Source: Candidatus Enterococcus courvalinii (lineage in GTDB: Bacteria > Bacillota > Bacilli > Lactobacillales > Enterococcaceae). Taken from it: DNA of 64,000 bases. The DNA is taken from the NCBI RefSeq assembly GCF_017315945.1, contig NZ_JAFLWI010000002.1:186001-250000 (forward strand), in the 5' to 3' direction. Shown here in pieces: positions 1 to 64,000 of this stretch. The notes under the pieces are model-generated. The model did not search any database, had not been told where the DNA came from, and worked only from the letters and a program-made list of their open reading frames with translations. The position numbers and the translations under genes are program-made. Position 1 is the first letter of the stretch; the number at the start of each line of letters is the position of its first letter.

Positions 1-981
1 TTTCAGCTTCCAGATGAAAGTCCAAATTATGGCTGGGCATTTGATGGTGTACCAGAAGAAAACAGTGTAATCTTTCAATTAGAAAATGCACAATATGAAA
101 TGCCAGCAATCAATCTCGTTCGAAATTACCCAAGTCAATTGTTAGGCGAACGGGTGTATGCTTTGTTTGGCACCGAATTTCCAATCCGATTTGACTACCT
201 TGATACAATGGAGGGTGGAAATTTAAGCTTGCAAGTCCATCCTAAGGTTGAATACATTCAAGAAAAATTTGGAATGGTTTATACACAAAATGAAAGTTAT
301 TATATTTTGGAGGCAAAGGAAGATGCTTCAATCTATCTTGGGCTAAAAAATAATACTGACATAGATGAGCTGTTTAACGAACTAGAAAAGGCAAGCAAAG
401 ATAGCGATTATGTATTTGATGATAGCAAGTATATCAATCATTTTCCTGTTCAAAAACACGATCATTTTTCGATTCCTGCGGGAACAATCCATTGTGGTGG
501 TACAAACGCGGTTGTACTTGAAATCAGTGCTACTCCGTATATCTTCACATTCAAACTTTGGGACTGGGGTCGTTTAGGATTAGACGGTAAACCTCGACCA
601 ATCCATTTGGAACACGGACGAAAAAATGTCGATCGCCGATTTGATGAGGATTATGTTAGGGCGAATCTTTTTTCACCAAACGAGGTTCTTTCAAATGATG
701 ACCACTCGCTTATTGAAAAAACTGGGCTATGTGATTTAGAGTTTATCGAGACTCGACGACATACATTTACAGGTGAAATAAAAGTAGAAGCACATGATTC
801 GGTAAATATGCTTTGTTTGGTTGAAGGGGAGTTCATTGATTTAGTCAGTGATGATGGTGAATTCGCACCGATCACTATTCATTACGGTGAAACCTTTATC
901 ATTCCAGAGAATTGCCAGAACATATCCTTCAAAAGTAACGGGAAAAATCCTTCAGTAGTAATTCAAGCTTTTATCAAATAA
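1..981 (+). CDS. manA: Mannose-6-phosphate isomerase, class I (5' end missing)
   Basis: The frame is open from the first base, so the gene begins upstream. About 326 residues are visible. The protein interconverts mannose-6-phosphate and fructose-6-phosphate in the cytoplasm. The cupin metal site is seen in LSLQVHPK (Q and H ligands), then an acidic ligand in SYYILEAKED and the later histidine in IPAGTIHCGG. The first internal ATG, at position 100, lies inside the fold and is not the start. The sequence upstream of the metal site suggests the longer (over 500 residue) Firmicute form rather than the ~320-residue one; this is inference because the N-terminus is not visible. A terminator follows directly. 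Confidence 0.85.
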   Translation, partial: FQLPDESPNYGWAFDGVPEENSVIFQLENAQYEMPAINLVRNYPSQLLGERVYALFGTEFPIRFDYLDTMEGGNLSLQVHPKVEYIQEKFGMVYTQNESYYILEAKEDASIYLGLKNNTDIDELFNELEKASKDSDYVFDDSKYINHFPVQKHDHFSIPAGTIHCGGTNAVVLEISATPYIFTFKLWDWGRLGLDGKPRPIHLEHGRKNVDRRFDEDYVRANLFSPNEVLSNDDHSLIEKTGLCDLEFIETRRHTFTGEIKVEAHDSVNMLCLVEGEFIDLVSDDGEFAPITIHYGETFIIPENCQNISFKSNGKNPSVVIQAFIK

Positions 982-983
982 GA

Positions 984-1018
984 GAAGAGCCTATTGCAAA
1001 TGCGGTAGGCTCTTTTAT
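984..1018 (+). terminator. Rho-independent terminator after manA
   Basis: AGAGCCTA and TAGGCTCT arms enclose a loop of about 12 nt and are followed by TTTT. It starts 3 bp after the stop codon and separates manA from the sucrose locus. Confidence 0.85.
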
Positions 1019-1163
1019 TATGTACTCTGTGCAAAAAAATAGTATAGGATGAAAACGACTTACCACTTTGCATGGAAGGTTGTGGACAGATGATAATCTA
1101 ACTGATTTGATTGGTCATTCTTGTGGTATCATAAAGAAAAACAAACATTCATAAGGAGAAATA

Positions 1164-2147
1164 ATGGTTACTATTAAACAGATTGCTAAAGAATCCGGAG
1201 TCTCGAAGAGTACGGTTTCTCGTTATTTGAATAAAGGATACGTTAGTGAAGCAACGGCAGAAAAAATCGAAAAAATCATCAGCAAATATAATTATTCGCC
1301 TAATGAGTTTGCTCGTAATCTAAAGAGCCAAAAAAGTAATTTTATCGGAGTGATTTCTCCACGGTTAACTTCACCATCGATTATGGCCATTTTGAATGGA
1401 ATTGATGAAGTTGCACGAAAAAATGGGTTTCAAATGCTGATTTCTAATACTGAATTGGAAATCAAACGCGAGATTGAGAACATCTACAGTTTAGTGCAAA
1501 ACAAAGTAGCTGGTATTATTTTATTGGCAACGGAAATTACTAAAGAGCATATCAAAGTAGCAAATTCAATCGATGTGCCAATCCTGTTTGTCGGGCAGTC
1601 GAATGAAGCGGTCTATTCCGTAGATCATGATAATTATCAAGCAGGTGTGAATCTTGCGCAAGCCTTGCTGGAGTATGGGCATAAAGAAGTGCTTTATATT
1701 GGTGTGCCAGAAAATGATTTATCAGTCGGAATCAATCGGAAACAGGGAGTTGTGACAGCTTTTCTTGATAAAGGAATCACGCCACAGATTGTTTCTTCAA
1801 CTTTTTATCCAGAAGATAATTATCAGTTGGGATTAGAGTTGCTACCCCAAAGTAAGGCTAGTTTGATTATCTGTGCGACAGATAGTATGGCGATGGGTGT
1901 AATTAAAGCCGCAAACCAATTGAATATTGCCATTGGTACTGAACTTTCGATCGCTGGATTTGGTGGTTATTCTTTTGGTGAATATCTCTATCCACCGTTA
2001 ACGACAGTGGACTTTCACCATCAATTTGTCGGTGAGAAGGCAGCGCACCTAATGACCGAACTTTTACAAGGAAATGAGATTGATCGACAAACAATCGTTG
2101 ATACGACAATGATTCTCAGAAATAGTGTATGTGCTGTTAAAAAATAG
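1164..2147 (+). CDS. scrR: LacI-family repressor of the sucrose operon (ScrR-like)
   Basis: A 327-residue LacI/GalR repressor. An N-terminal helix-turn-helix (IKQIAKESGVSKSTVSRYLN, residues 3-22) and hinge helix precede a periplasmic-binding-protein-like effector domain. The start has a good ribosome-binding site (aaggag, 7 nt upstream). It lies directly upstream of the sucrose PTS and hydrolase genes, and two identical GGAACGGTTCC palindromes sit between it and scrA. That is the arrangement expected for a repressor that releases DNA when sucrose-6-phosphate or fructose is present. The effector is inferred from context. Confidence 0.85.
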   Translation: MVTIKQIAKESGVSKSTVSRYLNKGYVSEATAEKIEKIISKYNYSPNEFARNLKSQKSNFIGVISPRLTSPSIMAILNGIDEVARKNGFQMLISNTELEIKREIENIYSLVQNKVAGIILLATEITKEHIKVANSIDVPILFVGQSNEAVYSVDHDNYQAGVNLAQALLEYGHKEVLYIGVPENDLSVGINRKQGVVTAFLDKGITPQIVSSTFYPEDNYQLGLELLPQSKASLIICATDSMAMGVIKAANQLNIAIGTELSIAGFGGYSFGEYLYPPLTTVDFHHQFVGEKAAHLMTELLQGNEIDRQTIVDTTMILRNSVCAVKK

Positions 2148-2176
2148 TTGACAGCGCATACATTTGCGTGTTACGC
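2148..2176 (+). promoter_or_regulatory. scrA: Candidate scrA promoter
   Basis: A perfect TTGACA (2148-2153), overlapping the scrR stop codon, is followed after 17 nt by TTACGC, a weak -10. Operator 1 lies about 17 bp downstream, where it would block initiation or early elongation. Confidence 0.5.
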
Positions 2177-2192
2177 TGTTTTTGTTAATGAG

Positions 2193-2203
2193 GGAACGGT
2201 TCC
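2193..2203. promoter_or_regulatory. ScrR operator O1
   Basis: The perfect palindrome GGAACGGTTCC. It is repeated identically at 2249-2259, 56 bp further on, which is between 5 and 6 helical turns. The central CG pair is typical of LacI/GalR operators. Confidence 0.8.
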
Positions 2204-2248
2204 GCAAAGAGTTGAGACTTTATTCCATTATTTTTTTAAGTAAAAACG

Positions 2249-2259
2249 GGAACGGTTCC
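2249..2259. promoter_or_regulatory. ScrR operator O2
   Basis: Second copy of GGAACGGTTCC, ending 8 bp before the scrA ribosome-binding site (aggagg). Two copies in one leader allow cooperative or looped repression. Confidence 0.8.
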
Positions 2260-2282
2260 ATAGAAAGAGGAGGACGAACAAA

Positions 2283-3686
2283 ATGGAAAACCGAGAAATT
2301 GCAACAGAAGTGATTAATGCCGTTGGTGGTGCAGAAAACATTCAAAGCGTTGCGCATTGCGCGACTCGACTACGATTGATGGTCAACGATGAAAGTAAAA
2401 TCAATAAAAAAAAGGTAGAAGATATTCCCAAAGTCAAAGGCGCATTTTTTAACTCTGGACAATATCAGATTATTTTTGGAACGGGGACTGTTAATAAAAT
2501 TTATGACGAAGTTGTTGGCTTAGGTGCCAACGAGGTTTCCACAACTGAAATGAAATCAGAGGCAGCTAAAAATGCGAATCCTTTTCAACGAATGGTGCGT
2601 ACGTTTGGGGATGTCTTCGTACCGATTATTCCTGTCTTAGTTGCAACGGGTCTGTTTATGGGACTCCGCGGATTGATTACTCAGCCTCAAATTTTACAAC
2701 TGTTTGGTATGACACCTGATGCAATCAATTCGGACTTTCTTTTATACACGCAAGTTTTAACTGATACAGCGTTTGCCTTTCTCCCAGCTTTAGTTGCTTG
2801 GTCAACATTTAAAGTTTTTGGTGGCAGTCCAATTATTGGGATCGTTTTAGGATTAATGTTAGTGAATCCTGCTTTGCCAAATGCTTATGCAGTAGCTTCT
2901 GGAGATGCTACACCAATTATGTTGCTGAATTTTATTCCGATTGTGGGCTATCAAGGAACTGTTTTACCAGCGTTTATTGCCGGTATCTTGGGCTCTAAAT
3001 TGGAAAAAAGATTGCATAAATCAGTACCAGATACGTTCGATTTATTAGTTACACCTTTTGTTACATTGTTAGTCATGAGTTTATTATCCTTGATGGTGAT
3101 TGGACCAATTTTCCATTCCTTTGAAACAGTGGTCTTGAATGGAACAGAATTTGTTTTGGCTTTACCATTTGGTTTAGCTGGTTTGATTATTGGCTTTTTG
3201 AATCAATTAGTCGTTGTGACTGGTGTACATCATATTTTTAATTTCTTAGAAGTTCAACTATTGGCAAATACTGGTGTGAACCCATTTAATGCAATTATTA
3301 CTTGTTCCATTGCAGCACAAGGAGGCGCAACTTTAGCTGTTGGTTTTAAAACGAAATCGAAAAAATTAAAGGCATTATGTTTTCCATCTGCCTTATCCGC
3401 TTTCTTAGGCATAACAGAACCTGCAATCTTCGGGGTAAACTTACGTTATGTAAAACCATTTATCATGGGGTTGATTGGTGGCGCTGTGGGTGGCTTTGCA
3501 GCTAGTTTGCTGCAATTAGCTGGTACTGGAATGGCAATTACAGTTATTCCTGGAACGTTGCTTTATTTAAACGGTCAATTATTACCTTATTTATTTGTAA
3601 ATATCTTAGCAATCAGTGTAGCTTTTGTCTTGACGTACTTGTTTGGCTACCAAGAAAAAATGGAAGAAGAGCTAGAACAAGCATAG
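2283..3686 (+). CDS. scrA: Sucrose-type PTS transporter, EIIBC
   Basis: A 467-residue glucose-family EIIBC. The EIIB domain (about residues 1-90) carries the phosphorylated cysteine in AHCATRLRL. A linker follows, then an EIIC domain of about ten membrane segments with the ITEPAIFGVNLR signature near residue 385. There is no EIIA domain, so phosphate must come from an EIIA encoded elsewhere. The start is preceded by agaggagg. It sits 32 bp upstream of scrB and behind two repressor palindromes, which supports sucrose; a trehalose-type EIIBC would look similar, but the neighbouring GH32 gene decides. Confidence 0.88.
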   Translation: MENREIATEVINAVGGAENIQSVAHCATRLRLMVNDESKINKKKVEDIPKVKGAFFNSGQYQIIFGTGTVNKIYDEVVGLGANEVSTTEMKSEAAKNANPFQRMVRTFGDVFVPIIPVLVATGLFMGLRGLITQPQILQLFGMTPDAINSDFLLYTQVLTDTAFAFLPALVAWSTFKVFGGSPIIGIVLGLMLVNPALPNAYAVASGDATPIMLLNFIPIVGYQGTVLPAFIAGILGSKLEKRLHKSVPDTFDLLVTPFVTLLVMSLLSLMVIGPIFHSFETVVLNGTEFVLALPFGLAGLIIGFLNQLVVVTGVHHIFNFLEVQLLANTGVNPFNAIITCSIAAQGGATLAVGFKTKSKKLKALCFPSALSAFLGITEPAIFGVNLRYVKPFIMGLIGGAVGGFAASLLQLAGTGMAITVIPGTLLYLNGQLLPYLFVNILAISVAFVLTYLFGYQEKMEEELEQA

Positions 3687-3718
3687 ACAATTGGCTCTAG
3701 TAAGGAAATGAATGATAA

Positions 3719-5104
3719 ATGTTAGATGGTAAAGTAAAAGACAGTCGTTATCCGTTGAGTTTCCATTGCACACCAGAAGAAGGGTTACTAAATGATCCAA
3801 ACGGATTAATTGAGTATCAAGGAGTGTATCATCTCTTTTATCAATGGAATTCTAAAGACTGCTCACATGATTATAAATCTTGGGGACATGTTGTTTCTCC
3901 GGACATGGTTCACTGGGAACGTTTGCCAGCAGCATTGATTCCGAGCGAGTCTTATGACAAGGACGGAATTTATTCCGGATCAGCGATTGAAAAAGATGGC
4001 AAATTATACTTGTTCTATACTGGCAACGTGATTAATCCTGATGGAAGCCGAAGTAGTTTTCAATGTTGGGCAGTTTCAGAAAGCGGTGTGGAGTTTAAGA
4101 AATTAGGCCCGCTTTTTGAACATCCTCAAGGGTATACGCGTCATGTGCGTGATCCAAAAGTCTGGTTTGATAACAAAACACATCAATGGCGATTAGTGCT
4201 TGGCGCTCAAACGTTAGCAGAGCAAGGAACAATCCTTTGTTACTCATCAAATGACTTTAAAAAATGGCAGTTTGATGGGGAACTTTTTGATCCAGATGAA
4301 ATGGATAAGATCTCTCAGCGAGGCTACATGTGGGAATGCCCTGATCTTTTTCAGGTGGATGGTCAAGAACTCTTGCTTTATTCGCCACAAGGATTAACCG
4401 TGGAGCGAGAACAGTATCAAAATATTCATCAAACGATCTATCTGCCATTGACGAAAGAATGGCAGATAGTACCAGAAAATGGATTGATAGAAATGGATTG
4501 GGGATTTGAATTTTATGCACCCCAAACGTTTGAAACGGCTGATGGTCGACGCGTACTCTATGGTTGGATGGGCGTAATGCCACCTGAAAAGGAACAATCG
4601 CAACCAACAGTTGCAGAAAGGTGGGTACATTGTTTAACGATTCCTCGCGAAGTAAACTTCCATGAAGGTCGGCTTTATCAAAGACCCGTCCGAGAATTAC
4701 AACAGTTGCGTGGCGAAGAGTCTTCTTTTGAGTTGATGAGAGACTGGGAATCTCCCTTGGCAGAATTTGGTTCAGAAGTATGTTTAATATTTGATTCTCC
4801 AGCCAAAGAATTTCAATTTGAAGTCACAACAGGTTTCTTGTTAAAGTTTGATGTTCAGACAGCGATGCTCGTATTGAGTCGAACGAATTGGGAAGACGGC
4901 GAAGAAGAATTTCGTCGCTACCAGTTAAATGAACCATTGAAAGAAATTCAGCTGATGATTGATGGATCAGCCGTAGAAATTTTTGTGAACCATGGAGTAG
5001 CAGTAGCTTCCGCCCGGTTTTTCGCATCTGAGAAACCACGGCTCAAATATACTGGAAAGAATCAAGGGCATGGCGTGCACTTCAGCTTGCTTGATTGTCG
5101 TTAA
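3719..5104 (+). CDS. scrB: Sucrose-6-phosphate hydrolase (GH32)
   Basis: A 461-residue GH32 enzyme that cleaves imported sucrose-6-phosphate to glucose-6-phosphate and fructose. The three GH32 acidic motifs are present: LLNDPNG near residue 25 (nucleophile), RDPK near residue 142 (transition-state Asp) and WECPDLF near residue 205 (acid/base). A C-terminal beta-sandwich follows. There is no signal peptide, as expected for the intracellular PTS-linked form. It is the last gene of the scr operon, and a strong terminator follows within 10 bp. Confidence 0.92.
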   Translation: MLDGKVKDSRYPLSFHCTPEEGLLNDPNGLIEYQGVYHLFYQWNSKDCSHDYKSWGHVVSPDMVHWERLPAALIPSESYDKDGIYSGSAIEKDGKLYLFYTGNVINPDGSRSSFQCWAVSESGVEFKKLGPLFEHPQGYTRHVRDPKVWFDNKTHQWRLVLGAQTLAEQGTILCYSSNDFKKWQFDGELFDPDEMDKISQRGYMWECPDLFQVDGQELLLYSPQGLTVEREQYQNIHQTIYLPLTKEWQIVPENGLIEMDWGFEFYAPQTFETADGRRVLYGWMGVMPPEKEQSQPTVAERWVHCLTIPREVNFHEGRLYQRPVRELQQLRGEESSFELMRDWESPLAEFGSEVCLIFDSPAKEFQFEVTTGFLLKFDVQTAMLVLSRTNWEDGEEEFRRYQLNEPLKEIQLMIDGSAVEIFVNHGVAVASARFFASEKPRLKYTGKNQGHGVHFSLLDCR

Positions 5105-5110
5105 AAGAAA

Positions 5111-5137
5111 AACCACCAATTTTTTGGTGGTTTTTTG
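5111..5137 (+). terminator. Terminator of the scr operon
   Basis: AACCACCAA and TTGGTGGTT arms with a short T-rich loop and a run of T. Confidence 0.88.
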
Positions 5138-5631
5138 TGTGAATTTAAGGAGTTGTTTGAGCTATAGTAATTGAAAGGAAAACAAGTTAAACATGCTACA
5201 CGTTGTAAATAACTTCAAGTAAGTTGGAATTTTAGCACGAGTGGTAATCATTATTGGCTTTTTGTTCGTATGATTGAACTTAAATCACTTGGATATTTTT
5301 TGTACATAACTTGATAGGGTGATTGTTAAAAATGAGTGACTATTATTTAGAAAAAAATTATTTTCATGGAAGGAAATTGTTCCTTATGCTTTGTACTATG
5401 TGTGAAATCAAAAATGTTAAGGATGAAACATGTTGAATTTTGGGGAGCTCTTTTACGTGAAACTTTATATTTTGAGAAAGTGAGTGCAATGAATGGAAAA
5501 AAGAAATAGTTTCATCATGTATATTCATCAAAAAATACTTGATTTCGTTTTTTTATAAGAGAAAATAGGGCGAGGTAGTTAAGTGTATGCTAACAGTGTT
5601 TTTGGAAAGTACTAGCGTAGGTGGTGGAGAA
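5138..5631. other. Gene-free interval before the sigma factor gene
   Basis: About 490 bp of AT-rich sequence with no open frame longer than about 35 codons that has a ribosome-binding site. It presumably carries the sigma factor promoter, but I see no unambiguous -35/-10 pair and no repeat. Confidence 0.4.
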
Positions 5632-6201
5632 ATGGAAGATATCGAAAATGAACTTTTTTATCAGCGATTAAAAAAACGTGATGATGATGCATTCGACTAT
5701 CTAATTACAGCTTATAGTAAATTATTGTGGGCGGTGGGGAGTCGTAGTGGCGTTCATAATAACATGGATTTGGAAGAAGTAGTCAGTGATGTTTTCTTGC
5801 GATTTTGGCAACATCCTGAAAAATTTAATCCAGAAAAAGGTAGTTTGAAAACGTATTTGTGCATTATGACAAAGAGTATGACCAGAAATAAATGGCAAAA
5901 AGTCCAAAAATTTAAACAAGAACCATTGACGGAAATAAACGAAGATGCGCAACAACTGATTAGTGACGAACTTGATGAGAAAGAAGCATGGCAAGAGCTT
6001 TATAACTTGATTTTGACGTTTGACGAGCCAACACGTCAACTATTGTTTTGGCGAATCTTTTGCGATTTATCTCCTCTGGAAATCGCTGAGCGCACAAAAC
6101 TCACAAGTAAAGAAATTGATAATTATTTGTATCGTGGGCGTAAAAAACTCCGTCATTTAGTGAATGAAAATTCTTTTTTTAGAGAGGTGGAAAATAGATG
6201 A
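5632..6201 (+). CDS. ECF-type sigma-70 family RNA polymerase sigma factor
   Basis: About 189 residues from the ATG at 5632, which follows ggtggtggag. An in-frame ATG at 5587 would add 15 residues, but ECF proteins usually begin close to this MEDIENELF start. Region 2 (DAFDYLITAYSKLLW through DLEEVVSDVFLRFWQ, residues 15-65) and region 4 (LSPLEIAERTKLTSKEIDNYLYRGRKKLR, near the C-terminus) are both clear. It directs RNA polymerase to a small regulon, often for envelope stress. It overlaps the next gene by 4 bp, the usual arrangement with a cognate anti-sigma factor. The regulon and signal are not visible. Confidence 0.85.
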   Translation: MEDIENELFYQRLKKRDDDAFDYLITAYSKLLWAVGSRSGVHNNMDLEEVVSDVFLRFWQHPEKFNPEKGSLKTYLCIMTKSMTRNKWQKVQKFKQEPLTEINEDAQQLISDELDEKEAWQELYNLILTFDEPTRQLLFWRIFCDLSPLEIAERTKLTSKEIDNYLYRGRKKLRHLVNENSFFREVENR

Positions 6202-7589
6202 AGAAAGATCCTTTAGAATATTTAACTGAAGAACAGTTAGATGAATTACTGAAATGTACTGATCAACCCTTTCACGAAAAAAATAAAAAAGAAATTAAGA
6301 ATAAATTTACAATAAAAAAGAATATTCTTAAAAAGAAAAGACACAAAAAAAGACGCTGGATAATTGGTGGATCAACCGCAGCATTAGGGTTACTATTAGT
6401 GGGATTTACTTTTCGAGATGATTTGTCGTTAGCTTATAAAAAACGGTTTGGCACAGATACAGAAATCTTGTTGTTAAATTCGGATAAGTTAAGTCAAGAA
6501 GTGACGGATCAAGGATTACGTCTAAAAGCTGTTGCCTCTTTTAAAGATGGCAATAATCAATATTTGGTTAGCCAACTAACTGATTTAACTGGTGATCGGT
6601 TAGCAAAAGATACAGTCATCGAGCATTGGGAAATGTTTAGCGGTGGGAATACCCAAGTGGTCAATTATGACGAAGGAACGAAAACTGCTACATTAGTTAC
6701 CAGCGCAATTGGTGCAGATGCTACGCCAATTTCCGGGTTTCAACTCCGTTCTTTTGCAAGTCAAGAAAAAAACTTTATAAAAACTTTTACTCCAAAATGG
6801 GAAGAAATAGTAAAACCAGCTAAATCTTGGATAGACTTAACAAAACAAGAAAGCCAAGGTGGTGGATTTGATGAAAAAGGAGCCAAAAAACTAGGCATTA
6901 CTTGGGACGAGATAATCAAGGAAGGATTAAAACCATTGGAGGTCAATGAAAAATTAGATCAAAATTTTACGATTTCCAACATCGCTTACAAAGATAATTT
7001 ATTACATGTCCAACTAAAAATACCTAATGAACCTAAGCTGGCAGCTATTTTTCCAAGTTTAGCTGTTGGTGAAAAAGAAATAGAGCCGATAGTAGATTTT
7101 AGTGTTGATGAAGGAACGCATAATAATCAAACAGGTAGATCTGATTACCAAGAATATGTTTTTGCTATTTCAGAAGCAGATTTAATGCAAGCAAAACTTC
7201 TTTTAAACGGCTGGAATTGGGGTGTCTACCAAGAAGGTAATTGGCTGATACAATTGAAAGAGGCAAAGGAATTACCAATCACTAACTTGCCTGATCAAGA
7301 AATTGATGGAGCAACTGATAAAGTATTCTTAGAAAATATTACTTTATCACCGCTGGCACTAGACTTTGATTATACGGGAAATTTAGTTAACGTTCCGATT
7401 AAGTTGACTTATAAAGATGGGACAACTTTTAGGTTAGATGAAGACATTAGTCATTTTCAGGAAGGAAAAAAAGAGCACTATCGTTATGAATTTGGATTAA
7501 AAGATAACAAAGAAATCCAATCAATTAAAATTGGAGCGAGTGAACTAAATTTAGAATCCAAGAAAACAACAACTTCTGAAGAGGATTGA
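6198..7589 (+). CDS. Membrane-anchored DUF4179-type anti-sigma/sensor protein
   Basis: 463 residues. A short basic cytoplasmic N-terminus (about residues 1-53, rich in Lys) is followed by one transmembrane helix (WIIGGSTAALGLLLVGF, near 54-70) and a large extracytoplasmic domain with the layout of DUF4179 proteins. These sit beside ECF sigma genes in Firmicutes and are thought to act as anti-sigma or signal-sensing partners. The ATGA overlap with the sigma gene supports translational coupling. There is no zinc-binding HxxxCxxC anti-sigma motif, so the sequestering mode is not the ZAS type. Function is inferred from family and position. Confidence 0.7.
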   Translation: MKKDPLEYLTEEQLDELLKCTDQPFHEKNKKEIKNKFTIKKNILKKKRHKKRRWIIGGSTAALGLLLVGFTFRDDLSLAYKKRFGTDTEILLLNSDKLSQEVTDQGLRLKAVASFKDGNNQYLVSQLTDLTGDRLAKDTVIEHWEMFSGGNTQVVNYDEGTKTATLVTSAIGADATPISGFQLRSFASQEKNFIKTFTPKWEEIVKPAKSWIDLTKQESQGGGFDEKGAKKLGITWDEIIKEGLKPLEVNEKLDQNFTISNIAYKDNLLHVQLKIPNEPKLAAIFPSLAVGEKEIEPIVDFSVDEGTHNNQTGRSDYQEYVFAISEADLMQAKLLLNGWNWGVYQEGNWLIQLKEAKELPITNLPDQEIDGATDKVFLENITLSPLALDFDYTGNLVNVPIKLTYKDGTTFRLDEDISHFQEGKKEHYRYEFGLKDNKEIQSIKIGASELNLESKKTTTSEED

Positions 7590-7712
7590 AAGAAAAGTTG
7601 ATGTGACAAAAGTGCTAATCAGCGAACGGCTAATTGGTACTCGTATCAATTGTTCCTTAAACAACTCAGCCAGCTCAAGATAACCACTAAAAAATTTTTT
7701 TAAAATAAACAG

Positions 7713-7756
7713 GTGCTTTCAAATTTCTAGTTTTCGGAAATTGAAGGCACTTTTTT
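7713..7756 (+). terminator. Terminator after the sigma/anti-sigma operon
   Basis: Fifteen-nt arms beginning GTGCTTTCAA and ending TTGAAGGCAC, then six T. Confidence 0.85.
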
Positions 7757-8028
7757 ATGTATGTTACAGCTTTTTTGTGTTCAGAAAGAAGTTGTTGAAA
7801 AAGATAAGAATGAACAGTTTCAGCCTTATCTACAAAGAATACAGCTAGTAGAGTTCCGTTTTGTTTTGATTATAAAAAGTTCTTTTCTTTTTGAACAGGA
7901 ACACGTAAGCTAGCCTTGTGAAATTTTTTTCATGTTGAACTGTGTACTGAAAACTGTTCCAGAAATCGCTTAATTGTGCAGACAAGATGTTACTATCCTT
8001 CGTGTAAGAAAAATATTGGAGGTAAATC

Positions 8029-8727
8029 ATGAAAAAGAAAATTCAGTCTTATTTTTCACTATTAGGAAAATCGTTCCTAATGGCGGTAGCAGTTATGTCT
8101 TTCTTTGCTTTATTGCTATCAATTGGTGCGGTTTTGAAAAATCCATATTTTGTTGAGGCGATGCCTTTTTTGGGTAATCGAGCCACCCAATTTGTTGCAG
8201 AAGTTCTCAATGAGTCGGGTTTGATTGTTATTCGCTTTATGCCACTAGTTTTTGCAGTCTCAATTGCAATTGGCTTATCACCTAAAGGAGATAAAGAGTT
8301 AGCTGCTTTTTCCGCTCTTATTGGTTATTTCTTTATGATCAGCTTCTCGGCATTGACTTTAAAATTTTTTGGTCTAGCACTAGAACCAGATGTTTTGGTA
8401 GGAGATAATCACATCCTGAGTGTTGGACAAACCTTAGAGATGCGCAAAGCGATGCAGACGATGGTTTTAGGTTTGCAAACAATTGATACAGGTGTGTTAG
8501 GTGGGATCATTGTTGGGATGTCAGCATCTGCTATTACAAAACGGTTTAAAAATCAAAAACTACCAATGATTTTTAGTTTTTATCAAGGAAAGCATTTTCC
8601 ACCGATTATGACGGGTCTTGTTTTTATGTTCGTTGGTATTTTAGTGACATTTGTTTGGCCAGTTTTGGGAAATAGTATTTACGCAACAGCCGGATTCGTT
8701 GTTTCAGGTACGGGTGTTATTGGTTAA
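8029..8727 (+). pseudogene. Truncated PTS EIIC (glucose/maltose family), N-terminal half only
   Basis: 232 residues with about six hydrophobic segments resembling the first half of a glucose-superfamily EIIC. Full EIIC domains run about 350-400 residues and continue through a GLHH-type loop and a conserved ITEP motif; both are absent here. The frame ends abruptly at GFVVSGTGVIG, and no second half follows in any frame. There is no EIIB or EIIA domain. A good ribosome-binding site (ttggagg) precedes the ATG, so it may still be translated, but transport is unlikely. It is called a remnant because of its length against the family. Confidence 0.7.
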
Positions 8728-8882
8728 ATGAGTCTTCTGGGGATGCATGTTAAACGTGTGCTTACTTAAATAAATGATAAACTTTTGGTAGTAACAGGCA
8801 TATCCTGAACGTTTTCTTGTTGCTAAATTGTATTCCGTGCTACAATTTCTTTAGTAATTTTTTGATAAAGGGGTCATGAAAG

Positions 8883-9584
8883 ATGTTTGGGAAAAAGAAT
8901 AAGCAAAAAGAGAAGCAGCTTGAAATACCGAATGAAAAGAAAGTGAATGAAGGAATTAAGTTGAATACACAAGAAGAACAAGAAGAATTTCAGTCATTCT
9001 TTACTGACGTGTTGAAACAATTTCCAAGTAAAACCTCTGCGACCATTATGAAATCTTTTGACAATACGAAGGATAAAGCGTTACAGTTGACGGCTGCTAG
9101 TCGGAGTCGTTTCGATAGCGTTTTTGATGAATTTCTAGCAGATGTAGATCAAGAAACTCGTAAAAAATGTCATACAACGATTCATGTGGCATCCTTAACA
9201 GCTGCAATCATTGGTTTATCGCCAATTCCGTTTTCCGATGCGTTTTTATTAGTTCCAGTACAGTTGACGATGATGGCACGTTTACATAAAATATTTGGAC
9301 AATCTTGGTCGGAAAGTTTGGGTAAAAGTTTGACTAAAGAACTGGTAGTTGTCAGCTTTGGTCGTAGCGCAGTAGGCAATATCTTAAAATTTATTCCAGT
9401 AGTTGGAACAATTAGTGGTGGAGCGGTCAATGCGGTGGTTGCGATGGCAATTACGGAATCTCTTGGGTGGGTGACGGTCAAAATGCTGAATGATGGGGAA
9501 GATATTTTTGATCAAGTGATGTCATTTAAAGGCCAATTTGATACTTTGTTCAAGGCGATTCAAGGAGTTAGTAAGAAAAAATAG
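8883..9584 (+). CDS. DUF697-like membrane-associated protein
   Basis: 233 residues. A charged, Lys/Glu-rich N-terminus (residues 1-40) is followed by a helical region and two or three hydrophobic segments (TAAIIGLSPIPFSDAFLLVPV near 105-125, and glycine-rich segments near 165-195). The IPFSDAFLLVP pattern is typical of DUF697 proteins, which sit in or on the membrane and often accompany small GTPases; no GTPase domain is fused here. The gene is preceded by aaaggggtcatg and stands alone between a gene remnant and a terminator. Its role is unknown. Confidence 0.6.
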   Translation: MFGKKNKQKEKQLEIPNEKKVNEGIKLNTQEEQEEFQSFFTDVLKQFPSKTSATIMKSFDNTKDKALQLTAASRSRFDSVFDEFLADVDQETRKKCHTTIHVASLTAAIIGLSPIPFSDAFLLVPVQLTMMARLHKIFGQSWSESLGKSLTKELVVVSFGRSAVGNILKFIPVVGTISGGAVNAVVAMAITESLGWVTVKMLNDGEDIFDQVMSFKGQFDTLFKAIQGVSKKK

Positions 9585-9586
9585 CC

Positions 9587-9621
9587 AAAAGTTGACTATG
9601 TGACAGGTAGTCAACTTTTTT
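9587..9621 (+). terminator. Terminator after the DUF697 gene
   Basis: AAAAGTTGACTA and TAGTCAACTTTT arms with a short loop and T run. Confidence 0.88.
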
Positions 9622-9974
9622 ACGTCGATTTTATCAAAACGAATTAAATAAACAAGTTTATTACACTAAACCTATGAAAGCTCCCACCAAAAAAATTGAT
9701 AAATTCTTAACATACTTGAAGATAATCAAACCTTTGCTAAAAAAGTCTTTCGAAGAAAAACTCAGAAGCTTCGTATTGATAAATGACCTAAAATATTTTT
9801 CGTTGAAGATGGGCATAGTTTATAAGAATGCTTTTGAATTTTGACCTTATACAATAGAAAAAAGCTGAAAGCAGATTGTTGGCTTTCAGCTTTTTTGTTC
9901 TTTTTCTGTGAGAAGTATTTTTCCATAGTGAAGCCTAGCTTAGAACAATCAAGAGTTCTGGCTCAAAAATAGTT
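9622..9974. other. Gene-poor interval with a terminator-like hairpin
   Basis: 350 bp between convergent genes. It holds one 56-codon frame (9674-9844, +) that encodes a basic peptide but has no ribosome-binding site and no recognisable family. At 9861-9896 there is a hairpin (AAAGCTGAAAGC / GCTTTCAGCTTT plus T run). The hairpin with no gene in front of it suggests that a gene once lay here or that the short frame is real; I cannot tell which. Confidence 0.4.
9861..9896 (+). terminator. Rho-independent terminator
   Basis: AAAGCTGAAAGC and GCTTTCAGCTTTTTT arms with a 9-nt loop. The A run on the left may let it also serve the convergent nitroreductase gene. Confidence 0.8.
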
Positions 9975-10712
9975 TTAATTTTTTAAGAAGCCAGCCTTCT
10001 TCACAAATTCATCCACTTCATAACGTGGTTTTTGTTCAAGTGCATAGGTACAGCGTTCAACCCAATTGAATGTATCCGCGCCATTTGTTAGCTGGTCATA
10101 ATAGTTACTTACTTCTTGGTTATAGCTGGTTAAGTCAGTTTCTTTATCTGGATAAGCGTCTGTTCCGACAATAAATTGCTGAGGCAAACGTGGTTTAACT
10201 GGAAGTTGTTCTGCTGGATAGCCTAAACACAAGACAAACAATGGCATCACTCGCTCTGGCAGATTAAATAAATCTGCTAATTGATCCATTTCATTTCGAA
10301 CACCACCGACAATGACACCACCTAGACCTAAGCTTTGAGCTGCAATTAACGCTTTTTGTGCCGCCAAAGTTGCATCAACAACAGCGACCGTATATAATTC
10401 CGTATTTTGGAAAACTTTCGGATCAGTAACAGTTAAAAATTTTTCACTTCGATGTAAGTCTGCACAAAAAAGTAGAGTTAAGGGCGCTTTTTTCAGCCAT
10501 TCTTGTCCACCAGAAATAGTAGCTAATTCATCTCGTTTGGCAGGATCAGTCACTTCGATAATTGTATAAGCTTGAAGATAACTGGATGTTGGTGCCATTT
10601 GACTGCACGCAAGTATGGTTTGTTTGGTTTTTTCATCAATTGGTTGGTCGGTATATTTACGTGTGGAACTGTGTTGCATTAAAAGATTGATTAGGTCCTT
10701 TTGCGTATTCAT
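9975..10712 (-). CDS. NfsA-like FMN-dependent NADPH nitroreductase
   Basis: 245 residues of the flavin-reductase/nitroreductase fold. The N-terminal HSSTRKYTDQPID carries the conserved Arg-rich FMN-contact motif, and GLGGVIVGGVRN near residue 130 is the family's second FMN motif. Length and the C-terminal arm (TYALEQKPRYEVDEFVKKAGF) match NfsA/FRP-type oxygen-insensitive nitroreductases that reduce nitro- and quinone compounds with NADPH. It is transcribed alone, away from the ADH/membrane pair upstream. The physiological substrate is unknown. Confidence 0.85.
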   Translation of the reverse strand: MNTQKDLINLLMQHSSTRKYTDQPIDEKTKQTILACSQMAPTSSYLQAYTIIEVTDPAKRDELATISGGQEWLKKAPLTLLFCADLHRSEKFLTVTDPKVFQNTELYTVAVVDATLAAQKALIAAQSLGLGGVIVGGVRNEMDQLADLFNLPERVMPLFVLCLGYPAEQLPVKPRLPQQFIVGTDAYPDKETDLTSYNQEVSNYYDQLTNGADTFNWVERCTYALEQKPRYEVDEFVKKAGFLKN

Positions 10713-10852
10713 AATTAGTTAAAAACCCCTTTTCATATTCGTTTCGTGGAGAAAGTAAATCTGTTTCTGTTGGTCATTTATCTGTGTGCCCGCGTCATAA
10801 TGGACGTTGTTTTTTACTATATACCTTTTAGCTTTTAGCAGACAAGTATTTT

Positions 10853-11338
10853 CTATTTTATTTGAAACAACTGGACAGCACTTTCAATTATCAGTGCGAT
10901 CGTTACAACCAAACTAAGTGAGAGTAAGACGAAGGTAGTTGGTAAGGTTGCTGTTGCAAAAAAAGTTGCCATGGCAATAACAATAATTAGTTTCCAAAAT
11001 ACCCCAGCATGATAAGCTAGTTCTTTCGCAAAATGAGCAACATCTAGTTGGCTGTTAGTCTGTTGATTAAAAACCATGAGCCGTTTGCCTAGCGTTCGCA
11101 CACCAAGTACACCACTCAAAAACATCAATAACCAAACAAGCCAGACACGTCCATTAGTAAAAGAAAAGTTGACTTGTCGAAAACTGAACCAAATAAGTAA
11201 CGCAGCTAGATAACTCAAAGACGAAGTGGCTACCATTTCCAAAAAGAGAGTCAAGCTAGACAATTTTTTTGTAGTGAGTTTTCGGATAATAATTAAGGCA
11301 ATCAATGCTAAGAGACAAAGAACAATGGTGATTGTCAT
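10853..11338 (-). CDS. Small four- to five-helix membrane protein, unknown function
   Basis: 161 residues, mostly hydrophobic, with about five predicted membrane spans (near residues 3-18, 33-52, 65-82, 110-130 and 134-155). I recognise no family. Its ATG overlaps the stop of the upstream oxidoreductase gene (ATGA), so the two are translationally coupled and probably work in the same response. No signal peptide and no cysteines are seen. Confidence 0.55.
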   Translation of the reverse strand: MTITIVLCLLALIALIIIRKLTTKKLSSLTLFLEMVATSSLSYLAALLIWFSFRQVNFSFTNGRVWLVWLLMFLSGVLGVRTLGKRLMVFNQQTNSQLDVAHFAKELAYHAGVFWKLIIVIAMATFFATATLPTTFVLLSLSLVVTIALIIESAVQLFQIK

Positions 11339-12372
11339 ACACGCACCTCTTTTTCAGAATCATTGGTCATTTGCAAAATGATTTTGCCAGTAGCTCGACC
11401 AGATTGCGAATAACTGAGTGCTTCTGCTACTTTAGTTAGTGGAACAATTCGATCAATCACGGGTTTAATTATTTCGGCTTCGATCAAATGTCCTAAGATG
11501 TCTAGCTGTGCACCACTTGGTTTCATGAAAAGAAAAGTATAAGAGGCCTGTGTTTGTTTTTCTAATTTTGTTAGGTTACGTGTCGCGATTCCAAAAGCAA
11601 GCCGTTTCCAAAGCGGAACACCATATTCTTTACCAAAGCGATAGTTAGGTAATCCCGCGATGCTGACCACTTTTCCGCCAGGTTTGATGATTTTGAAGGC
11701 ATCTTCTAATGTCGCACCACCACGTGTATCAAATACATAATCATAATCTTTCAAAACTTCTGCAAAGTTTGTTGTTTGATAATTAATTGGATAATCAGCA
11801 CCTAATGAGTTTACGAGATCAAAATTATTTGCGGAAGTAGTTGTGGCAACATAGGCACCTAAGTATTTTGCAATTTGGATCGCTATCGTTCCAATTCCAC
11901 CAGATCCACCTTGAATCATGACTTTTTCTCCAGGTTGAATCTGCATAATGTCATGTAATGTTTGGTAACTTGTTAGTCCAACTAAGGGAATCGAAGCAGC
12001 TTCTTCAAAATTGATATTTTTTGGCTTGAGGGCGATATCACCTTGATCGACAGCGATATATTCGGCAAAGGTGCCAATTCGATTTTTTTGAACTCGACCG
12101 TAGACAGCATCTCCAACTGAAAAATTTGTCACTTTTTCACCAACTACAGTGATAATTCCAGCAAAGTCGCTCCCCATAATCATGGGCATATCATAGCTAA
12201 GCAACATTTTAAGTCCGCCATCTTTGGTTTTGATATCGATCGGATTAATACTTGCGGCAACGATTTTTACTAAGACATCATTCGAGCGAATATCTGGAAT
12301 AGGAACCTCTTTTATTTTAGGCATGGATTGTTTGTAAGTATCGATAACAGCTGCTTTCATTGTGTTTTTCAT
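11335..12372 (-). CDS. NADPH-dependent quinone reductase-like alcohol dehydrogenase (MDR superfamily)
   Basis: 345 residues of the medium-chain dehydrogenase family. The N-terminal GroES-like domain (PIPDIRSNDVLVKIVAASINPIDIK) and the Rossmann motif GGSGGIGTIAIQIAKYLGA near residue 155 are clear. The cysteine zinc ligands of true alcohol dehydrogenases are missing, which fits the zinc-free quinone-oxidoreductase branch. It starts at the ATG after ctggagg and is divergent from the arsR-type gene, sharing its control region. The likely role is reduction of quinones or reactive carbonyls. It forms an operon with the downstream membrane protein. Confidence 0.82.
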   Translation of the reverse strand: MKNTMKAAVIDTYKQSMPKIKEVPIPDIRSNDVLVKIVAASINPIDIKTKDGGLKMLLSYDMPMIMGSDFAGIITVVGEKVTNFSVGDAVYGRVQKNRIGTFAEYIAVDQGDIALKPKNINFEEAASIPLVGLTSYQTLHDIMQIQPGEKVMIQGGSGGIGTIAIQIAKYLGAYVATTTSANNFDLVNSLGADYPINYQTTNFAEVLKDYDYVFDTRGGATLEDAFKIIKPGGKVVSIAGLPNYRFGKEYGVPLWKRLAFGIATRNLTKLEKQTQASYTFLFMKPSGAQLDILGHLIEAEIIKPVIDRIVPLTKVAEALSYSQSGRATGKIILQMTNDSEKEVRV

Positions 12373-12439
12373 AGTTATTTCCTCCAGTTATATGGGTTTG
12401 ATTTTAATCGTTTAATATTTTGAACGAATTACTTTCACG

Positions 12440-12468
12440 AGTTTAGTTCATTGGTTTAAAAATGTCAA
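12440..12468 (-). promoter_or_regulatory. Promoter of the quinone reductase operon
   Basis: On the minus strand, TTGACA (complement of 12463-12468), 17 nt, TAAACT (complement of 12440-12445). It lies back to back with the arsR promoter. A GGTTTAAAA element (12453-12461) is inside the spacer. Confidence 0.65.
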
Positions 12469-12478
12469 CCGATAATTC

Positions 12479-12507
12479 TTGACAAATTTTGCGTATTATT
12501 GTTTAAT
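12479..12507 (+). promoter_or_regulatory. Promoter of the ArsR regulator gene
   Basis: TTGACA (12479-12484), 17 nt, TTTAAT (12502-12507). The -10 overlaps the 16-nt candidate operator at 12501-12516. Confidence 0.75.
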
Positions 12508-12516
12508 GGTTTAAAA
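12501..12516. promoter_or_regulatory. Candidate ArsR operator, copy 1
   Basis: The motif GTTTAWWGGTTTAAAM occurs here and again at 12900-12915, in front of the flavin oxidoreductase gene. The position over the -10 suggests autorepression. It is inferred from repetition only. Confidence 0.6.
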
Positions 12517-12559
12517 TCATAAACATAAGAAAAGTTCGAATCAGAAAGGGATTAGTAAG

Positions 12560-12877
12560 ATGGCAGAACAGACGTTAGAAATTTTCAAAGCGGGAATCCC
12601 TATTTTTACGATGTTGCAAGACGAAAAGAGACAACAGATCTTAGTCATGCTTTGTAAAAATGGTCAAATGACAGTGAATCAGATAACGGATCACTTATCA
12701 TTATCACGTCCAGCTGTCTCACATCATTTGAAACTGATGTTGAATGCTGGAATTTTAGCTGTCAGTCAAACTGGAACCGAGCGCTACTATAGTGTCAATA
12801 TGGGTGAAACGCTTGATCTCTTAAAACGGTTAACAGCTTCACTCGAGTCAGATATTGAAAATGGAGCCGCGAAATAA
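12560..12877 (+). CDS. ArsR-family winged-helix transcriptional regulator
   Basis: 105 residues with the ArsR fold: helix-turn-helix TVNQITDHLSLSRPAVSHHLKLM (about residues 38-60) and a wing ending in ERYYSVN. There is no cysteine pair in the recognition or dimerisation helices, so it is not of the classical arsenic/cadmium-sensing type; redox or small-molecule sensing is possible. It lies between the divergent quinone reductase operon and the downstream flavin oxidoreductase/SDR genes, and all three promoters carry related GGTTTAAA elements. Confidence 0.85.
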   Translation: MAEQTLEIFKAGIPIFTMLQDEKRQQILVMLCKNGQMTVNQITDHLSLSRPAVSHHLKLMLNAGILAVSQTGTERYYSVNMGETLDLLKRLTASLESDIENGAAK

Positions 12878-12899
12878 GGCTTTATTTTTCAATCCTTAT

Positions 12900-12915
12900 G
12901 TTTATAGGTTTAAAC
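12900..12915. promoter_or_regulatory. Candidate ArsR operator, copy 2
   Basis: Second copy of GTTTAWWGGTTTAAAM. It starts 22 bp after the arsR stop and lies 22 bp before the start codon of the flavin oxidoreductase gene. It also forms an inverted repeat, TGTTTA/TAAACA. Confidence 0.6.
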
Positions 12916-12937
12916 ATTTAAAGAAAGAGGGTTTATT

Positions 12938-14155
12938 ATGACAAAGAATCCAATGTTCCAACCACTTCAGCTAAAAAATGGAACGATTTTAAAAAATCGT
13001 TTTGTAAAACCGGCCATGAGCGAGATAATGGGCGATAAAGAGTATCGTCCAACAGAAGCGATTGTCAAACTTTACAAACATTAGGCAGAAGGCGGTACAG
13101 GTTTGCTGATTACTGGGAATGTGATGATTGATTCCAACGCATTGGGAGAAAAAGGAAATATTGTCATTGAAGATGAACGTGATTTAGCCATGCTCAAACG
13201 TTGGGCAGAATCAGGGAGCCGTAATGGCACTCAGACTTGGATTCAGTTAAATCATCCAGGAAAACAATCACCCAAGCATGTTAATCCACAACCAGTTGCG
13301 CCAAGTGCAGTTCCATTAGAAGGTGCTAATGCGTTTGCTTTTAACGCTCCTCGCGCGTTAACAATTTCAGAAATTCAAGCAATCGTTCAACGTTTTGCAC
13401 GTAGCGCAGCAATCGTCAAAAAAGCTGGCTTTGGTGGTGTGGAAATTCATGCGGCTCATGGGTATCTTCTAAGTCAGTTTTTATCGCCTATTTCAAATAT
13501 CCGTCAAGATGAATATGGTGGAACGTTGGAAAATCGAATGCGCATAATTGAAGAAGTCTATCAAGCAATGCGCGAACAAGTGGGAGAAGAGTTTCCAATT
13601 GCTTTAAAAATTAATTCTTCTGACTTTCGGGCAGGTGGTTTCAGCGAAGAAGATTCAATCGCGGTAATTCATCGAATGGCTGCAATTGGCGTTGATTTAA
13701 TTGAGATATCTGGTGGAAATTACGAAAATACGATGGTTCAAGGTAGTAACAAACATGGCGCGTTTTTTATTGATTATGCTGCAAAAGTAAAGCAAGGAAT
13801 CGATACACCGATTCTTGTAACTGGTGGATTCAAAAGTTTAACTGGGATGGCGCATGCCGTTTCTAATCAAGAAACGGATTTAGTGGGGTTAGCTCGTGCC
13901 ATTGCACTGATTCCCGATTTACCAAATCAAGCTGCAGCCGGAAATTTTCATGAAATCAATCTTGAAATGTTAAGTACAGGAATCAAATCTCTGGACAAAA
14001 AAGCTGGGTCTTATATTGGATTGAGTTATTATGAGATGCAAATGAGTCGAATCGCGGAAAACAAACAAGTTTTACGTACAAAAAATGCTTGGATTCCGTT
14101 GTGGTTTGCTTTCAAGACTCAGGGACTATCTATTTTATTGCCACAAAGAGCTTAA
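12938..14155 (+). pseudogene. NADH:flavin oxidoreductase (old yellow enzyme family), interrupted by an amber codon
   Basis: The frame begins at ATG 12938 after aaagagg and runs 405 codons, but has an in-frame TAG at 13082-13084 (codon 49). Relatives usually have YK(R/H)WAEGGTGL here, so TGG to TAG is the simplest lesion. The rest is intact: FGGVEIHAAHGYLLSQFLSP (active-site His and substrate loop), DEYGG and LVGLARA phosphate-binding motifs. These TIM-barrel FMN enzymes reduce activated alkenes. Without suppression only a 48-residue peptide is made, though restart at the GTG or ATG codons downstream could give a truncated barrel. Confidence 0.85.
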
Positions 14156-14169
14156 GGAGAGAGGTCTAC

Positions 14170-14990
14170 ATGAAAAAAGAAAAAGTTGTCCTAATCACAG
14201 GTGCAAGCAGCGGAATTGGATACCAAACAGCAGAATTATTAGCAAAGCAGGCTATCAGGTTTTTGGTGCAGTAAGACGAGTAGAACGCATTGCGATTCTT
14301 GAACCACTTGGTGTCATTCCTTTGCGACTTGATCTTACTCAAGACTCCTCAATCGAGGAGTTCGTCCAAAAAGTTATTTCTACAGCTGGCAGAATTGATG
14401 TGTTAATTAACAATGCAGGCTATGGTTCATATGGCGCAATTGAAAACGTACCGATTGCAGAAGCAAGAAATCAATTTGAAGTCAATCTTTTTGGATGATC
14501 ACGACTGGTTCAGTTAGTGTTGCCTCAGATGCGGACACAGCATTCTGGAAAAATTATCAATGTATCATCAATGGCGGGACGAATGACTACGTACATGGGC
14601 GCTTGGTATCACGCAACGAAATACGCACTAGAGGCATTTAGTGATGCACTACGAATGGAAACAGCTCCTTTTGGCATCGATGTAGTCATTATTGAACCGG
14701 GTGGAATCAAAACGAATTGGGGATTGCTTGCGGCAGACCATCTGAAGGAATCCTCTCATGGCACTGATTATCAGGAGACTGCAAAAGCTACCTCTGAACG
14801 AATGCGAAAGACCTACTCATCAAACCGATTATCTGATCCTAGCGTAATTGCAAAGGTAATTTCTAAAGCCGTGAATAGTTCACGGCCAAGAGTAAGGTAT
14901 TTAGTTGGTTATGGGGCAAAAGCTTCTGTCTTTCTTCACACGATTTTACCAACGCGCTTATTCGATCGAGTCATTCAAAAAGTTGTATAA
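14170..14990 (+). pseudogene. Short-chain dehydrogenase/reductase with a frameshift and an opal codon
   Basis: It begins [26 protein letters not shown] (TGxxxGIG cofactor motif). The frame is lost near 14250, where one A seems missing from an A run; the protein continues in another frame as [11 protein letters not shown], then [13 protein letters not shown] at 14496-14498 interrupts it again after NLFG, after which the catalytic YxxxK (WYHATKYALEAF) follows. Both lesions are needed to explain the three frames. It lies 14 bp after the old-yellow-enzyme gene and was presumably in the same operon. As written it cannot make a working enzyme. Confidence 0.88.
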
Positions 14991-15025
14991 ATAATTTTTA
15001 AACCGCTAAAAAGTATAAAATAAAC

Positions 15026-15060
15026 AAGCCATCTGGATAATTTCGTCTAGATGGCTTATT
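15026..15060 (+). terminator. Terminator after the SDR pseudogene
   Basis: AAGCCATCT and AGATGGCTT arms with a 14-nt loop, then TATTT. Confidence 0.75.
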
Positions 15061-15076
15061 TCATTAGAGTCAAAAA

Positions 15077-15452
15077 ATGAAATTAGATATGATTGGCATT
15101 ATTACGAAGAACATGGCAAAATCAATCGGATTTTATGCGCTATTAGGGTTCACCTCGAATGGAGCGGCTACCGAAGAATACGTTGAGCTAGCGCATGAAG
15201 GTATTGGGGTTTCTTTGAACACTAGTAAAATGATTGCTGGTATCTATGGATATGAACCACAGACAATTAGTGACAAAATCGAATTCGCTTTTTTGTGACT
15301 TTGTGGTAGGTGCAGATTATCAAAAAGCAAGTGACGCTGGCTATGAGACTTTTAAAGAACCTTGTGATGCCTTTTGGGGTCAGCACTATGGGATTATTAA
15401 AGATCCTGACGGAAATCTCCTCAGTTTATTTGCGAATCTTGCGATAAAATAA
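15077..15452 (+). pseudogene. VOC (glyoxalase/bleomycin-resistance fold) protein, frameshifted
   Basis: It begins MKLDMIGIITKNMAKSIGFYALLGF, a typical first half of a VOC domain, and stops at 15298. The second half (CDFVVGADYQKASDAGYETF through YGIIKDPDGNLLSLFA, with the DPDGN motif) is in another frame. Removing one T from the T run at 15289-15294 joins the two halves, so the lesion is a single homopolymer insertion. An intact protein would be about 125 residues. There is no clear ribosome-binding site. It is the third damaged gene in a row. Confidence 0.8.
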
Positions 15453-15475
15453 CGATTGAAAAAGAATAGAGATAA

Positions 15476-15511
15476 AAAACAACTTTCGTTCAGTACGAAA
15501 ATTGTTTTTTT
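15476..15511 (+). terminator. Terminator after the VOC pseudogene
   Basis: AACAACTTTCG and CGAAAATTGTT arms with a 7-nt loop and a run of T. It insulates the zinc operon from the damaged region. Confidence 0.75.
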
Positions 15512-15672
15512 GTTTATCCAAAGTAAAAACACGCACTTTTTTTCGACTAATTGTATCAAACTATCAGAGAACGATGTTTTTCTATTTATTGCACATTGAC
15601 AAAAAGGATTGTCAAATTGGGTATATATATGCGTGGGTGTTCATTTGAATAAAATTTCATGTTATTTTTATG

Positions 15673-15701
15673 TTGACAAAGTAAAACTTACTTGATAAAG
15701 T
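15673..15701 (+). promoter_or_regulatory. Promoter of the zinc-starvation operon
   Basis: A perfect TTGACA (15673-15678), 17 nt, TAAAGT (15696-15701). Transcription would start close to 15708, at the edge of the Zur box. Confidence 0.8.
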
Positions 15702-15710
15702 GTCGTTGTT

Positions 15711-15731
15711 AAATCGTAACGATTACGCTTT
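15711..15731. promoter_or_regulatory. Zur box
   Basis: A 21-bp site matching the Bacillus-type Zur consensus AAATCGTAATNATTACGATTT at 18 of 20 defined positions. The halves AAATCGTAA and ATTACGCTTT flank a two-base centre. It lies just downstream of the -10, where bound Zn-Zur would block the start of transcription and zinc shortage would release it. The products of the operon below fit exactly. Confidence 0.9.
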
Positions 15732-15767
15732 GCGGTGAACAAATCGAAAAAAGGAGTGGCACCACCA

Positions 15768-16037
15768 ATGGCTAAAAAATCAAAAATAGCACGAGCAAGA
15801 AAACAACAGGAGTTGATTGAGCAGTATGCAGAAATCCGACTTCAGTTAAAAGCTGTCAACGACTATGAAAGTTTGGCAAAGCTACCCAAAAATGCGAACC
15901 CAAATCGCTTGAAACGACGCGATCAAATTGATGGGAGACCTCGAGGCTACATGCAAAAATTTGGTATTTCCAGAATCAGATTCCGAGAATTAGCGCTTCA
16001 AGGTTTGATACCAGGGGTAAAAAAAGCAAGTTGGTAA
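15768..16037 (+). CDS. rpsN: Alternative, zinc-independent ribosomal protein S14
   Basis: 89 residues. The start is set at ATG 15768 ([14 protein letters not shown]), 11 nt after aaggag, because S14 proteins begin this way; an upstream in-frame ATG would add 11 unusual residues. It has the S14 C-terminus ([23 protein letters not shown]) but no CxxC...CxxC zinc ribbon, so it is the long C-minus form. In zinc shortage such paralogues replace the zinc-binding copy in the 30S subunit and free zinc. It is the first gene after the Zur box. Confidence 0.92.
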
Positions 16038-16068
16038 ATTGGTAAAAAGAAATCTGGAGGAATAAAAA

Positions 16069-16242
16069 ATGGCAGTTCCAGCAAGAAAAACATCAAAAGC
16101 AAAGAAGAAATTGCGTAGAGCACATTTAAAAATAGCGAAACCTGAAATTTCATTTGATGAAAAAATAGGTGATTATCGTCGTAGTCATCATGTTTCACTT
16201 AAAGGTTATTATAAAGGGCGCAAAGTAACTGGCAAAGAATAA
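16069..16242 (+). CDS. rpmF: Alternative, zinc-independent ribosomal protein L32
   Basis: 57 residues, beginning [19 protein letters not shown] like all L32 proteins. The four cysteines of the zinc form are absent. It lies 31 bp after rpsN behind ctggagg and would replace the zinc-binding L32 in the 50S subunit under zinc limitation. Confidence 0.92.
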
Positions 16243-16254
16243 GGGAGGATTAAA

Positions 16255-16632
16255 ATGAACATTATTTATCCGCCACTAGTTGAACAAAGCTTTCAATTTT
16301 ATCAGAGAAAGAATAGTGGAGACCTCAGTAAAACGGCTCTTTATCGTTCAATGGTCGCTAATCAAATCATTACGGAGAATGGTCATCCAACAGCTGAAGC
16401 AATTGAAAGAGGGTTTGTACGAGATTTTTATGAGGAACAGGATCTTTCATTTGAAGAATTTTTAGCAATTTATCCAATTTTTACTGCGTATGAAACAGAA
16501 CTTTTCCAAAAAATTGATGGGTTTTGGGAGATACCAGTTTCATTGAAAAATGAATTGATGATTCAACTTGAACAAGGAAAATTTAGTTATGATGAACAGG
16601 TTCAAGTTGAAGCGTTTTTGTCAGAAAGATAA
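16255..16632 (+). CDS. Unknown 125-residue protein of the zinc operon
   Basis: I do not recognise a family. The protein is soluble, acidic and mostly helical ([20 protein letters not shown] at the start, a long Glu-rich middle), with no cysteine or metal-binding cluster and no signal peptide. It follows gggagg and sits 12 bp after rpmF and 22 bp before the likely rpmG start, so it is cotranscribed with zinc-sparing genes and probably induced by zinc starvation. A ribosome- or metal-related role is only guilt by association. Confidence 0.7.
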
Positions 16633-16654
16633 GTCAGAAATGAAGGTGAAACGA

Positions 16655-16804
16655 TTGAGAAAAACAATTATTTTAGCGTGCGAAGAAACAGGTGAACGAA
16701 TTTATTTAACAAGTAAAAATAAACAAAATACACCAGAACGTTTAGTTTTAAAAAAATATTCGCCTAAATTACGCCGACGTGCAATTTTTAAAGAGGTGAA
16801 GTAA
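16655..16804 (+). CDS. rpmG: Alternative, zinc-independent ribosomal protein L33
   Basis: The start is placed at TTG 16655, giving MRKTIILAC... and 49 residues, the normal L33 length; aaggtga lies 5 nt upstream. An in-frame ATG at 16640 would add five residues. The body ([29 protein letters not shown]) is clearly L33, but only one of the four zinc cysteines remains. This is the third zinc-free ribosomal paralogue of the operon. Confidence 0.9.
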
Positions 16805-16832
16805 GCATTTTTGAAGAAGAAAGGTGATTTCG

Positions 16833-17880
16833 TTGGGGGTACCGATAACAATCGTATCTGGCTTTTTAGGGGCTGGAAAAACAACCTTGATCAATCAGGC
16901 GTTAAACGCGACCGAGCTACCAAGAGAAGAAATAATTATTATTGAAAATGAGGTCGGACAAACAGGAATCGACCACGAACTCTTACTGCACACAAAGGAG
17001 CGTGTTCTGCAATTAAACAACGGCTGCATGTGTTGTAGCTTGAGAGAAGATTTGATAACAACTTTAGCAAGCATTGAAGAAGTGACCAAAGAATGGCAAG
17101 TTCCTTTGTCTCAAATAATTATTGAAACGACAGGAATTGCTGATCCTCAGCCAATTATTCAAACGATTTTAACTACGCCTGTTCTGCGAAACACCTATTA
17201 TATTGATAGTCTTTTGACTGTTGTGGATAGTCAAAATAGTTCGATGTATCAAAATGAACCTGTCAACCTGAAACAAATTGCGTTGGCAGATCGAATTATT
17301 TTTGCGTTAAAAGAAGGCGATACCATTCAGCAATTGCTCAGAAATATTAGCAAAATTGACTGAAATCAATCCATTAGCTGATTTTATTTATTTTTCGGAA
17401 ACAGCCCCGATTACTGCAACCGACTTTTTTCACTTAAACAAATTTCAGGCAATGGAAGTGTTAAATGAATCTCTGGCAACCCAAACTGAGGTTGAAAGGA
17501 CAAATAATCTTCACCCTAGAGATTATCATCACAAAGACCATCTACTTGATCACTTACATGGATCAGCCATTCATCAACACAACGAACATGGTTTTCAAAC
17601 CGTCTTGCTGACTGCAGAGTGTGAATTAAATGAAGCTGCATTAATACGTTGGATTGATTGGCTATTATTTGCTAATCAAGAATTGTATCGTTTCAAAGGA
17701 ATCATTGCGCTAGAAAATCGTGAATTAGCAGTTGCTGTCCAAGGTGTCAATCAGCAAGTGAGCTTTCAACTGACTCCTTTAGAAAAAACAACGACGAAAA
17801 TCGTACTTATTGGAAAAAATTTAGCATCAAAAAAAATAGAAGAAACATTTAATCAATTGTGCATTGCTTACAAGCAATGA
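16833..17880 (+). pseudogene. COG0523 (CobW/YciC-like) metallochaperone GTPase, single frameshift
   Basis: It starts at TTG 16833 (MGVPITIVSGFLGAGKTTL) after aaggtga, or GTG 16824. The Walker A motif GFLGAGKTT, the metal motif CMCC (NGCMCCSLRED) and the ETTG switch are intact. The frame breaks at 17352-17355, where a run of four A has one too many: removing one restores RNISKLTEINPLADF. The second half holds a His-rich loop (HHKDHLLDHLHGSAIHQHNEHG) and the CobW C-terminal domain. Family members deliver zinc to client proteins in zinc shortage, as expected in a Zur operon. It could be a real mutation, a sequencing slip or slippage on the A run. Confidence 0.85.
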
Positions 17881-17893
17881 GAAGGAGGAATCA

Positions 17894-18013
17894 ATGGAGA
17901 AAACAGACCTTTCAAGTGCGTATCGACGATTAAAAAGTCCAAACATCAAGACAAGAAAACGAGCATTAAAGATTATCAAAGAATATAAGCGAAACAACCA
18001 GCGAGTTAGTTGA
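17894..18013 (+). CDS. Small basic protein of the zinc operon (putative metal-homeostasis protein)
   Basis: 39 residues, strongly basic (SAYRRLKSPNIKTRKRALKI), between the GTPase and adcA, with a good gaaggagg 5 nt ahead of the ATG. It resembles short proteins of lactic acid bacteria that annotation pipelines name putative metal homeostasis proteins; this is from memory and no mechanism is known to me. The Arg/Lys content suggests RNA or ribosome contact. It has no cysteine or histidine, so it is unlikely to bind zinc itself. Confidence 0.65.
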   Translation: MEKTDLSSAYRRLKSPNIKTRKRALKIIKEYKRNNQRVS

Positions 18014-18031
18014 ATGAAAAGGAGAAATCAA

Positions 18032-19555
18032 ATGAAAAAGTGGAAAATTGGTTTGTTTAGCCTACTATTAGTAAGCGTACTAGGCGCGTGCAGTACGAAT
18101 AGTCTAACAAGTAAAGAAACAAAAAAAGAAAAACTGTCAGTTATCACAACTTTTTATCCTATGTATGAATTCACGAAGAATATCGTGGGAGATGAAGGCG
18201 AGGTCAAGTTGTTGATTCCAGCTGGAACGGAGCCACATGATTATGAACCGTCTGCCAAGGAAATCGCAAGTATTCATGATGCAGATGTCTTTATTTATCA
18301 TAATGAAAATATGGAAACTTGGGTGCCACAAGCTGAGAAAAGTTGGAAAAAAGGTTCACCTAATGTAATCAAAGGGACCGATGGGATGGTGTTGTTACCT
18401 GGAAGTGAGGAAGAACACGATCATGACCATGGAGAAGAAGGGCATCATCATGAGCTAGATCCCCATACGTGGGTTTCACCTAAGATGGCGATTAAAGAAG
18501 TGACATCAATCAAAGAACAATTAGAACAACTTTATCCAAATAAAAAGAAAACTTTTGAAACAAATGCAGAAAAGTATCTAGCAAAATTAAAAGCACTAGA
18601 TGAAGAGTACACGGAAAAATTAAGTACAGCTAAGCAAAAAAACTTTGTGACACAACACGCTGCTTTTGGTTACTTAGCCTTGGATTATGGATTGAATCAA
18701 GTCCCAATCGCAGGTTTGTCTCCAGACCAAGAGCCTTCACCAAGTCGTTTAGCTGAGCTAAAAGAATATGTTCAGAAGAATGAGATTAAATACATTTATT
18801 TTGAAGAAAATGCCGAGGATAAAATTGCAAAAACGTTAGCTGATGAGGCGAAAGTCAAACTCGAAGTATTAAATCCTGTTGAAAGTTTAACAAAAGAACA
18901 AATCGCAAATGGGGAAGATTATCTTTCAGTGATGAAAGATAATCTAACTGCTTTAGAAAAAACAACAAGTGTTTCAGGTAAAGAAATCAAACAAGAAAAC
19001 GCAACGGAATCGACTAGGACAGTTGCTAATGGTTACTTTGAAGATAATGCAGTCCAAGATCGAGCATTAGCTGATTATGCTGGTGAATGGCAATCACTTT
19101 ATCCTCTCCTAAAAGAAGGGGATTTAGATCAAGTTTTTGACTATAAAGCAAAATTGAATAAAGACAAAACAGCACAGGAATATAAATCTTATTACACAAC
19201 TGGCTATAAAACAACTGTTGATAAAATGACAATCACAGATCATACGATTGACTTTGTTGTCGATGGTCAGCATTATCAGTATGAATACAACTATGCTGGA
19301 TATCAGATTTTAAATTATGAAAAGGGAAATCGTGGAGTACGTTTTCTTTTTGAAACAGCTGACAAAGATGCCGGAGAATTTAAATATGTGCAGTTTAGTG
19401 ACCACAATATTGCTCCAGTTAACGCGGAACATTTCCATGTCTTTTTTGGAGGAGAGAGTCAACAAAAACTTTTCAACGAGTTAACTAACTGGCCCACTTT
19501 TTATCCAGCTGATTTGACTTCACAAGAAATTGCGCAGGAAATGATTGCACATTAA
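18032..19555 (+). CDS. adcA: Zinc-binding lipoprotein AdcA with fused ZinT domain
   Basis: 507 residues from ATG 18032, preceded by aaaaggag. The signal peptide ends in the lipobox LGAC, so the protein is lipid-anchored outside the membrane. Residues to about 310 form the cluster A-I solute-binding domain with a His-rich loop (HDHDHGEEGHHH), and HTWVSP, HAAFGY and a Glu-containing segment as zinc ligands. Residues about 325-507 form a ZinT domain (GYFEDNAVQDR, HFHVFFG). It hands zinc to the AdcBC ABC permease, not encoded in this window. It is the last gene of the Zur operon. Confidence 0.93.
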   Translation: MKKWKIGLFSLLLVSVLGACSTNSLTSKETKKEKLSVITTFYPMYEFTKNIVGDEGEVKLLIPAGTEPHDYEPSAKEIASIHDADVFIYHNENMETWVPQAEKSWKKGSPNVIKGTDGMVLLPGSEEEHDHDHGEEGHHHELDPHTWVSPKMAIKEVTSIKEQLEQLYPNKKKTFETNAEKYLAKLKALDEEYTEKLSTAKQKNFVTQHAAFGYLALDYGLNQVPIAGLSPDQEPSPSRLAELKEYVQKNEIKYIYFEENAEDKIAKTLADEAKVKLEVLNPVESLTKEQIANGEDYLSVMKDNLTALEKTTSVSGKEIKQENATESTRTVANGYFEDNAVQDRALADYAGEWQSLYPLLKEGDLDQVFDYKAKLNKDKTAQEYKSYYTTGYKTTVDKMTITDHTIDFVVDGQHYQYEYNYAGYQILNYEKGNRGVRFLFETADKDAGEFKYVQFSDHNIAPVNAEHFHVFFGGESQQKLFNELTNWPTFYPADLTSQEIAQEMIAH

Positions 19556-19625
19556 TTCAATCAGGTGAGTGAATAACCAATAATCTGAAGATTTTGACTA
19601 TCACTTATTAGAATAGTTAAAAAGT

Positions 19626-19655
19626 AAAGGAGTAGAGAATTCTACTCCTTTTTTT
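19626..19655 (+). terminator. Terminator of the zinc operon
   Basis: AAAGGAGTAGA and TCTACTCCTTT arms with a 4-nt loop and seven T. Confidence 0.9.
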
Positions 19656-19798
19656 GTGTGTGAGTAAAAGTTGAAAATGAAAATCTATTTAAATTATCAA
19701 AATTTCTAAATAAATGATAAAAGGGTGATTCACATTCGATGTACAATAAAAGTAGAAAAATTAAGTATGTATTACGCATATTTTTGGAGGGGTTAGAG

Positions 19799-22327
19799 AT
19801 GAAACAGAAGTTCAACTCGATTGAAGTTAGAGGAGGAACTGTTAATAATTTAAAAAATATCAATGTAGATATTCCATTGAATAGTTTTGTTGCTATTTCA
19901 GGTCTATCTGGTTCAGGGAAAAGTTCTTTAGCAATGGGGATTTTGTATTCAGAAGGATCTCGGAGATATTTAGAAGCTCTTTCAACCTACACACGAAGAA
20001 GAATTAGTCAAGGTAAGAGATCTTCTATTCAGCAGGTCCGTCATATTCCTTCTGCCATTGCTTTGCGTCAGCGACCCGTAGTTCCATCAGAACGCTCCAC
20101 AGTTGGGTCTATGAGTGAGGGATTCAATGTGGTACGATTGATTTTTTCTCGATTAGGATCATCGGTCTGTCCAAACGGGCACCGTGTTGCCCCTAGTTTA
20201 AAGATTGCTCAAGCAATGGACTTACCTGGTGGACCGAATAGTCAACGTGGAATGATCAGCTGTCCGACATGTGGTGTAGAATTTTTGGCAAAATCAGCTG
20301 AAGACTTTTCCTTCAATGCTGGTGGAGCGTGTCCAGAATGTCATGGTACAGGGAAAATCCGTGATTTGGATGAAACAAAATTAATAAGTGATGCAAACAA
20401 AACACTTGATCAAGGGGCAGTTGCTTCATGGCGATTACCAGGTCGAACATTTATGCCAACAGTTGCAAGAACTTTAGGTGTCCGAACAGACATCCCATAT
20501 AAAGATTTAACAGAAGAAGAAAAAGAAATTGTCTTACATGGAAAAAAGAAATTATACCCTGTTGATTTTAGAACTTCTACTGGACGGGTGATAAAAACAG
20601 AAAAGACACTTTATGAAAATGCTTATGATGCGGTCTATGATTCCTTAAAAACTTCTAAAAGTGAGAAAGCAATTAACAAAATCAATACCTTTTTCCATTT
20701 CTCCACATGTCCAACTTGTCATGGCACGCGGTTTAATCCAGAGTTGTTGACTCAACTTACTGGTGATGAAAATATTGTTGAAGTTTCTAATCGTACCTTG
20801 GGAGAATTAAAGGTGTGGATGAACCAAACAAAAAAAGAGTTACCAAAAGAAATGCACGTAATGGCAAACATCTTATTTCAAGAATTACAAGACAACATCC
20901 AGCCGTTATTGAATTTAGGACTAGACTATTTGCAATTATCACGCAATGGAAATACGCTTTCTACTGGTGAACTTCAAAGAATCCAATTAGCTCGGACGTT
21001 ACGTTCAGAGACAACAGGAGTTTTATATGTATTAGATGAGCCTTCTATTGGGTTACATCCAGATAATGTCAAAGGCTTGATTGAAATTTTTAATGAATTG
21101 ATTAAGCAAGGTAATTCTCTAGTTGTAGTAGATCACGATGTAGATATCATTCAAGAAGCTGATTGGATCATTGAAGTCGGACCAGGTTCTGGCGCAGCAG
21201 GAGGAACTATTATTGCCCAAGGCACTCCGAAAGATTTGACGAAGAATCCTAATTCACTAATTGGACCTTACATTGACGGCTCAGCACCAATCATTCAGAA
21301 AAAAATCAATGCCAAAAAAAATCTGAAAGAAACGATTCATTTAGAAGTTAAAAATTATTTTAACATTAAGGATATCAATGTTACGATTCCTGGAAATGAA
21401 ATAACTGCGGTTACTGGGTTTTCTGGATCAGGTAAAACAAGTTTGATCTTAGATAGCTTAGTACCTGCCATTCAGGATCTCAGTGCTGGAAATCATTTAC
21501 CCGAACAGGTAAATGAATTGACTACGAAAATTCAAAATGTCGTCAGCGTTGACGCAAAGCCAGTTGGGAAAAATACACGATCAACGATAGCAACCTATAC
21601 CACGATTATGAATAATTTGAGACATTTATTTGCAGAGTTGCCTGCTGCGAAAGAAAAGAAGTTTGGTATTGCTTATTTTTCTTATAATAATAAAGAAGGC
21701 GCATGCCCAAATTGTGGAGGTTTGGGAACGGTATCTTTAGATATTCAATATTTACCAGATATGGAAGAAATTTGTCCAGTGTGCCATGGTACTCGATTTA
21801 AGGAAGAAGTACAGAAAATTCATTGGAATGGCTATAGTATTGTTGATTTACTTGCTCTATCTGTTAGGGACTCACTTAAAGTATTCAAAGCTATTCCAAA
21901 AATCCAAAAGCAAGTGGAATTATTAGATGAGATTGGATTAAGTTATTTACATTTAGGTGAGAGTACAGCAAGCCTTTCTGGTGGAGAAGCACAACGATTA
22001 AAATTAGTTAGTCATCTGAATAAAAGACAAACAGAGACACTTTTTGTCTTTGATGAACCTTCCATTGGCCTTCACCCATTAGATGTACAAGTATTATTAG
22101 AAGTGATGAATAAGTTAAAAGCCAAAGGTGCAACAATCATTATGATTACTCACGATCTTGATTTGATGCTCAATGCAGATTATCTGATTGATTTGGGGCC
22201 AAAAGGAGGAGCAAAAGGCGGGTGTCTAATGGCAAGTGGGCATCCCATGGAATTAATCAAGAACCCTAAAAGTTTGACATTAAAATATTTGAAAGAACAT
22301 AGTGAGAAATTCAATATTAATAAGTAA
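19799..22327 (+). CDS. UvrA paralogue lacking the UvrB-binding domain
   Basis: 842 residues from the ATG after ggagggg. Two ABC ATPase units are seen: Walker A GLSGSGKSSLA and GFSGSGKTSLI; signatures STGELQRIQLAR and LSGGEAQRLKL; Walker B VLDEPSIGLHP and VFDEPSIGLHP. Two CxxC zinc modules are present. Between VCPNGH and the first zinc module only about 35 residues occur, where true UvrA has about 130 that bind UvrB. This is the class II/III UvrA layout, linked in other bacteria to tolerance of DNA-binding drugs rather than core excision repair. Expect a second, full-length uvrA elsewhere. Confidence 0.85.
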   Translation: MKQKFNSIEVRGGTVNNLKNINVDIPLNSFVAISGLSGSGKSSLAMGILYSEGSRRYLEALSTYTRRRISQGKRSSIQQVRHIPSAIALRQRPVVPSERSTVGSMSEGFNVVRLIFSRLGSSVCPNGHRVAPSLKIAQAMDLPGGPNSQRGMISCPTCGVEFLAKSAEDFSFNAGGACPECHGTGKIRDLDETKLISDANKTLDQGAVASWRLPGRTFMPTVARTLGVRTDIPYKDLTEEEKEIVLHGKKKLYPVDFRTSTGRVIKTEKTLYENAYDAVYDSLKTSKSEKAINKINTFFHFSTCPTCHGTRFNPELLTQLTGDENIVEVSNRTLGELKVWMNQTKKELPKEMHVMANILFQELQDNIQPLLNLGLDYLQLSRNGNTLSTGELQRIQLARTLRSETTGVLYVLDEPSIGLHPDNVKGLIEIFNELIKQGNSLVVVDHDVDIIQEADWIIEVGPGSGAAGGTIIAQGTPKDLTKNPNSLIGPYIDGSAPIIQKKINAKKNLKETIHLEVKNYFNIKDINVTIPGNEITAVTGFSGSGKTSLILDSLVPAIQDLSAGNHLPEQVNELTTKIQNVVSVDAKPVGKNTRSTIATYTTIMNNLRHLFAELPAAKEKKFGIAYFSYNNKEGACPNCGGLGTVSLDIQYLPDMEEICPVCHGTRFKEEVQKIHWNGYSIVDLLALSVRDSLKVFKAIPKIQKQVELLDEIGLSYLHLGESTASLSGGEAQRLKLVSHLNKRQTETLFVFDEPSIGLHPLDVQVLLEVMNKLKAKGATIIMITHDLDLMLNADYLIDLGPKGGAKGGCLMASGHPMELIKNPKSLTLKYLKEHSEKFNINK

Positions 22328-22356
22328 AAAAAAGGCTCAATCAAATGAGCCTTTTT
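22326..22356. terminator. Bidirectional terminator
   Basis: AAAAGGCTCA and TGAGCCTTTT arms with A and T runs on opposite sides, between the convergent UvrA-like and TraX-like genes. Confidence 0.88.
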
Positions 22357-22361
22357 GCCTA

Positions 22362-23153
22362 TTAATGAGCAAATAAAAATGCAGATAAGAGATACAAAAT
22401 GGCAATATGCGCAGGGTAAAAAATATAAAAGAAATACTTCATACCTTTTCCTTTTTGTCCATTGTATAACAAAATAGGAACGATCGCGAAAACCATCATC
22501 CATTGAGTGGAACCTAAGAAAAAGTAAACAGCTGCAACTAACGCAATCATCAAACACTGGATTCGACGATTATTTCTAGCAAGGTACAATAAAGGAATCA
22601 ACAGCACCATCACATTGTTCTCAGCTAAAAGCAACATAGGAACCAATGCACTAATTGCTAAAAATGCTAAACGATTTTCAACAATCATTGGACTAGACAT
22701 AAGTAAAGGTACTAACAGGGATAGTAAGATGGGAAGAAGAAATAAACCAATTCCTGCTAATATCTTTTTCAAGTTACTCGTGTGTTTTCCGTCAACAAAA
22801 AGGTCAATAGCAAACATCATCAACGTACCAATAAAAAGATCTCTAAAAATATTGTTCATTAAAACCACTTGATCATAACCAATAAGTTTTTCAAGAATAA
22901 AAGTAAAAAATGTCATAAGGACCATAGAAATATATAATCGAGACATATACTTCTTTTTACTGTGAGTGTGACTAAAACCAACAACACTGACGAAAAAGAA
23001 AAGTGTTGCAACGGGTCGACCAAACCAGTCTAGCCAATCAGGCGCTCCAAATGGAACAAACATTTGATGAATATGATCAATGAACATTAAAATGATTCCT
23101 ATCATTTTTAGGTCAAAGGTTGATAAACCTTTCCTAGGTGTGTCAATTGTCAA
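22362..23153 (-). CDS. TraX-family membrane protein
   Basis: 263 residues with about eight membrane spans. The start LSTFDLKMIGIILMFIDHI and the following GRPVATLFFFVSVVGFSHT match TraX/acyltransferase-3-like proteins; plasmid TraX acetylates pilin, while chromosomal copies in Firmicutes have no settled role. The start is preceded by taggagg. The C-terminal FYIFYPAHIAILYLL motif is typical of the family. The gene stands alone between a terminator and the leader side of CRISPR array 1. Confidence 0.75.
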   Translation of the reverse strand: MTIDTPRKGLSTFDLKMIGIILMFIDHIHQMFVPFGAPDWLDWFGRPVATLFFFVSVVGFSHTHSKKKYMSRLYISMVLMTFFTFILEKLIGYDQVVLMNNIFRDLFIGTLMMFAIDLFVDGKHTSNLKKILAGIGLFLLPILLSLLVPLLMSSPMIVENRLAFLAISALVPMLLLAENNVMVLLIPLLYLARNNRRIQCLMIALVAAVYFFLGSTQWMMVFAIVPILLYNGQKGKGMKYFFYIFYPAHIAILYLLSAFLFAH

Positions 23154-23322
23154 AATAATTCCTCCTAACTAATATCGACTGTATTTTAACAATCGAATTT
23201 CATTAGAAGCAATTGAAGCAACTTGTCAGGAACGAACAATTTTGTCATAAAAGATTTTTTGCATACATCATCGATGGAGAGTAAATAAATATTAAGTGGT
23301 AGTTGGGGTAGTAAATTCATGA

Positions 23323-23437
23323 TATACTGGAAAAAAGATCTTTGAAATCTAAATAAATATCGAGAAGAAGCATCCAAACTGAAGCCTTGCTATGGGTGAA
23401 TAGTGCGATTACGGAACCTCAAAAATTTTTATCCGAG
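23323..23437 (+). promoter_or_regulatory. Leader of CRISPR array 1
   Basis: The 71 bp immediately before the first repeat (23367-23437) match the leader of array 2 with six differences. The block ends ATCCGAG, the kind of leader-anchoring sequence used for spacer integration in type II-A systems. A TATACT (23323-23328) upstream could be the -10, but its -35 is poor. Confidence 0.75.
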
Positions 23438-24530
23438 GTTTTAGAGCTATGCTGTTTTGAATGCTTCCAAAACTGGAGGAATAGGCGGTTTGACTACAGC
23501 GCTGTTTTAGAGCTATGCTGTTTTGAATGCTTCCAAAACAATGCAATCTTTATTTGACGCTTATCGTTCGTTTTAGAGCTATGCTGTTTTGAATGCTTCC
23601 AAAACTTTGACGGAATTTGCCAAAGTATCGCCTACGTTTTAGAGCTATGCTGTTTTGAATGCTTCCAAAACAAGAGATGCCAAAAACTTTAGCATCTTTT
23701 CGTTTTAGAGCTATGCTGTTTTGAATGCTTCCAAAACTAAACTTCATGCGGTTATTACAGGAAAACCGTTTTAGAGCTATGCTGTTTTGAATGCTTCCAA
23801 AACATATTCACACGCAGTGGGACATGAAGTCATGTTTTAGAGCTATGCTGTTTTGAATGCTTCCAAAACTGATAAAAATCAACTTGAACCTGTCGGATAG
23901 TTTTAGAGCTATGCTGTTTTGAATGCTTCCAAAACTAACAAGCTCATCATCAAGCATTACTGTTTGTTTTAGAGCTATGCTGTTTTGAATGCTTCCAAAA
24001 CGCAATCTCAACGACAGAATATGCACTGTTTGTTTTAGAGCTATGCTGTTTTGAATGCTTCCAAAACGTCGTGGAGTGTAGCAAGCGCTATGAGAGGGTT
24101 TTAGAGCTATGCTGTTTTGAATGCTTCCAAAACTTTTGGGTAATCAAATAACCACAAACAAGGGTTTTAGAGCTATGCTGTTTTGAATGCTTCCAAAACA
24201 AGAAAGTCTATTGTTAAAGTAAATCTTAAGTTTTAGAGCTATGCTGTTTTGAATGCTTCCAAAACCCATCTAATCAACAAAGAGCTGCTGACGTAGTTTT
24301 AGAGCTATGCTGTTTTGAATGCTTCCAAAACGAAATACATTCAAAGAAGAACGGTTTTAGTGGTTTTAGAGCTATGCTGTTTTGAATGCTTCCAAAACTA
24401 AAGATGTTTCTACTTTTAATGTGACTTTGTTTTAGAGCTATGCTGTTTTGAATGCTTCCAAAACACACGACTATCAAGAAAGAAATTTCGGTCAGTTTTA
24501 GAGCTATGCTGTTTTGAATTCTTCCCCAAT
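23438..24530 (+). CRISPR. Type II-A CRISPR array 1: 17 repeats, 16 spacers
   Basis: Repeats of 36 nt begin GTTTTAGAGCTATGCTG and end TGAATGCTTCCAAAAC. Sixteen copies are identical. The last (24495-24530) is degenerate at its 3' end and marks the trailer end. Spacers are 30 nt except one of 31 nt (24332-24362). The leader is on the left, so transcription is to the right and the newest spacers are near 23474. The repeat type indicates Cas9 and a tracrRNA. Neither is in the window, so both must be supplied from elsewhere or be lost. Reading frames across the array are meaningless repeats. Confidence 0.98.
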
Positions 24531-24647
24531 AATAATAGCTGTGTTTATCAATCGTATCGAACTGAGCCATTTGAAGGAAACGAGTTTGCAGTAACTAGCC
24601 ATATTCGTCAGAAAAATAGCAAATAATTTTTTGATACTGATTCCAAC
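24531..24647 (+). other. Sequence beyond the array trailer, possible gene remnant
   Basis: Directly after the degenerate last repeat one frame reads about 36 codons to a TAA at about 24625, ending FEGNEFAVTSHIRQKNSK. It has no start or ribosome-binding site and looks like the 3' tail of a gene cut by the array. I do not recognise the protein. Confidence 0.35.
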
Positions 24648-24679
24648 AAAAAAACCACCAACTAGTTGGTGGTTTTTTT
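24648..24679. terminator. Bidirectional terminator between array 1 and the ABC exporter genes
   Basis: The perfect palindrome ACCACCAACTAGTTGGTGGT is flanked by A and T runs. It can end the array transcript from the left and the exporter transcript from the right. Confidence 0.85.
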
Positions 24680-24721
24680 ATTGGGTAAATATTTGGGAAT
24701 AACAAACATGAGAAAATATCA

Positions 24722-24763
24722 TACTAATAAATTAAGTTGGAAGATAGGGATAATTTATTAGTA
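24722..24763. repeat. AT-rich inverted repeat
   Basis: TACTAATAAATTA (24722-24734) and its perfect complement TAATTTATTAGTA (24751-24763) are separated by 16 bp. It has no G:C-rich stem or T run, so it is not a normal terminator. It lies about 80 bp after the exporter genes. Confidence 0.7.
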
Positions 24764-24840
24764 TAGATATTATTATAACGTATTTAAAACACGTTTATGA
24801 TTTGTTTTTTTTATAGTTGTTATTATCTTTTTTACCTAAA

Positions 24841-26631
24841 TCAGGTTGCCTGAAATTGGCTATTGTAAAGTGAACGATAGAGTGTTGGACGTTTCAACAG
24901 TTGTTTATGTGTTCCTGTTTCAATGATATCGCCCTTATCCATTACTAAAATTAAATCAGCATTTTCAATGGTGGAGAGGCGGTGGGCAATGACGAAACTT
25001 GTGCGATTTTTTGTTAATGAGTTCATTGCTTCTTGAATTTGTAATTCTGTTCGAGTATCCACACTAGAAGTTGCCTCATCTAAAATAACTACAGGCGGAT
25101 TCGCCAAAATGACACGAGCAATGGTCAACAGTTGTTGCTGTCCTTGTGAGAGGCCTCCGCCATTGTCACTTGTTACGATGGAATCATAGCCATTAGGAAG
25201 TGTCAGAATAAAGTGATGACACTGAGCGATTTTAGCTGCTTGGATAATTTCTTCTCTTGTTGCATCCATTTTTCCGTATGCGATATTTTCAGCAATCGTA
25301 CCTTCAAATAACCAAGTGTTTTGTAAGACCATTCCAAATAGGGAACGAAGATTTTCTCTTGGAAGATCAGTCGTTGGAATCCCATCGAATTCGATTTGAC
25401 CGGATTCGATGTCATAAAAGCGCATAAGCAGATTGACTAGCGTTGTTTTACCTGCGCCGGTTGGTCCAACAATAGCGATTTTCTGGTTTGCTTTCGCATC
25501 GAAATCAACTTTCTTCATCAATGGTTTTTCAGGTGAATAACCAAAGCGAACATCTTTGAATCGAATATTTCCATCAGGGTGTTGAATGGTTGTTCGACTT
25601 GTATCTGCTTGTTCTTCTTCATGATCTAAGATATAGAATATTCGTTCAATCGAAGCCATGGCAGCTTGAATCGAGTTAATGACGTAAGAAGCTGTTGAAA
25701 TTGGTTCGGAAATTTGATTGATATATTGTAGATAAGCTTGCAAGAAACCAATCGTTATTCCACCACTTAATACGGTCATTGCACCAAAAATCGCACTAAA
25801 AATGAAAGCAGATTGGTTAATGAAACGGGATAAAGGATAGATGGCAAAGTTCAAGAATTGTGCACGTTTAAATACAGTATAATGTTCATCGATTGTTTGA
25901 CTGATAGCATCCCTTTGTTGATCCTCTTGGTTAAAGGACTTTGAAACGATGATACCAGAAAGATATTCTTCCATTTCGTTGTTGATACTACCAAGTTTCA
26001 CTTGAGCTTTGTCCGCGACTTCTTTATTTATCATTGAAAATTTGTGCGTTACCAGTCCGCTAAGAATCAGTAAACCAATCACTAAGATTGACATTTTACT
26101 GTCGATATAAATCAACATGATTCCTGCAAAAAGAATAGTTACTATAGATGTGAATAGTTGGTTGACGCCAGTCAATAACACTTGAGAAAGCTGATTCAAC
26201 CCAGTGGTCGTTCGACTAATCAGATCGCCCACCTGATGATTATCAAAAAAAGACATCGGCAATTTTTTGATTTTTTTCGTAATCAGTTTTCGCGTATTCA
26301 AAGTAAGTCGTTCGCTCAATGTCGCCATTGCTCGTTCTTGAACGTAAGAAAGTCCACTACTGATTAGCGAAAATTGGATTAAAAGTAAGACCGTTGGAAG
26401 TAATTGCTCTATAAGTAAGTCAGCTGTCACTGACAAAGCTTCTTTCAGTTGGATGATTGCAACGATTTTATCAATTCCTAATGCCATCAGGAAGGTCATT
26501 GCAACTACTAAACTATTTCCAATCAAACTGCAAAACATCAATAGATAAAAATATTTATGTTCAGAACGATGTAATTTCCAAAAGCGATACATCAGATATT
26601 TTTTATTCGCCACCATGTTGTTTTGTTTCAT
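24841..26631 (-). CDS. Heterodimeric ABC multidrug exporter, subunit with canonical ATPase site
   Basis: 596 residues: six membrane helices (to about residue 320), then a nucleotide-binding domain with Walker A GPTGAGKTTL, signature LSQGQQQLL, Walker B VVILDEATSS (catalytic Glu present) and the H-loop IAHRLST. It starts 4 bp after the other half-transporter, behind aaggag. With that partner and the divergent MerR gene it has the layout of enterococcal EfrEF/ChlR, a chlorhexidine-induced exporter; the exact orthology is not proven here. The likely role is export of hydrophobic drugs. Confidence 0.85.
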   Translation of the reverse strand: MKQNNMVANKKYLMYRFWKLHRSEHKYFYLLMFCSLIGNSLVVAMTFLMALGIDKIVAIIQLKEALSVTADLLIEQLLPTVLLLIQFSLISSGLSYVQERAMATLSERLTLNTRKLITKKIKKLPMSFFDNHQVGDLISRTTTGLNQLSQVLLTGVNQLFTSIVTILFAGIMLIYIDSKMSILVIGLLILSGLVTHKFSMINKEVADKAQVKLGSINNEMEEYLSGIIVSKSFNQEDQQRDAISQTIDEHYTVFKRAQFLNFAIYPLSRFINQSAFIFSAIFGAMTVLSGGITIGFLQAYLQYINQISEPISTASYVINSIQAAMASIERIFYILDHEEEQADTSRTTIQHPDGNIRFKDVRFGYSPEKPLMKKVDFDAKANQKIAIVGPTGAGKTTLVNLLMRFYDIESGQIEFDGIPTTDLPRENLRSLFGMVLQNTWLFEGTIAENIAYGKMDATREEIIQAAKIAQCHHFILTLPNGYDSIVTSDNGGGLSQGQQQLLTIARVILANPPVVILDEATSSVDTRTELQIQEAMNSLTKNRTSFVIAHRLSTIENADLILVMDKGDIIETGTHKQLLKRPTLYRSLYNSQFQAT

Positions 26632-26635
26632 ATTA

Positions 26636-28357
26636 TCACTCCTTCATTCCTTGCGAGGCTGCAATTTCTTGATAAATTTGGTTGGTGCTTAACAGTTCTT
26701 GATGTGTTCCTTCACCAGCTATCTTGCCATTGTCCATGAGTATGATGTGATCAGCATGGGCGATTGTACTCAAACGTTGGGCAATGATTACTAGTGTTTT
26801 GTTCGAAAATTCTGTGGTGAGTGCTTTTCGCAAAGCAGCATCTGTTTGATAATCCAAAGCAGAGAAACTGTCATCAAATACATACATTGAAGCAGGTTTG
26901 ATTAGTGCTCGTGCAATACAGATTCGTTGTTTCTGTCCGCCAGAATAGTTACTGCCTCCTTGTGCCGTGAATGATTCATATTTGTCAGGTAAAGTATCTA
27001 CAAATGGTTCTAGCTGAGAGATTTTTGCTGCTTGATCAATTTCAGCTGGCGTGGCGTCAGCTTTTCCCATTAAAAGATTTGATTTAATTGTTCCTTTGAA
27101 TAAAAATGCTTTTTGGGGAACATAAGCAACCTGCTCACGAATACTATTTTGTGTCAAAGCAGTTGTTGGGACATCATTCAATCTAATTTCACCACTTGTA
27201 GGGTCATTGATTCGTAAAAGAAGCTTCATCAGGGTGCTTTTCCCAGAACCAGTTGCGCCAACGATCGCCGTTGTTTTTCCAGCTAGGATGGTAAATGAAA
27301 TTTTTTCAATCACTGGATAGCTTTCTTTTCCGTAGGCAAAAGAAACGTTTTGGTAGCTAGCAGTATTGGCATCTCTGGTTTGAAAAAAAGTCGACTCTTT
27401 AGGGTCACTGATTGACGGTTCAAAATCCATGACTTCTTCCAGTCGTTTCAATGAAGCAACGGAGCGAGGGATGACCACAAAAACCATTGCTGCAAGCATG
27501 AGGTATGAGAGTGCCAAAAGCGCGTATTCAGTAATTGCTGCGATATTTCCAATTTGGATGGTCTGATTGACAACCAGGTAGCCACCAACCCAAAGAATGG
27601 AGGCGTAGACAACGCCCATAATCAAAAAAGCGGTAGGAGTGATAAAAGCGAAAATTTTATTCACTTGGATCATCTGATTTGCATAGCTGGTAAAGGATTC
27701 ATTGGTTTTCATTTCTTCATGGTCCTGATTATTGAATGCACGAATCATATTGATCCCCGTAAAAAACTCTCTTAGTTTGGTAGTAATACGGTCCATTTTC
27801 GGCTGAATACTTAATGCAATTGGTGTTCCTTTTTTTAGCAAAAACAATAATACAACCAAATAAAAGACGATGGCTACCAGTGGAATCCATAATAAGTTTG
27901 GAGCATTGAGATACGTCATGGTCAAAGCAAAAACAGCAATGATTGGAGCAGGTAAGATCAGTTGACAAAACATCACAATCATTTGTTGCACATTGTCCAC
28001 GTCATTTGTTATACGAGTGAGCAGAGTGCTAGAACCAATTTTGTCAATATCCGAAATGCTTAGTTCTTGAAATTTTTGGAAAAACGATTTTCTGATTTGG
28101 CGACCAAAACGTCCTCCAAGGATTCCCGATAGATAGCTAGCAATCACGGCGGCAATTGTGCCTAAAATTGTAACAATAATCATTTGAACAGCGATGTCCT
28201 TGATTGTATCAAGATCATTTTTTAAAATACCAAGATTGATTAGTTGAGCTACTAACATAGGCACTCCTAAGATTCCAATGATTTGTAAGACAATGAAGCA
28301 GCTAGTCAGAGCAACGATACCTTTATTTTGTAACAAGAAATTTTTTAGTACTTTCAT
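26636..28357 (-). CDS. Heterodimeric ABC multidrug exporter, subunit with degenerate ATPase site
   Basis: 573 residues: an ABC type-1 membrane domain (residues 1-310) and an ATPase domain with Walker A GATGSGKSTL, signature YSGGQKQR, and a Walker B ending VFDDS, where Asp replaces the catalytic Glu. The switch His is replaced too (IIAQRLST). Such one-sided degeneracy is typical of heterodimeric exporters (LmrCD, EfrCD, EfrEF) and fits pairing with the downstream canonical subunit. It is the first gene of the operon, behind taaggagg and a MerR-type promoter. Confidence 0.87.
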   Translation of the reverse strand: MKVLKNFLLQNKGIVALTSCFIVLQIIGILGVPMLVAQLINLGILKNDLDTIKDIAVQMIIVTILGTIAAVIASYLSGILGGRFGRQIRKSFFQKFQELSISDIDKIGSSTLLTRITNDVDNVQQMIVMFCQLILPAPIIAVFALTMTYLNAPNLLWIPLVAIVFYLVVLLFLLKKGTPIALSIQPKMDRITTKLREFFTGINMIRAFNNQDHEEMKTNESFTSYANQMIQVNKIFAFITPTAFLIMGVVYASILWVGGYLVVNQTIQIGNIAAITEYALLALSYLMLAAMVFVVIPRSVASLKRLEEVMDFEPSISDPKESTFFQTRDANTASYQNVSFAYGKESYPVIEKISFTILAGKTTAIVGATGSGKSTLMKLLLRINDPTSGEIRLNDVPTTALTQNSIREQVAYVPQKAFLFKGTIKSNLLMGKADATPAEIDQAAKISQLEPFVDTLPDKYESFTAQGGSNYSGGQKQRICIARALIKPASMYVFDDSFSALDYQTDAALRKALTTEFSNKTLVIIAQRLSTIAHADHIILMDNGKIAGEGTHQELLSTNQIYQEIAASQGMKE

Positions 28358-28376
28358 AAGTCATGCCTCCTTAGTT

Positions 28377-28405
28377 TTGACAATAATGGAGTATACAGGT
28401 TAAAG
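28377..28405 (+). promoter_or_regulatory. Promoter of the MerR regulator gene
   Basis: TTGACA (28377-28382), 17 nt, TTAAAG (28400-28405). It overlaps the divergent exporter promoter on the other strand, so one bound regulator can control both. Confidence 0.6.
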
Positions 28406-28420
28406 TAGCTTTAAGGTCAA
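28390..28420 (-). promoter_or_regulatory. MerR-type exporter promoter with 19-bp spacer
   Basis: On the minus strand, TTGACC (complement of 28415-28420), then 19 nt, then TATACT (complement of 28390-28395). The overlong spacer contains an inverted repeat TTAAAG/CTTTAA. MerR regulators bind such dyads and untwist the DNA to activate when the drug is bound. Confidence 0.88.
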
Positions 28421-28434
28421 GGAGGTTTTTTCAA

Positions 28435-29211
28435 ATGACTAAAACATTTTCTATTGGTGAAGCTGCGAAATTTTTGAATTTACCAACATCTACGATTCGT
28501 TATTGGGATTCGATTGGTTTGTTAACGAATTCCCGAAATGAAGCCAATGATTATCGGACATTTACCTATGATGATTTATTTGCATTGTATGATGTCAAAT
28601 TCATTCGAAGTTTGGGTTTGTCAATCAAAGACGTTCAGGGAATTTATCGAAAATCAGAAAAAAAAGTTTATGAAGTACTGGAGCAGACAGAAAAACGTTT
28701 GGCAGAAGAAATTGAAAAATTAAAAGCAGAAATGACACAAATTAAGCAACGAAAACGACATCTTTCATCAACTGGGTTTGATTTGACTGGGACACACGAT
28801 TTGAAAATTGATTTCACGAAAATGGTTCGTGCTGATTTAGATGAAAACTTTACCGCACGAAAATATTTAGAAAAAAATTGCAACTCTGGGATTATTTGGC
28901 AAGAAAAAAATCAATCGCTGGAATATGCTTTTTGTATCGATACAACATTTGAAGGCGAAATAGAAGAAGAAATCCTTTGGGAATACAATCCAGCATTTGA
29001 TTATCAACCAGTAATCATCGAAATAGATCCTACCGATAATAATCGTAATAATCTCCAAGAGGTTATCACTTCGTTAACAGCCAAGGGTTATGAGATTCAG
29101 CAAGTTATTGGCGAGTTTCTCGTAAGAAAACAATATGAACAGACCTCTGATAAGGAATATTATTTGTCGTGGATCGAAATCAAGAACAAAGAAAAACAAA
29201 ACAAGCAATAG
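28435..29211 (+). CDS. MerR-family activator of the exporter operon
   Basis: 258 residues: N-terminal winged helix (FSIGEAAKFLNLPTSTIRYWDSIGLL, residues 5-30), the second MerR helix pair, a long coiled coil (residues 75-112, Lys/Glu-rich) and a C-terminal domain of about 140 residues that may bind ligand. There is no metal-binding cysteine pattern, so drugs rather than metals are the likely signal. It starts after aaggagg and lies divergent to the exporter with overlapping promoters, as ChlR does to efrEF in Enterococcus faecalis. Confidence 0.85.
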   Translation: MTKTFSIGEAAKFLNLPTSTIRYWDSIGLLTNSRNEANDYRTFTYDDLFALYDVKFIRSLGLSIKDVQGIYRKSEKKVYEVLEQTEKRLAEEIEKLKAEMTQIKQRKRHLSSTGFDLTGTHDLKIDFTKMVRADLDENFTARKYLEKNCNSGIIWQEKNQSLEYAFCIDTTFEGEIEEEILWEYNPAFDYQPVIIEIDPTDNNRNNLQEVITSLTAKGYEIQQVIGEFLVRKQYEQTSDKEYYLSWIEIKNKEKQNKQ

Positions 29212-29452
29212 GCGGCTGAGTGAACTTGTTCAAAAGTAAGATTCGCAAAGTTACCTTATTCGTTGTAGGATAAAAGAAGTAACGAAGTCATGGTGAAGAA
29301 GAGATAAGAGGGTTAAACACAGGCAAGAAACTGAAGGACCTATTGATGTCTGGGTACGAAGCCCATAACTGTACGAAAAAATTGGAACCCCTATCAAAAG
29401 AACAACAGCTATGAAATTGTTACTAATTTTATGAACGAGGAGAGTGTTTGTA

Positions 29453-29755
29453 ATGAAAAAGAGAATTTGTTTTGTCTTAGCGGTAGATGGTGGATTGACC
29501 TATTCTACACTTCCTATAGGCTTAAGAAGTCAGGAACGCTTAAAAGAGTTCTTCTCCAAAGACTATGATGTTTCACTGAATTATCTTCGAGACAAAGAAC
29601 AGGTAGATTATCTGATCGTACCAAGACAGTTGGCGCCATTCATCGATGAAAAAAAGTTGCCAATCATTGAGGTTCCATCAAATTTATTTGTAATCAAAGA
29701 TTATCAAGGAATCAAAGAAATTATTGACCACTATTTTGAACAGGAAGTCAACTGA
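29453..29755 (+). CDS. Small protein of unknown function (100 residues)
   Basis: It starts at ATG 29453, 9 nt after cgaggag; a GTG three codons earlier overlaps the ribosome-binding site. The protein (KKRICFVLAVDGGLTYSTLP at the start) looks like a small alpha/beta Rossmann-like domain, as in response-regulator or PTS EIIB folds, but the EIIB P-loop cysteine motif is not evident. I do not recognise it. About 230 bp without genes lie before it, and a cre/antiterminator leader lies after it. Confidence 0.5.
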   Translation: MKKRICFVLAVDGGLTYSTLPIGLRSQERLKEFFSKDYDVSLNYLRDKEQVDYLIVPRQLAPFIDEKKLPIIEVPSNLFVIKDYQGIKEIIDHYFEQEVN

Positions 29756-29815
29756 TGTAGAAGTAGTCTGAGGAACAGTCTTAATAAATAATAGAAATAC
29801 AAATCCAAAAAATAT

Positions 29816-29844
29816 TTGACAGCGCTTTCGCCAAGTGTTACTTT
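29816..29844 (+). promoter_or_regulatory. Promoter with overlapping cre site
   Basis: TTGACA (29816-29821), 17 nt, TACTTT (29839-29844). The sequence TGACAGCGCTTTCG (29817-29830) fits the CcpA-binding cre consensus with two departures, at an A and at the final W. CcpA bound here would shut the promoter in glucose. Confidence 0.6.
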
Positions 29845-29878
29845 ATTTGTATAGTAAATTGAATAGGGAAAGATAATA

Positions 29879-29938
29879 GGATTGTGATTATTAAGTTAAG
29901 CAAGACCTGACTAGTTTCGACTGGTTAGGTCTTTTTTT
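29879..29938 (+). promoter_or_regulatory. BglG/LicT-type antiterminator (RAT) and overlapping terminator
   Basis: GGATTGT (29879-29885) and GCAAGACCT (29900-29908) are the two conserved ends of a ribonucleic antiterminator of the 30-nt length used by LicT/SacT-type regulators. The terminator stem AGACCT/AGGTCT (29903-29932, with TAGT/ACTG inside) followed by seven T overlaps its 3' end, as in beta-glucoside PTS leaders. No PTS gene follows; the next gene is a phosphatase lipoprotein at 30100. Confidence 0.7.
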
Positions 29939-30099
29939 GTGTCACTCTACTAAGGGTAGTTACTTATAAAATTACGTATCACGAATAAAAAAATCCTTAG
30001 TAAATCCAGTAAAGAAAGGAGGTATTAGATTTACTTCAGTGAACATTTATTATCAAGAGTGAGAACTAAAATAGCGCATATCAAAGAAAGGGGATAGAA

Positions 30100-30969
30100 A
30101 TGAAAAAGTGGTTGAAGATAGTAGGAATGATTGGATTGATGTTCTCTTTATCAGCTTGTCAAGAAACAAACTCAGCATCAAGCAATGAAAAAGAGGAAAA
30201 TAAAGTACCAGACCAAGTAGAAATTTATTTAGCGAGGCATGGGAAAACTATGTTGAACACAACGGATCGCTCACAAGGCTGGATTGACGCACCGTTAACA
30301 CCAGCAGGCATCGCTGTTGCTGAGGATTTAGGGGGAGGATTATCAGATGTAGATTTTGATGCAGTTTATTCTAGTGATAGTGGGCGAGCAGTCGAAACTG
30401 CAACGTTAGTATTGAAAAATAATGGACAAGAAAAGCTTTTAGATACATTACACACCGATAAACGATTACGTGAATTTAACTTTGGTACCTACGAAGGAAT
30501 CCCTAATCCTGAAATGTGGGGTGAAATTGCCAAAGAGCAGGGAAAAACGTTAGAAGAGTGGCAAGCTGAAATGGGCGAAGAAGGATTCGTCAAAACGATT
30601 CAAGGTTTTGCAGACACTTTACATGAATTAGATGAAAAGAAACTTGAAGAATTAGGAAAAGAACATGACGTCGCTGCTGACGAAGTGAGTTGGCAAGCGG
30701 AAGATTATCAAACCGTCATCGATCGTGTTTCGAGTGCAGTAAATGATATTGTCAAAACAGCAGAGGAAAAAGGTCAAGATAAAATATTAGTCACTTCACA
30801 CGGCATGACAATTGCTTCATTTGTCGCATCAATCGATGAGTCGGCAGAAGTTCCGCCAACTGGCTTAAAAAATGCCAGTATTTGTAAAATTATTTATCAA
30901 GATGGCAAATACACAGTAGAATCAGTTAATGATTTATCTTACTTAGAAAAAGGAGCAAAAGATAAATAA
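30100..30969 (+). CDS. Histidine-phosphatase (phosphoglycerate mutase-like) lipoprotein
   Basis: 289 residues. A lipoprotein signal peptide with lipobox LSAC near residue 20 is followed by a histidine-phosphatase domain: phosphohistidine motif ARHGKT near residue 50 (usually RHGE or RHGQ), YSSDSGRAVETA (second Arg) and TSHGMTI near residue 230 (second His). Expect an enzyme tethered outside the membrane removing phosphate from an extracellular substrate, unknown. It follows agaaagggg. Readthrough from the upstream antiterminator leader could control it. Confidence 0.8.
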   Translation: MKKWLKIVGMIGLMFSLSACQETNSASSNEKEENKVPDQVEIYLARHGKTMLNTTDRSQGWIDAPLTPAGIAVAEDLGGGLSDVDFDAVYSSDSGRAVETATLVLKNNGQEKLLDTLHTDKRLREFNFGTYEGIPNPEMWGEIAKEQGKTLEEWQAEMGEEGFVKTIQGFADTLHELDEKKLEELGKEHDVAADEVSWQAEDYQTVIDRVSSAVNDIVKTAEEKGQDKILVTSHGMTIASFVASIDESAEVPPTGLKNASICKIIYQDGKYTVESVNDLSYLEKGAKDK

Positions 30970-31057
30970 ATTAATTTTTTTAAGCAAATAGCAATTTTTT
31001 AGAAAATTTATGCATAAAAATTTACAAATGAAAAATTTCATGAGATAACTGATCAAT

Positions 31058-31098
31058 AGAAAATACCTTGGCTATTTTGAATAGTCAAGGTATTTTCT
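31058..31098. terminator. Terminator between convergent genes
   Basis: AAATACCTTGGCTAT and ATAGTCAAGGTATTT arms (one mismatch) with a 5-nt loop. Confidence 0.8.
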
Positions 31099-31172
31099 AG
31101 TTTACTTTCAATAAAAAGCTTTATGTTTAAGTATTCATTCTGTTAATGCAAATAATCAGTGAGTAATTCAAA

Positions 31173-32021
31173 TTACTCTTCGATTAGTTCTTTGAGAGCA
31201 TTGGGGCGACTAGTCAAAGTTTTTTCAAGTACCTTCTGTAGGTCATCAGAAACCACATCTAACTGACCTGTTTCAATATCCATTTGAAATGACAGAAACA
31301 TTTCGGCCACAGGTTGAGGAAGACCACCCGCTACTAAGTTGTCGATAAATCCTTTTTCATCTGTAACAACGGCTTCGATTTCCTTACCGCTTGCTTCCTT
31401 TAGTGCATTTGCTAATTCTGAATAAGTGATTGGTGTATTTGATAGTTCAAGAATTTCTGGAAAGTCATTTTTAAACAAAACTTTTGCAGCAGCTTCAGCA
31501 TATTCACGTTTGAGAGCCCAGCCAGTTTTTCCATTTTTCGCCACATATACAAATTTTCCAGTTGCTAATGCGCGCTGGATAATTGGCATTTCGTTTTCTA
31601 AATACCAATTATTTCTTAAAAAGGTATGTTTGATCTCTGCTTGTTTTATTTCTTTTTCAGTGAAAGAATGATCGGCAGCTAGTAGACTTGTTGACTGATC
31701 TGCCTTGGGAAAACTTGTGTAAACAATATATGAAACACCAGCTTTTTTAGCTGCTCTAACAACATTCGCATGCTCTGCTTGGCGATTTCCTGGGGCACCT
31801 GATACGAAAAGCAAACGATTGATTCCTTGTAGGGATTCAACCATGGAATCCTCATCCGCATAATCACCTATTCGAACATTGAATCCCGCCTCTTGCAATT
31901 TTGCTCCTTTTTCTTTATCTCGAGCTAAAGCATAAATGTTCTTTTTATCAACCAGCTTGCTTAGATATTCTAATGCGTATCCTCCAAAACCACCAGTTGC
32001 TCCAGTTATTAAATAATTCAT
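31173..32021 (-). CDS. NmrA/QorB-like NAD(P)H-binding reductase
   Basis: 282 residues from the ATG at 32021 (MNYLITGATGGFGGYALEYL), 9 nt after agaggag; a GTG three codons upstream overlaps the ribosome-binding site. The N-terminal GATGGFGG motif binds NAD(P)H, and the atypical-SDR fold continues with IVYTSFPKAD and LRNNWYLEN as in quinone reductase 2 (QorB/YtfG) and NmrA proteins. It lacks a catalytic Tyr-x-x-x-Lys. It is divergent from an Rrf2 regulator that probably controls it. The likely role is quinone or redox sensing and detoxification. Confidence 0.8.
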   Translation of the reverse strand: MNYLITGATGGFGGYALEYLSKLVDKKNIYALARDKEKGAKLQEAGFNVRIGDYADEDSMVESLQGINRLLFVSGAPGNRQAEHANVVRAAKKAGVSYIVYTSFPKADQSTSLLAADHSFTEKEIKQAEIKHTFLRNNWYLENEMPIIQRALATGKFVYVAKNGKTGWALKREYAEAAAKVLFKNDFPEILELSNTPITYSELANALKEASGKEIEAVVTDEKGFIDNLVAGGLPQPVAEMFLSFQMDIETGQLDVVSDDLQKVLEKTLTSRPNALKELIEE

Positions 32022-32133
32022 ATTAAACACTCCTCTAACTTTTTATTTGATAGCTGTACAAATACAATTTACACCTTTATCATAAAGAGTATGTTAAAAT
32101 AAGTCAAGAAATAAATGTAAAGGAGCCTTAAAA

Positions 32134-32601
32134 ATGAAATACTCCATACAAATGAGCGATGCAATCCACATTCTTGCGTACATCGAACTTTTTAAAGATA
32201 CAAATCAACTTTCTAGTGAACTGATTGCTAGCAGTGTTGAAACAAACGCTGCGAATATCCGAAAAATCATGGCCAGTTTAAAAAAAGCTGGTCTGATACA
32301 CACAAAAGTAGGGAAGCCAAATCCTGTTCTTGCAAAAGATCCTAGTGAAATAACTTTTTTAGATGTTTATAAAAGTATTGAAGGAAATACGAATCTAATC
32401 CAAGTCGACCCTAAAACAAATCCTAATTGTGTGGTTGGCGCAAATATCCAAGATGTTCTTTTAAAAGAGTATGATTTTCTCCAAAAAAAGGTGGAAGAAC
32501 AGATGGAACAAATCACATTGGATACCATTCTTCACGATATTTCTTTATTGGAAGTACAACGAAGACCAGAAAATAAAAAAATCATAGAAAAATATCTTTA
32601 A
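32134..32601 (+). CDS. Rrf2-family transcriptional regulator (YwnA-like)
   Basis: 155 residues with the Rrf2 winged helix (SDAIHILAYIEL... SSELIASSVETNAANIRKIMASLKKAGLI, residues 9-55). It has a single cysteine (PNCVVG) and so lacks the three-Cys iron-sulfur site of IscR/NsrR; a thiol-based or ligand-based switch is possible. It is divergent from the NmrA-like gene with about 110 bp between, which contains both promoters. Autoregulation and control of the neighbour are inferred. Confidence 0.82.
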   Translation: MKYSIQMSDAIHILAYIELFKDTNQLSSELIASSVETNAANIRKIMASLKKAGLIHTKVGKPNPVLAKDPSEITFLDVYKSIEGNTNLIQVDPKTNPNCVVGANIQDVLLKEYDFLQKKVEEQMEQITLDTILHDISLLEVQRRPENKKIIEKYL

Positions 32602-32671
32602 GCTAGTTAGAATGTAGAAGTTTAAAGACATAATGAATTTAAACATAAAATCTTTAAAGAAAACTAGAAAT

Positions 32672-32733
32672 CCATAAATAAAGCTGTCAAGGAAAGATGA
32701 CCTATTTGGTAACCTTGGTAGCTTTATTTATGC
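32672..32733 (+). terminator. Long terminator-like inverted repeat
   Basis: CATAAATAAAGCT (32673-32685) and AGCTTTATTTATG (32720-32732) pair perfectly, and the stem extends through CAAGG/CCTTG. It lies about 70 bp after the Rrf2 stop. Confidence 0.6.
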
Positions 32734-33118
32734 GTATACATAAGATAATTTTATTCTTCTTTTATTGCCGTATCTGAAAAACAAACTCAGGTGTAGAAAC
32801 CACGCTCTTATAAGCAAAGCGAACGATTTTAGATTGGCTACTAACATGTAAATATTTAGCTAAAAAGACGACAGAATTAAATTTCTACGAATCAAAAAAA
32901 TAGAGAAAACTAGATGAAGTAAACTACCTGAATCAGAACGATAATAATTAGAATCTTGCGCTGGATAAAAAATAAAGTTCCTGTAAATTTTTTTGTTAGG
33001 GGTTTCTTGAAAATTTCAATTAAAATCAGATGATAATTTTCTGATTTTCGTGATAATTGCATCAAATCTTTTGAAATTCTTGGGATTTAGTCAGAAAATA
33101 GCATCAGGAGGCAGTAAA
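32734..33118. other. Gene-free interval before cfa
   Basis: 385 bp of AT-rich sequence. Small frames have no ribosome-binding site. It should contain the cfa promoter, but I see no convincing -35/-10 pair and no recognisable RNA. Confidence 0.35.
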
Positions 33119-34282
33119 ATGTTAGACAAAGAAGTATATAATCAATTATTTAAACCATCTTTTTCAAAAAAAACACAAGTAACATTTTGGGACGGTTCTA
33201 CTAAAGAATATGGGGAGACTGAAGGTGAAATCGTTTTTCGCATTGTTTTTAATGAAAAAATCCCAGTGAAAGAGCTAATCAACAACGCTTCATTAGCACT
33301 GGGCGAAGCGTATATGAACAAAAAAGTGGAGATTGAAGGCGACTTACAAGAACTAATCTATGATGTGTATAATCAAGCACATGGTTTTTTTCACAATAAT
33401 AACTTTAAAAAGTGGATGCCAAAAGAAAAACATACAAAAAAACAGTCTGCTCATGATATCCATAGCCATTACGATTTAGGAAATGATTTCTACGAAATGT
33501 GGCTAGACCACACATTAACTTATTCTTGTGCTTATTTTGAAACACCAGAGGACACCTTAGAACAAGCACAAATTAATAAAGTCCATCACATCCTTGATAA
33601 ACTATTTATCAAGCCAGGAGAAACACTCTTAGACATCGGCTGTGGTTGGGGAACTTTAATTTTAACAGCGGCCAAAGAATATCATGTCAAAGCTAGTGGA
33701 ATCACTTTGAGTGAGGAACAATACCTTCATATTCAAAAAAACATTAAAGAAGAAAACTTGGAAGAACTAGTTTCTGTTGAGTTAAAGGATTATCGAGACT
33801 TAACTGAAACTTTTGATCATATAACTAGTGTTGGAATGTTTGAACATGTAGGAGCAGAAAATCTAAAAGAATATTTTGCAGTGATTGATAAACTTTTGGC
33901 AACAGGTGGAACAGCACTAATTCATGGCATCAGTCGTCAGCAAGGTGGTGCAAAAAATGCTTGGATTAATAAATATATTTTCCCAGGTGGCTATATACCC
34001 GGCGTAACAGAATTAGTAGAACACATGACTGAAAATGATTTGCAGATAATTGATCTTGAAAGTCTACGTCGAGATTATCAATTAACTTTGGAACATTGGA
34101 CGACTAATTTCCATCAAGTTGCAGATAAAGTGATTGAACAAAAAGATGAAGCATTTTATCGAATGTGGGACTTATACTTACAGGCCTGTGCCGCATCATT
34201 TCAAGCTAGCAATATCGACGTCATTCAGTATTTATTAGTTCACCCAAATAACAATATGATTCCAATGCATCGAAATGTTTAA
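33119..34282 (+). CDS. cfa: Cyclopropane-fatty-acyl-phospholipid synthase
   Basis: 387 residues from ATG 33119, placed after aggagg at 33107-33112; an upstream ATG in frame lacks a ribosome-binding site. The enzyme transfers a methylene from S-adenosylmethionine to double bonds in membrane lipids. Motifs seen are HYDLGNDFYEMWLD (lipid-site residues), the SAM-binding LLDIGCGWGTL near residue 180 and EHVGAENL. A C-terminal Cys-containing helix (LYLQACAASF) follows. It acts at the inner face of the membrane. Cyclopropanation usually raises acid and stress resistance. Confidence 0.92.
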   Translation: MLDKEVYNQLFKPSFSKKTQVTFWDGSTKEYGETEGEIVFRIVFNEKIPVKELINNASLALGEAYMNKKVEIEGDLQELIYDVYNQAHGFFHNNNFKKWMPKEKHTKKQSAHDIHSHYDLGNDFYEMWLDHTLTYSCAYFETPEDTLEQAQINKVHHILDKLFIKPGETLLDIGCGWGTLILTAAKEYHVKASGITLSEEQYLHIQKNIKEENLEELVSVELKDYRDLTETFDHITSVGMFEHVGAENLKEYFAVIDKLLATGGTALIHGISRQQGGAKNAWINKYIFPGGYIPGVTELVEHMTENDLQIIDLESLRRDYQLTLEHWTTNFHQVADKVIEQKDEAFYRMWDLYLQACAASFQASNIDVIQYLLVHPNNNMIPMHRNV

Positions 34283-34308
34283 GAAGCGAGTATCTCGCTT
34301 CTTTTTTG
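34281..34308 (+). terminator. Terminator after cfa
   Basis: The perfect arms AAGAAGCGAG and CTCGCTTCTT with a 3-nt loop and a T run. Confidence 0.9.
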
Positions 34309-34451
34309 TTATGATAGACAGACGACTAGTTAAGACATGATAAATAACTTTTGATATTTCACAAGCAAAAGGTATGACAGAAAAATTGGTTCGTACTATT
34401 CTGGAATTGTGAGGGGAGAAATTATTTTTGTAATAAGGAAGGAGATTTACT

Positions 34452-35831
34452 GTGAGTAAAAGAAAAGTTATCATCGTAGGCGCATCACATGGCGGACATC
34501 AATCTATTTTGGAATTACTATCTAGATATGGTGAAGATGTGGAAATCACGTTATTTGAGGCTGGAGATTATATTTCGTTTATGTCGTGTGGCATGGAACT
34601 TTATTTAGAAGACCAAGTAACAGATGTAAATGATGTCAGAAACTTTCGTCCAGAAAACTTTCCAGAAGCAAATGTTCATATTTTGAACAATCATGAAGTA
34701 AAAACAATCAATGCAGATCAAAAGACAGTGACTGTAACGAATACACTGGAAGGTCAAACAAGCGATTATACTTACGACAAATTGATTTTAAGTTCTGGTG
34801 TCACACCAAATTCACTTCCAGTTCCAGGAACTGATTTAGAAAATGTTTATTTGATGCGTGGGTATAACTGGGCAACGAAAATCAAAGAAAAACTCAACAA
34901 CCCTGATGTTAAACAAGTAGCAGTTATTGGTGCTGGATATATTGGTATTGAAGCAGCGGAAGCTTTTTGCAAAGCTGGAAAAGAAGTAATTCTCTTAGAT
35001 ATGATTGATCGCCCATTGGGAACTTATCTGGATCAAGAAATGACAGACATTTTGGAAGGACATCTAACAGAAAAAGGAATCCAAGTAATGACTGGCGCAA
35101 AAATCGAAGCATTTCTAGGAGATGGAAAAGTTTCAGCTATTCAAGTAAACGGCGAAGAAATTCCAACTGATCTAATTATTCAAGCAGCAGGAGTAAAAGC
35201 CAATACTGAATGGTTAGAAGGAACAGTTGACTTAGACAAACGTGGTTGGATTGTAACCAATGAATACCTTCAAACAAATCTCCCAGACGTGTATGCTGTG
35301 GGGGATGCAACACTTGCTTATTCGATTCCGGCACGTGCAAAAATGCCGATTGCTTTGGCAACAGTTGCCAGAAGAGAAGCACGTTATGTTGTCCAACATT
35401 TATTTGAAAGTATCCCAAGCAAACCTTTTGGTGGCGTGGTCGGTTCATCAGCTTTGAGCGTGTTTGACTATCATTTTGCTGCAAGTGGCTTGAATAGTTT
35501 TACCGCGGATAAAGCCGGGGTATCGATTGCTTCAGCTTACTTTGAAGATACTTTACGACCAAAATATGTACCAGAAAAATTCGGAAATACGAGAGTTTCT
35601 GTTCAATTATTTTTCAATCCAATGACCCATCAAATTTTGGGTGGGGCTGTGTTATCAACGTATGATATTACTGCTCAAGGAAATGTATTAGCTTTAGCAA
35701 TCCAACAAAAATTAACCCTAGAAGATTTAGCTGAGGCAGACTTTTTCTTCCAACCAGGATTTGACCGTCAATGGAGCTTAGTGAATTTGGCAGCCCAACA
35801 TGCATTGGCTGAAAAAGAATTTATTGAATAA
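34452..35831 (+). CDS. npr: NADH peroxidase (flavoprotein disulfide-reductase family)
   Basis: 459 residues close in pattern to the enterococcal Npr: GASHGGHQSILELL at the N-terminus (FAD motif and the catalytic His), FMSCGMELYL with the redox-active Cys near residue 46 that cycles through sulfenic acid, GAGYIGIEAAEAFCKAG near 155 (NADH site) and YAVGDATL near 285 (FAD). The enzyme reduces hydrogen peroxide to water with NADH. The single-Cys motif also fits NADH oxidase or CoA-disulfide reductase, but the SHGG and DFFFQPGFDRQW stretches favour peroxidase. It starts at GTG 34452 after aaggagat. Confidence 0.85.
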   Translation: MSKRKVIIVGASHGGHQSILELLSRYGEDVEITLFEAGDYISFMSCGMELYLEDQVTDVNDVRNFRPENFPEANVHILNNHEVKTINADQKTVTVTNTLEGQTSDYTYDKLILSSGVTPNSLPVPGTDLENVYLMRGYNWATKIKEKLNNPDVKQVAVIGAGYIGIEAAEAFCKAGKEVILLDMIDRPLGTYLDQEMTDILEGHLTEKGIQVMTGAKIEAFLGDGKVSAIQVNGEEIPTDLIIQAAGVKANTEWLEGTVDLDKRGWIVTNEYLQTNLPDVYAVGDATLAYSIPARAKMPIALATVARREARYVVQHLFESIPSKPFGGVVGSSALSVFDYHFAASGLNSFTADKAGVSIASAYFEDTLRPKYVPEKFGNTRVSVQLFFNPMTHQILGGAVLSTYDITAQGNVLALAIQQKLTLEDLAEADFFFQPGFDRQWSLVNLAAQHALAEKEFIE

Positions 35832-35861
35832 GTTTCATATGTCTTATGGACAAAAATAGGA

Positions 35862-35893
35862 AAAGCGATCAATCAATTGATTGATCGCTTTTA
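35862..35893 (+). terminator. Terminator after npr
   Basis: The perfect 14-bp arms AAGCGATCAATCAA and TTGATTGATCGCTT, followed by TT. Confidence 0.9.
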
Positions 35894-36134
35894 TGATTTC
35901 TTTTATTTGTTAGGAAGTCTTATTATCTTGTGTGTATGTCCACGAAGTATTCCAAAAAAGAATAACTAAAAACCATAGGCTACAGTCATACTGTCAAAGC
36001 TATTCCATTTATAACGTGGTTATCATCAATCAAAAAAATGTTGCACTACCATACAAAAAAAGATGGAATAACAAAAACATGATACTATTTTTATGCAGTC
36101 AGAATCGTTATTCAAAAATAGAGGAGGAATCTTA

Positions 36135-36734
36135 ATGAAAAAAGGAATCAAGTCAGGGCTAGCAATTTTCACGATTATGGTATTTGGAATTGTAAGCGGT
36201 AATCAAGCAGTGTCGGCGAGCACGAATGATGCTGGAGCGAAATATGACGATAAACTCGTTACAATCCAGAGTGTGTTAGATCCTTGGTGGGTTGTTGATT
36301 ATGATACAGAAACTTCAACGATATCGACAGATTTGAATCAAGGAATTGATAGTCAAAAATGGCTCATGTCCTATAATGAACAAGAAGATGCTTATTTTAT
36401 TTCTTCACACTATGTTCCTGATGCGCTCGATGAAGGTGAACGATTGAAATATCCTAAATTTTTAATCGCTTCTTCAGTGAAAGATGAACAAGGTAACGAG
36501 GTTATCAATACAGAAGTAGAGTATCCTAATGAACGAAGTTTTTGGCGTTTAGTTGAAGACAACGAACACAAGAATGGAGAAGTTTATTACTTAGAAAATG
36601 TTTTTAATGGGAAAATGATGGACGCGCCAAAGTTACATCTAGGAAAAAAACATCAGCTGATTACATTCCCGAAAAATGGTGGAGATAATCAAAAATGGCT
36701 CATTCAAGTGGAAGAAGCTGTAGATCAAAATTAA
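36135..36734 (+). CDS. Secreted ricin-type beta-trefoil-like protein
   Basis: 199 residues from ATG 36135 after gaggagg. A signal peptide (MKKGIKSGLAIFTIMVFG, cleavage after VSA near residue 28) and no anchor, so it is released. Two QKW motifs (SQKWLMSYN near 75, NQKWLIQVE near 185) and the spacing of Trp residues resemble the QxW repeats of ricin B-type carbohydrate-binding domains. No toxin or enzyme domain is attached. It could be a secreted lectin or surface-binding factor; the fold call rests on motif only. Confidence 0.6.
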   Translation: MKKGIKSGLAIFTIMVFGIVSGNQAVSASTNDAGAKYDDKLVTIQSVLDPWWVVDYDTETSTISTDLNQGIDSQKWLMSYNEQEDAYFISSHYVPDALDEGERLKYPKFLIASSVKDEQGNEVINTEVEYPNERSFWRLVEDNEHKNGEVYYLENVFNGKMMDAPKLHLGKKHQLITFPKNGGDNQKWLIQVEEAVDQN

Positions 36735-36789
36735 GTTGATATTTCATTACATAATATACTTGAATAATGACCGATGATTTGCAAATATT

Positions 36790-36857
36790 AGAGTGCTGTT
36801 TCCTGAATCCCTAGACTTTTGCTTTAGGGTATTCATTTATGAAACAGCACTCTTTTT
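36790..36857. terminator. Long bidirectional terminator
   Basis: GAGTGCTGTTTC and GAAACAGCACTC outer arms with an inner CCCTA/TAGGG stem, between convergent genes. T runs lie on the + side and A-rich sequence on the other. Confidence 0.8.
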
Positions 36858-36858
36858 A

Positions 36859-38766
36859 TTAACGAATAGTGGATAAAAATAATTCAAAATTTTGCGCGTC
36901 AGCTATCTTTTGCTGTAGTTTTTGATTTTCAACTAGATCAGATAAATATTCAAAAAATACTTGGAGCTGCTCTTTATCTTCTTCAGCAACTGCCAGCAGA
37001 AAAATAATTTTGACTGTTGCAGTTTGACGCCAGAAAATCGGTTCTTTCGAGATATAAACAAAAATTTTTGTTTGTTGGATCGACGCATCGATTGCATGAG
37101 GAATGGCAATCAAATTCGTAATATTCGGTGGTGCAATTTGCTCCCGTGCAATCACTTTTGCAATAAAATCTTCAGAGACAATTTCTTGTTCTTGTAAAAT
37201 CATTCCGATTGACTGGATTAATTCGTTCCGCGTGATTTTTTGATCGTTGACGATAAACAAGGTTGGATCAAACAGGCTTAAAAAATGACGTTTTTCTTCT
37301 TCTTCAGCTAAAAGTTTTTCAATTTTCTCCATTCCTTGTTTAATATCTAAAAAGTCAATTTGGATAACAGGAATCTGTTTATTTTTAAGTGGAACTGTTG
37401 AGATAAGAAAATCAATAGTTGTTAACTTTTTTGTTTGATAAGCTGTGTAAGAAATAGTATCAACGATTTCTAACTGATCAGCAAAACGCTTCTTTAACAT
37501 TGCTTCAATCAGCCGGCTTGTCGAGACACCTTGACCACAGACAACTAAAATCCGTTTTTTATCTGCTGTGTGCGCTTTTTTTCGTTCGATAGCTGCTGCA
37601 ATGTGTAAAGCTAGGTAACCAATGTCATCTTCTGTGAACTCAAAAGTGCTTAGCCACTTACTATTATTTGTTGCCAAAACTGCCAGCTCAAAAGCATACG
37701 AAAAATTCTTTTTGATCTCCGATAACAGGGGATTTTTTTTATTTTTCATAATTTCCTTTAACGTCAGATAACTAGAAAAATGAATAAAGAGATCTTTTCG
37801 CAAAACTTCATCTTGTTGCAGATCTTCGCCAATCATTTCGTTAATTTCTATTAACATCTGGTCAATGAATTGATAGATTTTAGTTGTTTGACTACTGGAA
37901 TGTTGTGGCTGTTGTAAATCTAAAAAAAGATGGTTCTGTAGCCAAATTTCATCTTGCAGATCAAATCTAACTTGATTCTTTTTTTCAATTGTTGCTAAAA
38001 GTTCTCTGATTGAAGACTGAATTTTTTCATCGATGATAAAAAAACTGGAAACAGCTTCAAGATGATGCTGATTTTTCACTCGAAGAATAGCAATTGCCAA
38101 ATGGATAACAAAGTTTTTTCGGTGGTAGTCAGAAATCTTATACAAATCAGGTGGAAAGTAATCTGTTACTAATTGAGATAGTTCGACTAAATTGATCTCG
38201 TGAAACAGCTCGTATTCATTTCGTGAGAACTGTGAGATATAACTTTCAAAATTTTTTTCAATCAATTGATCTGAAATTACTTGACGAATGGCTGATTCTT
38301 CCCCAATGAGTTTATACCCAATGTTAACTTTTGAAGTGATTTTGACCTCATAAGAAGCAAGTAATAAACGAAGCTGACGAATATAACCTAAGATCGTCGT
38401 TCGCCCAACATACAATTGATTGCACAGTTCATCTAATGTTTTTTCTTTCTCTGAAAATAAGAATAAAAATAATAATTGCCTGATTCGGTCTTCAGAAGTT
38501 TCTAGTTGATGGGATGGGGTGGTTGATTGTGAATGTAGCTCAGTAAATAGTTCTTGAACATTTTCTTTTTGTAACATTTCGTATCCCACACCTCTTTTGA
38601 GAACGACTGTTGTATCATATTTTGATAGAAAATCATTTAGTTCTTTCAAATCATTTCTGATTGTTCGCTTAGAAACCGAAAAATCAGAAGCCAGTTGCTC
38701 ACTGGAACAATTTTTTTCGCTATAGAGACGCTGAAACAACTGATTTAACCTCTTGTACGCAAACAT
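36859..38766 (-). CDS. PRD-domain PTS-regulated transcriptional activator (BglG/MtlR family)
   Basis: 635 residues from ATG 38766 (MFAYKRLNQLF), behind aaggggga; nine upstream codons lack a ribosome-binding site. Domain order: N-terminal HTH (SSEQLASDFSVSKRTIRNDLKEL), second HTH (LDELCNQLYVGRTTILGYIRQL), two PTS regulation domains (residues about 180-400), an EIIB-like domain with CGQGVSTS near residue 415, and an EIIA domain with phospho-His in AIPHAID near 565. Phosphorylation by the PTS tunes its activity. It is divergent from the UlaABC-like PTS operon, which it should activate. Confidence 0.87.
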   Translation of the reverse strand: MFAYKRLNQLFQRLYSEKNCSSEQLASDFSVSKRTIRNDLKELNDFLSKYDTTVVLKRGVGYEMLQKENVQELFTELHSQSTTPSHQLETSEDRIRQLLFLFLFSEKEKTLDELCNQLYVGRTTILGYIRQLRLLLASYEVKITSKVNIGYKLIGEESAIRQVISDQLIEKNFESYISQFSRNEYELFHEINLVELSQLVTDYFPPDLYKISDYHRKNFVIHLAIAILRVKNQHHLEAVSSFFIIDEKIQSSIRELLATIEKKNQVRFDLQDEIWLQNHLFLDLQQPQHSSSQTTKIYQFIDQMLIEINEMIGEDLQQDEVLRKDLFIHFSSYLTLKEIMKNKKNPLLSEIKKNFSYAFELAVLATNNSKWLSTFEFTEDDIGYLALHIAAAIERKKAHTADKKRILVVCGQGVSTSRLIEAMLKKRFADQLEIVDTISYTAYQTKKLTTIDFLISTVPLKNKQIPVIQIDFLDIKQGMEKIEKLLAEEEEKRHFLSLFDPTLFIVNDQKITRNELIQSIGMILQEQEIVSEDFIAKVIAREQIAPPNITNLIAIPHAIDASIQQTKIFVYISKEPIFWRQTATVKIIFLLAVAEEDKEQLQVFFEYLSDLVENQKLQQKIADAQNFELFLSTIR

Positions 38767-38950
38767 AATTATCTCCCCCTTATTTGTTATCATATATAGG
38801 AATGTTCTGAATTACAATTGGCAGATTTTGGTAAGAAATCAAAAGCTGGGAAAAGGCTTACAACATCAAGGCACTATGAATTATTTTGAAAGTTGTCGAA
38901 TGATTTCCATTTAATAACGGAAGTCGTTGAACTAAAAAATTCATCTTTTT

Positions 38951-38976
38951 CCACTTTGAAAGGGAAAGAGAAGTGG
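38951..38976. promoter_or_regulatory. Inverted repeat upstream of the UlaABC-like PTS operon, candidate activator site
   Basis: CCACTT (38951-38956) and AAGTGG (38971-38976) are separated by 14 bp, about 55 bp before the EIIA start codon, in the divergent control region. Position and symmetry suggest a site for the PRD regulator. Confidence 0.4.
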
Positions 38977-39028
38977 TATCGAATGTATGCGATTTCATTT
39001 ATAGTATGGATAGCGAGGAGGTAATCGA

Positions 39029-39496
39029 GTGAAAGAAATCGAACAGAACTATTTGTGTGAAAATCATTTAGTCTTCCAATCAAAGGTGGCTAATTGGGAA
39101 GAGGCAGTCAACTTAGCTGCAAGACCTTTGTTACAAGAACGAATCATTGAAGAAAAATATATTCAGGCAATGATTAAAAACGTTCGAGAAATGGGTACGT
39201 ACATTGTTTTAGTACCACGAGTTGCAATGCCTCACGCCCGGCCAGAGGCAGGTGCTTTAGGGACAGGATTTAGTATTTTGAAATTAGCTGAGCCAATTTC
39301 TTTTGGCGATGCAAAAGAGGTGTATTTAATTATTTGTCTAGCAACGGATAATAATGAAGCGCATCTAGCAATGCTTCAAAAAATTTCTGCACTAATTGAT
39401 GAAGAGGAAAAAGTCGATGCATTACTAGAAACTTCGACAAAAAAAGCATTTATAAAACTAGCAGAAATGTTTATCAAAGAAGAGGAGGAATTTTAA
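39029..39496 (+). CDS. PTS EIIA component (mannitol/ascorbate class)
   Basis: 155 residues with a GTG start, 10 nt after gaggagg. The phosphorylated histidine is in AMPHARPEAG near residue 69, typical of the Mtl/Fru-class EIIA used with UlaABC systems. It relays phosphate from HPr to the EIIB encoded 1 bp downstream (TAATG overlap). Confidence 0.85.
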   Translation: MKEIEQNYLCENHLVFQSKVANWEEAVNLAARPLLQERIIEEKYIQAMIKNVREMGTYIVLVPRVAMPHARPEAGALGTGFSILKLAEPISFGDAKEVYLIICLATDNNEAHLAMLQKISALIDEEEKVDALLETSTKKAFIKLAEMFIKEEEEF

Positions 39497-39777
39497 TGAT
39501 CAAAATTATTACAGTGTGTGGAAATGGAATTGGTAGTAGTAATTTGTTGGCAATGAAAATTAATCAGATTGCGAAAAAGAATGGGTTTGAAGTTGATGCG
39601 AAATCCAGTGATTTTAATGCAGCGTTAGGCGAAGAGCCTGATCTTTTTGTAACAGTTGATGAATTTGCCAAACAGTTTCCTGCAAACAAAAAAGTTGCTG
39701 TTGTTAGAAGTTACGCAGACAAGAAAAAAATTTCAGAAGACATTTTACCGGTATTAGAAGAACTAAGTAAAGGGTAA
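39496..39777 (+). CDS. PTS EIIB component (UlaB/SgaB-like)
   Basis: 93 residues. The phosphorylated cysteine sits in the N-terminal P-loop ITVCGNGIGSSNL (Cys near residue 7). Its start overlaps the EIIA stop by 1 bp, behind gaggagg, so translation is coupled. The fold and length match lactose/ascorbate-type EIIB proteins. Confidence 0.85.
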   Translation: MIKIITVCGNGIGSSNLLAMKINQIAKKNGFEVDAKSSDFNAALGEEPDLFVTVDEFAKQFPANKKVAVVRSYADKKKISEDILPVLEELSKG

Positions 39778-39839
39778 TCAGTTATCTTATATGGCCGTAT
39801 AAGAAGATTAAATAGAACAATAAAACAGGAGGATTCATA

Positions 39840-41210
39840 ATGGAATTTTTGGAATTTCTCAAGGATATGTTTAGTGAACCAGCAATTTTGATGGGGTTAG
39901 TTGCTTTGGTTGGCTTGGTTGCAATGAAAGCACCTGGACACAAAATTTTAACCGGAACATTGGGTCCAATTCTTGGTTACTTAATGTTAGCAGCAGGGGC
40001 AGACGTTATTAGTGGAAATCTTGATCCACTTTCTCAGATGATTGAAAAAGGATTCCACATTACAGGAGTAGTGCCAAATAATGAAGCTGTAACTTCTGTC
40101 GCACAAAAAATTCTTGGTGTTGAGACAATGTCGATTTTAATTGTTGGACTGATTGTTAATTTATTAGTCGCACGTTTTACCCGTTATAAATATGTCTTTT
40201 TAACTGGTCATCATTCATTCTTTATGGCGTGTTTATTATCGGCAGTGTTGGGTGCAGTTGGCTTTTCTGGAACTTCTTTGATTTTAGTCGGTGGCTTTTT
40301 CTTAGGTGCATGGAGTGCAATCTCGCCAGCAATTGGTCAAAAATATACGCTTCGTGTCACTGATGGTGATGAAATCGCTATGGGACACTTCGGTTCGATT
40401 GGTTATTATTTATCAGCCTTTATTGGTAGCATCGTTGGGAAAGGTTCAAAGTCGACAGAAGACATTCAAGTACCAGAAAAGTTTGGGTTCTTACGAAACA
40501 CGACAATTTCTACAGCATTAACGATGGTGATCTTTTACTTGATCTCCGCGATTGCGGCAGGACCTGAATTTGTTTCGACTTTGTCAGATGGGAAATCACC
40601 ATATTTGTTCGCAATTCTTTGCGGATTAAAATTTGCAGTAGGCGTTACAATTGTTTATTCTGGTGTCCGTATGATTCTTGCTGATTTATTACCTGCATTT
40701 CAAGGAATTGCGGATAAAGTCATTCCAAATGCTGTACCAGCTGTTGACTGTGCTGTATTTTTTCCATATGCACAAACAGCAGTTATCATTGGCTTTATTT
40801 CAAGTTTTGTCGGTGGCTTGATTGGCATGTTCATTCTCGGTGCTTTTGGTGGTGTGTTGATTATTCCAGGATTAGTTCCACACTTTTTCTGTGGTGCAAC
40901 TGCAGGTGTCTACGGCAATGCGACAGGGGGACGACGTGGTGCAGTGGTTGGTTCCTTCGTCAATGGCTTATTCTTAGCCTTTTTACCAGCCTTGTTACTA
41001 CCAGTTTTAGGACAGTTAGGGTTTTCAAATGCAACCTTTGGTGATTTTGACTTTGGCTGGATTGGTATTTTATTAGGAAAAGTTGGTGGTCAATTTGGAC
41101 AAACGGGAATTTATGTCATCATTGTGGCAGTTCTAGTCGCTTTGATTGCCCCAAGTATTATTCGACCATCCAAAACAGCAATTAATAATGAAGAAATGGA
41201 GCTTGATTAA
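39840..41210 (+). CDS. PTS EIIC component, UlaA/SgaT family
   Basis: 456 residues and about eleven membrane spans, with UlaA-family stretches such as GHHSFFMACLLSAVLG and GATAGVYGNATGGRRGAV. It imports its sugar or sugar acid with phosphorylation by the EIIA/EIIB encoded just before. Ascorbate is the founding substrate, but none of the ascorbate catabolic genes (lactonase, decarboxylase, epimerases) is nearby; an aldolase gene follows instead. The substrate is therefore open. It starts after caggagg. Confidence 0.87.
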   Translation: MEFLEFLKDMFSEPAILMGLVALVGLVAMKAPGHKILTGTLGPILGYLMLAAGADVISGNLDPLSQMIEKGFHITGVVPNNEAVTSVAQKILGVETMSILIVGLIVNLLVARFTRYKYVFLTGHHSFFMACLLSAVLGAVGFSGTSLILVGGFFLGAWSAISPAIGQKYTLRVTDGDEIAMGHFGSIGYYLSAFIGSIVGKGSKSTEDIQVPEKFGFLRNTTISTALTMVIFYLISAIAAGPEFVSTLSDGKSPYLFAILCGLKFAVGVTIVYSGVRMILADLLPAFQGIADKVIPNAVPAVDCAVFFPYAQTAVIIGFISSFVGGLIGMFILGAFGGVLIIPGLVPHFFCGATAGVYGNATGGRRGAVVGSFVNGLFLAFLPALLLPVLGQLGFSNATFGDFDFGWIGILLGKVGGQFGQTGIYVIIVAVLVALIAPSIIRPSKTAINNEEMELD

Positions 41211-41211
41211 A

Positions 41212-41928
41212 ATGAATTTTAACCTTGATATTTATTCAGATGGTGCAGTGATTGAAGAGATGTTGAAAATGAAAACTGCTGGAATCGTTTCGGGATTTAC
41301 AACTAATCCTAGTTTGATGAAGCAGGCGGGAATTACGAATTATGTTGCTTTTGCAAAAGAAGTATTAGAAAAAGTTGAAGGATTACCTATCAGTTTTGAA
41401 GTTTTTGCCGATGATTTTGCAACAATGGAGAAGGAAGCTTTGAAACTCGCCGAATTGGGTGACAATGTTTATGTCAAAATTCCAATCATGAATACGAAAG
41501 GCGAGGCATCGACCGAATTAATCCAGCGATTATCAGAAAAAGGATTGAAACTTAACATCACAGCTATCATGACTTTAGAACAAGTAGAAACTACAGTTGA
41601 TGCATTAGCGAAAGGTACTGAAAACATTGTATCGGTTTTTGCCGGACGTGTTGCTGACACCGGGATTGATCCATTACCATTGATGGAAAACTCGTTGGAG
41701 ATTTGTCGCCATAAAGAAGGAACCAAATTACTTTGGGCAAGTTCCAGAGAAGTTTATAACATCGTGCAAGCAGAACAGTTAGGGGTTGATATTATTACCG
41801 TGACACCTGCAATTCTTTCTAAATTGTCGATGTACCACATGGACCTGAATGAACTTTCGCTGGAAACAGTCAAAATGTTCAATCGAGATATCCAAACGTT
41901 AGGATTTACTATTTTAGATGAAGAATAA
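41212..41928 (+). CDS. Transaldolase / fructose-6-phosphate aldolase-like protein
   Basis: 238 residues from ATG 41212, 1 bp after the EIIC stop. TIM barrel of the small transaldolase (TalC/FSA) family: GFTTNPSLMKQAG, the Schiff-base lysine in VYVKIPI near residue 89, LNITAIMTLEQ and FAGRVADTGIDP. It splits or transfers a three-carbon dihydroxyacetone unit. Cotranscription with the UlaABC-like PTS suggests it cleaves the phosphorylated product of the imported sugar. Confidence 0.85.
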   Translation: MNFNLDIYSDGAVIEEMLKMKTAGIVSGFTTNPSLMKQAGITNYVAFAKEVLEKVEGLPISFEVFADDFATMEKEALKLAELGDNVYVKIPIMNTKGEASTELIQRLSEKGLKLNITAIMTLEQVETTVDALAKGTENIVSVFAGRVADTGIDPLPLMENSLEICRHKEGTKLLWASSREVYNIVQAEQLGVDIITVTPAILSKLSMYHMDLNELSLETVKMFNRDIQTLGFTILDEE

Positions 41929-41943
41929 CTGATCAAACTAAAA

Positions 41944-41988
41944 AAGAAGCTTGAAGCAATCCGTTGATTGTTTTAAGCTTCTCTTTTT
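41944..41988 (+). terminator. Terminator after the UlaABC-like PTS/aldolase operon
   Basis: AGAAGCTT and AAGCTTCT outer arms with an inner CAATC/GATTG stem, then TTTTT. Confidence 0.82.
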
Positions 41989-42004
41989 ATCAGTTTTTAC
42001 TAAA

Positions 42005-42394
42005 CTAGTTAGCAGTAACTAGTTTATTTTTTGCTTTCTCAGGTAAGTCTTTTTGATCAATTGTATTGGGGCCTTCGATGATTCGTTTTTTACTCATGGT
42101 TACTTTGACATACGAATTAGGAACTAATGGTTGAGCATTATCATTAGAAATTTGGATGTTTCGTTTTTCAGTTTCGCCGTCTTCCTTAACAAAAGTCAAG
42201 TCGTAGTCGTAAGAATACCAAGGACTATTGTCGCCAATCCCACTTTCACTTTTGTGTTTTACTTTAGCTGGGACTTGGTTTGGGACATGTGCATAGGCGA
42301 CTTCGCCAACATAAGTATCTTGATAATATTGATAACCTTTAAATCCACCAAATGCCAATAATGCCAAAAATACTAAGCCAATTACTTTTTTCAT
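42005..42394 (-). CDS. YxeA-family small exported or membrane-anchored protein
   Basis: 129 residues. The N-terminal hydrophobic segment (KKVIGLVFLALLAFGGF) acts as signal anchor. The rest is a small beta-rich domain of the YxeA/DUF1093 type (YYSYDYDLTF-like alternation, YVKVTMSKKRIIEG). These proteins are often encoded next to ABC exporters or bacteriocin loci; none adjoins here. The function is unknown. It starts after aaggtg. Confidence 0.7.
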   Translation of the reverse strand: MKKVIGLVFLALLAFGGFKGYQYYQDTYVGEVAYAHVPNQVPAKVKHKSESGIGDNSPWYSYDYDLTFVKEDGETEKRNIQISNDNAQPLVPNSYVKVTMSKKRIIEGPNTIDQKDLPEKAKNKLVTAN

Positions 42395-42716
42395 TTTATC
42401 ACCTTTTCTCCTAGGAATATGTTCTAGTATAGCAAGGGTACTCCAAGTTTGGGCTAACAGGGCGCTAACAGTTTTGCAAGATAAACAAATGTAAAAATGA
42501 ATCCTAAAAAGGAGAAACTACGCATTCATTTGACCTCTCTTTTAACTATAACTATTCACTGGAAAAAACGAAAATTCGTGCCTTCCTATTTAAAAATAAG
42601 AATGAAGGTTGAAGTAGTAGAGGAGCGATTTGAGATATAAAAAATAAAAAACACTGTGAAAGAAACAGTGTTTTTAAAAAAACGAATTTAGTTTTAGAGA
42701 TGATTTCTTTAATTTA
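42395..42716. other. Intergenic interval with a terminator
   Basis: 320 bp. It holds the yxeA promoter region on the right of that gene and the terminator of the Mrr-like gene. No frame with a ribosome-binding site is seen. Confidence 0.4.
42649..42676. terminator. Terminator of the Mrr-like gene
   Basis: AAAACACTGT and ACAGTGTTTT arms with A and T runs. For the minus-strand gene ending at 42717 the A run on the left gives the needed U tract. Confidence 0.8.
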
Positions 42717-43544
42717 TTAAAAGTCAGACCAGTCAGAGTCATCATTTTCTATTAAGTTTGGTAGTGGCTCTGAAGAAACCGTCTCAGACTCAATAGAAGG
42801 AGAAAGACTTTCTAAGTTTTCAGATTCATTTTTAGAATTACGATCAGCAGAATATTTATCACTTAAATATTCTTTTAAAGTATCGCGATCCCATAATTCA
42901 ACATTTCCCTCTTGTGCAAGCTGTTTCGCACTTGCAGAAAAATAGTTATTTGAAATTACGCTAACTTTATCAAGCTTGTAAAATGTTTTTCCTGCCAATA
43001 CTTGTTGAACGATGCTGTTTCCAAGTACACTTGAATGTTTTCGGCATTGAAAACCATAAGATGTCGTTCCCATTGTGGCAAGTAAGTCTAGTCCTTGGTT
43101 ATCTGAATTAACAGCATTATTAATGTCACTGTAGCCAATTTTTTTTAAGAGTTGTTCACAGTATCGTCCAAATTCAACTTGAGTTAGTTGATCAATTTTT
43201 TGTAGTTCAAATTCAAAACTCTTCCGCTGTACACGATCCATCTCGTGAACTATTTTCTTTTTTTGTTTGTTTAAGTCTTGAAGTTCATTTTTTATATGTT
43301 TTTTTTCAGCAGCTGAGTGCTCAATTTCTTGATTGATTTTATTTAGATGATTCAGTCTTGAGTGATCAAATCCTAATTTCTCTAATAGTATTAGTCGAAG
43401 AAATTTTGGCAGAATAAAGTAAGCAAATACAAGGCTAATCCCAAAACCTCCAAGTCGTTCACTTAATGTACTACTTGCATCAAATAAAAGAGCAATCCCC
43501 GAAATACCAAAAAGTGCTGCCATAATAATTCTAAAAGTTTTCAT
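42717..43544 (-). CDS. Membrane-anchored Mrr-like restriction-endonuclease-fold protein
   Basis: 275 residues: two short membrane helices (about 3-22 and 32-52), a coiled coil (65-115) and an Mrr-type nuclease domain (118-225). The nuclease core is seen in FGRYCEQLLKKIGY, the acidic residue in QGLDLLA, FQCRKHS and the helix IVQQVLAGKTFY. The usual QCK catalytic lysine reads QCR with a Lys next to it, which may weaken catalysis. A Ser/Glu-rich tail follows. Such anchored Mrr proteins may cut foreign DNA at the membrane, but the role is unproven. Confidence 0.7.
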   Translation of the reverse strand: MKTFRIIMAALFGISGIALLFDASSTLSERLGGFGISLVFAYFILPKFLRLILLEKLGFDHSRLNHLNKINQEIEHSAAEKKHIKNELQDLNKQKKKIVHEMDRVQRKSFEFELQKIDQLTQVEFGRYCEQLLKKIGYSDINNAVNSDNQGLDLLATMGTTSYGFQCRKHSSVLGNSIVQQVLAGKTFYKLDKVSVISNNYFSASAKQLAQEGNVELWDRDTLKEYLSDKYSADRNSKNESENLESLSPSIESETVSSEPLPNLIENDDSDWSDF

Positions 43545-44034
43545 TTAATATGCCTCCAATTTTTATTTTCTTTTTCATAGTAAGAACATAACTATCCAAT
43601 CTGTTAAATAGGCATTCAGAATTATTTATATTCCTAAGTTTTTTCACAAAGGAGAAGAAAGTAGTGCTAATTATAGTTAATAATTCATGTTTCCCCTAAA
43701 AAAAGGACTAGAATATTTAGTTATTAAAAAATATCATTTTTGTTATTTCTTTTTTAATTATACACTAAAAAAGTTTAGCCTTTTAATAAAACAAAGAGTT
43801 ATGTAGCTATTAAAACCCCAAAAAATATAATGGCTTACAAAAAAAGCGGACCAATAAATAGTCCACACTTAAAGTCATAAAATAGTTTTTCTTTTACATC
43901 TTTATTATACCGCAAAAAAAATTGTAATTGTAGCCTTGTTTTTGACCTGAAGTGGCTGTAAACTGCTATTCCGTAGATAAATCATTTACGACACATTTTT
44001 AGTAATTTATAAAATAGGCAAAGGGCGTGTTTAC
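43545..44034. other. Gene-free interval before helD
   Basis: 490 bp, very AT-rich, with several short A and T runs. I see no frame with a ribosome-binding site, no repeat longer than about 10 bp and no clear promoter; the helD promoter must lie near its right end. Confidence 0.35.
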
Positions 44035-46167
44035 TTGAAGGATGTACAGAAAAAAGAACAACAGCATTTAACGTCAGTTTATCAAGAGTTGAAAGCAGAA
44101 CAAAAACGATTACTGCAGTTGATTCAACAAAAAGATCAGCATGGACGACAACACATCGAAGAAATGACTGGTGATATTCGCTTAAATATGGATAATATCA
44201 CGGACAATTTAGACACCTTTGCCAATATTGAAGCATTGAATCGGCAAATTGACCAGTACAATATTCAACTGGATTCTGCCAGAAAAAATTTGAAAAAGGT
44301 TGAACGATTATTGGCCTCACCTTATTTTGGTAAAATTTCTGTGGACTTTTTAGAAGAAGAGTCAGAAGAAGATTTCTATATTGGGATCAATGGTTTTACC
44401 ACTGAAAAAGGATTAGATTTAATCTACGACTGGCGTTCGCCGATTGCTGAACTATTTTATAACAATGAATTAGGGAATTCTCATTATCAGGTGAATGACC
44501 GAGACATTGAAGTAGCAATTCAAAATCGTCGACAATTAATTACGAAAGAAGGTCAACTAATCAATTATTTTGATACTAAGACGACCATTCAAGATGATGT
44601 ATTGCTCGATGTGCTAGCGCAAAATACTTCAAGCACAATGCGAGATATTACGGCGACAATCCAACAAGAACAAAATCGGATTATTCGCGAACAAGAAGCA
44701 AAAAATGTACTAGTAAATGGTGTAGCTGGTAGCGGGAAAACTTCGACAATCATGCAAAGAATCGCGTATCTCCTTTATCAAAATCAGCGGACATATTCTG
44801 CAAAAGACCTCTTGATTTTTTCACCTAACCAAGCATTTGGTCATTATATTGCAGATGTCTTGCCTAGTTTAGGGGAAGAAAATCCACCGACGTTAACCAT
44901 TTTACAATTAGCAAGAGATTTTTCAGAAACTAAAGTAGAAGATGAGACAACTTATTTTCAACGAATCAGTCGGCAAGAGGCGACCAAACAAGAACGCGTT
45001 TTGCGAAGCCAAGCATTTATTACATTTATTTTAGAGAATACTCGTTCACTACAGGTTACCTTCAATGAAATCAACCAAAAGAAACAAGTCTTCTTTACAC
45101 CTGAACAAATTACTGAATTGTTTCACGAGACACCAACAAATTATGACTTACGTGAACGAATTGCAGGTACCAAGGAAAAAATGCTTCAGCAATGGGAACA
45201 TCATTTGCTGCAACAAAGCCAAAGTGCAAAATTGCGAAATCAGTTACTGGAACTGACAGAAAAACAGCAACAAAAATATTTTGGTAAATTATTAACTGAA
45301 AAGTCAGAAGCAGCGTTGGCAAAATATGCCGAAATCTTGTTGAGAAAAAAATATAGGAGAGTAACAGAACAAATTAGCGAGTTGGATTGGATAGACAGTA
45401 CAAACCTAATCGTACAACTGTATCAAGCATTTACTGGGGAAAAATATTTGCTGCAAGAAATTTGGACCCTTGATGAAGCCATCATCCAATTGTTTATTCA
45501 CCATACTTTAGTTGAAAAGTTTGAATTATTGGATTACAAAGTCATCTTGATTGATGAAATTCAAGATTACACGCCTGCTCAACTTCAACTAATTCGTCAT
45601 TTTTGGCCACATGCTGATTTGACAATGGTGGGAGATGAAAATCAAGGAATTTTTAATAGTCAGATTTCTTTTTCTGAAATCACTGAGTTGATGGGGGAAG
45701 AGATTGTTTATTATCAATTGACAACGAGTTATCGTTCGAGTGGCGCAATCACCAAATTATTTGCGTCATTACTGGAAAATCCGGAAGATATGCAAATTAC
45801 TCCTATCCGTCCAGACGGTGAAGCTATTCGTTGGCTGCGTTACGATCAAATGTCAGCATTCAATCGGTTAGTTGGACAGCTTGATCCTGAAAAAAAATAT
45901 ACGATCTTGACAAAAACATTAGCAGAAGCAGAAGATGTACGGGTATTGCTTTCTGATCATATGTCTCAAAAAATACAAATTTTACCAATTGAATTGGCCA
46001 AAGGATTAGAGTTTGACAATGTGATCTTGTTTAATGTTTCCGCCAAAAATTATCAGACGGAGCAAGATCAACGACTGCTTTATACAGCGATTTCTCGTGG
46101 AACGCAAGCGGTGTGGATGACGTATGAAGAAGAATTGACAAATTTTTTAACCAAACAGTTGAAGTAA
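44035..46167 (+). CDS. helD: HelD-like RNA polymerase recycling helicase (UvrD/Rep superfamily 1)
   Basis: 710 residues with a TTG start and a weak ribosome-binding site. A long N-terminal coiled coil (about residues 1-90) is followed by a UvrD-type helicase split in two. Walker A is VNGVAGSGKTST near residue 230, Walker B ILIDEIQDYTPAQ near 505, then GDENQGIF, and a C-terminal motif LLYTAISRGTQAVW. HelD enters stalled or DNA-bound RNA polymerase and uses ATP to free it, rather than repairing DNA. The N-terminal coiled coil and DWRSPIAELFY stretch are HelD hallmarks. It stands alone with its own terminator. Confidence 0.85.
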   Translation: MKDVQKKEQQHLTSVYQELKAEQKRLLQLIQQKDQHGRQHIEEMTGDIRLNMDNITDNLDTFANIEALNRQIDQYNIQLDSARKNLKKVERLLASPYFGKISVDFLEEESEEDFYIGINGFTTEKGLDLIYDWRSPIAELFYNNELGNSHYQVNDRDIEVAIQNRRQLITKEGQLINYFDTKTTIQDDVLLDVLAQNTSSTMRDITATIQQEQNRIIREQEAKNVLVNGVAGSGKTSTIMQRIAYLLYQNQRTYSAKDLLIFSPNQAFGHYIADVLPSLGEENPPTLTILQLARDFSETKVEDETTYFQRISRQEATKQERVLRSQAFITFILENTRSLQVTFNEINQKKQVFFTPEQITELFHETPTNYDLRERIAGTKEKMLQQWEHHLLQQSQSAKLRNQLLELTEKQQQKYFGKLLTEKSEAALAKYAEILLRKKYRRVTEQISELDWIDSTNLIVQLYQAFTGEKYLLQEIWTLDEAIIQLFIHHTLVEKFELLDYKVILIDEIQDYTPAQLQLIRHFWPHADLTMVGDENQGIFNSQISFSEITELMGEEIVYYQLTTSYRSSGAITKLFASLLENPEDMQITPIRPDGEAIRWLRYDQMSAFNRLVGQLDPEKKYTILTKTLAEAEDVRVLLSDHMSQKIQILPIELAKGLEFDNVILFNVSAKNYQTEQDQRLLYTAISRGTQAVWMTYEEELTNFLTKQLK

Positions 46168-46302
46168 AATTGAATTGATTAAGTAAAGGAAGATGCTTAA
46201 ACACATTACTCATACTTCTGCAGAACCTTGTTCAAAAAAATACTAGACTATACAAGATTTTTATTCGTTTTTTGAATCCTTTTAGAACAGCTAAAAACAA
46301 AG

Positions 46303-46342
46303 TAAAACTCCTACCTAAATTTTATCGGGTGGGAGTTTTTTG
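46303..46342. terminator. Terminator between convergent helD and the AraC-family gene
   Basis: AAAACTCCTACC and GGGTGGGAGTTTT arms with an 11-nt loop and T run. Confidence 0.85.
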
Positions 46343-46344
46343 AG

Positions 46345-47517
46345 TTAAAAAATTGTTGTGACATGTCTATTTTTAAATTCTAACGGAGTCAAATTTTCAA
46401 ATTGCTTAAAAATTTGAATAAAGTGGCTTTGACTAGAAAAGGTGAGCAACGTTGCAATTTCTTTATAGCTTTTATCCGTAAAAAGTAATAAGTGTTTAGC
46501 TTCAGCTACTTTTTTTTGATTAATATAGGTGTGAACTGTTTGTCCAAGTGCTTTTTTAAATTCGGCAGTGATATGAGTAGGGTGTTTTTGAACAGATTCT
46601 GCTAAATCTTTTAAGGTAATCCGCTCATAAATATGTGCATCGATATAGTTCAACAAATCTTTTACTAAAAAATTGGTTTCTGAATATGGAAAATCGTGGA
46701 TGAGTTCCATAAATAAAAGAGATGTTTCCTTGATATGCGCCATACATTCTGCTATTGTATGGATTTTTTGGAGCTTTTGGAGTAATGAATCCGATAAGCT
46801 ATATGCTTGATTAACTGGAACGCCTTCATTCACACTCACTCTTGTCAAAATAGTGATCAGTCCAGAATACTTATATTTTAAGTTCTCGACTTTATTGAGA
46901 GAAAGCTTTGAGTTATAAGTGTAGTTCACTTTTTTAAATAGCCATTCGATTTTTTCTGGTTCATTTCGGCGAACTGCTTCAACATATCTTTTCTCAAATT
47001 CAAAAGAATCAAGGAATGGGTCCTCGAATCTTCGATTGTATAAATTATTCGTCAATATCGTTTCAGTATGTGCCGTAACTCTTCGATTTCGATAGATCCA
47101 TTTATGTTGTTTCTTTGAAAGAACCTGCCCGTTTAAAAGGGAATAAAGGAGCTCAACAAATTCAACAAAAGTTGGTTGCGTTTCTTTTGAGTAATGAACG
47201 CCTGCTAAGTAATCATGATCGTGGAAAGTAAAAGTATCACTCTTGGTCCCTAAAATACCACAAGGACCAACTAAAACCTGGCAATTATTATTATCAGATA
47301 AATCACAGGTAAAGCTAGAAAAAAAGTAGTCTTGATCTTCATAAAAGAAAACTGTATGTTTCGGCGGAAGCTTTAAATAGTCTTGTTTCAGGTAATCAAT
47401 GGTCCAGTCAGAATTTTTCGGAATAATGATGTGTCCTTCGTTATTGATAACAAACAAAGGAATGAGATATTTATGATAAAGACGTTTTAAAATTAGTGAG
47501 AGGGCTTCAAATTCCAT
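46345..47517 (-). CDS. AraC-family activator of the glycoside operon
   Basis: 390 residues. The last 100 form the double HTH of AraC proteins (ITLKDLAESVQKHPTHITAEFKKALGQTVHTYINQ, then SYKEIATLLTFSSQSHFIQIFKQFENLTPLEFK). The first 280 show no cupin motif; they hold a region around NCQVLVGPCGILG that may sense a ligand. It is divergent from the eight-gene operon, with 100 bp between. A -10 without a -35 and two TTAGTAT direct repeats there fit activation by this protein. Confidence 0.83.
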   Translation of the reverse strand: MEFEALSLILKRLYHKYLIPLFVINNEGHIIIPKNSDWTIDYLKQDYLKLPPKHTVFFYEDQDYFFSSFTCDLSDNNNCQVLVGPCGILGTKSDTFTFHDHDYLAGVHYSKETQPTFVEFVELLYSLLNGQVLSKKQHKWIYRNRRVTAHTETILTNNLYNRRFEDPFLDSFEFEKRYVEAVRRNEPEKIEWLFKKVNYTYNSKLSLNKVENLKYKYSGLITILTRVSVNEGVPVNQAYSLSDSLLQKLQKIHTIAECMAHIKETSLLFMELIHDFPYSETNFLVKDLLNYIDAHIYERITLKDLAESVQKHPTHITAEFKKALGQTVHTYINQKKVAEAKHLLLFTDKSYKEIATLLTFSSQSHFIQIFKQFENLTPLEFKNRHVTTIF

Positions 47518-47551
47518 TAGATACTCCTTTTTTGATATAAAGTCATTTATT

Positions 47552-47584
47552 TTAGTATATCTTAGTATGAAATCTTTATATAAT
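47552..47584 (+). promoter_or_regulatory. Activator-dependent promoter of the glycoside operon
   Basis: A perfect TATAAT (47579-47584) has no -35 at the right distance (TATATC instead). In its place stand two direct repeats TTAGTAT (47552-47558 and 47562-47568), 10 bp apart, one helical turn, as AraC-family half-sites often are. Confidence 0.65.
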
Positions 47585-47595
47585 CAACCTGAAAT

Positions 47596-47609
47596 TTAAA
47601 ACGGTTACA
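47596..47609 (+). promoter_or_regulatory. cre site in the glycoside operon leader
   Basis: TTAAAACGGTTACA matches the CcpA cre consensus TGWAANCGNTNNCA at all but the second position. It ends at the ribosome-binding site, where CcpA would act as a roadblock in glucose. Confidence 0.6.
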
Positions 47610-47619
47610 GGAGGGTGAG

Positions 47620-49830
47620 ATGGAAGAACAAAAATTAAAAGAACTATTTGATTCATTATCGATTGACGACAAAGTTTCTCAAACGATTCAGTTGAATGGG
47701 GATCTCTTTGTTGAAAGCGGTGTAATGACTACTGGTCCAGTGAAAGATCTCGGATTTAAAAAAGAGCCGAACTTTTATGAAATTGGCTCAATTTATAACG
47801 TAAATGATTACCAAAAACTATATCAGATTCAAAAAGATGTGTTAACAAATAGCTCTCATAAAATTCCATTATTATTTATGTCAGACATTATTTATGGTTT
47901 TCGAACGATTTTTCCCATTCCATTAGCACAAGCAGGATCCTATGATTTCGATTTGATCCAGCAAGCAGCTGAAGTTTCTGCTAAAGAAAGTTACCTGAAT
48001 GGCATTCATGTTGTGTTTTCTCCAATGTTGGACTTAGTTCGTGACCCACGGTGGGGACGCGTAATGGAATCTCCAGGCGAAGACGTTTATACGAGTAAGC
48101 AATTCGCCAAAAGTGTAGTGAATGGTTATCAAGGTGAAAAGGAAATGTACTTGAAAGAAAATCATGTTGCAGCTTGCATCAAACATTTTGCTGCTTATGG
48201 AGCTCCCGAAAGTGGGCGTGAATATAACCAAGTCGAATTATCCAATCAGAAATTATTCAATGAATATTTACAACCTTATCAAGCAGCAGTTGAGGCAAAT
48301 TGTGAATTAGTTATGACAGCTTTTAATTTATTGAACGGTGTTCCAGCAACAGGGAATCAGTGGTTGAATCAGACGATTCTGAGAGAACGATTTGGTTTTA
48401 ATGGCGTATTGGTATCCGATTATGCAGCAATTGCAGAATTGGAAACACATGGTTTTGCAAAAGATTCAGAAGATGCGGCAAAAAAAGCGTTGCTTGCTGG
48501 TGTTGATTTAGATATGATGACAGCTACTTATGCCAATGGATTACCTGAATTGGTCAAGAAGTCCGAATTTGCCAAACGTTTAGATGAAGCAGTTTGGCGT
48601 ATCTTAGTCTTGAAAAATAAATTAGGCTTATTTGAAGATCCTTTCCGAGGATTAACGCAGGTGAACACGGGTGAAATTTTAACACAAGAAGCGAAAGACA
48701 TTGCTACACAATTAGTCGAAAAAAGTTGTGTGCTCCTAAAAAATAAATCTTTGCTTCCATTGAAACCAAAATCTAATCAAAAAATCGCTGTTGTAGGTCC
48801 CTATGCTGACAGCCATTTTACATTAGGTTTTTGGGCATCAGTCAGTGGGAAGTCTTCAGATGTTTTTACACTGAAAGCTGGACTGTTAGAGCAATTTGAT
48901 GAAGAACAGCTTTTTTTCACAAGAGGATTCAATCTTTATGAGAGCTATGAGCAATTTGGTCCACTGAAAGCTGGCTTTGAGCAATTGAATGGGCCAATCG
49001 AAGAGGAAAGCTTTCTGTTGCAACAAGCGATTGAACAAGCAGAAGCAGCAGACGTAATTCTTTTAACGATTGGCGAACAGTTTTTGGAAAGTGGGGAAGG
49101 AGCTTCAAAAACGAATCTTCAGTTACCAGAAAAACAAATTCGATTGATCAAGGAATTAGCAGAATTAAATAAACCAATTATCGGTTTGCTGTACACGGGT
49201 CGTCCCTTAGTGTTAACTGAGGTAGAAAAGTATTTTGATAGTTTGTTAGTAGTCTGGTTTCCAGGCGTGATGGGAGGAAAAGGAATCACAAATCTTCTGA
49301 CAGGAAGAGCAAATCCATCTGCTCGATTGACAATGTCTTTTCCAAAAAATGAAGGTCAAATTCCTGTGTATTATGCCCAAACATCTACTGGTCGACCATT
49401 AGCTGACAGCACACATAGTGAACGTTTTGTATCCAAATATATCGACGCACCAAATGAGCCGTTATTTTCATTTGGGACAGGATTAAGTTATGCGACATTT
49501 GCTGGTCACTGGCAATCAGCAAAAGGAAATGAAGAAATGATTCGTTGTTCTTATGAACTAAAAAATAGGAGTGAACATGATGGATGGATCACCCCACAAA
49601 TTTATTTGCTTAATTATTCAGCGGAAATTGTCCAGCCAATCAAACGTTTGATTGCTACCCAACATTTCTTCTTAAAAGCAAACGAGCAAAAAGTGATGAC
49701 AGTTGAAATACCGAAAACAGTGTTCACTTATTTTGATAACCAAGGAGACTTACATTTTGATGCAGGAGAGTATGTTCTTCAATTAGATATCTTAGGAAAA
49801 CAAGAAAATCTACCAATAAAAATCAGCTAA
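47620..49830 (+). CDS. Intracellular beta-glucosidase-like glycoside hydrolase, GH3
   Basis: 736 residues with the full GH3 layout: N-terminal barrel with FSPMLDLVRDPRWGR and KHFAAYGAPESGREYN, nucleophile Asp in VLVSDYAAI near residue 267, then the alpha/beta sandwich (LLTIGEQFLESGEGASKTNL) and a C-terminal fibronectin-like domain. There is no signal peptide, so it works on oligosaccharides already imported. The KHF-type motif is of the beta-glucosidase/beta-xylosidase branch and not the NagZ branch. It is first in the operon, after aggaggg. Confidence 0.87.
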   Translation: MEEQKLKELFDSLSIDDKVSQTIQLNGDLFVESGVMTTGPVKDLGFKKEPNFYEIGSIYNVNDYQKLYQIQKDVLTNSSHKIPLLFMSDIIYGFRTIFPIPLAQAGSYDFDLIQQAAEVSAKESYLNGIHVVFSPMLDLVRDPRWGRVMESPGEDVYTSKQFAKSVVNGYQGEKEMYLKENHVAACIKHFAAYGAPESGREYNQVELSNQKLFNEYLQPYQAAVEANCELVMTAFNLLNGVPATGNQWLNQTILRERFGFNGVLVSDYAAIAELETHGFAKDSEDAAKKALLAGVDLDMMTATYANGLPELVKKSEFAKRLDEAVWRILVLKNKLGLFEDPFRGLTQVNTGEILTQEAKDIATQLVEKSCVLLKNKSLLPLKPKSNQKIAVVGPYADSHFTLGFWASVSGKSSDVFTLKAGLLEQFDEEQLFFTRGFNLYESYEQFGPLKAGFEQLNGPIEEESFLLQQAIEQAEAADVILLTIGEQFLESGEGASKTNLQLPEKQIRLIKELAELNKPIIGLLYTGRPLVLTEVEKYFDSLLVVWFPGVMGGKGITNLLTGRANPSARLTMSFPKNEGQIPVYYAQTSTGRPLADSTHSERFVSKYIDAPNEPLFSFGTGLSYATFAGHWQSAKGNEEMIRCSYELKNRSEHDGWITPQIYLLNYSAEIVQPIKRLIATQHFFLKANEQKVMTVEIPKTVFTYFDNQGDLHFDAGEYVLQLDILGKQENLPIKIS

Positions 49831-49842
49831 AGGAGAATCGTT

Positions 49843-51177
49843 ATGGAAAAATTAGAAGCATTTTTAGGAAATAAATTATTGCCACTGACTCAGAAATTAC
49901 AACAAAACAAAGTATTAGGTGCCTTGATGGAAGGATTTATTCGGACAAGTCCATTAACACTGGGAATTGCACTACTGACAATCATCGGCAATTTCCCAAT
50001 TCCTGGATGGATCGATTATTTGACGAAAATCGGGATTTATCAACACGTTGAAGCAATTACCAATGGCGTGACTGGTGTTTTTTCTTTATATGTTGTTTAT
50101 AGCTTAGCGTTTTCTTATGCCAAGCAATTACAAACAAATGAACGAAATGCAGCTCTGATTTCTTTGGCTAGTTTTATCATGTTGATGCCGCAACAAATCA
50201 TGACAACAGTTACCCAAAATGGAGAGGCAACAGAACAAGCAATCGGTGCTTTACGATTAGACTATCTTGGTGGACAAGGGTTATTCATTGGAATGTTAGT
50301 TGCGTTATTAGTTACTCGATTTTATGCTTATTTATCAAATAAAAACTTGATGATCAAATTACCAGAAAGTGTTCCACCGATGGTTACGCAGTCACTTGCG
50401 CCAGTTTTTGTTGTTACGATCATCTTTACGTTGATCTTTTGTATCCGTGTAGGATTTGGTTACACTGTATCTGGCAGCATTTTCCAATTCTTTATTGATG
50501 TAATCAATGCGCCTCTGAATTCATTAGTTGCCAGTCCAATTTCAATTATTATCATCATGGAATTACTGGCTGTATTGTGGTTTTTTGGTATTCATAATGC
50601 CGTATTACAAGGACCTCTTGGCGCAATCAGCATGACCATGATTGTGGGGAATATGACTGCTTTCCAAAGTGGAGAAAAATTGCCTTACTTGTTACCATCA
50701 GTGATTTATATGGGAATGTACGCGGCGGGTTTTATGGGATTTGTTACATTTTTCATGATTCGTTGTCAATCGGCAAAAATGAAGCAACTTGGAAAACTTT
50801 CATTTATTCCATCAATCTTTAATATTACAGAACCATTGATGTTTGGTATGCCAATCATCTTGAATCCAATTTTCTTTATACCACAAGTTTTCACACAATT
50901 AATTGCAGGCTTTGTTACATGGGGGTTAACAAGTACGATTTTACCGATTTCACTTAATCCAACAATGTCCCTTTTACCATGGACTACGCCAACCTTTATT
51001 AAAATGCCGTTTGCTGGTGGGTTAAATTATACAATTTTGATGTTCATTTGTTTAGGGATTGGGATCGTGATGTGGTATCCATTTATTAAAATTGCGGATA
51101 AAAAAGAATATGAGTTGGAGCTTGCTTTAGAAAAAAATAATGTGTCAACTGAAAAGAAAGATGAAATTCAAGCTTAG
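49843..51177 (+). CDS. PTS EIIC, CelB (lactose/cellobiose) family, without EIIA or EIIB
   Basis: 444 residues with about ten membrane spans and the family signature FNITEPLMFGMPIILNP near residue 325. No EIIA or EIIB gene occurs in this operon, so either those come from another cellobiose system or the protein works as an unphosphorylated facilitator together with the kinase encoded next. It lies 12 bp after the GH3 gene behind aaaggag. The likely substrate is a beta-linked di- or oligosaccharide. Confidence 0.87.
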   Translation: MEKLEAFLGNKLLPLTQKLQQNKVLGALMEGFIRTSPLTLGIALLTIIGNFPIPGWIDYLTKIGIYQHVEAITNGVTGVFSLYVVYSLAFSYAKQLQTNERNAALISLASFIMLMPQQIMTTVTQNGEATEQAIGALRLDYLGGQGLFIGMLVALLVTRFYAYLSNKNLMIKLPESVPPMVTQSLAPVFVVTIIFTLIFCIRVGFGYTVSGSIFQFFIDVINAPLNSLVASPISIIIIMELLAVLWFFGIHNAVLQGPLGAISMTMIVGNMTAFQSGEKLPYLLPSVIYMGMYAAGFMGFVTFFMIRCQSAKMKQLGKLSFIPSIFNITEPLMFGMPIILNPIFFIPQVFTQLIAGFVTWGLTSTILPISLNPTMSLLPWTTPTFIKMPFAGGLNYTILMFICLGIGIVMWYPFIKIADKKEYELELALEKNNVSTEKKDEIQA

Positions 51178-51204
51178 ACGTGGAGGATAATGAGGAAAAA
51201 CAAA

Positions 51205-53432
<2,228 letters not shown>

Positions 53433-53454
53433 ATAATCAGTGAGAGGTGTCACT

Positions 53455-54483
53455 ATGTACACGCAAAAAATAACTTTTGATTCTCGTGCCGATACGGGAT
53501 TAACGCTTTATTTAAATGATCAGTTAGTTTCAATGGATCGAATTAAAAAGCGGCCTTTTATTTTAGTGATTCCAGGTGGAGGTTATAGTTTTTGTAGCGA
53601 AAGAGAAGCAGAACCAATTGCTTTAGCTTTCGTTGCCAAAGGATACCATGCTGGTGTTTTACGCTATCATGTGGGTGAACAACGAGATTTTGCACAGTCG
53701 TTACGAGATGGTGAACGTGCTTTAATCGAGATCAAAAAAATCGATTCATGTTTTAAAGTCGCACATGACCAAATTGCGGTGATTGGTTTTTCTGCTGGTG
53801 GTCATTTAGCGGCAGCAATGTCGACAATATTGGAGGAGAAACCTGCTTTGTGTATTTTAGGTTATCCTGCTATTTTAGCTTCCTTTGCAGAAGTGATGGA
53901 AATCGAAGCGCCTTCGTTAGATGCTTGTGTTACGCCAGAAACACCACCAACATTTTTATTTTCGACATTTGAGGATAATGTAGTGCCAATTGAGAATTCT
54001 TTACTTTATTTAGCTGCATTGGAAGAAAATGATGTCCCTTTTGAAAGTCATATTTTTCAAAAAGGATTACATGGTTTATCGTTAGCAACGAAATGGTTTG
54101 GTGCCTCACCTGAAATGATTGATGAACGGTTTGCTCGGTGGTTTGAGTTAGCTTGTGAATGGCTTGAACTGAATTGGGCCCAACCTAGAAAGTCTTTGGC
54201 GACGGAGGAAAAAGAGGAGTCACTCAAGCCTGTGTTCGAGCAATCGTTACAGCATTTAATGAAAGAAAAAGGAATGCAAGAACTACTTATCAAAGAATTT
54301 CCAAAGTTTTCCGAAAAGAGTTATTACAAAATCATTCGTAAGTTTACATTGAATCAACTGCATCGACTAGCACCTGAAATTTTTTCATCAACAAAACTGA
54401 CACTTGTTCAAGAAAAATCGAGAAAAATTTTTAGAAAGCGGGAAGAAAGCAATGAAATGTTTGATTGTACCAGAAAGCTATAA
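53455..54483 (+). CDS. Acetyl-esterase-like alpha/beta hydrolase
   Basis: 342 residues from ATG 53455 behind gagaggtg. The first 240 form an alpha/beta hydrolase like acetyl-xylan/sugar esterases: oxyanion loop IPGGGYSFCSEREAE, nucleophile Ser in IGFSAGGHLAAAM near residue 112, an acidic residue in FSTFEDNVVP and His in KGLHGLSL near 203. It is cytoplasmic. The final 100 residues (LEEK-rich, then LIKEFPKFSEKSYYKIIRKF) form an extra helical tail not usual in the family. It is probably used to remove acyl groups from imported sugars. Its end overlaps the next gene by 32 bp. Confidence 0.78.
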   Translation: MYTQKITFDSRADTGLTLYLNDQLVSMDRIKKRPFILVIPGGGYSFCSEREAEPIALAFVAKGYHAGVLRYHVGEQRDFAQSLRDGERALIEIKKIDSCFKVAHDQIAVIGFSAGGHLAAAMSTILEEKPALCILGYPAILASFAEVMEIEAPSLDACVTPETPPTFLFSTFEDNVVPIENSLLYLAALEENDVPFESHIFQKGLHGLSLATKWFGASPEMIDERFARWFELACEWLELNWAQPRKSLATEEKEESLKPVFEQSLQHLMKEKGMQELLIKEFPKFSEKSYYKIIRKFTLNQLHRLAPEIFSSTKLTLVQEKSRKIFRKREESNEMFDCTRKL

Positions 54484-56179
54484 AGCTTCGACTAAACTTA
54501 GTCAAAACCATCCTCATCAGCTAGAAAAGGTTAGTGGATTTCGTAACCAGTGCGCAGCTTTTCAAATTTTATTATATGACGGCAAAAAAAACCAGTTTAG
54601 CTTAGATCATCAATTTGCCATTCCAGATGAGATTGAGATTCCCATGTATCGTGTGTCTATTGAAACAACTTTACCTTATGAGGCGCAGTTTGTAGATTAT
54701 TATATGGGAAAAGATGAGATTGCTTACGCAGACAAACTACTTGAGGAACGTGCGCATACATTTAGTGGTGATCGTTATGCACCTATTTATGTCGAAATCC
54801 CGTTAAGTAAAGACCTAGCGAGTGGTTCTTATTCCATTGATTTTTCGATTTATCGGTCATTTATCAATCAAGAGGAACAACTAATCTTGCAAAAATCAGT
54901 TGAGCTAACAGTTTCAGATTTTGTCTTTCCTGATTGTCCGCAAGAAGAGTTCAAATTAGATCTGTGGCAACAGCCATCTAATTTAGCGCGCACTTTTCAA
55001 GTACCTTTGTGGGGGGGAGCGCACTTTGAATTAATTGACAAAATGGCAAAACTTTTATCTGAGATTGGCCAAAAATCCGTAACGGTTATTGCTGGAGAGA
55101 TTCCTTGGAAAGGTTGGTTTAATTATATTGTCAAAGATTATCCGGCTAATCTTTACGAATACTCTATGATTCCAATTCGGAAAGACCAAACGGGAAAGCT
55201 ACTTTGTGATTTTTCAATTTTGGATCGCTATCTTGCTTGTTTTGCAGATTATGGCATTAATCAAGAAATTAATCTTTTTGGACTACTAGGTGTTTGGAAC
55301 CCACCTTATTTTCCGGTCAATAAGCGATTTGAGCACACTGAAAAATTAGTTCTTCGTTATTTTGACGAAAGTACAAAGCGAATCGCATTTATTGAACAAA
55401 AAGCAGATTTCACATCCTACTTAGAACAGTTAGTCACACATTTGAAAGAACTTGGCGTTTGGGGAAAAACTTATTTCAATGCTGATGAGCCTAAGAAACA
55501 TGAGATTCATCAATTTATGACAGCTTTACAGGAACTAAAAGCGATTGAGCCAACAATTAAAACAAAAGTTGCTTTTGATAAAGAAGAAGTGTTACACAGT
55601 TTGTTACCAGTGATTGATTACCCCGTGACTTCGTTTTATTGTACCTGTCAAAATTATCAAGAACTGACAAAAAAATTCCCGGGAAAAACACAATATTATG
55701 TTTGCAATTACCCGTCAAAACCGAATACTTTTTTACACAGTCCACTATTAGAAACAAGGGTACAAGGTGTTCTTGCTTACTTTTTCAAAACAGACGGACT
55801 TTTGCGATGGGCATTGAATTGTTGGCCAACTAACGCACGCACTGACATTCGTTACAATACTGCGGCTTTACCTATTGGCGATAACTGTCTGATCTATCCT
55901 GGGAACAATGGTCATTTACTACTTTCTTTGCGCTACAAACAATTAAAACGTGGCATTGAAGATTTCTGGTTGTTAAAAGCAGCGGAAAAGCAGGATAAAA
56001 AAGCAGTCGAGAACATTTTAGAAGAATTTCTAGGTATTACTGATCCGACAAAATGGATGCTAGACAGTCACCAAGCAAATGAACATGCATTTCAGTTATC
56101 AGAACAACAGTATCAGCACTTGAGGTCTTCATTGATTCAGCAATTGACCCAAATAAGCCAAGGGAGCAGTGTACAATGA
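54452..56179 (+). CDS. DUF4091 / GH123-like glycoside hydrolase domain protein
   Basis: 575 residues from ATG 54452 (MKCLIVPESYK). The layout is a beta-sandwich N-terminus (to about 160), then a TIM-barrel-like middle (about 170-450) and the DUF4091 C-terminal part, as in GH123-related proteins. An adjacent Asp-Glu pair in TYFNADEPKKH near residue 350 matches the catalytic pair of GH123 beta-N-acetylgalactosaminidases. There is no signal peptide, so it is intracellular. The substrate could contain an N-acetylhexosamine, but catalytic competence is inferred. It overlaps both neighbours. Confidence 0.65.
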   Translation: MKCLIVPESYKASTKLSQNHPHQLEKVSGFRNQCAAFQILLYDGKKNQFSLDHQFAIPDEIEIPMYRVSIETTLPYEAQFVDYYMGKDEIAYADKLLEERAHTFSGDRYAPIYVEIPLSKDLASGSYSIDFSIYRSFINQEEQLILQKSVELTVSDFVFPDCPQEEFKLDLWQQPSNLARTFQVPLWGGAHFELIDKMAKLLSEIGQKSVTVIAGEIPWKGWFNYIVKDYPANLYEYSMIPIRKDQTGKLLCDFSILDRYLACFADYGINQEINLFGLLGVWNPPYFPVNKRFEHTEKLVLRYFDESTKRIAFIEQKADFTSYLEQLVTHLKELGVWGKTYFNADEPKKHEIHQFMTALQELKAIEPTIKTKVAFDKEEVLHSLLPVIDYPVTSFYCTCQNYQELTKKFPGKTQYYVCNYPSKPNTFLHSPLLETRVQGVLAYFFKTDGLLRWALNCWPTNARTDIRYNTAALPIGDNCLIYPGNNGHLLLSLRYKQLKRGIEDFWLLKAAEKQDKKAVENILEEFLGITDPTKWMLDSHQANEHAFQLSEQQYQHLRSSLIQQLTQISQGSSVQ

Positions 56180-58113
56180 AGAAAAAAGTTCAAGTAATTA
56201 CATTAATTAGTGCGTTGATTTTATCGGGTATCTCTTTTTCTCCAGCAGATGCAGTAACCAATGAAGATACCACAAGTAGTTCCAGTAAGCTAGTTGAAAC
56301 AACAACTGATACACAACAGACAAGTGAAACAAGTACCGATATAACAACTGATACACAGACCGATGAAACAAGCACTAACACTTCAACTACTAGTGATTCA
56401 ACGAAAAATGAGTCCACTGAGGCTACCGAATCAACTGAGTCAACTGAGTCAACTAACACTACAACGGACACATCTGCTGATTCCAATCAACCTAAAGCTG
56501 ACGATTCTGATGAACAAGCAATTCTTGATGCAATTGGCAAAGGGGATAATTTTAACTCACGCTTATATTTGAATTATTTTGGCGGGAAATTAGATACATT
56601 GTTTGCTACGACTAGTGGCAGTGGATTCGATATTGGTTTTTTGATGTTATACAGTGGGCAACTTGGCTTAGCGAAAACACAATTTGAAGTTGATTCATTA
56701 GTAATCAAGCAATTGATGTCCACCTATTTGCTTTATGATATTGCTTTTGCAAAGGACAGTCACTTTATGTCTTTATTAGCAAATAATGATGGTACGTCAC
56801 CTTCAGAATACACAGGTTTTTATCCGAATACACTACCATTAGAAGGAACTGCACTGAATAATCAGACAGGGAAACCAATGAACCTAAAGGCCTATTATGT
56901 CAATCAGAATTCTGACAAAACAGTAATTATCCATGGTGGCTTTCGCGGAAATTGGGATAATGGTGTTGTGACACCAGAATACGATAATTTTTATCAAGCA
57001 GGGTATAATTTATTGTTTGTTGATTCACGTACTACTGGTGGAAGTGACGGAGATTTCGTTACGTATGGACAATACGAGTCAGATGATGTTTTGTACTGGA
57101 TCAATCGTGAAGTTCAAACAAAACCGAATCAAGGCATATTATTGTATGGTGGATCAATGGGAGCAGCAACAATGATGTCTGTTTTGGCGAAACCCGCACC
57201 AAAAAATGTAAAAGGAATCATTGAAAACTGTGGCTTCCAATCCATTGATGAGCAGCTGCGTTATACTTATACTAACTTAGTGGCCCCTGCGTTAGAGAAT
57301 ATACCCGGTGTTGATTTAGATATTGTCGCAGACCAAGCACACGAAGATCTTTATATGCAGCTGCTAAAAGAAAATTACTTTGATCAGGAACTGCATTTAA
57401 ATACGACTGAAAATCTTCCAATCTTAGGAATGAGCCAAACAGATATTCCTAAGTTATTGATTCATGGAACGGAAGATAACGTCGTACCCGTTTCAAATGC
57501 ACAAAGTCTTTACGACGTGTCAAAAGGATACAAAGATTTAGTTTTGGTCGATGGAGCAGGACATGGTGAAGCACAAAAAGTAGACCCAGCAACCTATAAT
57601 CAACATGTTAGTGATTTTTTAGCTGTAGTCTTTAATGATCAAGTAAAAGTACGTTATGTAGATGAACAAAACGAAAGTCTTTTATCAGACAAAGAGCTCA
57701 TACTTTCTGGTTTTTATGGAGAGTCGTATCAAACAGAAGCAAAAACATTTGATCACTATGAATTAGTTTCTGTTGAAGGTCTCGAGCAAGGAACATTTGA
57801 TGAAACTATTCCTGTTGTGACCTATAAATATAAAAAAGTGTCCTCATCGACAAGTGACTCTTCCACAAACACCGATACTTCAGAAACAATGACAGATTCT
57901 TCTTCTTCACAGCCAATAGCTACATCAGATCCAAAAGATCCAAAAGATGCAAGATCTGAAGCGAAGAAAGATTCGTCAGCATCCTCAACAGAAGCTAGAC
58001 CAAAAAGTTATCCAAAAACTGGCGAAAAGAAATCAATAGTACCGCCAATTTTTGGAGGTCTGGTAGTCGTAATAGTTGGAGCCATCAATTTTTGGCGGAA
58101 AAGGAGATCATAG
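56176..58113 (+). CDS. Cell-wall-anchored alpha/beta hydrolase with MucBP domain and YPKTG anchor
   Basis: 645 residues. A signal peptide (cleavage near residue 26, PADA), then a Ser/Thr/Glu-rich stalk (about 30-110), an alpha/beta hydrolase (Ser nucleophile in LYGGSMGAATMM near 336, Asp in HGTEDNVVP near 435, His in GAGHGEAQ), a MucBP domain (VKVRYVDEQNESLLSDKELI, about 490-555) and a Ser-rich linker. The C-terminus is a sortase signal: YPKTGE, hydrophobic segment, RKRRS. YPKTG replaces the usual LPxTG. It probably removes ester groups from substrates at the cell surface. It overlaps the previous gene (ATGA). Confidence 0.83.
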   Translation: MKKKVQVITLISALILSGISFSPADAVTNEDTTSSSSKLVETTTDTQQTSETSTDITTDTQTDETSTNTSTTSDSTKNESTEATESTESTESTNTTTDTSADSNQPKADDSDEQAILDAIGKGDNFNSRLYLNYFGGKLDTLFATTSGSGFDIGFLMLYSGQLGLAKTQFEVDSLVIKQLMSTYLLYDIAFAKDSHFMSLLANNDGTSPSEYTGFYPNTLPLEGTALNNQTGKPMNLKAYYVNQNSDKTVIIHGGFRGNWDNGVVTPEYDNFYQAGYNLLFVDSRTTGGSDGDFVTYGQYESDDVLYWINREVQTKPNQGILLYGGSMGAATMMSVLAKPAPKNVKGIIENCGFQSIDEQLRYTYTNLVAPALENIPGVDLDIVADQAHEDLYMQLLKENYFDQELHLNTTENLPILGMSQTDIPKLLIHGTEDNVVPVSNAQSLYDVSKGYKDLVLVDGAGHGEAQKVDPATYNQHVSDFLAVVFNDQVKVRYVDEQNESLLSDKELILSGFYGESYQTEAKTFDHYELVSVEGLEQGTFDETIPVVTYKYKKVSSSTSDSSTNTDTSETMTDSSSSQPIATSDPKDPKDARSEAKKDSSASSTEARPKSYPKTGEKKSIVPPIFGGLVVVIVGAINFWRKRRS

Positions 58114-59115
58114 ATGAAATGGTTGAGACGAATTTTATTCAGCATTTTAATACTTGTAGGGATAGTTTTTCTCGGAAGTTGGCTAACAGTTCAATTAACA
58201 CCTAATCCAGTTAGCCATTTCGTTCGTAAGCAATTTGATACCAGTCAGCAAGCACAAGTTTATCCACGACCAGATTTTTATACGCATGATGCACAAGAAG
58301 TATCCATTGAGAAGGATGTGAGCTATCAATCAACGGGAAAAAATAATCTCATGGATATCTATATCCCTAAAAATCAACCTAAAAAATTGCCTATTTTATT
58401 TTGGGTTCATGGTGGTGCCTATGTTGGTGGAGACAAAAAGGATTGTGAAGATTACTTAACAATGCTAAGTGCAGAAACAAAAACGGTCATAGTCAATCTG
58501 AACTATGGACTTGCTCCAGAAGCAAAATACCCGACACCTGTCAGACAATTAAACGAAGCGATAGCAACAATCAAAGAACGTACGATTGCTAACATCGACT
58601 GGGAACAGGTTTTATTGGGTGGTGACTCAGCGGGCGCACAAATTGCTAGTGAATATTTAATTCGTTTATCTAATTCGAATTTGAAAGAAATTAATCAATT
58701 AACGCCTGCATTAAAAAGTACGCAAGTGAAGAAATTCATTTCGCTTTCTGGCTTACTTGCGCCAGATAAATTTGCAGAAATCGATGACCCCATCTCAAGT
58801 TTCTTATTTAAGCAAAGTGGTTGGGCATACTTTGACCAAAAAGATTTTGCGAGTGACACAGATATCAAAGATTTAGCATTAGCAAATCATGCCAATGATT
58901 TATCACAGGCGTTTTTCTTTACAGATGGAAATGAGAATACATTTACGAAACAAATGGAAACTACTGTAAAATCGTTAGAAAAAGCAGAATTATCTGTCAC
59001 AGAAATTTCGTATAAAAAGCCAACTCTGGGACATGAATATCAATTTGATTTTAGTAAACCAGAAGCAGAAAAAACATTTGATGCACTGGTTCGTTTTGTA
59101 AATGATCAAAGTTAG
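58114..59115 (+). CDS. Membrane-tethered esterase/lipase (HSL family)
   Basis: 333 residues. An N-terminal membrane helix (ILFSILILVGIVFLGSWL, residues 8-25) tethers an outward-facing alpha/beta hydrolase of the hormone-sensitive-lipase family: HGGAYVGG oxyanion motif near residue 108, GDSAGAQIA nucleophile motif near 170, and His in TLGHEYQFD near 307. It follows the anchored hydrolase with no gap (TAGATG), the last gene of the operon. A second extracytoplasmic esterase suggests a heavily acylated substrate. Confidence 0.8.
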   Translation: MKWLRRILFSILILVGIVFLGSWLTVQLTPNPVSHFVRKQFDTSQQAQVYPRPDFYTHDAQEVSIEKDVSYQSTGKNNLMDIYIPKNQPKKLPILFWVHGGAYVGGDKKDCEDYLTMLSAETKTVIVNLNYGLAPEAKYPTPVRQLNEAIATIKERTIANIDWEQVLLGGDSAGAQIASEYLIRLSNSNLKEINQLTPALKSTQVKKFISLSGLLAPDKFAEIDDPISSFLFKQSGWAYFDQKDFASDTDIKDLALANHANDLSQAFFFTDGNENTFTKQMETTVKSLEKAELSVTEISYKKPTLGHEYQFDFSKPEAEKTFDALVRFVNDQS

Positions 59116-59120
59116 TGGAG

Positions 59121-59154
59121 AAAGACTGGAACATATTTTTGTTTCAGTCTTTTT
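59121..59154 (+). terminator. Terminator of the glycoside operon
   Basis: AAAGACTGGAAC and GTTTCAGTCTTT arms (one mismatch) followed by TT. It is the first clear terminator after 47.6 kb, so the eight genes probably form one transcript. Confidence 0.8.
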
Positions 59155-59349
59155 GTTAACTATCATGAAATATTGAAACTTCCTGTTGACTGGATGCATG
59201 GCATGTTTTTGCTGCTGTTGAAACCATCAAAATGGTCTGTTATGATTAAGTCAATAATTAAAGGAGGTTTTTGTTTGACAGACTTATGTTTACTTTCGGT
59301 AGTCGCATAGTTATTAAAAAACTTAACTATAGAGAGGTTATTACAAAGG

Positions 59350-59880
59350 ATGCAAATTAGAACAATAAACAAAAAGGATTTTTTAAAAGTCGATAAAATG
59401 ATTCGTGAAGCTTTCGAACATACAGAACGTGGATATGGTAATGAAGCTGAATTAGTTAATAAGATACGTGCTAGTGACACATACAATCCTGCTTTAGAAA
59501 TGGTTGCTGTTGATGACGAGAATTCTATAGTAGGTCACGGATTATTAAGTGAAGTGGAAATTGTCGACTCTGTCAGAGTTTCATATGTGGGATTAGTTTT
59601 GGCTCCACTTGCTGTGGAAGTTGGTCATCAAGGTGAAGGAATAGGAAGTAAAATCTTGATAGAATTAGAAAAGATAGCAAAAGAACTTCATTATCGATTT
59701 ATCAGCATCCTTGGTCATCCGGAATACTATCCAAGACTTGGCTATGTCCCAGCAAGTAAGTACAGTGTTGAGGCGCCTTTTGCTGTCCCTGATGAAATGT
59801 TTATGATAAAACCATTATATGAGGATGCATTAGATTCAATTAGTGGCACAATAAAATATTCTGATGCTTTTAATGAATAA
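59350..59880 (+). CDS. GNAT-family N-acetyltransferase
   Basis: 176 residues with the GNAT acetyl-CoA site VGHQGEGIGSKILIELEK (about 95-113), resembling the R/Q-x-x-G-x-G/A motif. HPEYYPRLGYVPAS near 135 matches the YhbS-like branch, which often acetylates small molecules or has unknown targets. It starts at ATG 59350 shortly after aaagg, with gagagg a little further up. Confidence 0.8.
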   Translation: MQIRTINKKDFLKVDKMIREAFEHTERGYGNEAELVNKIRASDTYNPALEMVAVDDENSIVGHGLLSEVEIVDSVRVSYVGLVLAPLAVEVGHQGEGIGSKILIELEKIAKELHYRFISILGHPEYYPRLGYVPASKYSVEAPFAVPDEMFMIKPLYEDALDSISGTIKYSDAFNE

Positions 59881-59911
59881 AAAAGGGAGCTGATACCAGC
59901 TTCTTTTTTTA
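59881..59911 (+). terminator. Terminator after the GNAT gene
   Basis: GGAGCTG and CAGCTTC arms (one G:T pair) with a short loop and seven T. Confidence 0.7.
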
Positions 59912-60081
59912 TTGTTATTTTCGTTTTCAAAATGAATAGAGTAAAAATATATAGTAGAAAAGTGCATGAGGCTCAAGTATCTATAAACCATTTACTTTCC
60001 CTTCATGACTATTTGCTATTCAAAGTCGAAAATTACGAAGGACACATACGAGAATCTGAACAAAAATTACAATAAATAGCT

Positions 60082-60118
60082 AAAAAAAACTTTACCATGC
60101 TAAAGGGCATAGTAAAGT
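60082..60118 (-). terminator. Terminator of the PH-domain gene
   Basis: ACTTTACCATGC and GCATAGTAAAGT arms (one mismatch). The A run at the left gives a U tract on the minus-strand transcript. Confidence 0.75.
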
Positions 60119-60137
60119 GGGGGCGAATAACAGAAAT

Positions 60138-60575
60138 TTAGTTGTTGATTCGCGTTCGATTTGTCATACTGACATTTCCTAGATAGCGGTATAAAGGTAA
60201 GATATCTGTCTTCTTGGGAAACTCGAATTTATGTAATGCGTGTACTTCATTGTTTGAACGTTGGTTAATATTTTTAAGGTAAGTGATTGTGATCTCGCTG
60301 TCGTCTAATCCGGTTCCAGCAGTTTCCATATCAACTTCAACGATTGAATCAAGATGAATCGAGTGGAAGGCGGTTTTCTTACCAGTTGCTCCTTGTTTGT
60401 CTACGAAAATTACTCGATGATTTGTAAAAATCAACGCGTCTCTGACCAATTGATAACCCATTGTGATTTCTTCATTGTCGAAAAGATATGCTCCATATTC
60501 TTGAGTCAATTGTTCTGGTGTTTTTTCTGAGTAATTTCCTAAAGCTCCTTGTACAAGATTATTAAATAATGCCAT
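60138..60575 (-). CDS. Bacterial PH-domain protein
   Basis: 145 residues with a bacterial pleckstrin-homology-like fold (bPH/DUF1696): EYGAYLFDNEEITMGYQLVRDALIFTNHRVIFVDKQG is the family signature. It is cytoplasmic, with no membrane segment. The function of these ring-forming PH proteins is unsettled. It starts after taggagg and is transcribed alone. Confidence 0.78.
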   Translation of the reverse strand: MALFNNLVQGALGNYSEKTPEQLTQEYGAYLFDNEEITMGYQLVRDALIFTNHRVIFVDKQGATGKKTAFHSIHLDSIVEVDMETAGTGLDDSEITITYLKNINQRSNNEVHALHKFEFPKKTDILPLYRYLGNVSMTNRTRINN

Positions 60576-60786
60576 AATATTACCTCCTAAGTTGTTGTTT
60601 TTTATGTCTCAACACCTAAGCATAATCAACTATTTAGCTAATCATACTTTATTTTATCGTACCATATCGTGCATAATTATAGTATATATTTTTAAGTTAT
60701 AAATCCGTTGTTTATTACTAAAAACTGAACCAAATATCTAAGTGGTGCTATAATAAACTTACGATAATTGAAATGAGGTCTATAAA

Positions 60787-61161
60787 ATGATGAATGAAAC
60801 ATTTTTAGAAGTAATGAAGCATGAGGGAGCAGTGACAATAATTTCTTCGAGTGAAGAAACTCCGGGATTTCATGCAGTAAACACTTGGAACAGCTACGTT
60901 CAAATCAGTGATGATAAATTATATATCCCTGCGGCTGGGATGCACAGTGTCCAACAGGATATCGAAAAAAATAATCAAGTGATGCTAACGGTTGGAAGCA
61001 AAGAAGTCATCGGTACAGTAGGGCTTGGTGCAGGATTCCACTTACACGGAACTGCTGATTTTATCAAAGAAGGGCCAATTTTTGATGAAATGAAGGAAAA
61101 GTTTCCTTTTTTAAGCCGTGTGTTGCAAATAACTGTTACTGATGTTGAGCAAAAAATCTAA
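60787..61161 (+). CDS. Pyridoxamine 5'-phosphate oxidase-like FMN-binding protein
   Basis: 124 residues, a small split-barrel flavin-binding domain: EGAVTIISSSEETPGFHAVNTWNSYVQI at the N-terminus and NNQVMLTVGSKEVIG in the middle match the PNPOx-like superfamily. It is too short to be pyridoxamine oxidase; such proteins bind FMN, F420 or haem. The first ATG is followed by a second one codon later; either may be used, after gaggtc. The terminator shared with CRISPR array 2 follows. Confidence 0.75.
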   Translation: MMNETFLEVMKHEGAVTIISSSEETPGFHAVNTWNSYVQISDDKLYIPAAGMHSVQQDIEKNNQVMLTVGSKEVIGTVGLGAGFHLHGTADFIKEGPIFDEMKEKFPFLSRVLQITVTDVEQKI

Positions 61162-61162
61162 C

Positions 61163-61201
61163 AAAAAAAGGACCAGCTCTCAACAAGCGGTCCTTTTTTT
61201 G
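61163..61201. terminator. Terminator at the trailer end of CRISPR array 2
   Basis: AAAAAAAGGACC and GGTCCTTTTTTT arms with A and T runs on opposite sides. It can end both the flavin-protein transcript and the leftward array transcript. Confidence 0.88.
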
Positions 61202-61206
61202 TTATG

Positions 61207-61770
61207 TTTAACCAAACATTCAAAACAGCATAGCTCTAAAACAAAACAGGGGCTTCACTTGCTACGCTCGGAGTTTTGGAAGCATTCAAAACAGCATAGC
61301 TCTAAAACTAATGCCCCCCAGAATGTAACTGGGGTTCTGTTTTGGAAGCATTCAAAACAGCATAGCTCTAAAACAAAGTATATCAAAAAGGTTTGTAAGT
61401 AGTTGTTTTGGAAGCATTCAAAACAGCATAGCTCTAAAACTCTAACTGACCGTTACAGTCCGTAGCAATGGTTTTGGAAGCATTCAAAACAGCATAGCTC
61501 TAAAACCCATCGAGAAGCTGGGTGATTGTTTTGCACGTTTTGGAAGCATTCAAAACAGCATAGCTCTAAAACAGTTGCAACTTGTTGAACATGATAATTA
61601 TGGTTTTGGAAGCATTCAAAACAGCATAGCTCTAAAACAGGAAAACTGTTGCTGTGTTTGGTTTCCCTGTTTTGGAAGCATTCAAAACAGCATAGCTCTA
61701 AAACAATACTGCCGATAAAGCAGTTATTGCACCAGTTTTGGAAGCATTCAAAACAGCATAGCTCTAAAAC
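61207..61770 (-). CRISPR. Type II-A CRISPR array 2: 9 repeats, 8 spacers
   Basis: The same 36-nt repeat as array 1, in the opposite orientation (read on this strand as GTTTTGGAAGCATTC...CTCTAAAAC). All eight spacers are 30 nt (61243-61272 to 61705-61734). The leftmost repeat (61207-61242) is degenerate, marking the trailer end; the leader is on the right. By eye no spacer is shared with array 1. The single frame across it is a repeat artefact. No cas gene is adjacent. Confidence 0.98.
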
Positions 61771-61884
61771 CTCGGATTAAAATTTTTGAGGTTCCGTAAT
61801 CGCACTACTCGCCCATAGCAAGGCTCCAGTTTGAATGCATCTTTATACTTATTTGGTATAATTTGTTGGCTATTTGAATGTCAA
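61771..61884 (-). promoter_or_regulatory. Leader and promoter of CRISPR array 2
   Basis: The 71 bp next to the first repeat (61771-61841) match the leader of array 1 with six differences. Upstream on the minus strand are TTGACA (complement of 61879-61884), 18 nt, TATACC (complement of 61855-61860), a good promoter that would start the precursor crRNA about 75 bp before the first repeat. Confidence 0.82.
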
Positions 61885-61979
61885 CGAACAGTTTTCTTTA
61901 GTATAGCATAAGCTGACTTTCTGTCATAACCAGTTTTTTTTAGTTGCTAAATGAGTCGAAGCTACAGATACATAATTTT

Positions 61980-63404
61980 TTAAGGAACCAGCAAATCAAG
62001 ATCGTAATCAAATCCATTTTCGTCACTTAGTTTTTTATAAAATTCACCACTTTTTTTGATTGTTCTTTTTTGGGTAGGTAAATCTAAGGAAACTAATCCG
62101 TAACGATTTTTGTAGGAATTGATCCATGACCAACAGTCAATGAACGTCCATAGATGATACCCCTTGATGTTGCAGCCGTCATTAATTGCTTTCCAAAGAT
62201 AAGCTAAGTGATCTTGAATAAATTCAATGCGGTACTCATCAATTACTTGCCCAGTTTCATCCATAAATCGTTCCTCATTGGCAACCCCCATGCCGTTTTC
62301 GGAGATGAATGCCTCAATGTTTCCATAGTTGTTCTTGATATCCATACATAAATCATAGATTCCTTTTTCATAAATTTCCCAACCACGATATTCATTCATA
62401 CGACGTCCGGGCATTACATGATTCTCAAAGAACCATTCAGGTAAGAAAGGGCCTTCTGGATTGATTGCTGTTAGGCGAGCTTTTACTCTGCGAGGTTCAT
62501 AGTAGTTCAACCCTAAAATTTGGGCAGTATTCTCTTGAATCGTCGCTAGATCTTCTTGAGTAAAGTCGAGTGGCAACTGGTCATATTTGCTTAAAAGTTC
62601 TACTAATTTTGGTGGAAAGTTTCCTTTTACCATTGGATCTAAGAAACTTCGTGTGTAAAATAAGTCTGCAATCTCTGCGGCTTTGACATCAGCAAGATTC
62701 TGACTTCGTGGGAAGGTTGGGCTAAGATTTAAAATGACACCAATCTTGCTTGATAACTTGTATGTTTTAAAAACTTCGATTGCTTTTGCATGTGCTAAGA
62801 TTGTAAAGAATGCAGCTTGACTTCCACGTTTAAAGTCAACCAAATTGGGGTAATGAAAGTCTTCTAAATAAGAGCCTAGAATGGGCCCAAGTGGTTCGTT
62901 AAACGTAAACCAATGAAAGACTAAATCACCAAATTCTTCAAAACACGTTTTTGCAAAATGAACGTAGGCATCAACGACATCTCGTGATTCCCAACCACCT
63001 TGGTCTTGTAACTTAGCAGGCATATCAAAATGATAAAGATTAGCAAAAACTTTTATTCCGTTTTTATTCATTTCAGTAAATAAATCACGATAGAAAGCAA
63101 TTGCTTGTGGATTAACTTCGCCTACGCCATCTTGTGGAAACATTCTTGCCCAAGAGATAGATACTCGAAAAGAATTGTGTCCGGTTTGTTTCATCAATTG
63201 AACATCTTCTTTGTAACGATGGATATGATCGGTTGTGATTTCTGAACTGATTCTTTGGTAGAAGCGATTGGGTTGTTCTTTGTACCAACGTTCCCAAACT
63301 GTTTCAGCTTTTCCTGTTTCGCCACGACCTTCAGCTTGCTCAGCAGACCATGCAGATCCCCACCAAAAGTTTTCTGGAAATGATAATTTTTTGATTGTAC
63401 TCAT
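61980..63404 (-). CDS. GH1 phospho-beta-glycosidase-type enzyme
   Basis: 474 residues, GH1 barrel: acid/base Glu in FTFNEPLGP near residue 170, nucleophile Glu in FISENGMG near 370. Ser stands where non-phospho enzymes have a sugar-binding Glu (CWSWINSYKNRYGLV), which points to 6-phospho substrates. The Lys expected two places before the Tyr is Asn here, with a Lys shifted by one, so the specificity is less sure than for the GH1 at 52 kb. It starts after aaggaggtc and is divergent from a GntR regulator that probably controls it. Confidence 0.82.
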   Translation of the reverse strand: MSTIKKLSFPENFWWGSAWSAEQAEGRGETGKAETVWERWYKEQPNRFYQRISSEITTDHIHRYKEDVQLMKQTGHNSFRVSISWARMFPQDGVGEVNPQAIAFYRDLFTEMNKNGIKVFANLYHFDMPAKLQDQGGWESRDVVDAYVHFAKTCFEEFGDLVFHWFTFNEPLGPILGSYLEDFHYPNLVDFKRGSQAAFFTILAHAKAIEVFKTYKLSSKIGVILNLSPTFPRSQNLADVKAAEIADLFYTRSFLDPMVKGNFPPKLVELLSKYDQLPLDFTQEDLATIQENTAQILGLNYYEPRRVKARLTAINPEGPFLPEWFFENHVMPGRRMNEYRGWEIYEKGIYDLCMDIKNNYGNIEAFISENGMGVANEERFMDETGQVIDEYRIEFIQDHLAYLWKAINDGCNIKGYHLWTFIDCWSWINSYKNRYGLVSLDLPTQKRTIKKSGEFYKKLSDENGFDYDLDLLVP

Positions 63405-63578
63405 TGATAGACCTCCTTCAAATTCACTTCAATCATAACATCGCTTACAAATAAAATAAATACCTTTTTCTAAAATTATATATCTTTCTTAAGAGAGCTT
63501 GTTTTTTTTAGTTAAAAACAGCCAAAAGTATGGTAAAGTATAGAAGAAACTATTGTTTTAAGTGGAAGGAGGATACGT

Positions 63579-64000
63579 ATGAAACAAATTCCAAAATATA
63601 TGGAAATTTATTTAGATGTTAAACGGAAAATCATGGATGATAGGTATCAGGTTGGCGCCAAATTACCGACTGGTGATCAATTAGCAGAAGAATATGGAAC
63701 AAGCAAATTAACTGTAAAAAAAGGGATTGATTTATTAGTATCTGAGGGTGTTTTGCGAACACGTAGTGGATTTGGTACAGAAGTCCTGCGTAAACCAATT
63801 GATAATTCAAAAGTTTTTGGTCCAAACGAAGGCTTACTAAGCACGGTGGGGGAAGAACATGTGGACTCTGAGATCCATACTTTTTCGATTGAACTTCCTT
63901 CAAAAGAGGTAGCAGAAATGTTGCAAATCAGCGAGAAAGATTACATTTACAATATTATCCGAAGCCGATTCATAGACCACCAACCTTATTCCATTGAACA
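63579..64000 (+). CDS. GntR-family regulator (3' end outside the window)
   Basis: About 140 residues are visible from ATG 63579, behind aaggagga. The N-terminal winged helix (YLDVKRKIMDDRYQVGAKLPTGDQLAEEYGTSKLTVKKGIDLLVSEGVL) is GntR type, and the start of a UTRA ligand domain follows (SFDIEL-like DSEIHTFSIELPS, RSRFIDHQPYSIE). UTRA regulators of this HutC/TreR branch sense sugar phosphates. It faces the GH1 gene, so it probably represses a phospho-beta-glycoside operon. Confidence 0.88.
   Translation, partial: MKQIPKYMEIYLDVKRKIMDDRYQVGAKLPTGDQLAEEYGTSKLTVKKGIDLLVSEGVLRTRSGFGTEVLRKPIDNSKVFGPNEGLLSTVGEEHVDSEIHTFSIELPSKEVAEMLQISEKDYIYNIIRSRFIDHQPYSIE

Follow-up and report, generated by a model that had tools for sequence, protein, structure and literature searches.

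An AraC-linked operon of Enterococcus joins a PTS permease to a GH123 glycosidase and probably serves the uptake of small beta-linked glycosides

Within a 64,000-nucleotide stretch of DNA (the window), a PTS permease component, EIIC, is encoded among glycosidases, esterases and a sugar kinase in an operon without EIIA or EIIB, which raises the question of how such a permease could bring in its sugar, and of what that sugar might be. The reading preferred here, with a probability of about 0.72, is that of a PTS operon activated by AraC and probably repressed by CcpA, serving small beta-linked glycosides that are probably acylated, with EIIA and EIIB provided in trans. The genes concerned are the following.

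46345..47517, minus strand (read 47517..46345): AraC-family regulator (HTH_18, 5.6e-17), divergent from the operon
47620..49830, plus strand: GH3 of the beta-glucosidase type (PF00933 and PF01915), probably cytoplasmic
49843..51177, plus strand: PTS EIIC of the lactose/cellobiose/chitobiose family (TIGR00410), in an operon without EIIA/EIIB
51190..52086, plus strand: ROK-family sugar kinase without zinc motif (PF00480)
52083..53432, plus strand: GH1 6-phospho-beta-glycosidase (PF00232, 2.2e-143)
53440..54483, plus strand: Est1, a cytoplasmic alpha/beta-hydrolase like BD-FAE and the lp_1002 arylesterase, under the curated cut-off, with a GFSAG motif
54452..56179, plus strand: GH123 (DUF4091) cytoplasmic glycosidase (PF13320, 3.3e-65), with its ATG at 54452
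56176..58113, plus strand: surface alpha/beta-hydrolase with a hydrophobic N-terminus, a MucBP domain and a YPKTG sortase-type tail
58114..59115, plus strand: Est3, an HSL/BD-FAE-type esterase with an N-terminal membrane segment

All nine predicted genes are present, with Pfam and NCBIfam matches in agreement, and the operon is real and well conserved. The tight coupling first described also holds, with gaps of -32 to +12 bp under the start sites chosen here, tighter than the 27 bp claimed. A simple hydropathy check showed no signal peptide for GH3, GH1, Est1 or GH123, and a terminator scan 3' of the operon found none. The original prediction of a beta-glycoside operon with a plain-type GH3, a phospho-type GH1, esterase-type enzymes and a sugar kinase is supported, and its statement that no described operon with this combination was known agrees with the titles and abstract openings of the open-licence PMC matches listed, none of which presents one; likewise, the listed literature on lmo2763-2765 and on shared EIIA/EIIB in Enterococcus contains no description of the operon in the portions available.

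The arrangement AraC / GH3-EIIC-ROK-GH1-(esterase)-GH123 is shared by loci of Enterococcus, Lactococcus formosensis, Pediococcus acidilactici and Desemzia, and the wider search for the same gene order that had been proposed yielded 14 complete operons including the window, with GH3, EIIC, ROK, GH1 and GH123 in that order in 14/14. Eleven loci came from a protein search with one genome per species, and L070, L072 and L100 were added by whole-genome searches; each genome was counted once, which leaves one cut copy (L010) besides the 14 complete operons, while L069, L071, L073-L076, L101 and L102, which repeat the genomes of L010-L012, L014, L015 and L017-L019, were not double counted. Conservation is strongest in EIIC and GH1 (at least 78%); in L009 and L017 the GH3 is split over two reading frames, and L018 has a short GH123 frame (502 aa). 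An AraC gene accompanies 13 of the 14 operons, with none seen beside L016, and the 12 found outside the window are relatives of its AraC protein at 39-95% identity; Est1 relatives occur in 12 of the 14, with none seen in L011 and L019. The closest fetched relative of the window, which comes from an Enterococcus-like genome of 2.6 Mb, is Enterococcus sp. DIV0660C (L009), whose proteins are 88-99% identical across all nine genes. L016 is carried by Pediococcus acidilactici DSM 20284.

The system is sparse, since in a sample of the order only 13 of 395 genomes gave a GH123 match at E <= 1e-40. Across the phylum, with a threshold of E <= 1e-60, the GH123 alignment matched 3 of 398 genomes; these were the window's own and two others without an EIIC match in the stretches fetched. 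PF13320 was found in 11 of the 398. Plasmid-borne copies were considered and rejected, as the 12 plasmid records with GH123-type proteins all fell below 60% identity. Identity of the operon with the bepA locus of E. faecium was also considered and dropped; bepA appears under the alias fruA in a table of PMC10913372. For one E. faecium strain, 8 GH123 genes have been counted, with no gene order given in the available part of the source (PMC12844089).

Upstream of GH3, the comparison of the 14 operons reveals a conserved promoter layout in most copies, made up of direct half-sites, a -10 box and a cre-like block, with these elements in the window.

47528..47561, plus strand: putative AraC operator, with direct half-sites at 47528-47541 and 47548-47561 that repeat at a distance of 20 bp; 17 nt separate its end from the -10 box
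47579..47584, plus strand: -10 box TATAAT, from the window and the upstream-region comparison
47595..47609, plus strand: cre-like site TTTAAAACGGTTACA, which departs from the consensus used at one position

The half-sites are common to all 14 upstream regions, keeping the 20-bp spacing in 13 and the 17-nt gap to TATAAT in 12. Because the operator consensus was drawn by eye from the same sequences, only this fixed spacing and the uniqueness of the pattern in the genome count as tests: operator plus -10 box gave a single match in the whole own genome at up to 3 mismatches, with 0 for a reversed-pattern control, so the AraC protein seems to be dedicated to this operon, on which it would act as an activator. 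A sigma-70 consensus scan did not list the TATAAT at 47579, as is expected if AraC replaces the -35 box. In L014, L015 and L019 the mechanically called GH3 start lies upstream of the -10 box, which places the true start further in. The cre site of the original prediction is weak when the window is taken alone, where the only exact match lies elsewhere and 26 one-mismatch matches were observed against 23 expected, but it holds once the operons are compared: a pattern search places a cre-like block upstream of 13 of the 14, 3' of the -10 box where one is visible, and in the 14th (L100) the block is seen by eye in the same alignment. The operon is probably under catabolite control, presumably through CcpA.

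The EIIC belongs to the lactose/cellobiose family (TIGR00410, 258.7 bits against a cut-off of 236), and the only solved relative found for it is ChbC (3qnq, 6.7e-52). Its H251 and E330, whose ChbC equivalents we take to matter for sugar binding, are invariant in all 14 aligned proteins, including a 49% relative. That it stands alone in its operon was correctly seen, yet as a sign of import without PTS phosphorylation, followed by ATP-dependent phosphorylation, the observation is not supported. Linked EIIA and EIIB genes in relatives had been named as evidence to the contrary, and they are found in L100, from another genus of the family, where EIIB (PF02302, 76.6 bits) and EIIA (PF02255, 112.9 bits) lie within the operon between GH1 and Est1, beside an EIIC 95% identical and a GH1 87% identical to those of the window. 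The window operon gave no EIIA or EIIB match, and neither did the stretches fetched for 12 of the remaining 13 complete operons. Lac-type EIIA genes are present in 14/14 genomes that hold the operon, the cut copy or a minimal pair described below, in 1 to 6 copies each.

Lone EIICs are, moreover, the norm in the window's own genome, where searches gave 34 EIIC matches, 2 lac-type EIIA genes, both in EIIB-EIIA-EIIC sets, and 17 PF02302-type EIIB matches. When 20 of these 34 loci were compared with the EIIC of the window, 12 fell into its family, or 13 with the window itself, and 11 of these 13 have no linked EIIA. Two adjoin both EIIA and EIIB, one an EIIB only, and ten neither within 5 kb, with distances taken between match starts and EIIB meaning the PF02302 type; one of the ten, L044, has a contig edge 330 bp away, and a linked EIIB could be out of view there. 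A lone EIIC thus need not imply a non-PTS route, and most likely this permease borrows phosphorylating partners encoded elsewhere in the cell, as would apply in 13 of the 14 complete operons. In L. lactis, according to the available part of PMC4286628, the CelB EIIC is served by PtcA and PtcB, which are encoded in another region, whereas the phospho-beta-glycosidase gene bglS belongs to that of celB. In L104, a 49% relative of the window EIIC stands immediately ahead of a MupG-type gene, which also favours the PTS reading.

These observations bear on the possibility that the EIIC is a phosphorylation-free channel, with a BglK-like ROK protein phosphorylating the glycoside with ATP before GH1 cuts it. 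Such a scheme would account for the lack of EIIA/EIIB in 13 of 14 complete operons and the presence of ROK in all 14, and the second-best solved relative of the ROK protein is named a beta-glucoside kinase; it has to contend with the conserved EIIC residues, the lone EIICs, the L100 operon and the EIIA genes of the genomes, and a ROK score of 78.5 bits against the 550-bit cut-off of the BglK model (NF042998). The original term zinc-less BglK-like kinase is accurate in its first half and only loosely so in its second. The 298-aa protein has the kinase signatures DIGGT (residue 12) and ENDA, the zinc motif C-x-C-G-x2-G-C was not found in it, and it scores far below the curated cut-offs of BglK, NanK and glucokinase, with no named kinase cut-off reached. 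Its best solved relatives, 2gup and 4htl, also have no cysteines in the aligned zinc-motif stretch, so absence of the motif is no mark of a disaccharide kinase. No HTH model hit was obtained, and the start lies too near DIGGT and ENDA for such a domain, which sets the protein apart from ROK repressors. A non-PTS mechanism is thus unlikely, and the particular scheme of channel and kinase very improbable. The PTS reading itself has to accommodate linked EIIA/EIIB in just 1 of 14 complete operons, a plain beta-glucosidase GH3 that also suits a non-PTS route, and a ROK protein that could in principle phosphorylate the intact glycoside.

Under the preferred PTS reading, the steps as we infer them, together with the substrate, would begin outside the cell, where outer esterases in a few lineages may deacylate the glycoside before import. 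EIIC would carry it across the membrane while EIIA and EIIB from elsewhere, possibly the pair on C8 or C18, phosphorylate the non-reducing sugar at O6; in one sister lineage (L100) such a pair is built into the operon. In the cytoplasm, Est1 would remove acyl groups, GH1 would cut phosphorylated beta-glucosides or galactosides and GH123 beta-N-acetylhexosaminides, GH3 would trim the plain beta-glucosides exposed afterwards, and the ROK kinase would phosphorylate the free sugar left by each cut.

GH1 has the catalytic Glu motifs TINEQ (152) and ITENG (349) and, at S405..Y414, the sequence pattern S-x6-K-x-Y, which we take to be a phosphate-binding motif and which, at the level of sequence, marks it as a phospho-sugar enzyme; its best solved relatives are 8b80 and 4ze4, each a 'putative 6-phospho-beta-galactobiosidase'. 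GH3 is closest among solved proteins to Lin1840 (3e-163), and its VSDY at 265 falls, in the alignment, on the Lin1840 position for which the 4zo6 sequence has Ala. It fits the scheme only if plain beta-glucosides arise within the cell.

The esterases had been taken to indicate a complex acylated glycan, and they are indeed present, but the outer ones are not a feature of the operon as a whole. These two have GGSMG and GDSAG motifs and hydrophobic N-termini, the first also the sortase-type tail; the MucBP surface esterase occurs in 3 of the 14 operons (window, L009 and L100) and Est3 downstream of GH123 in 4 of the 14 (the same three and L016), and they are accordingly accessories of a few lineages. 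In L013, AraC and GH3 are separated by an esterase-like gene. Est1 resembles the models of the lp_1002 arylesterase and of acetylxylan esterase, under their cut-offs. Together with the Lin1840-like GH3 and the strong conservation of EIIC and GH1, this would suit an operon for acylated plant glucosides (e.g. phenolic glucosides) in which GH123 has a minor or side activity. This explanation is doubtful, as three minimal loci (L077, L103 and L078) keep EIIC and GH123 with no GH3, GH1 or esterase match seen.

At these three loci, an EIIC (50-53%) lies directly before a GH123 (32-33%). L077 also has a divergent AraC-type gene (31% over part), a ROK gene follows in L077 and L103, the L103 contig ends at EIIC, and the EIIC and AraC region of L078 read as pieces. 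Since the pair persists with no match to GH3, GH1 or the esterases, GH123 looks like part of the core, and EIIC plus GH123 may be read as that core, with the other genes as additions.

The 'DUF4091' protein of the original prediction is GH123-like, as was suggested, but the DUF label is outdated, as GH123 is a characterised beta-N-acetylgalactosaminidase family (PMC11087588, in the part available). The membership is apparent from the PF13320 match, the DE motif, the fold and most family-invariant residues: the first 22 matches of a fold search with an AlphaFold model (pLDDT 75, pTM 0.81) are all GH123-family structures, and 8 of the 9 family-wide residues given in PMC11087588 are kept by position, the W115 equivalent being Tyr113. 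Those kept include D94, Y416, G449, W453, Y482 and R494, with positions placed via alignment with relatives rather than with NgaLy itself. When the protein is aligned with BvGH123, without a numbering shift, D345/E346 match D361/E362, presumably the catalytic pair, and W172, W219 and W282 match W206, W253 and W306; W482 of BvGH123 lies outside the stretch mapped. At the position of Q256, however, stands W222, and in BvGH123 both W253 and Q256 form hydrogen bonds to a GalNAc analogue, as stated in the available part of PMC11087588.

All 16 PTS-linked GH123 proteins in the alignment, 13 from full-type operons and 3 from minimal loci, have Trp at position 222, and all four Bacillota relatives that have the loop and do not lie beside such an EIIC have Gln there. 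The 16 leave aside L015, near-identical to L014, and L018, with its short frame, and count L010 among the full type though its contig shows only Est1-GH123; they may form one clade, in which case shared descent alone could explain the Trp. Among the four with Gln, L079, L080 and L107 have ABC-type binding proteins and permeases nearby, and in L080 a galactitol-type EIIC and an EIIB are found some 5 kb away from the GH123 as well; the neighbourhood of L106 was compared with the window's own gene set only. Of the 11 PF13320 loci besides the window, two repeat L106 and L107, and the other nine cannot be aligned in full over 219-222 and so have no bearing on the contrast either way. The stretch 214-236, which holds W222, has pLDDT below 50 in the model, so no geometric conclusion was drawn.

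This substitution also weighs on a further explanation, under which GH123 would be an ordinary beta-N-acetylgalactosaminidase that releases monosaccharides from plain substrates, with the operon devoted to host or mucin beta-GalNAc glycans and the GalNAc passed to an AgaS/LacD-type route elsewhere. The DE motif, the family-wide residues and the fold agree with it, as do the MucBP surface esterase, despite its presence in just 3 of 14 operons, and the genome's agaS-like gene (below cut-off), lacD (above cut-off) and mannose-type PTS locus. AgaS-like genes do not track the operon, which weakens the case for a GalNAc diet: at E <= 1e-100 they occur in 9 of 12 family genomes with it and in 59 of 93 without, G379 (Est1-GH123 contig end only) being placed with and G264 (EIIC 43%) without. 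The curated AgaS cut-off was reached in 0 of 105 genomes, and no clear enrichment with the operon was seen. We regard this explanation as plausible, at somewhat below even odds.

Within the preferred PTS reading, a phosphorylated N-acetylhexosaminide is a possible substrate of GH123. More specifically, and more speculatively, the EIIC-linked GH123 clade could be a 6-phospho-beta-N-acetylhexosaminidase that cuts the disaccharide phosphate made by its partner permease, in the manner of GH170-type enzymes, with a pocket remodelled from Gln256 to Trp, the minimal EIIC-GH123 loci being ancestral and GH3, ROK, GH1 and esterases added. This proposal is unlikely; counting against it, a search for a basic residue that could bind phosphate, fixed in all 16 PTS-linked proteins but in none of the four others, found none. 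Were GH123 to need a 6-phosphate, the family would gain an activity of which no description was found; a PTS-tied cytoplasmic GH123 with a changed sugar-binding residue is a branch worth testing.

Set beside known systems, the operon is a variant of PTS plus phospho-glycosidase operons, and it is the PTS-GH123 link that looks new. The closest parallel is the PTS-Cel-Lac system of L. lactis (PMC4286628, in the part available), where an EIIC gene shares a region with a phospho-beta-glycosidase gene, EIIA and EIIB lie in another region, and CcpA and a dedicated activator exert control; trans supply and CcpA control would be shared by the operon described here, but the L. lactis activator is the RpiR-type ClaR rather than an AraC-type protein, and GH3, ROK, esterases and GH123 are not mentioned in that part. 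Like BvGH123, CpNga123, NgaP and NgaLy (PMC11087588, in part), the GH123 has the fold, the DE motif and the W206/W253/W306 equivalents, and unlike them, the PTS-linked proteins have Trp for Gln256 and adjoin an EIIC. Import by a PTS permease followed by a cytoplasmic phospho-specific glycosidase is described for MurP/MupG of S. aureus in the accessible text of PMC6262408, and import by ChbC with a phospho-specific ChbE is proposed for L. paracasei by the authors of PMC12791066, whose available part assigns ChbE to GH170, unlike the GH123 of the window. The closest solved relatives of the other two glycosidases are Lin1840 (4zoa) for GH3 and the above 4ze4 and 8b80 for GH1. MupG belongs to family GH170, as ChbE does.

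In L104, a locus holding a lone EIIC with 49% protein identity to that of the window, the EIIC is immediately followed by the N-terminal piece of a MupG-type 6-phospho-N-acetylmuramidase, beyond which come ROK pieces and a GH1 (44%); this stretch (L104:7188-13642) is possibly a PTS aminosugar operon. MupG-type genes also lie 3′ of the complete operon in two relatives, together with a ROK gene at L018:12314-14327 (L018 and L075 being one genome) and after an EIIC (28%) at L019:12729-15432. Past the minimal locus L077, in which the EIIC directly precedes GH123, are a GH38-type alpha-mannosidase and an additional ROK (L077:895-3306). Elsewhere in the window's own genome, a single locus (L108:7034-12642) carries agaS-like, lacD, GntR, and mannose-type PTS genes, a set that probably serves an amino sugar.

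GH3 appears as two frames in both Enterococcus sp. DIV0660C (L009:3174-5384) and L017 (L017:3204-5410), reflecting either decay or sequencing error. Est1 has 347 aa in the window versus 330 aa in DIV0660C, and its end overlaps the GH123 start by 32 bp; the window Est1 tail (54350-54483) may be out of frame. In L100 (3170-5783), the surface esterase has no sortase-type tail, and the next gene is transposase-like, as judged from a weak integrase-core match; a cut relative of the esterase (69%) lies upstream of AraC in L072.

Other PTS genes occur in and near the window. An EIIC-family match at 8065-8745 (G000:C12:194065-194745) contains an internal stop and is a broken PTS gene. The stretch from 61980 to 63998 and beyond holds another GH1 and an apparent GntR-type regulator; a further EIIC, with no EIIA or EIIB linked to it, follows outside the window at C12:250548.
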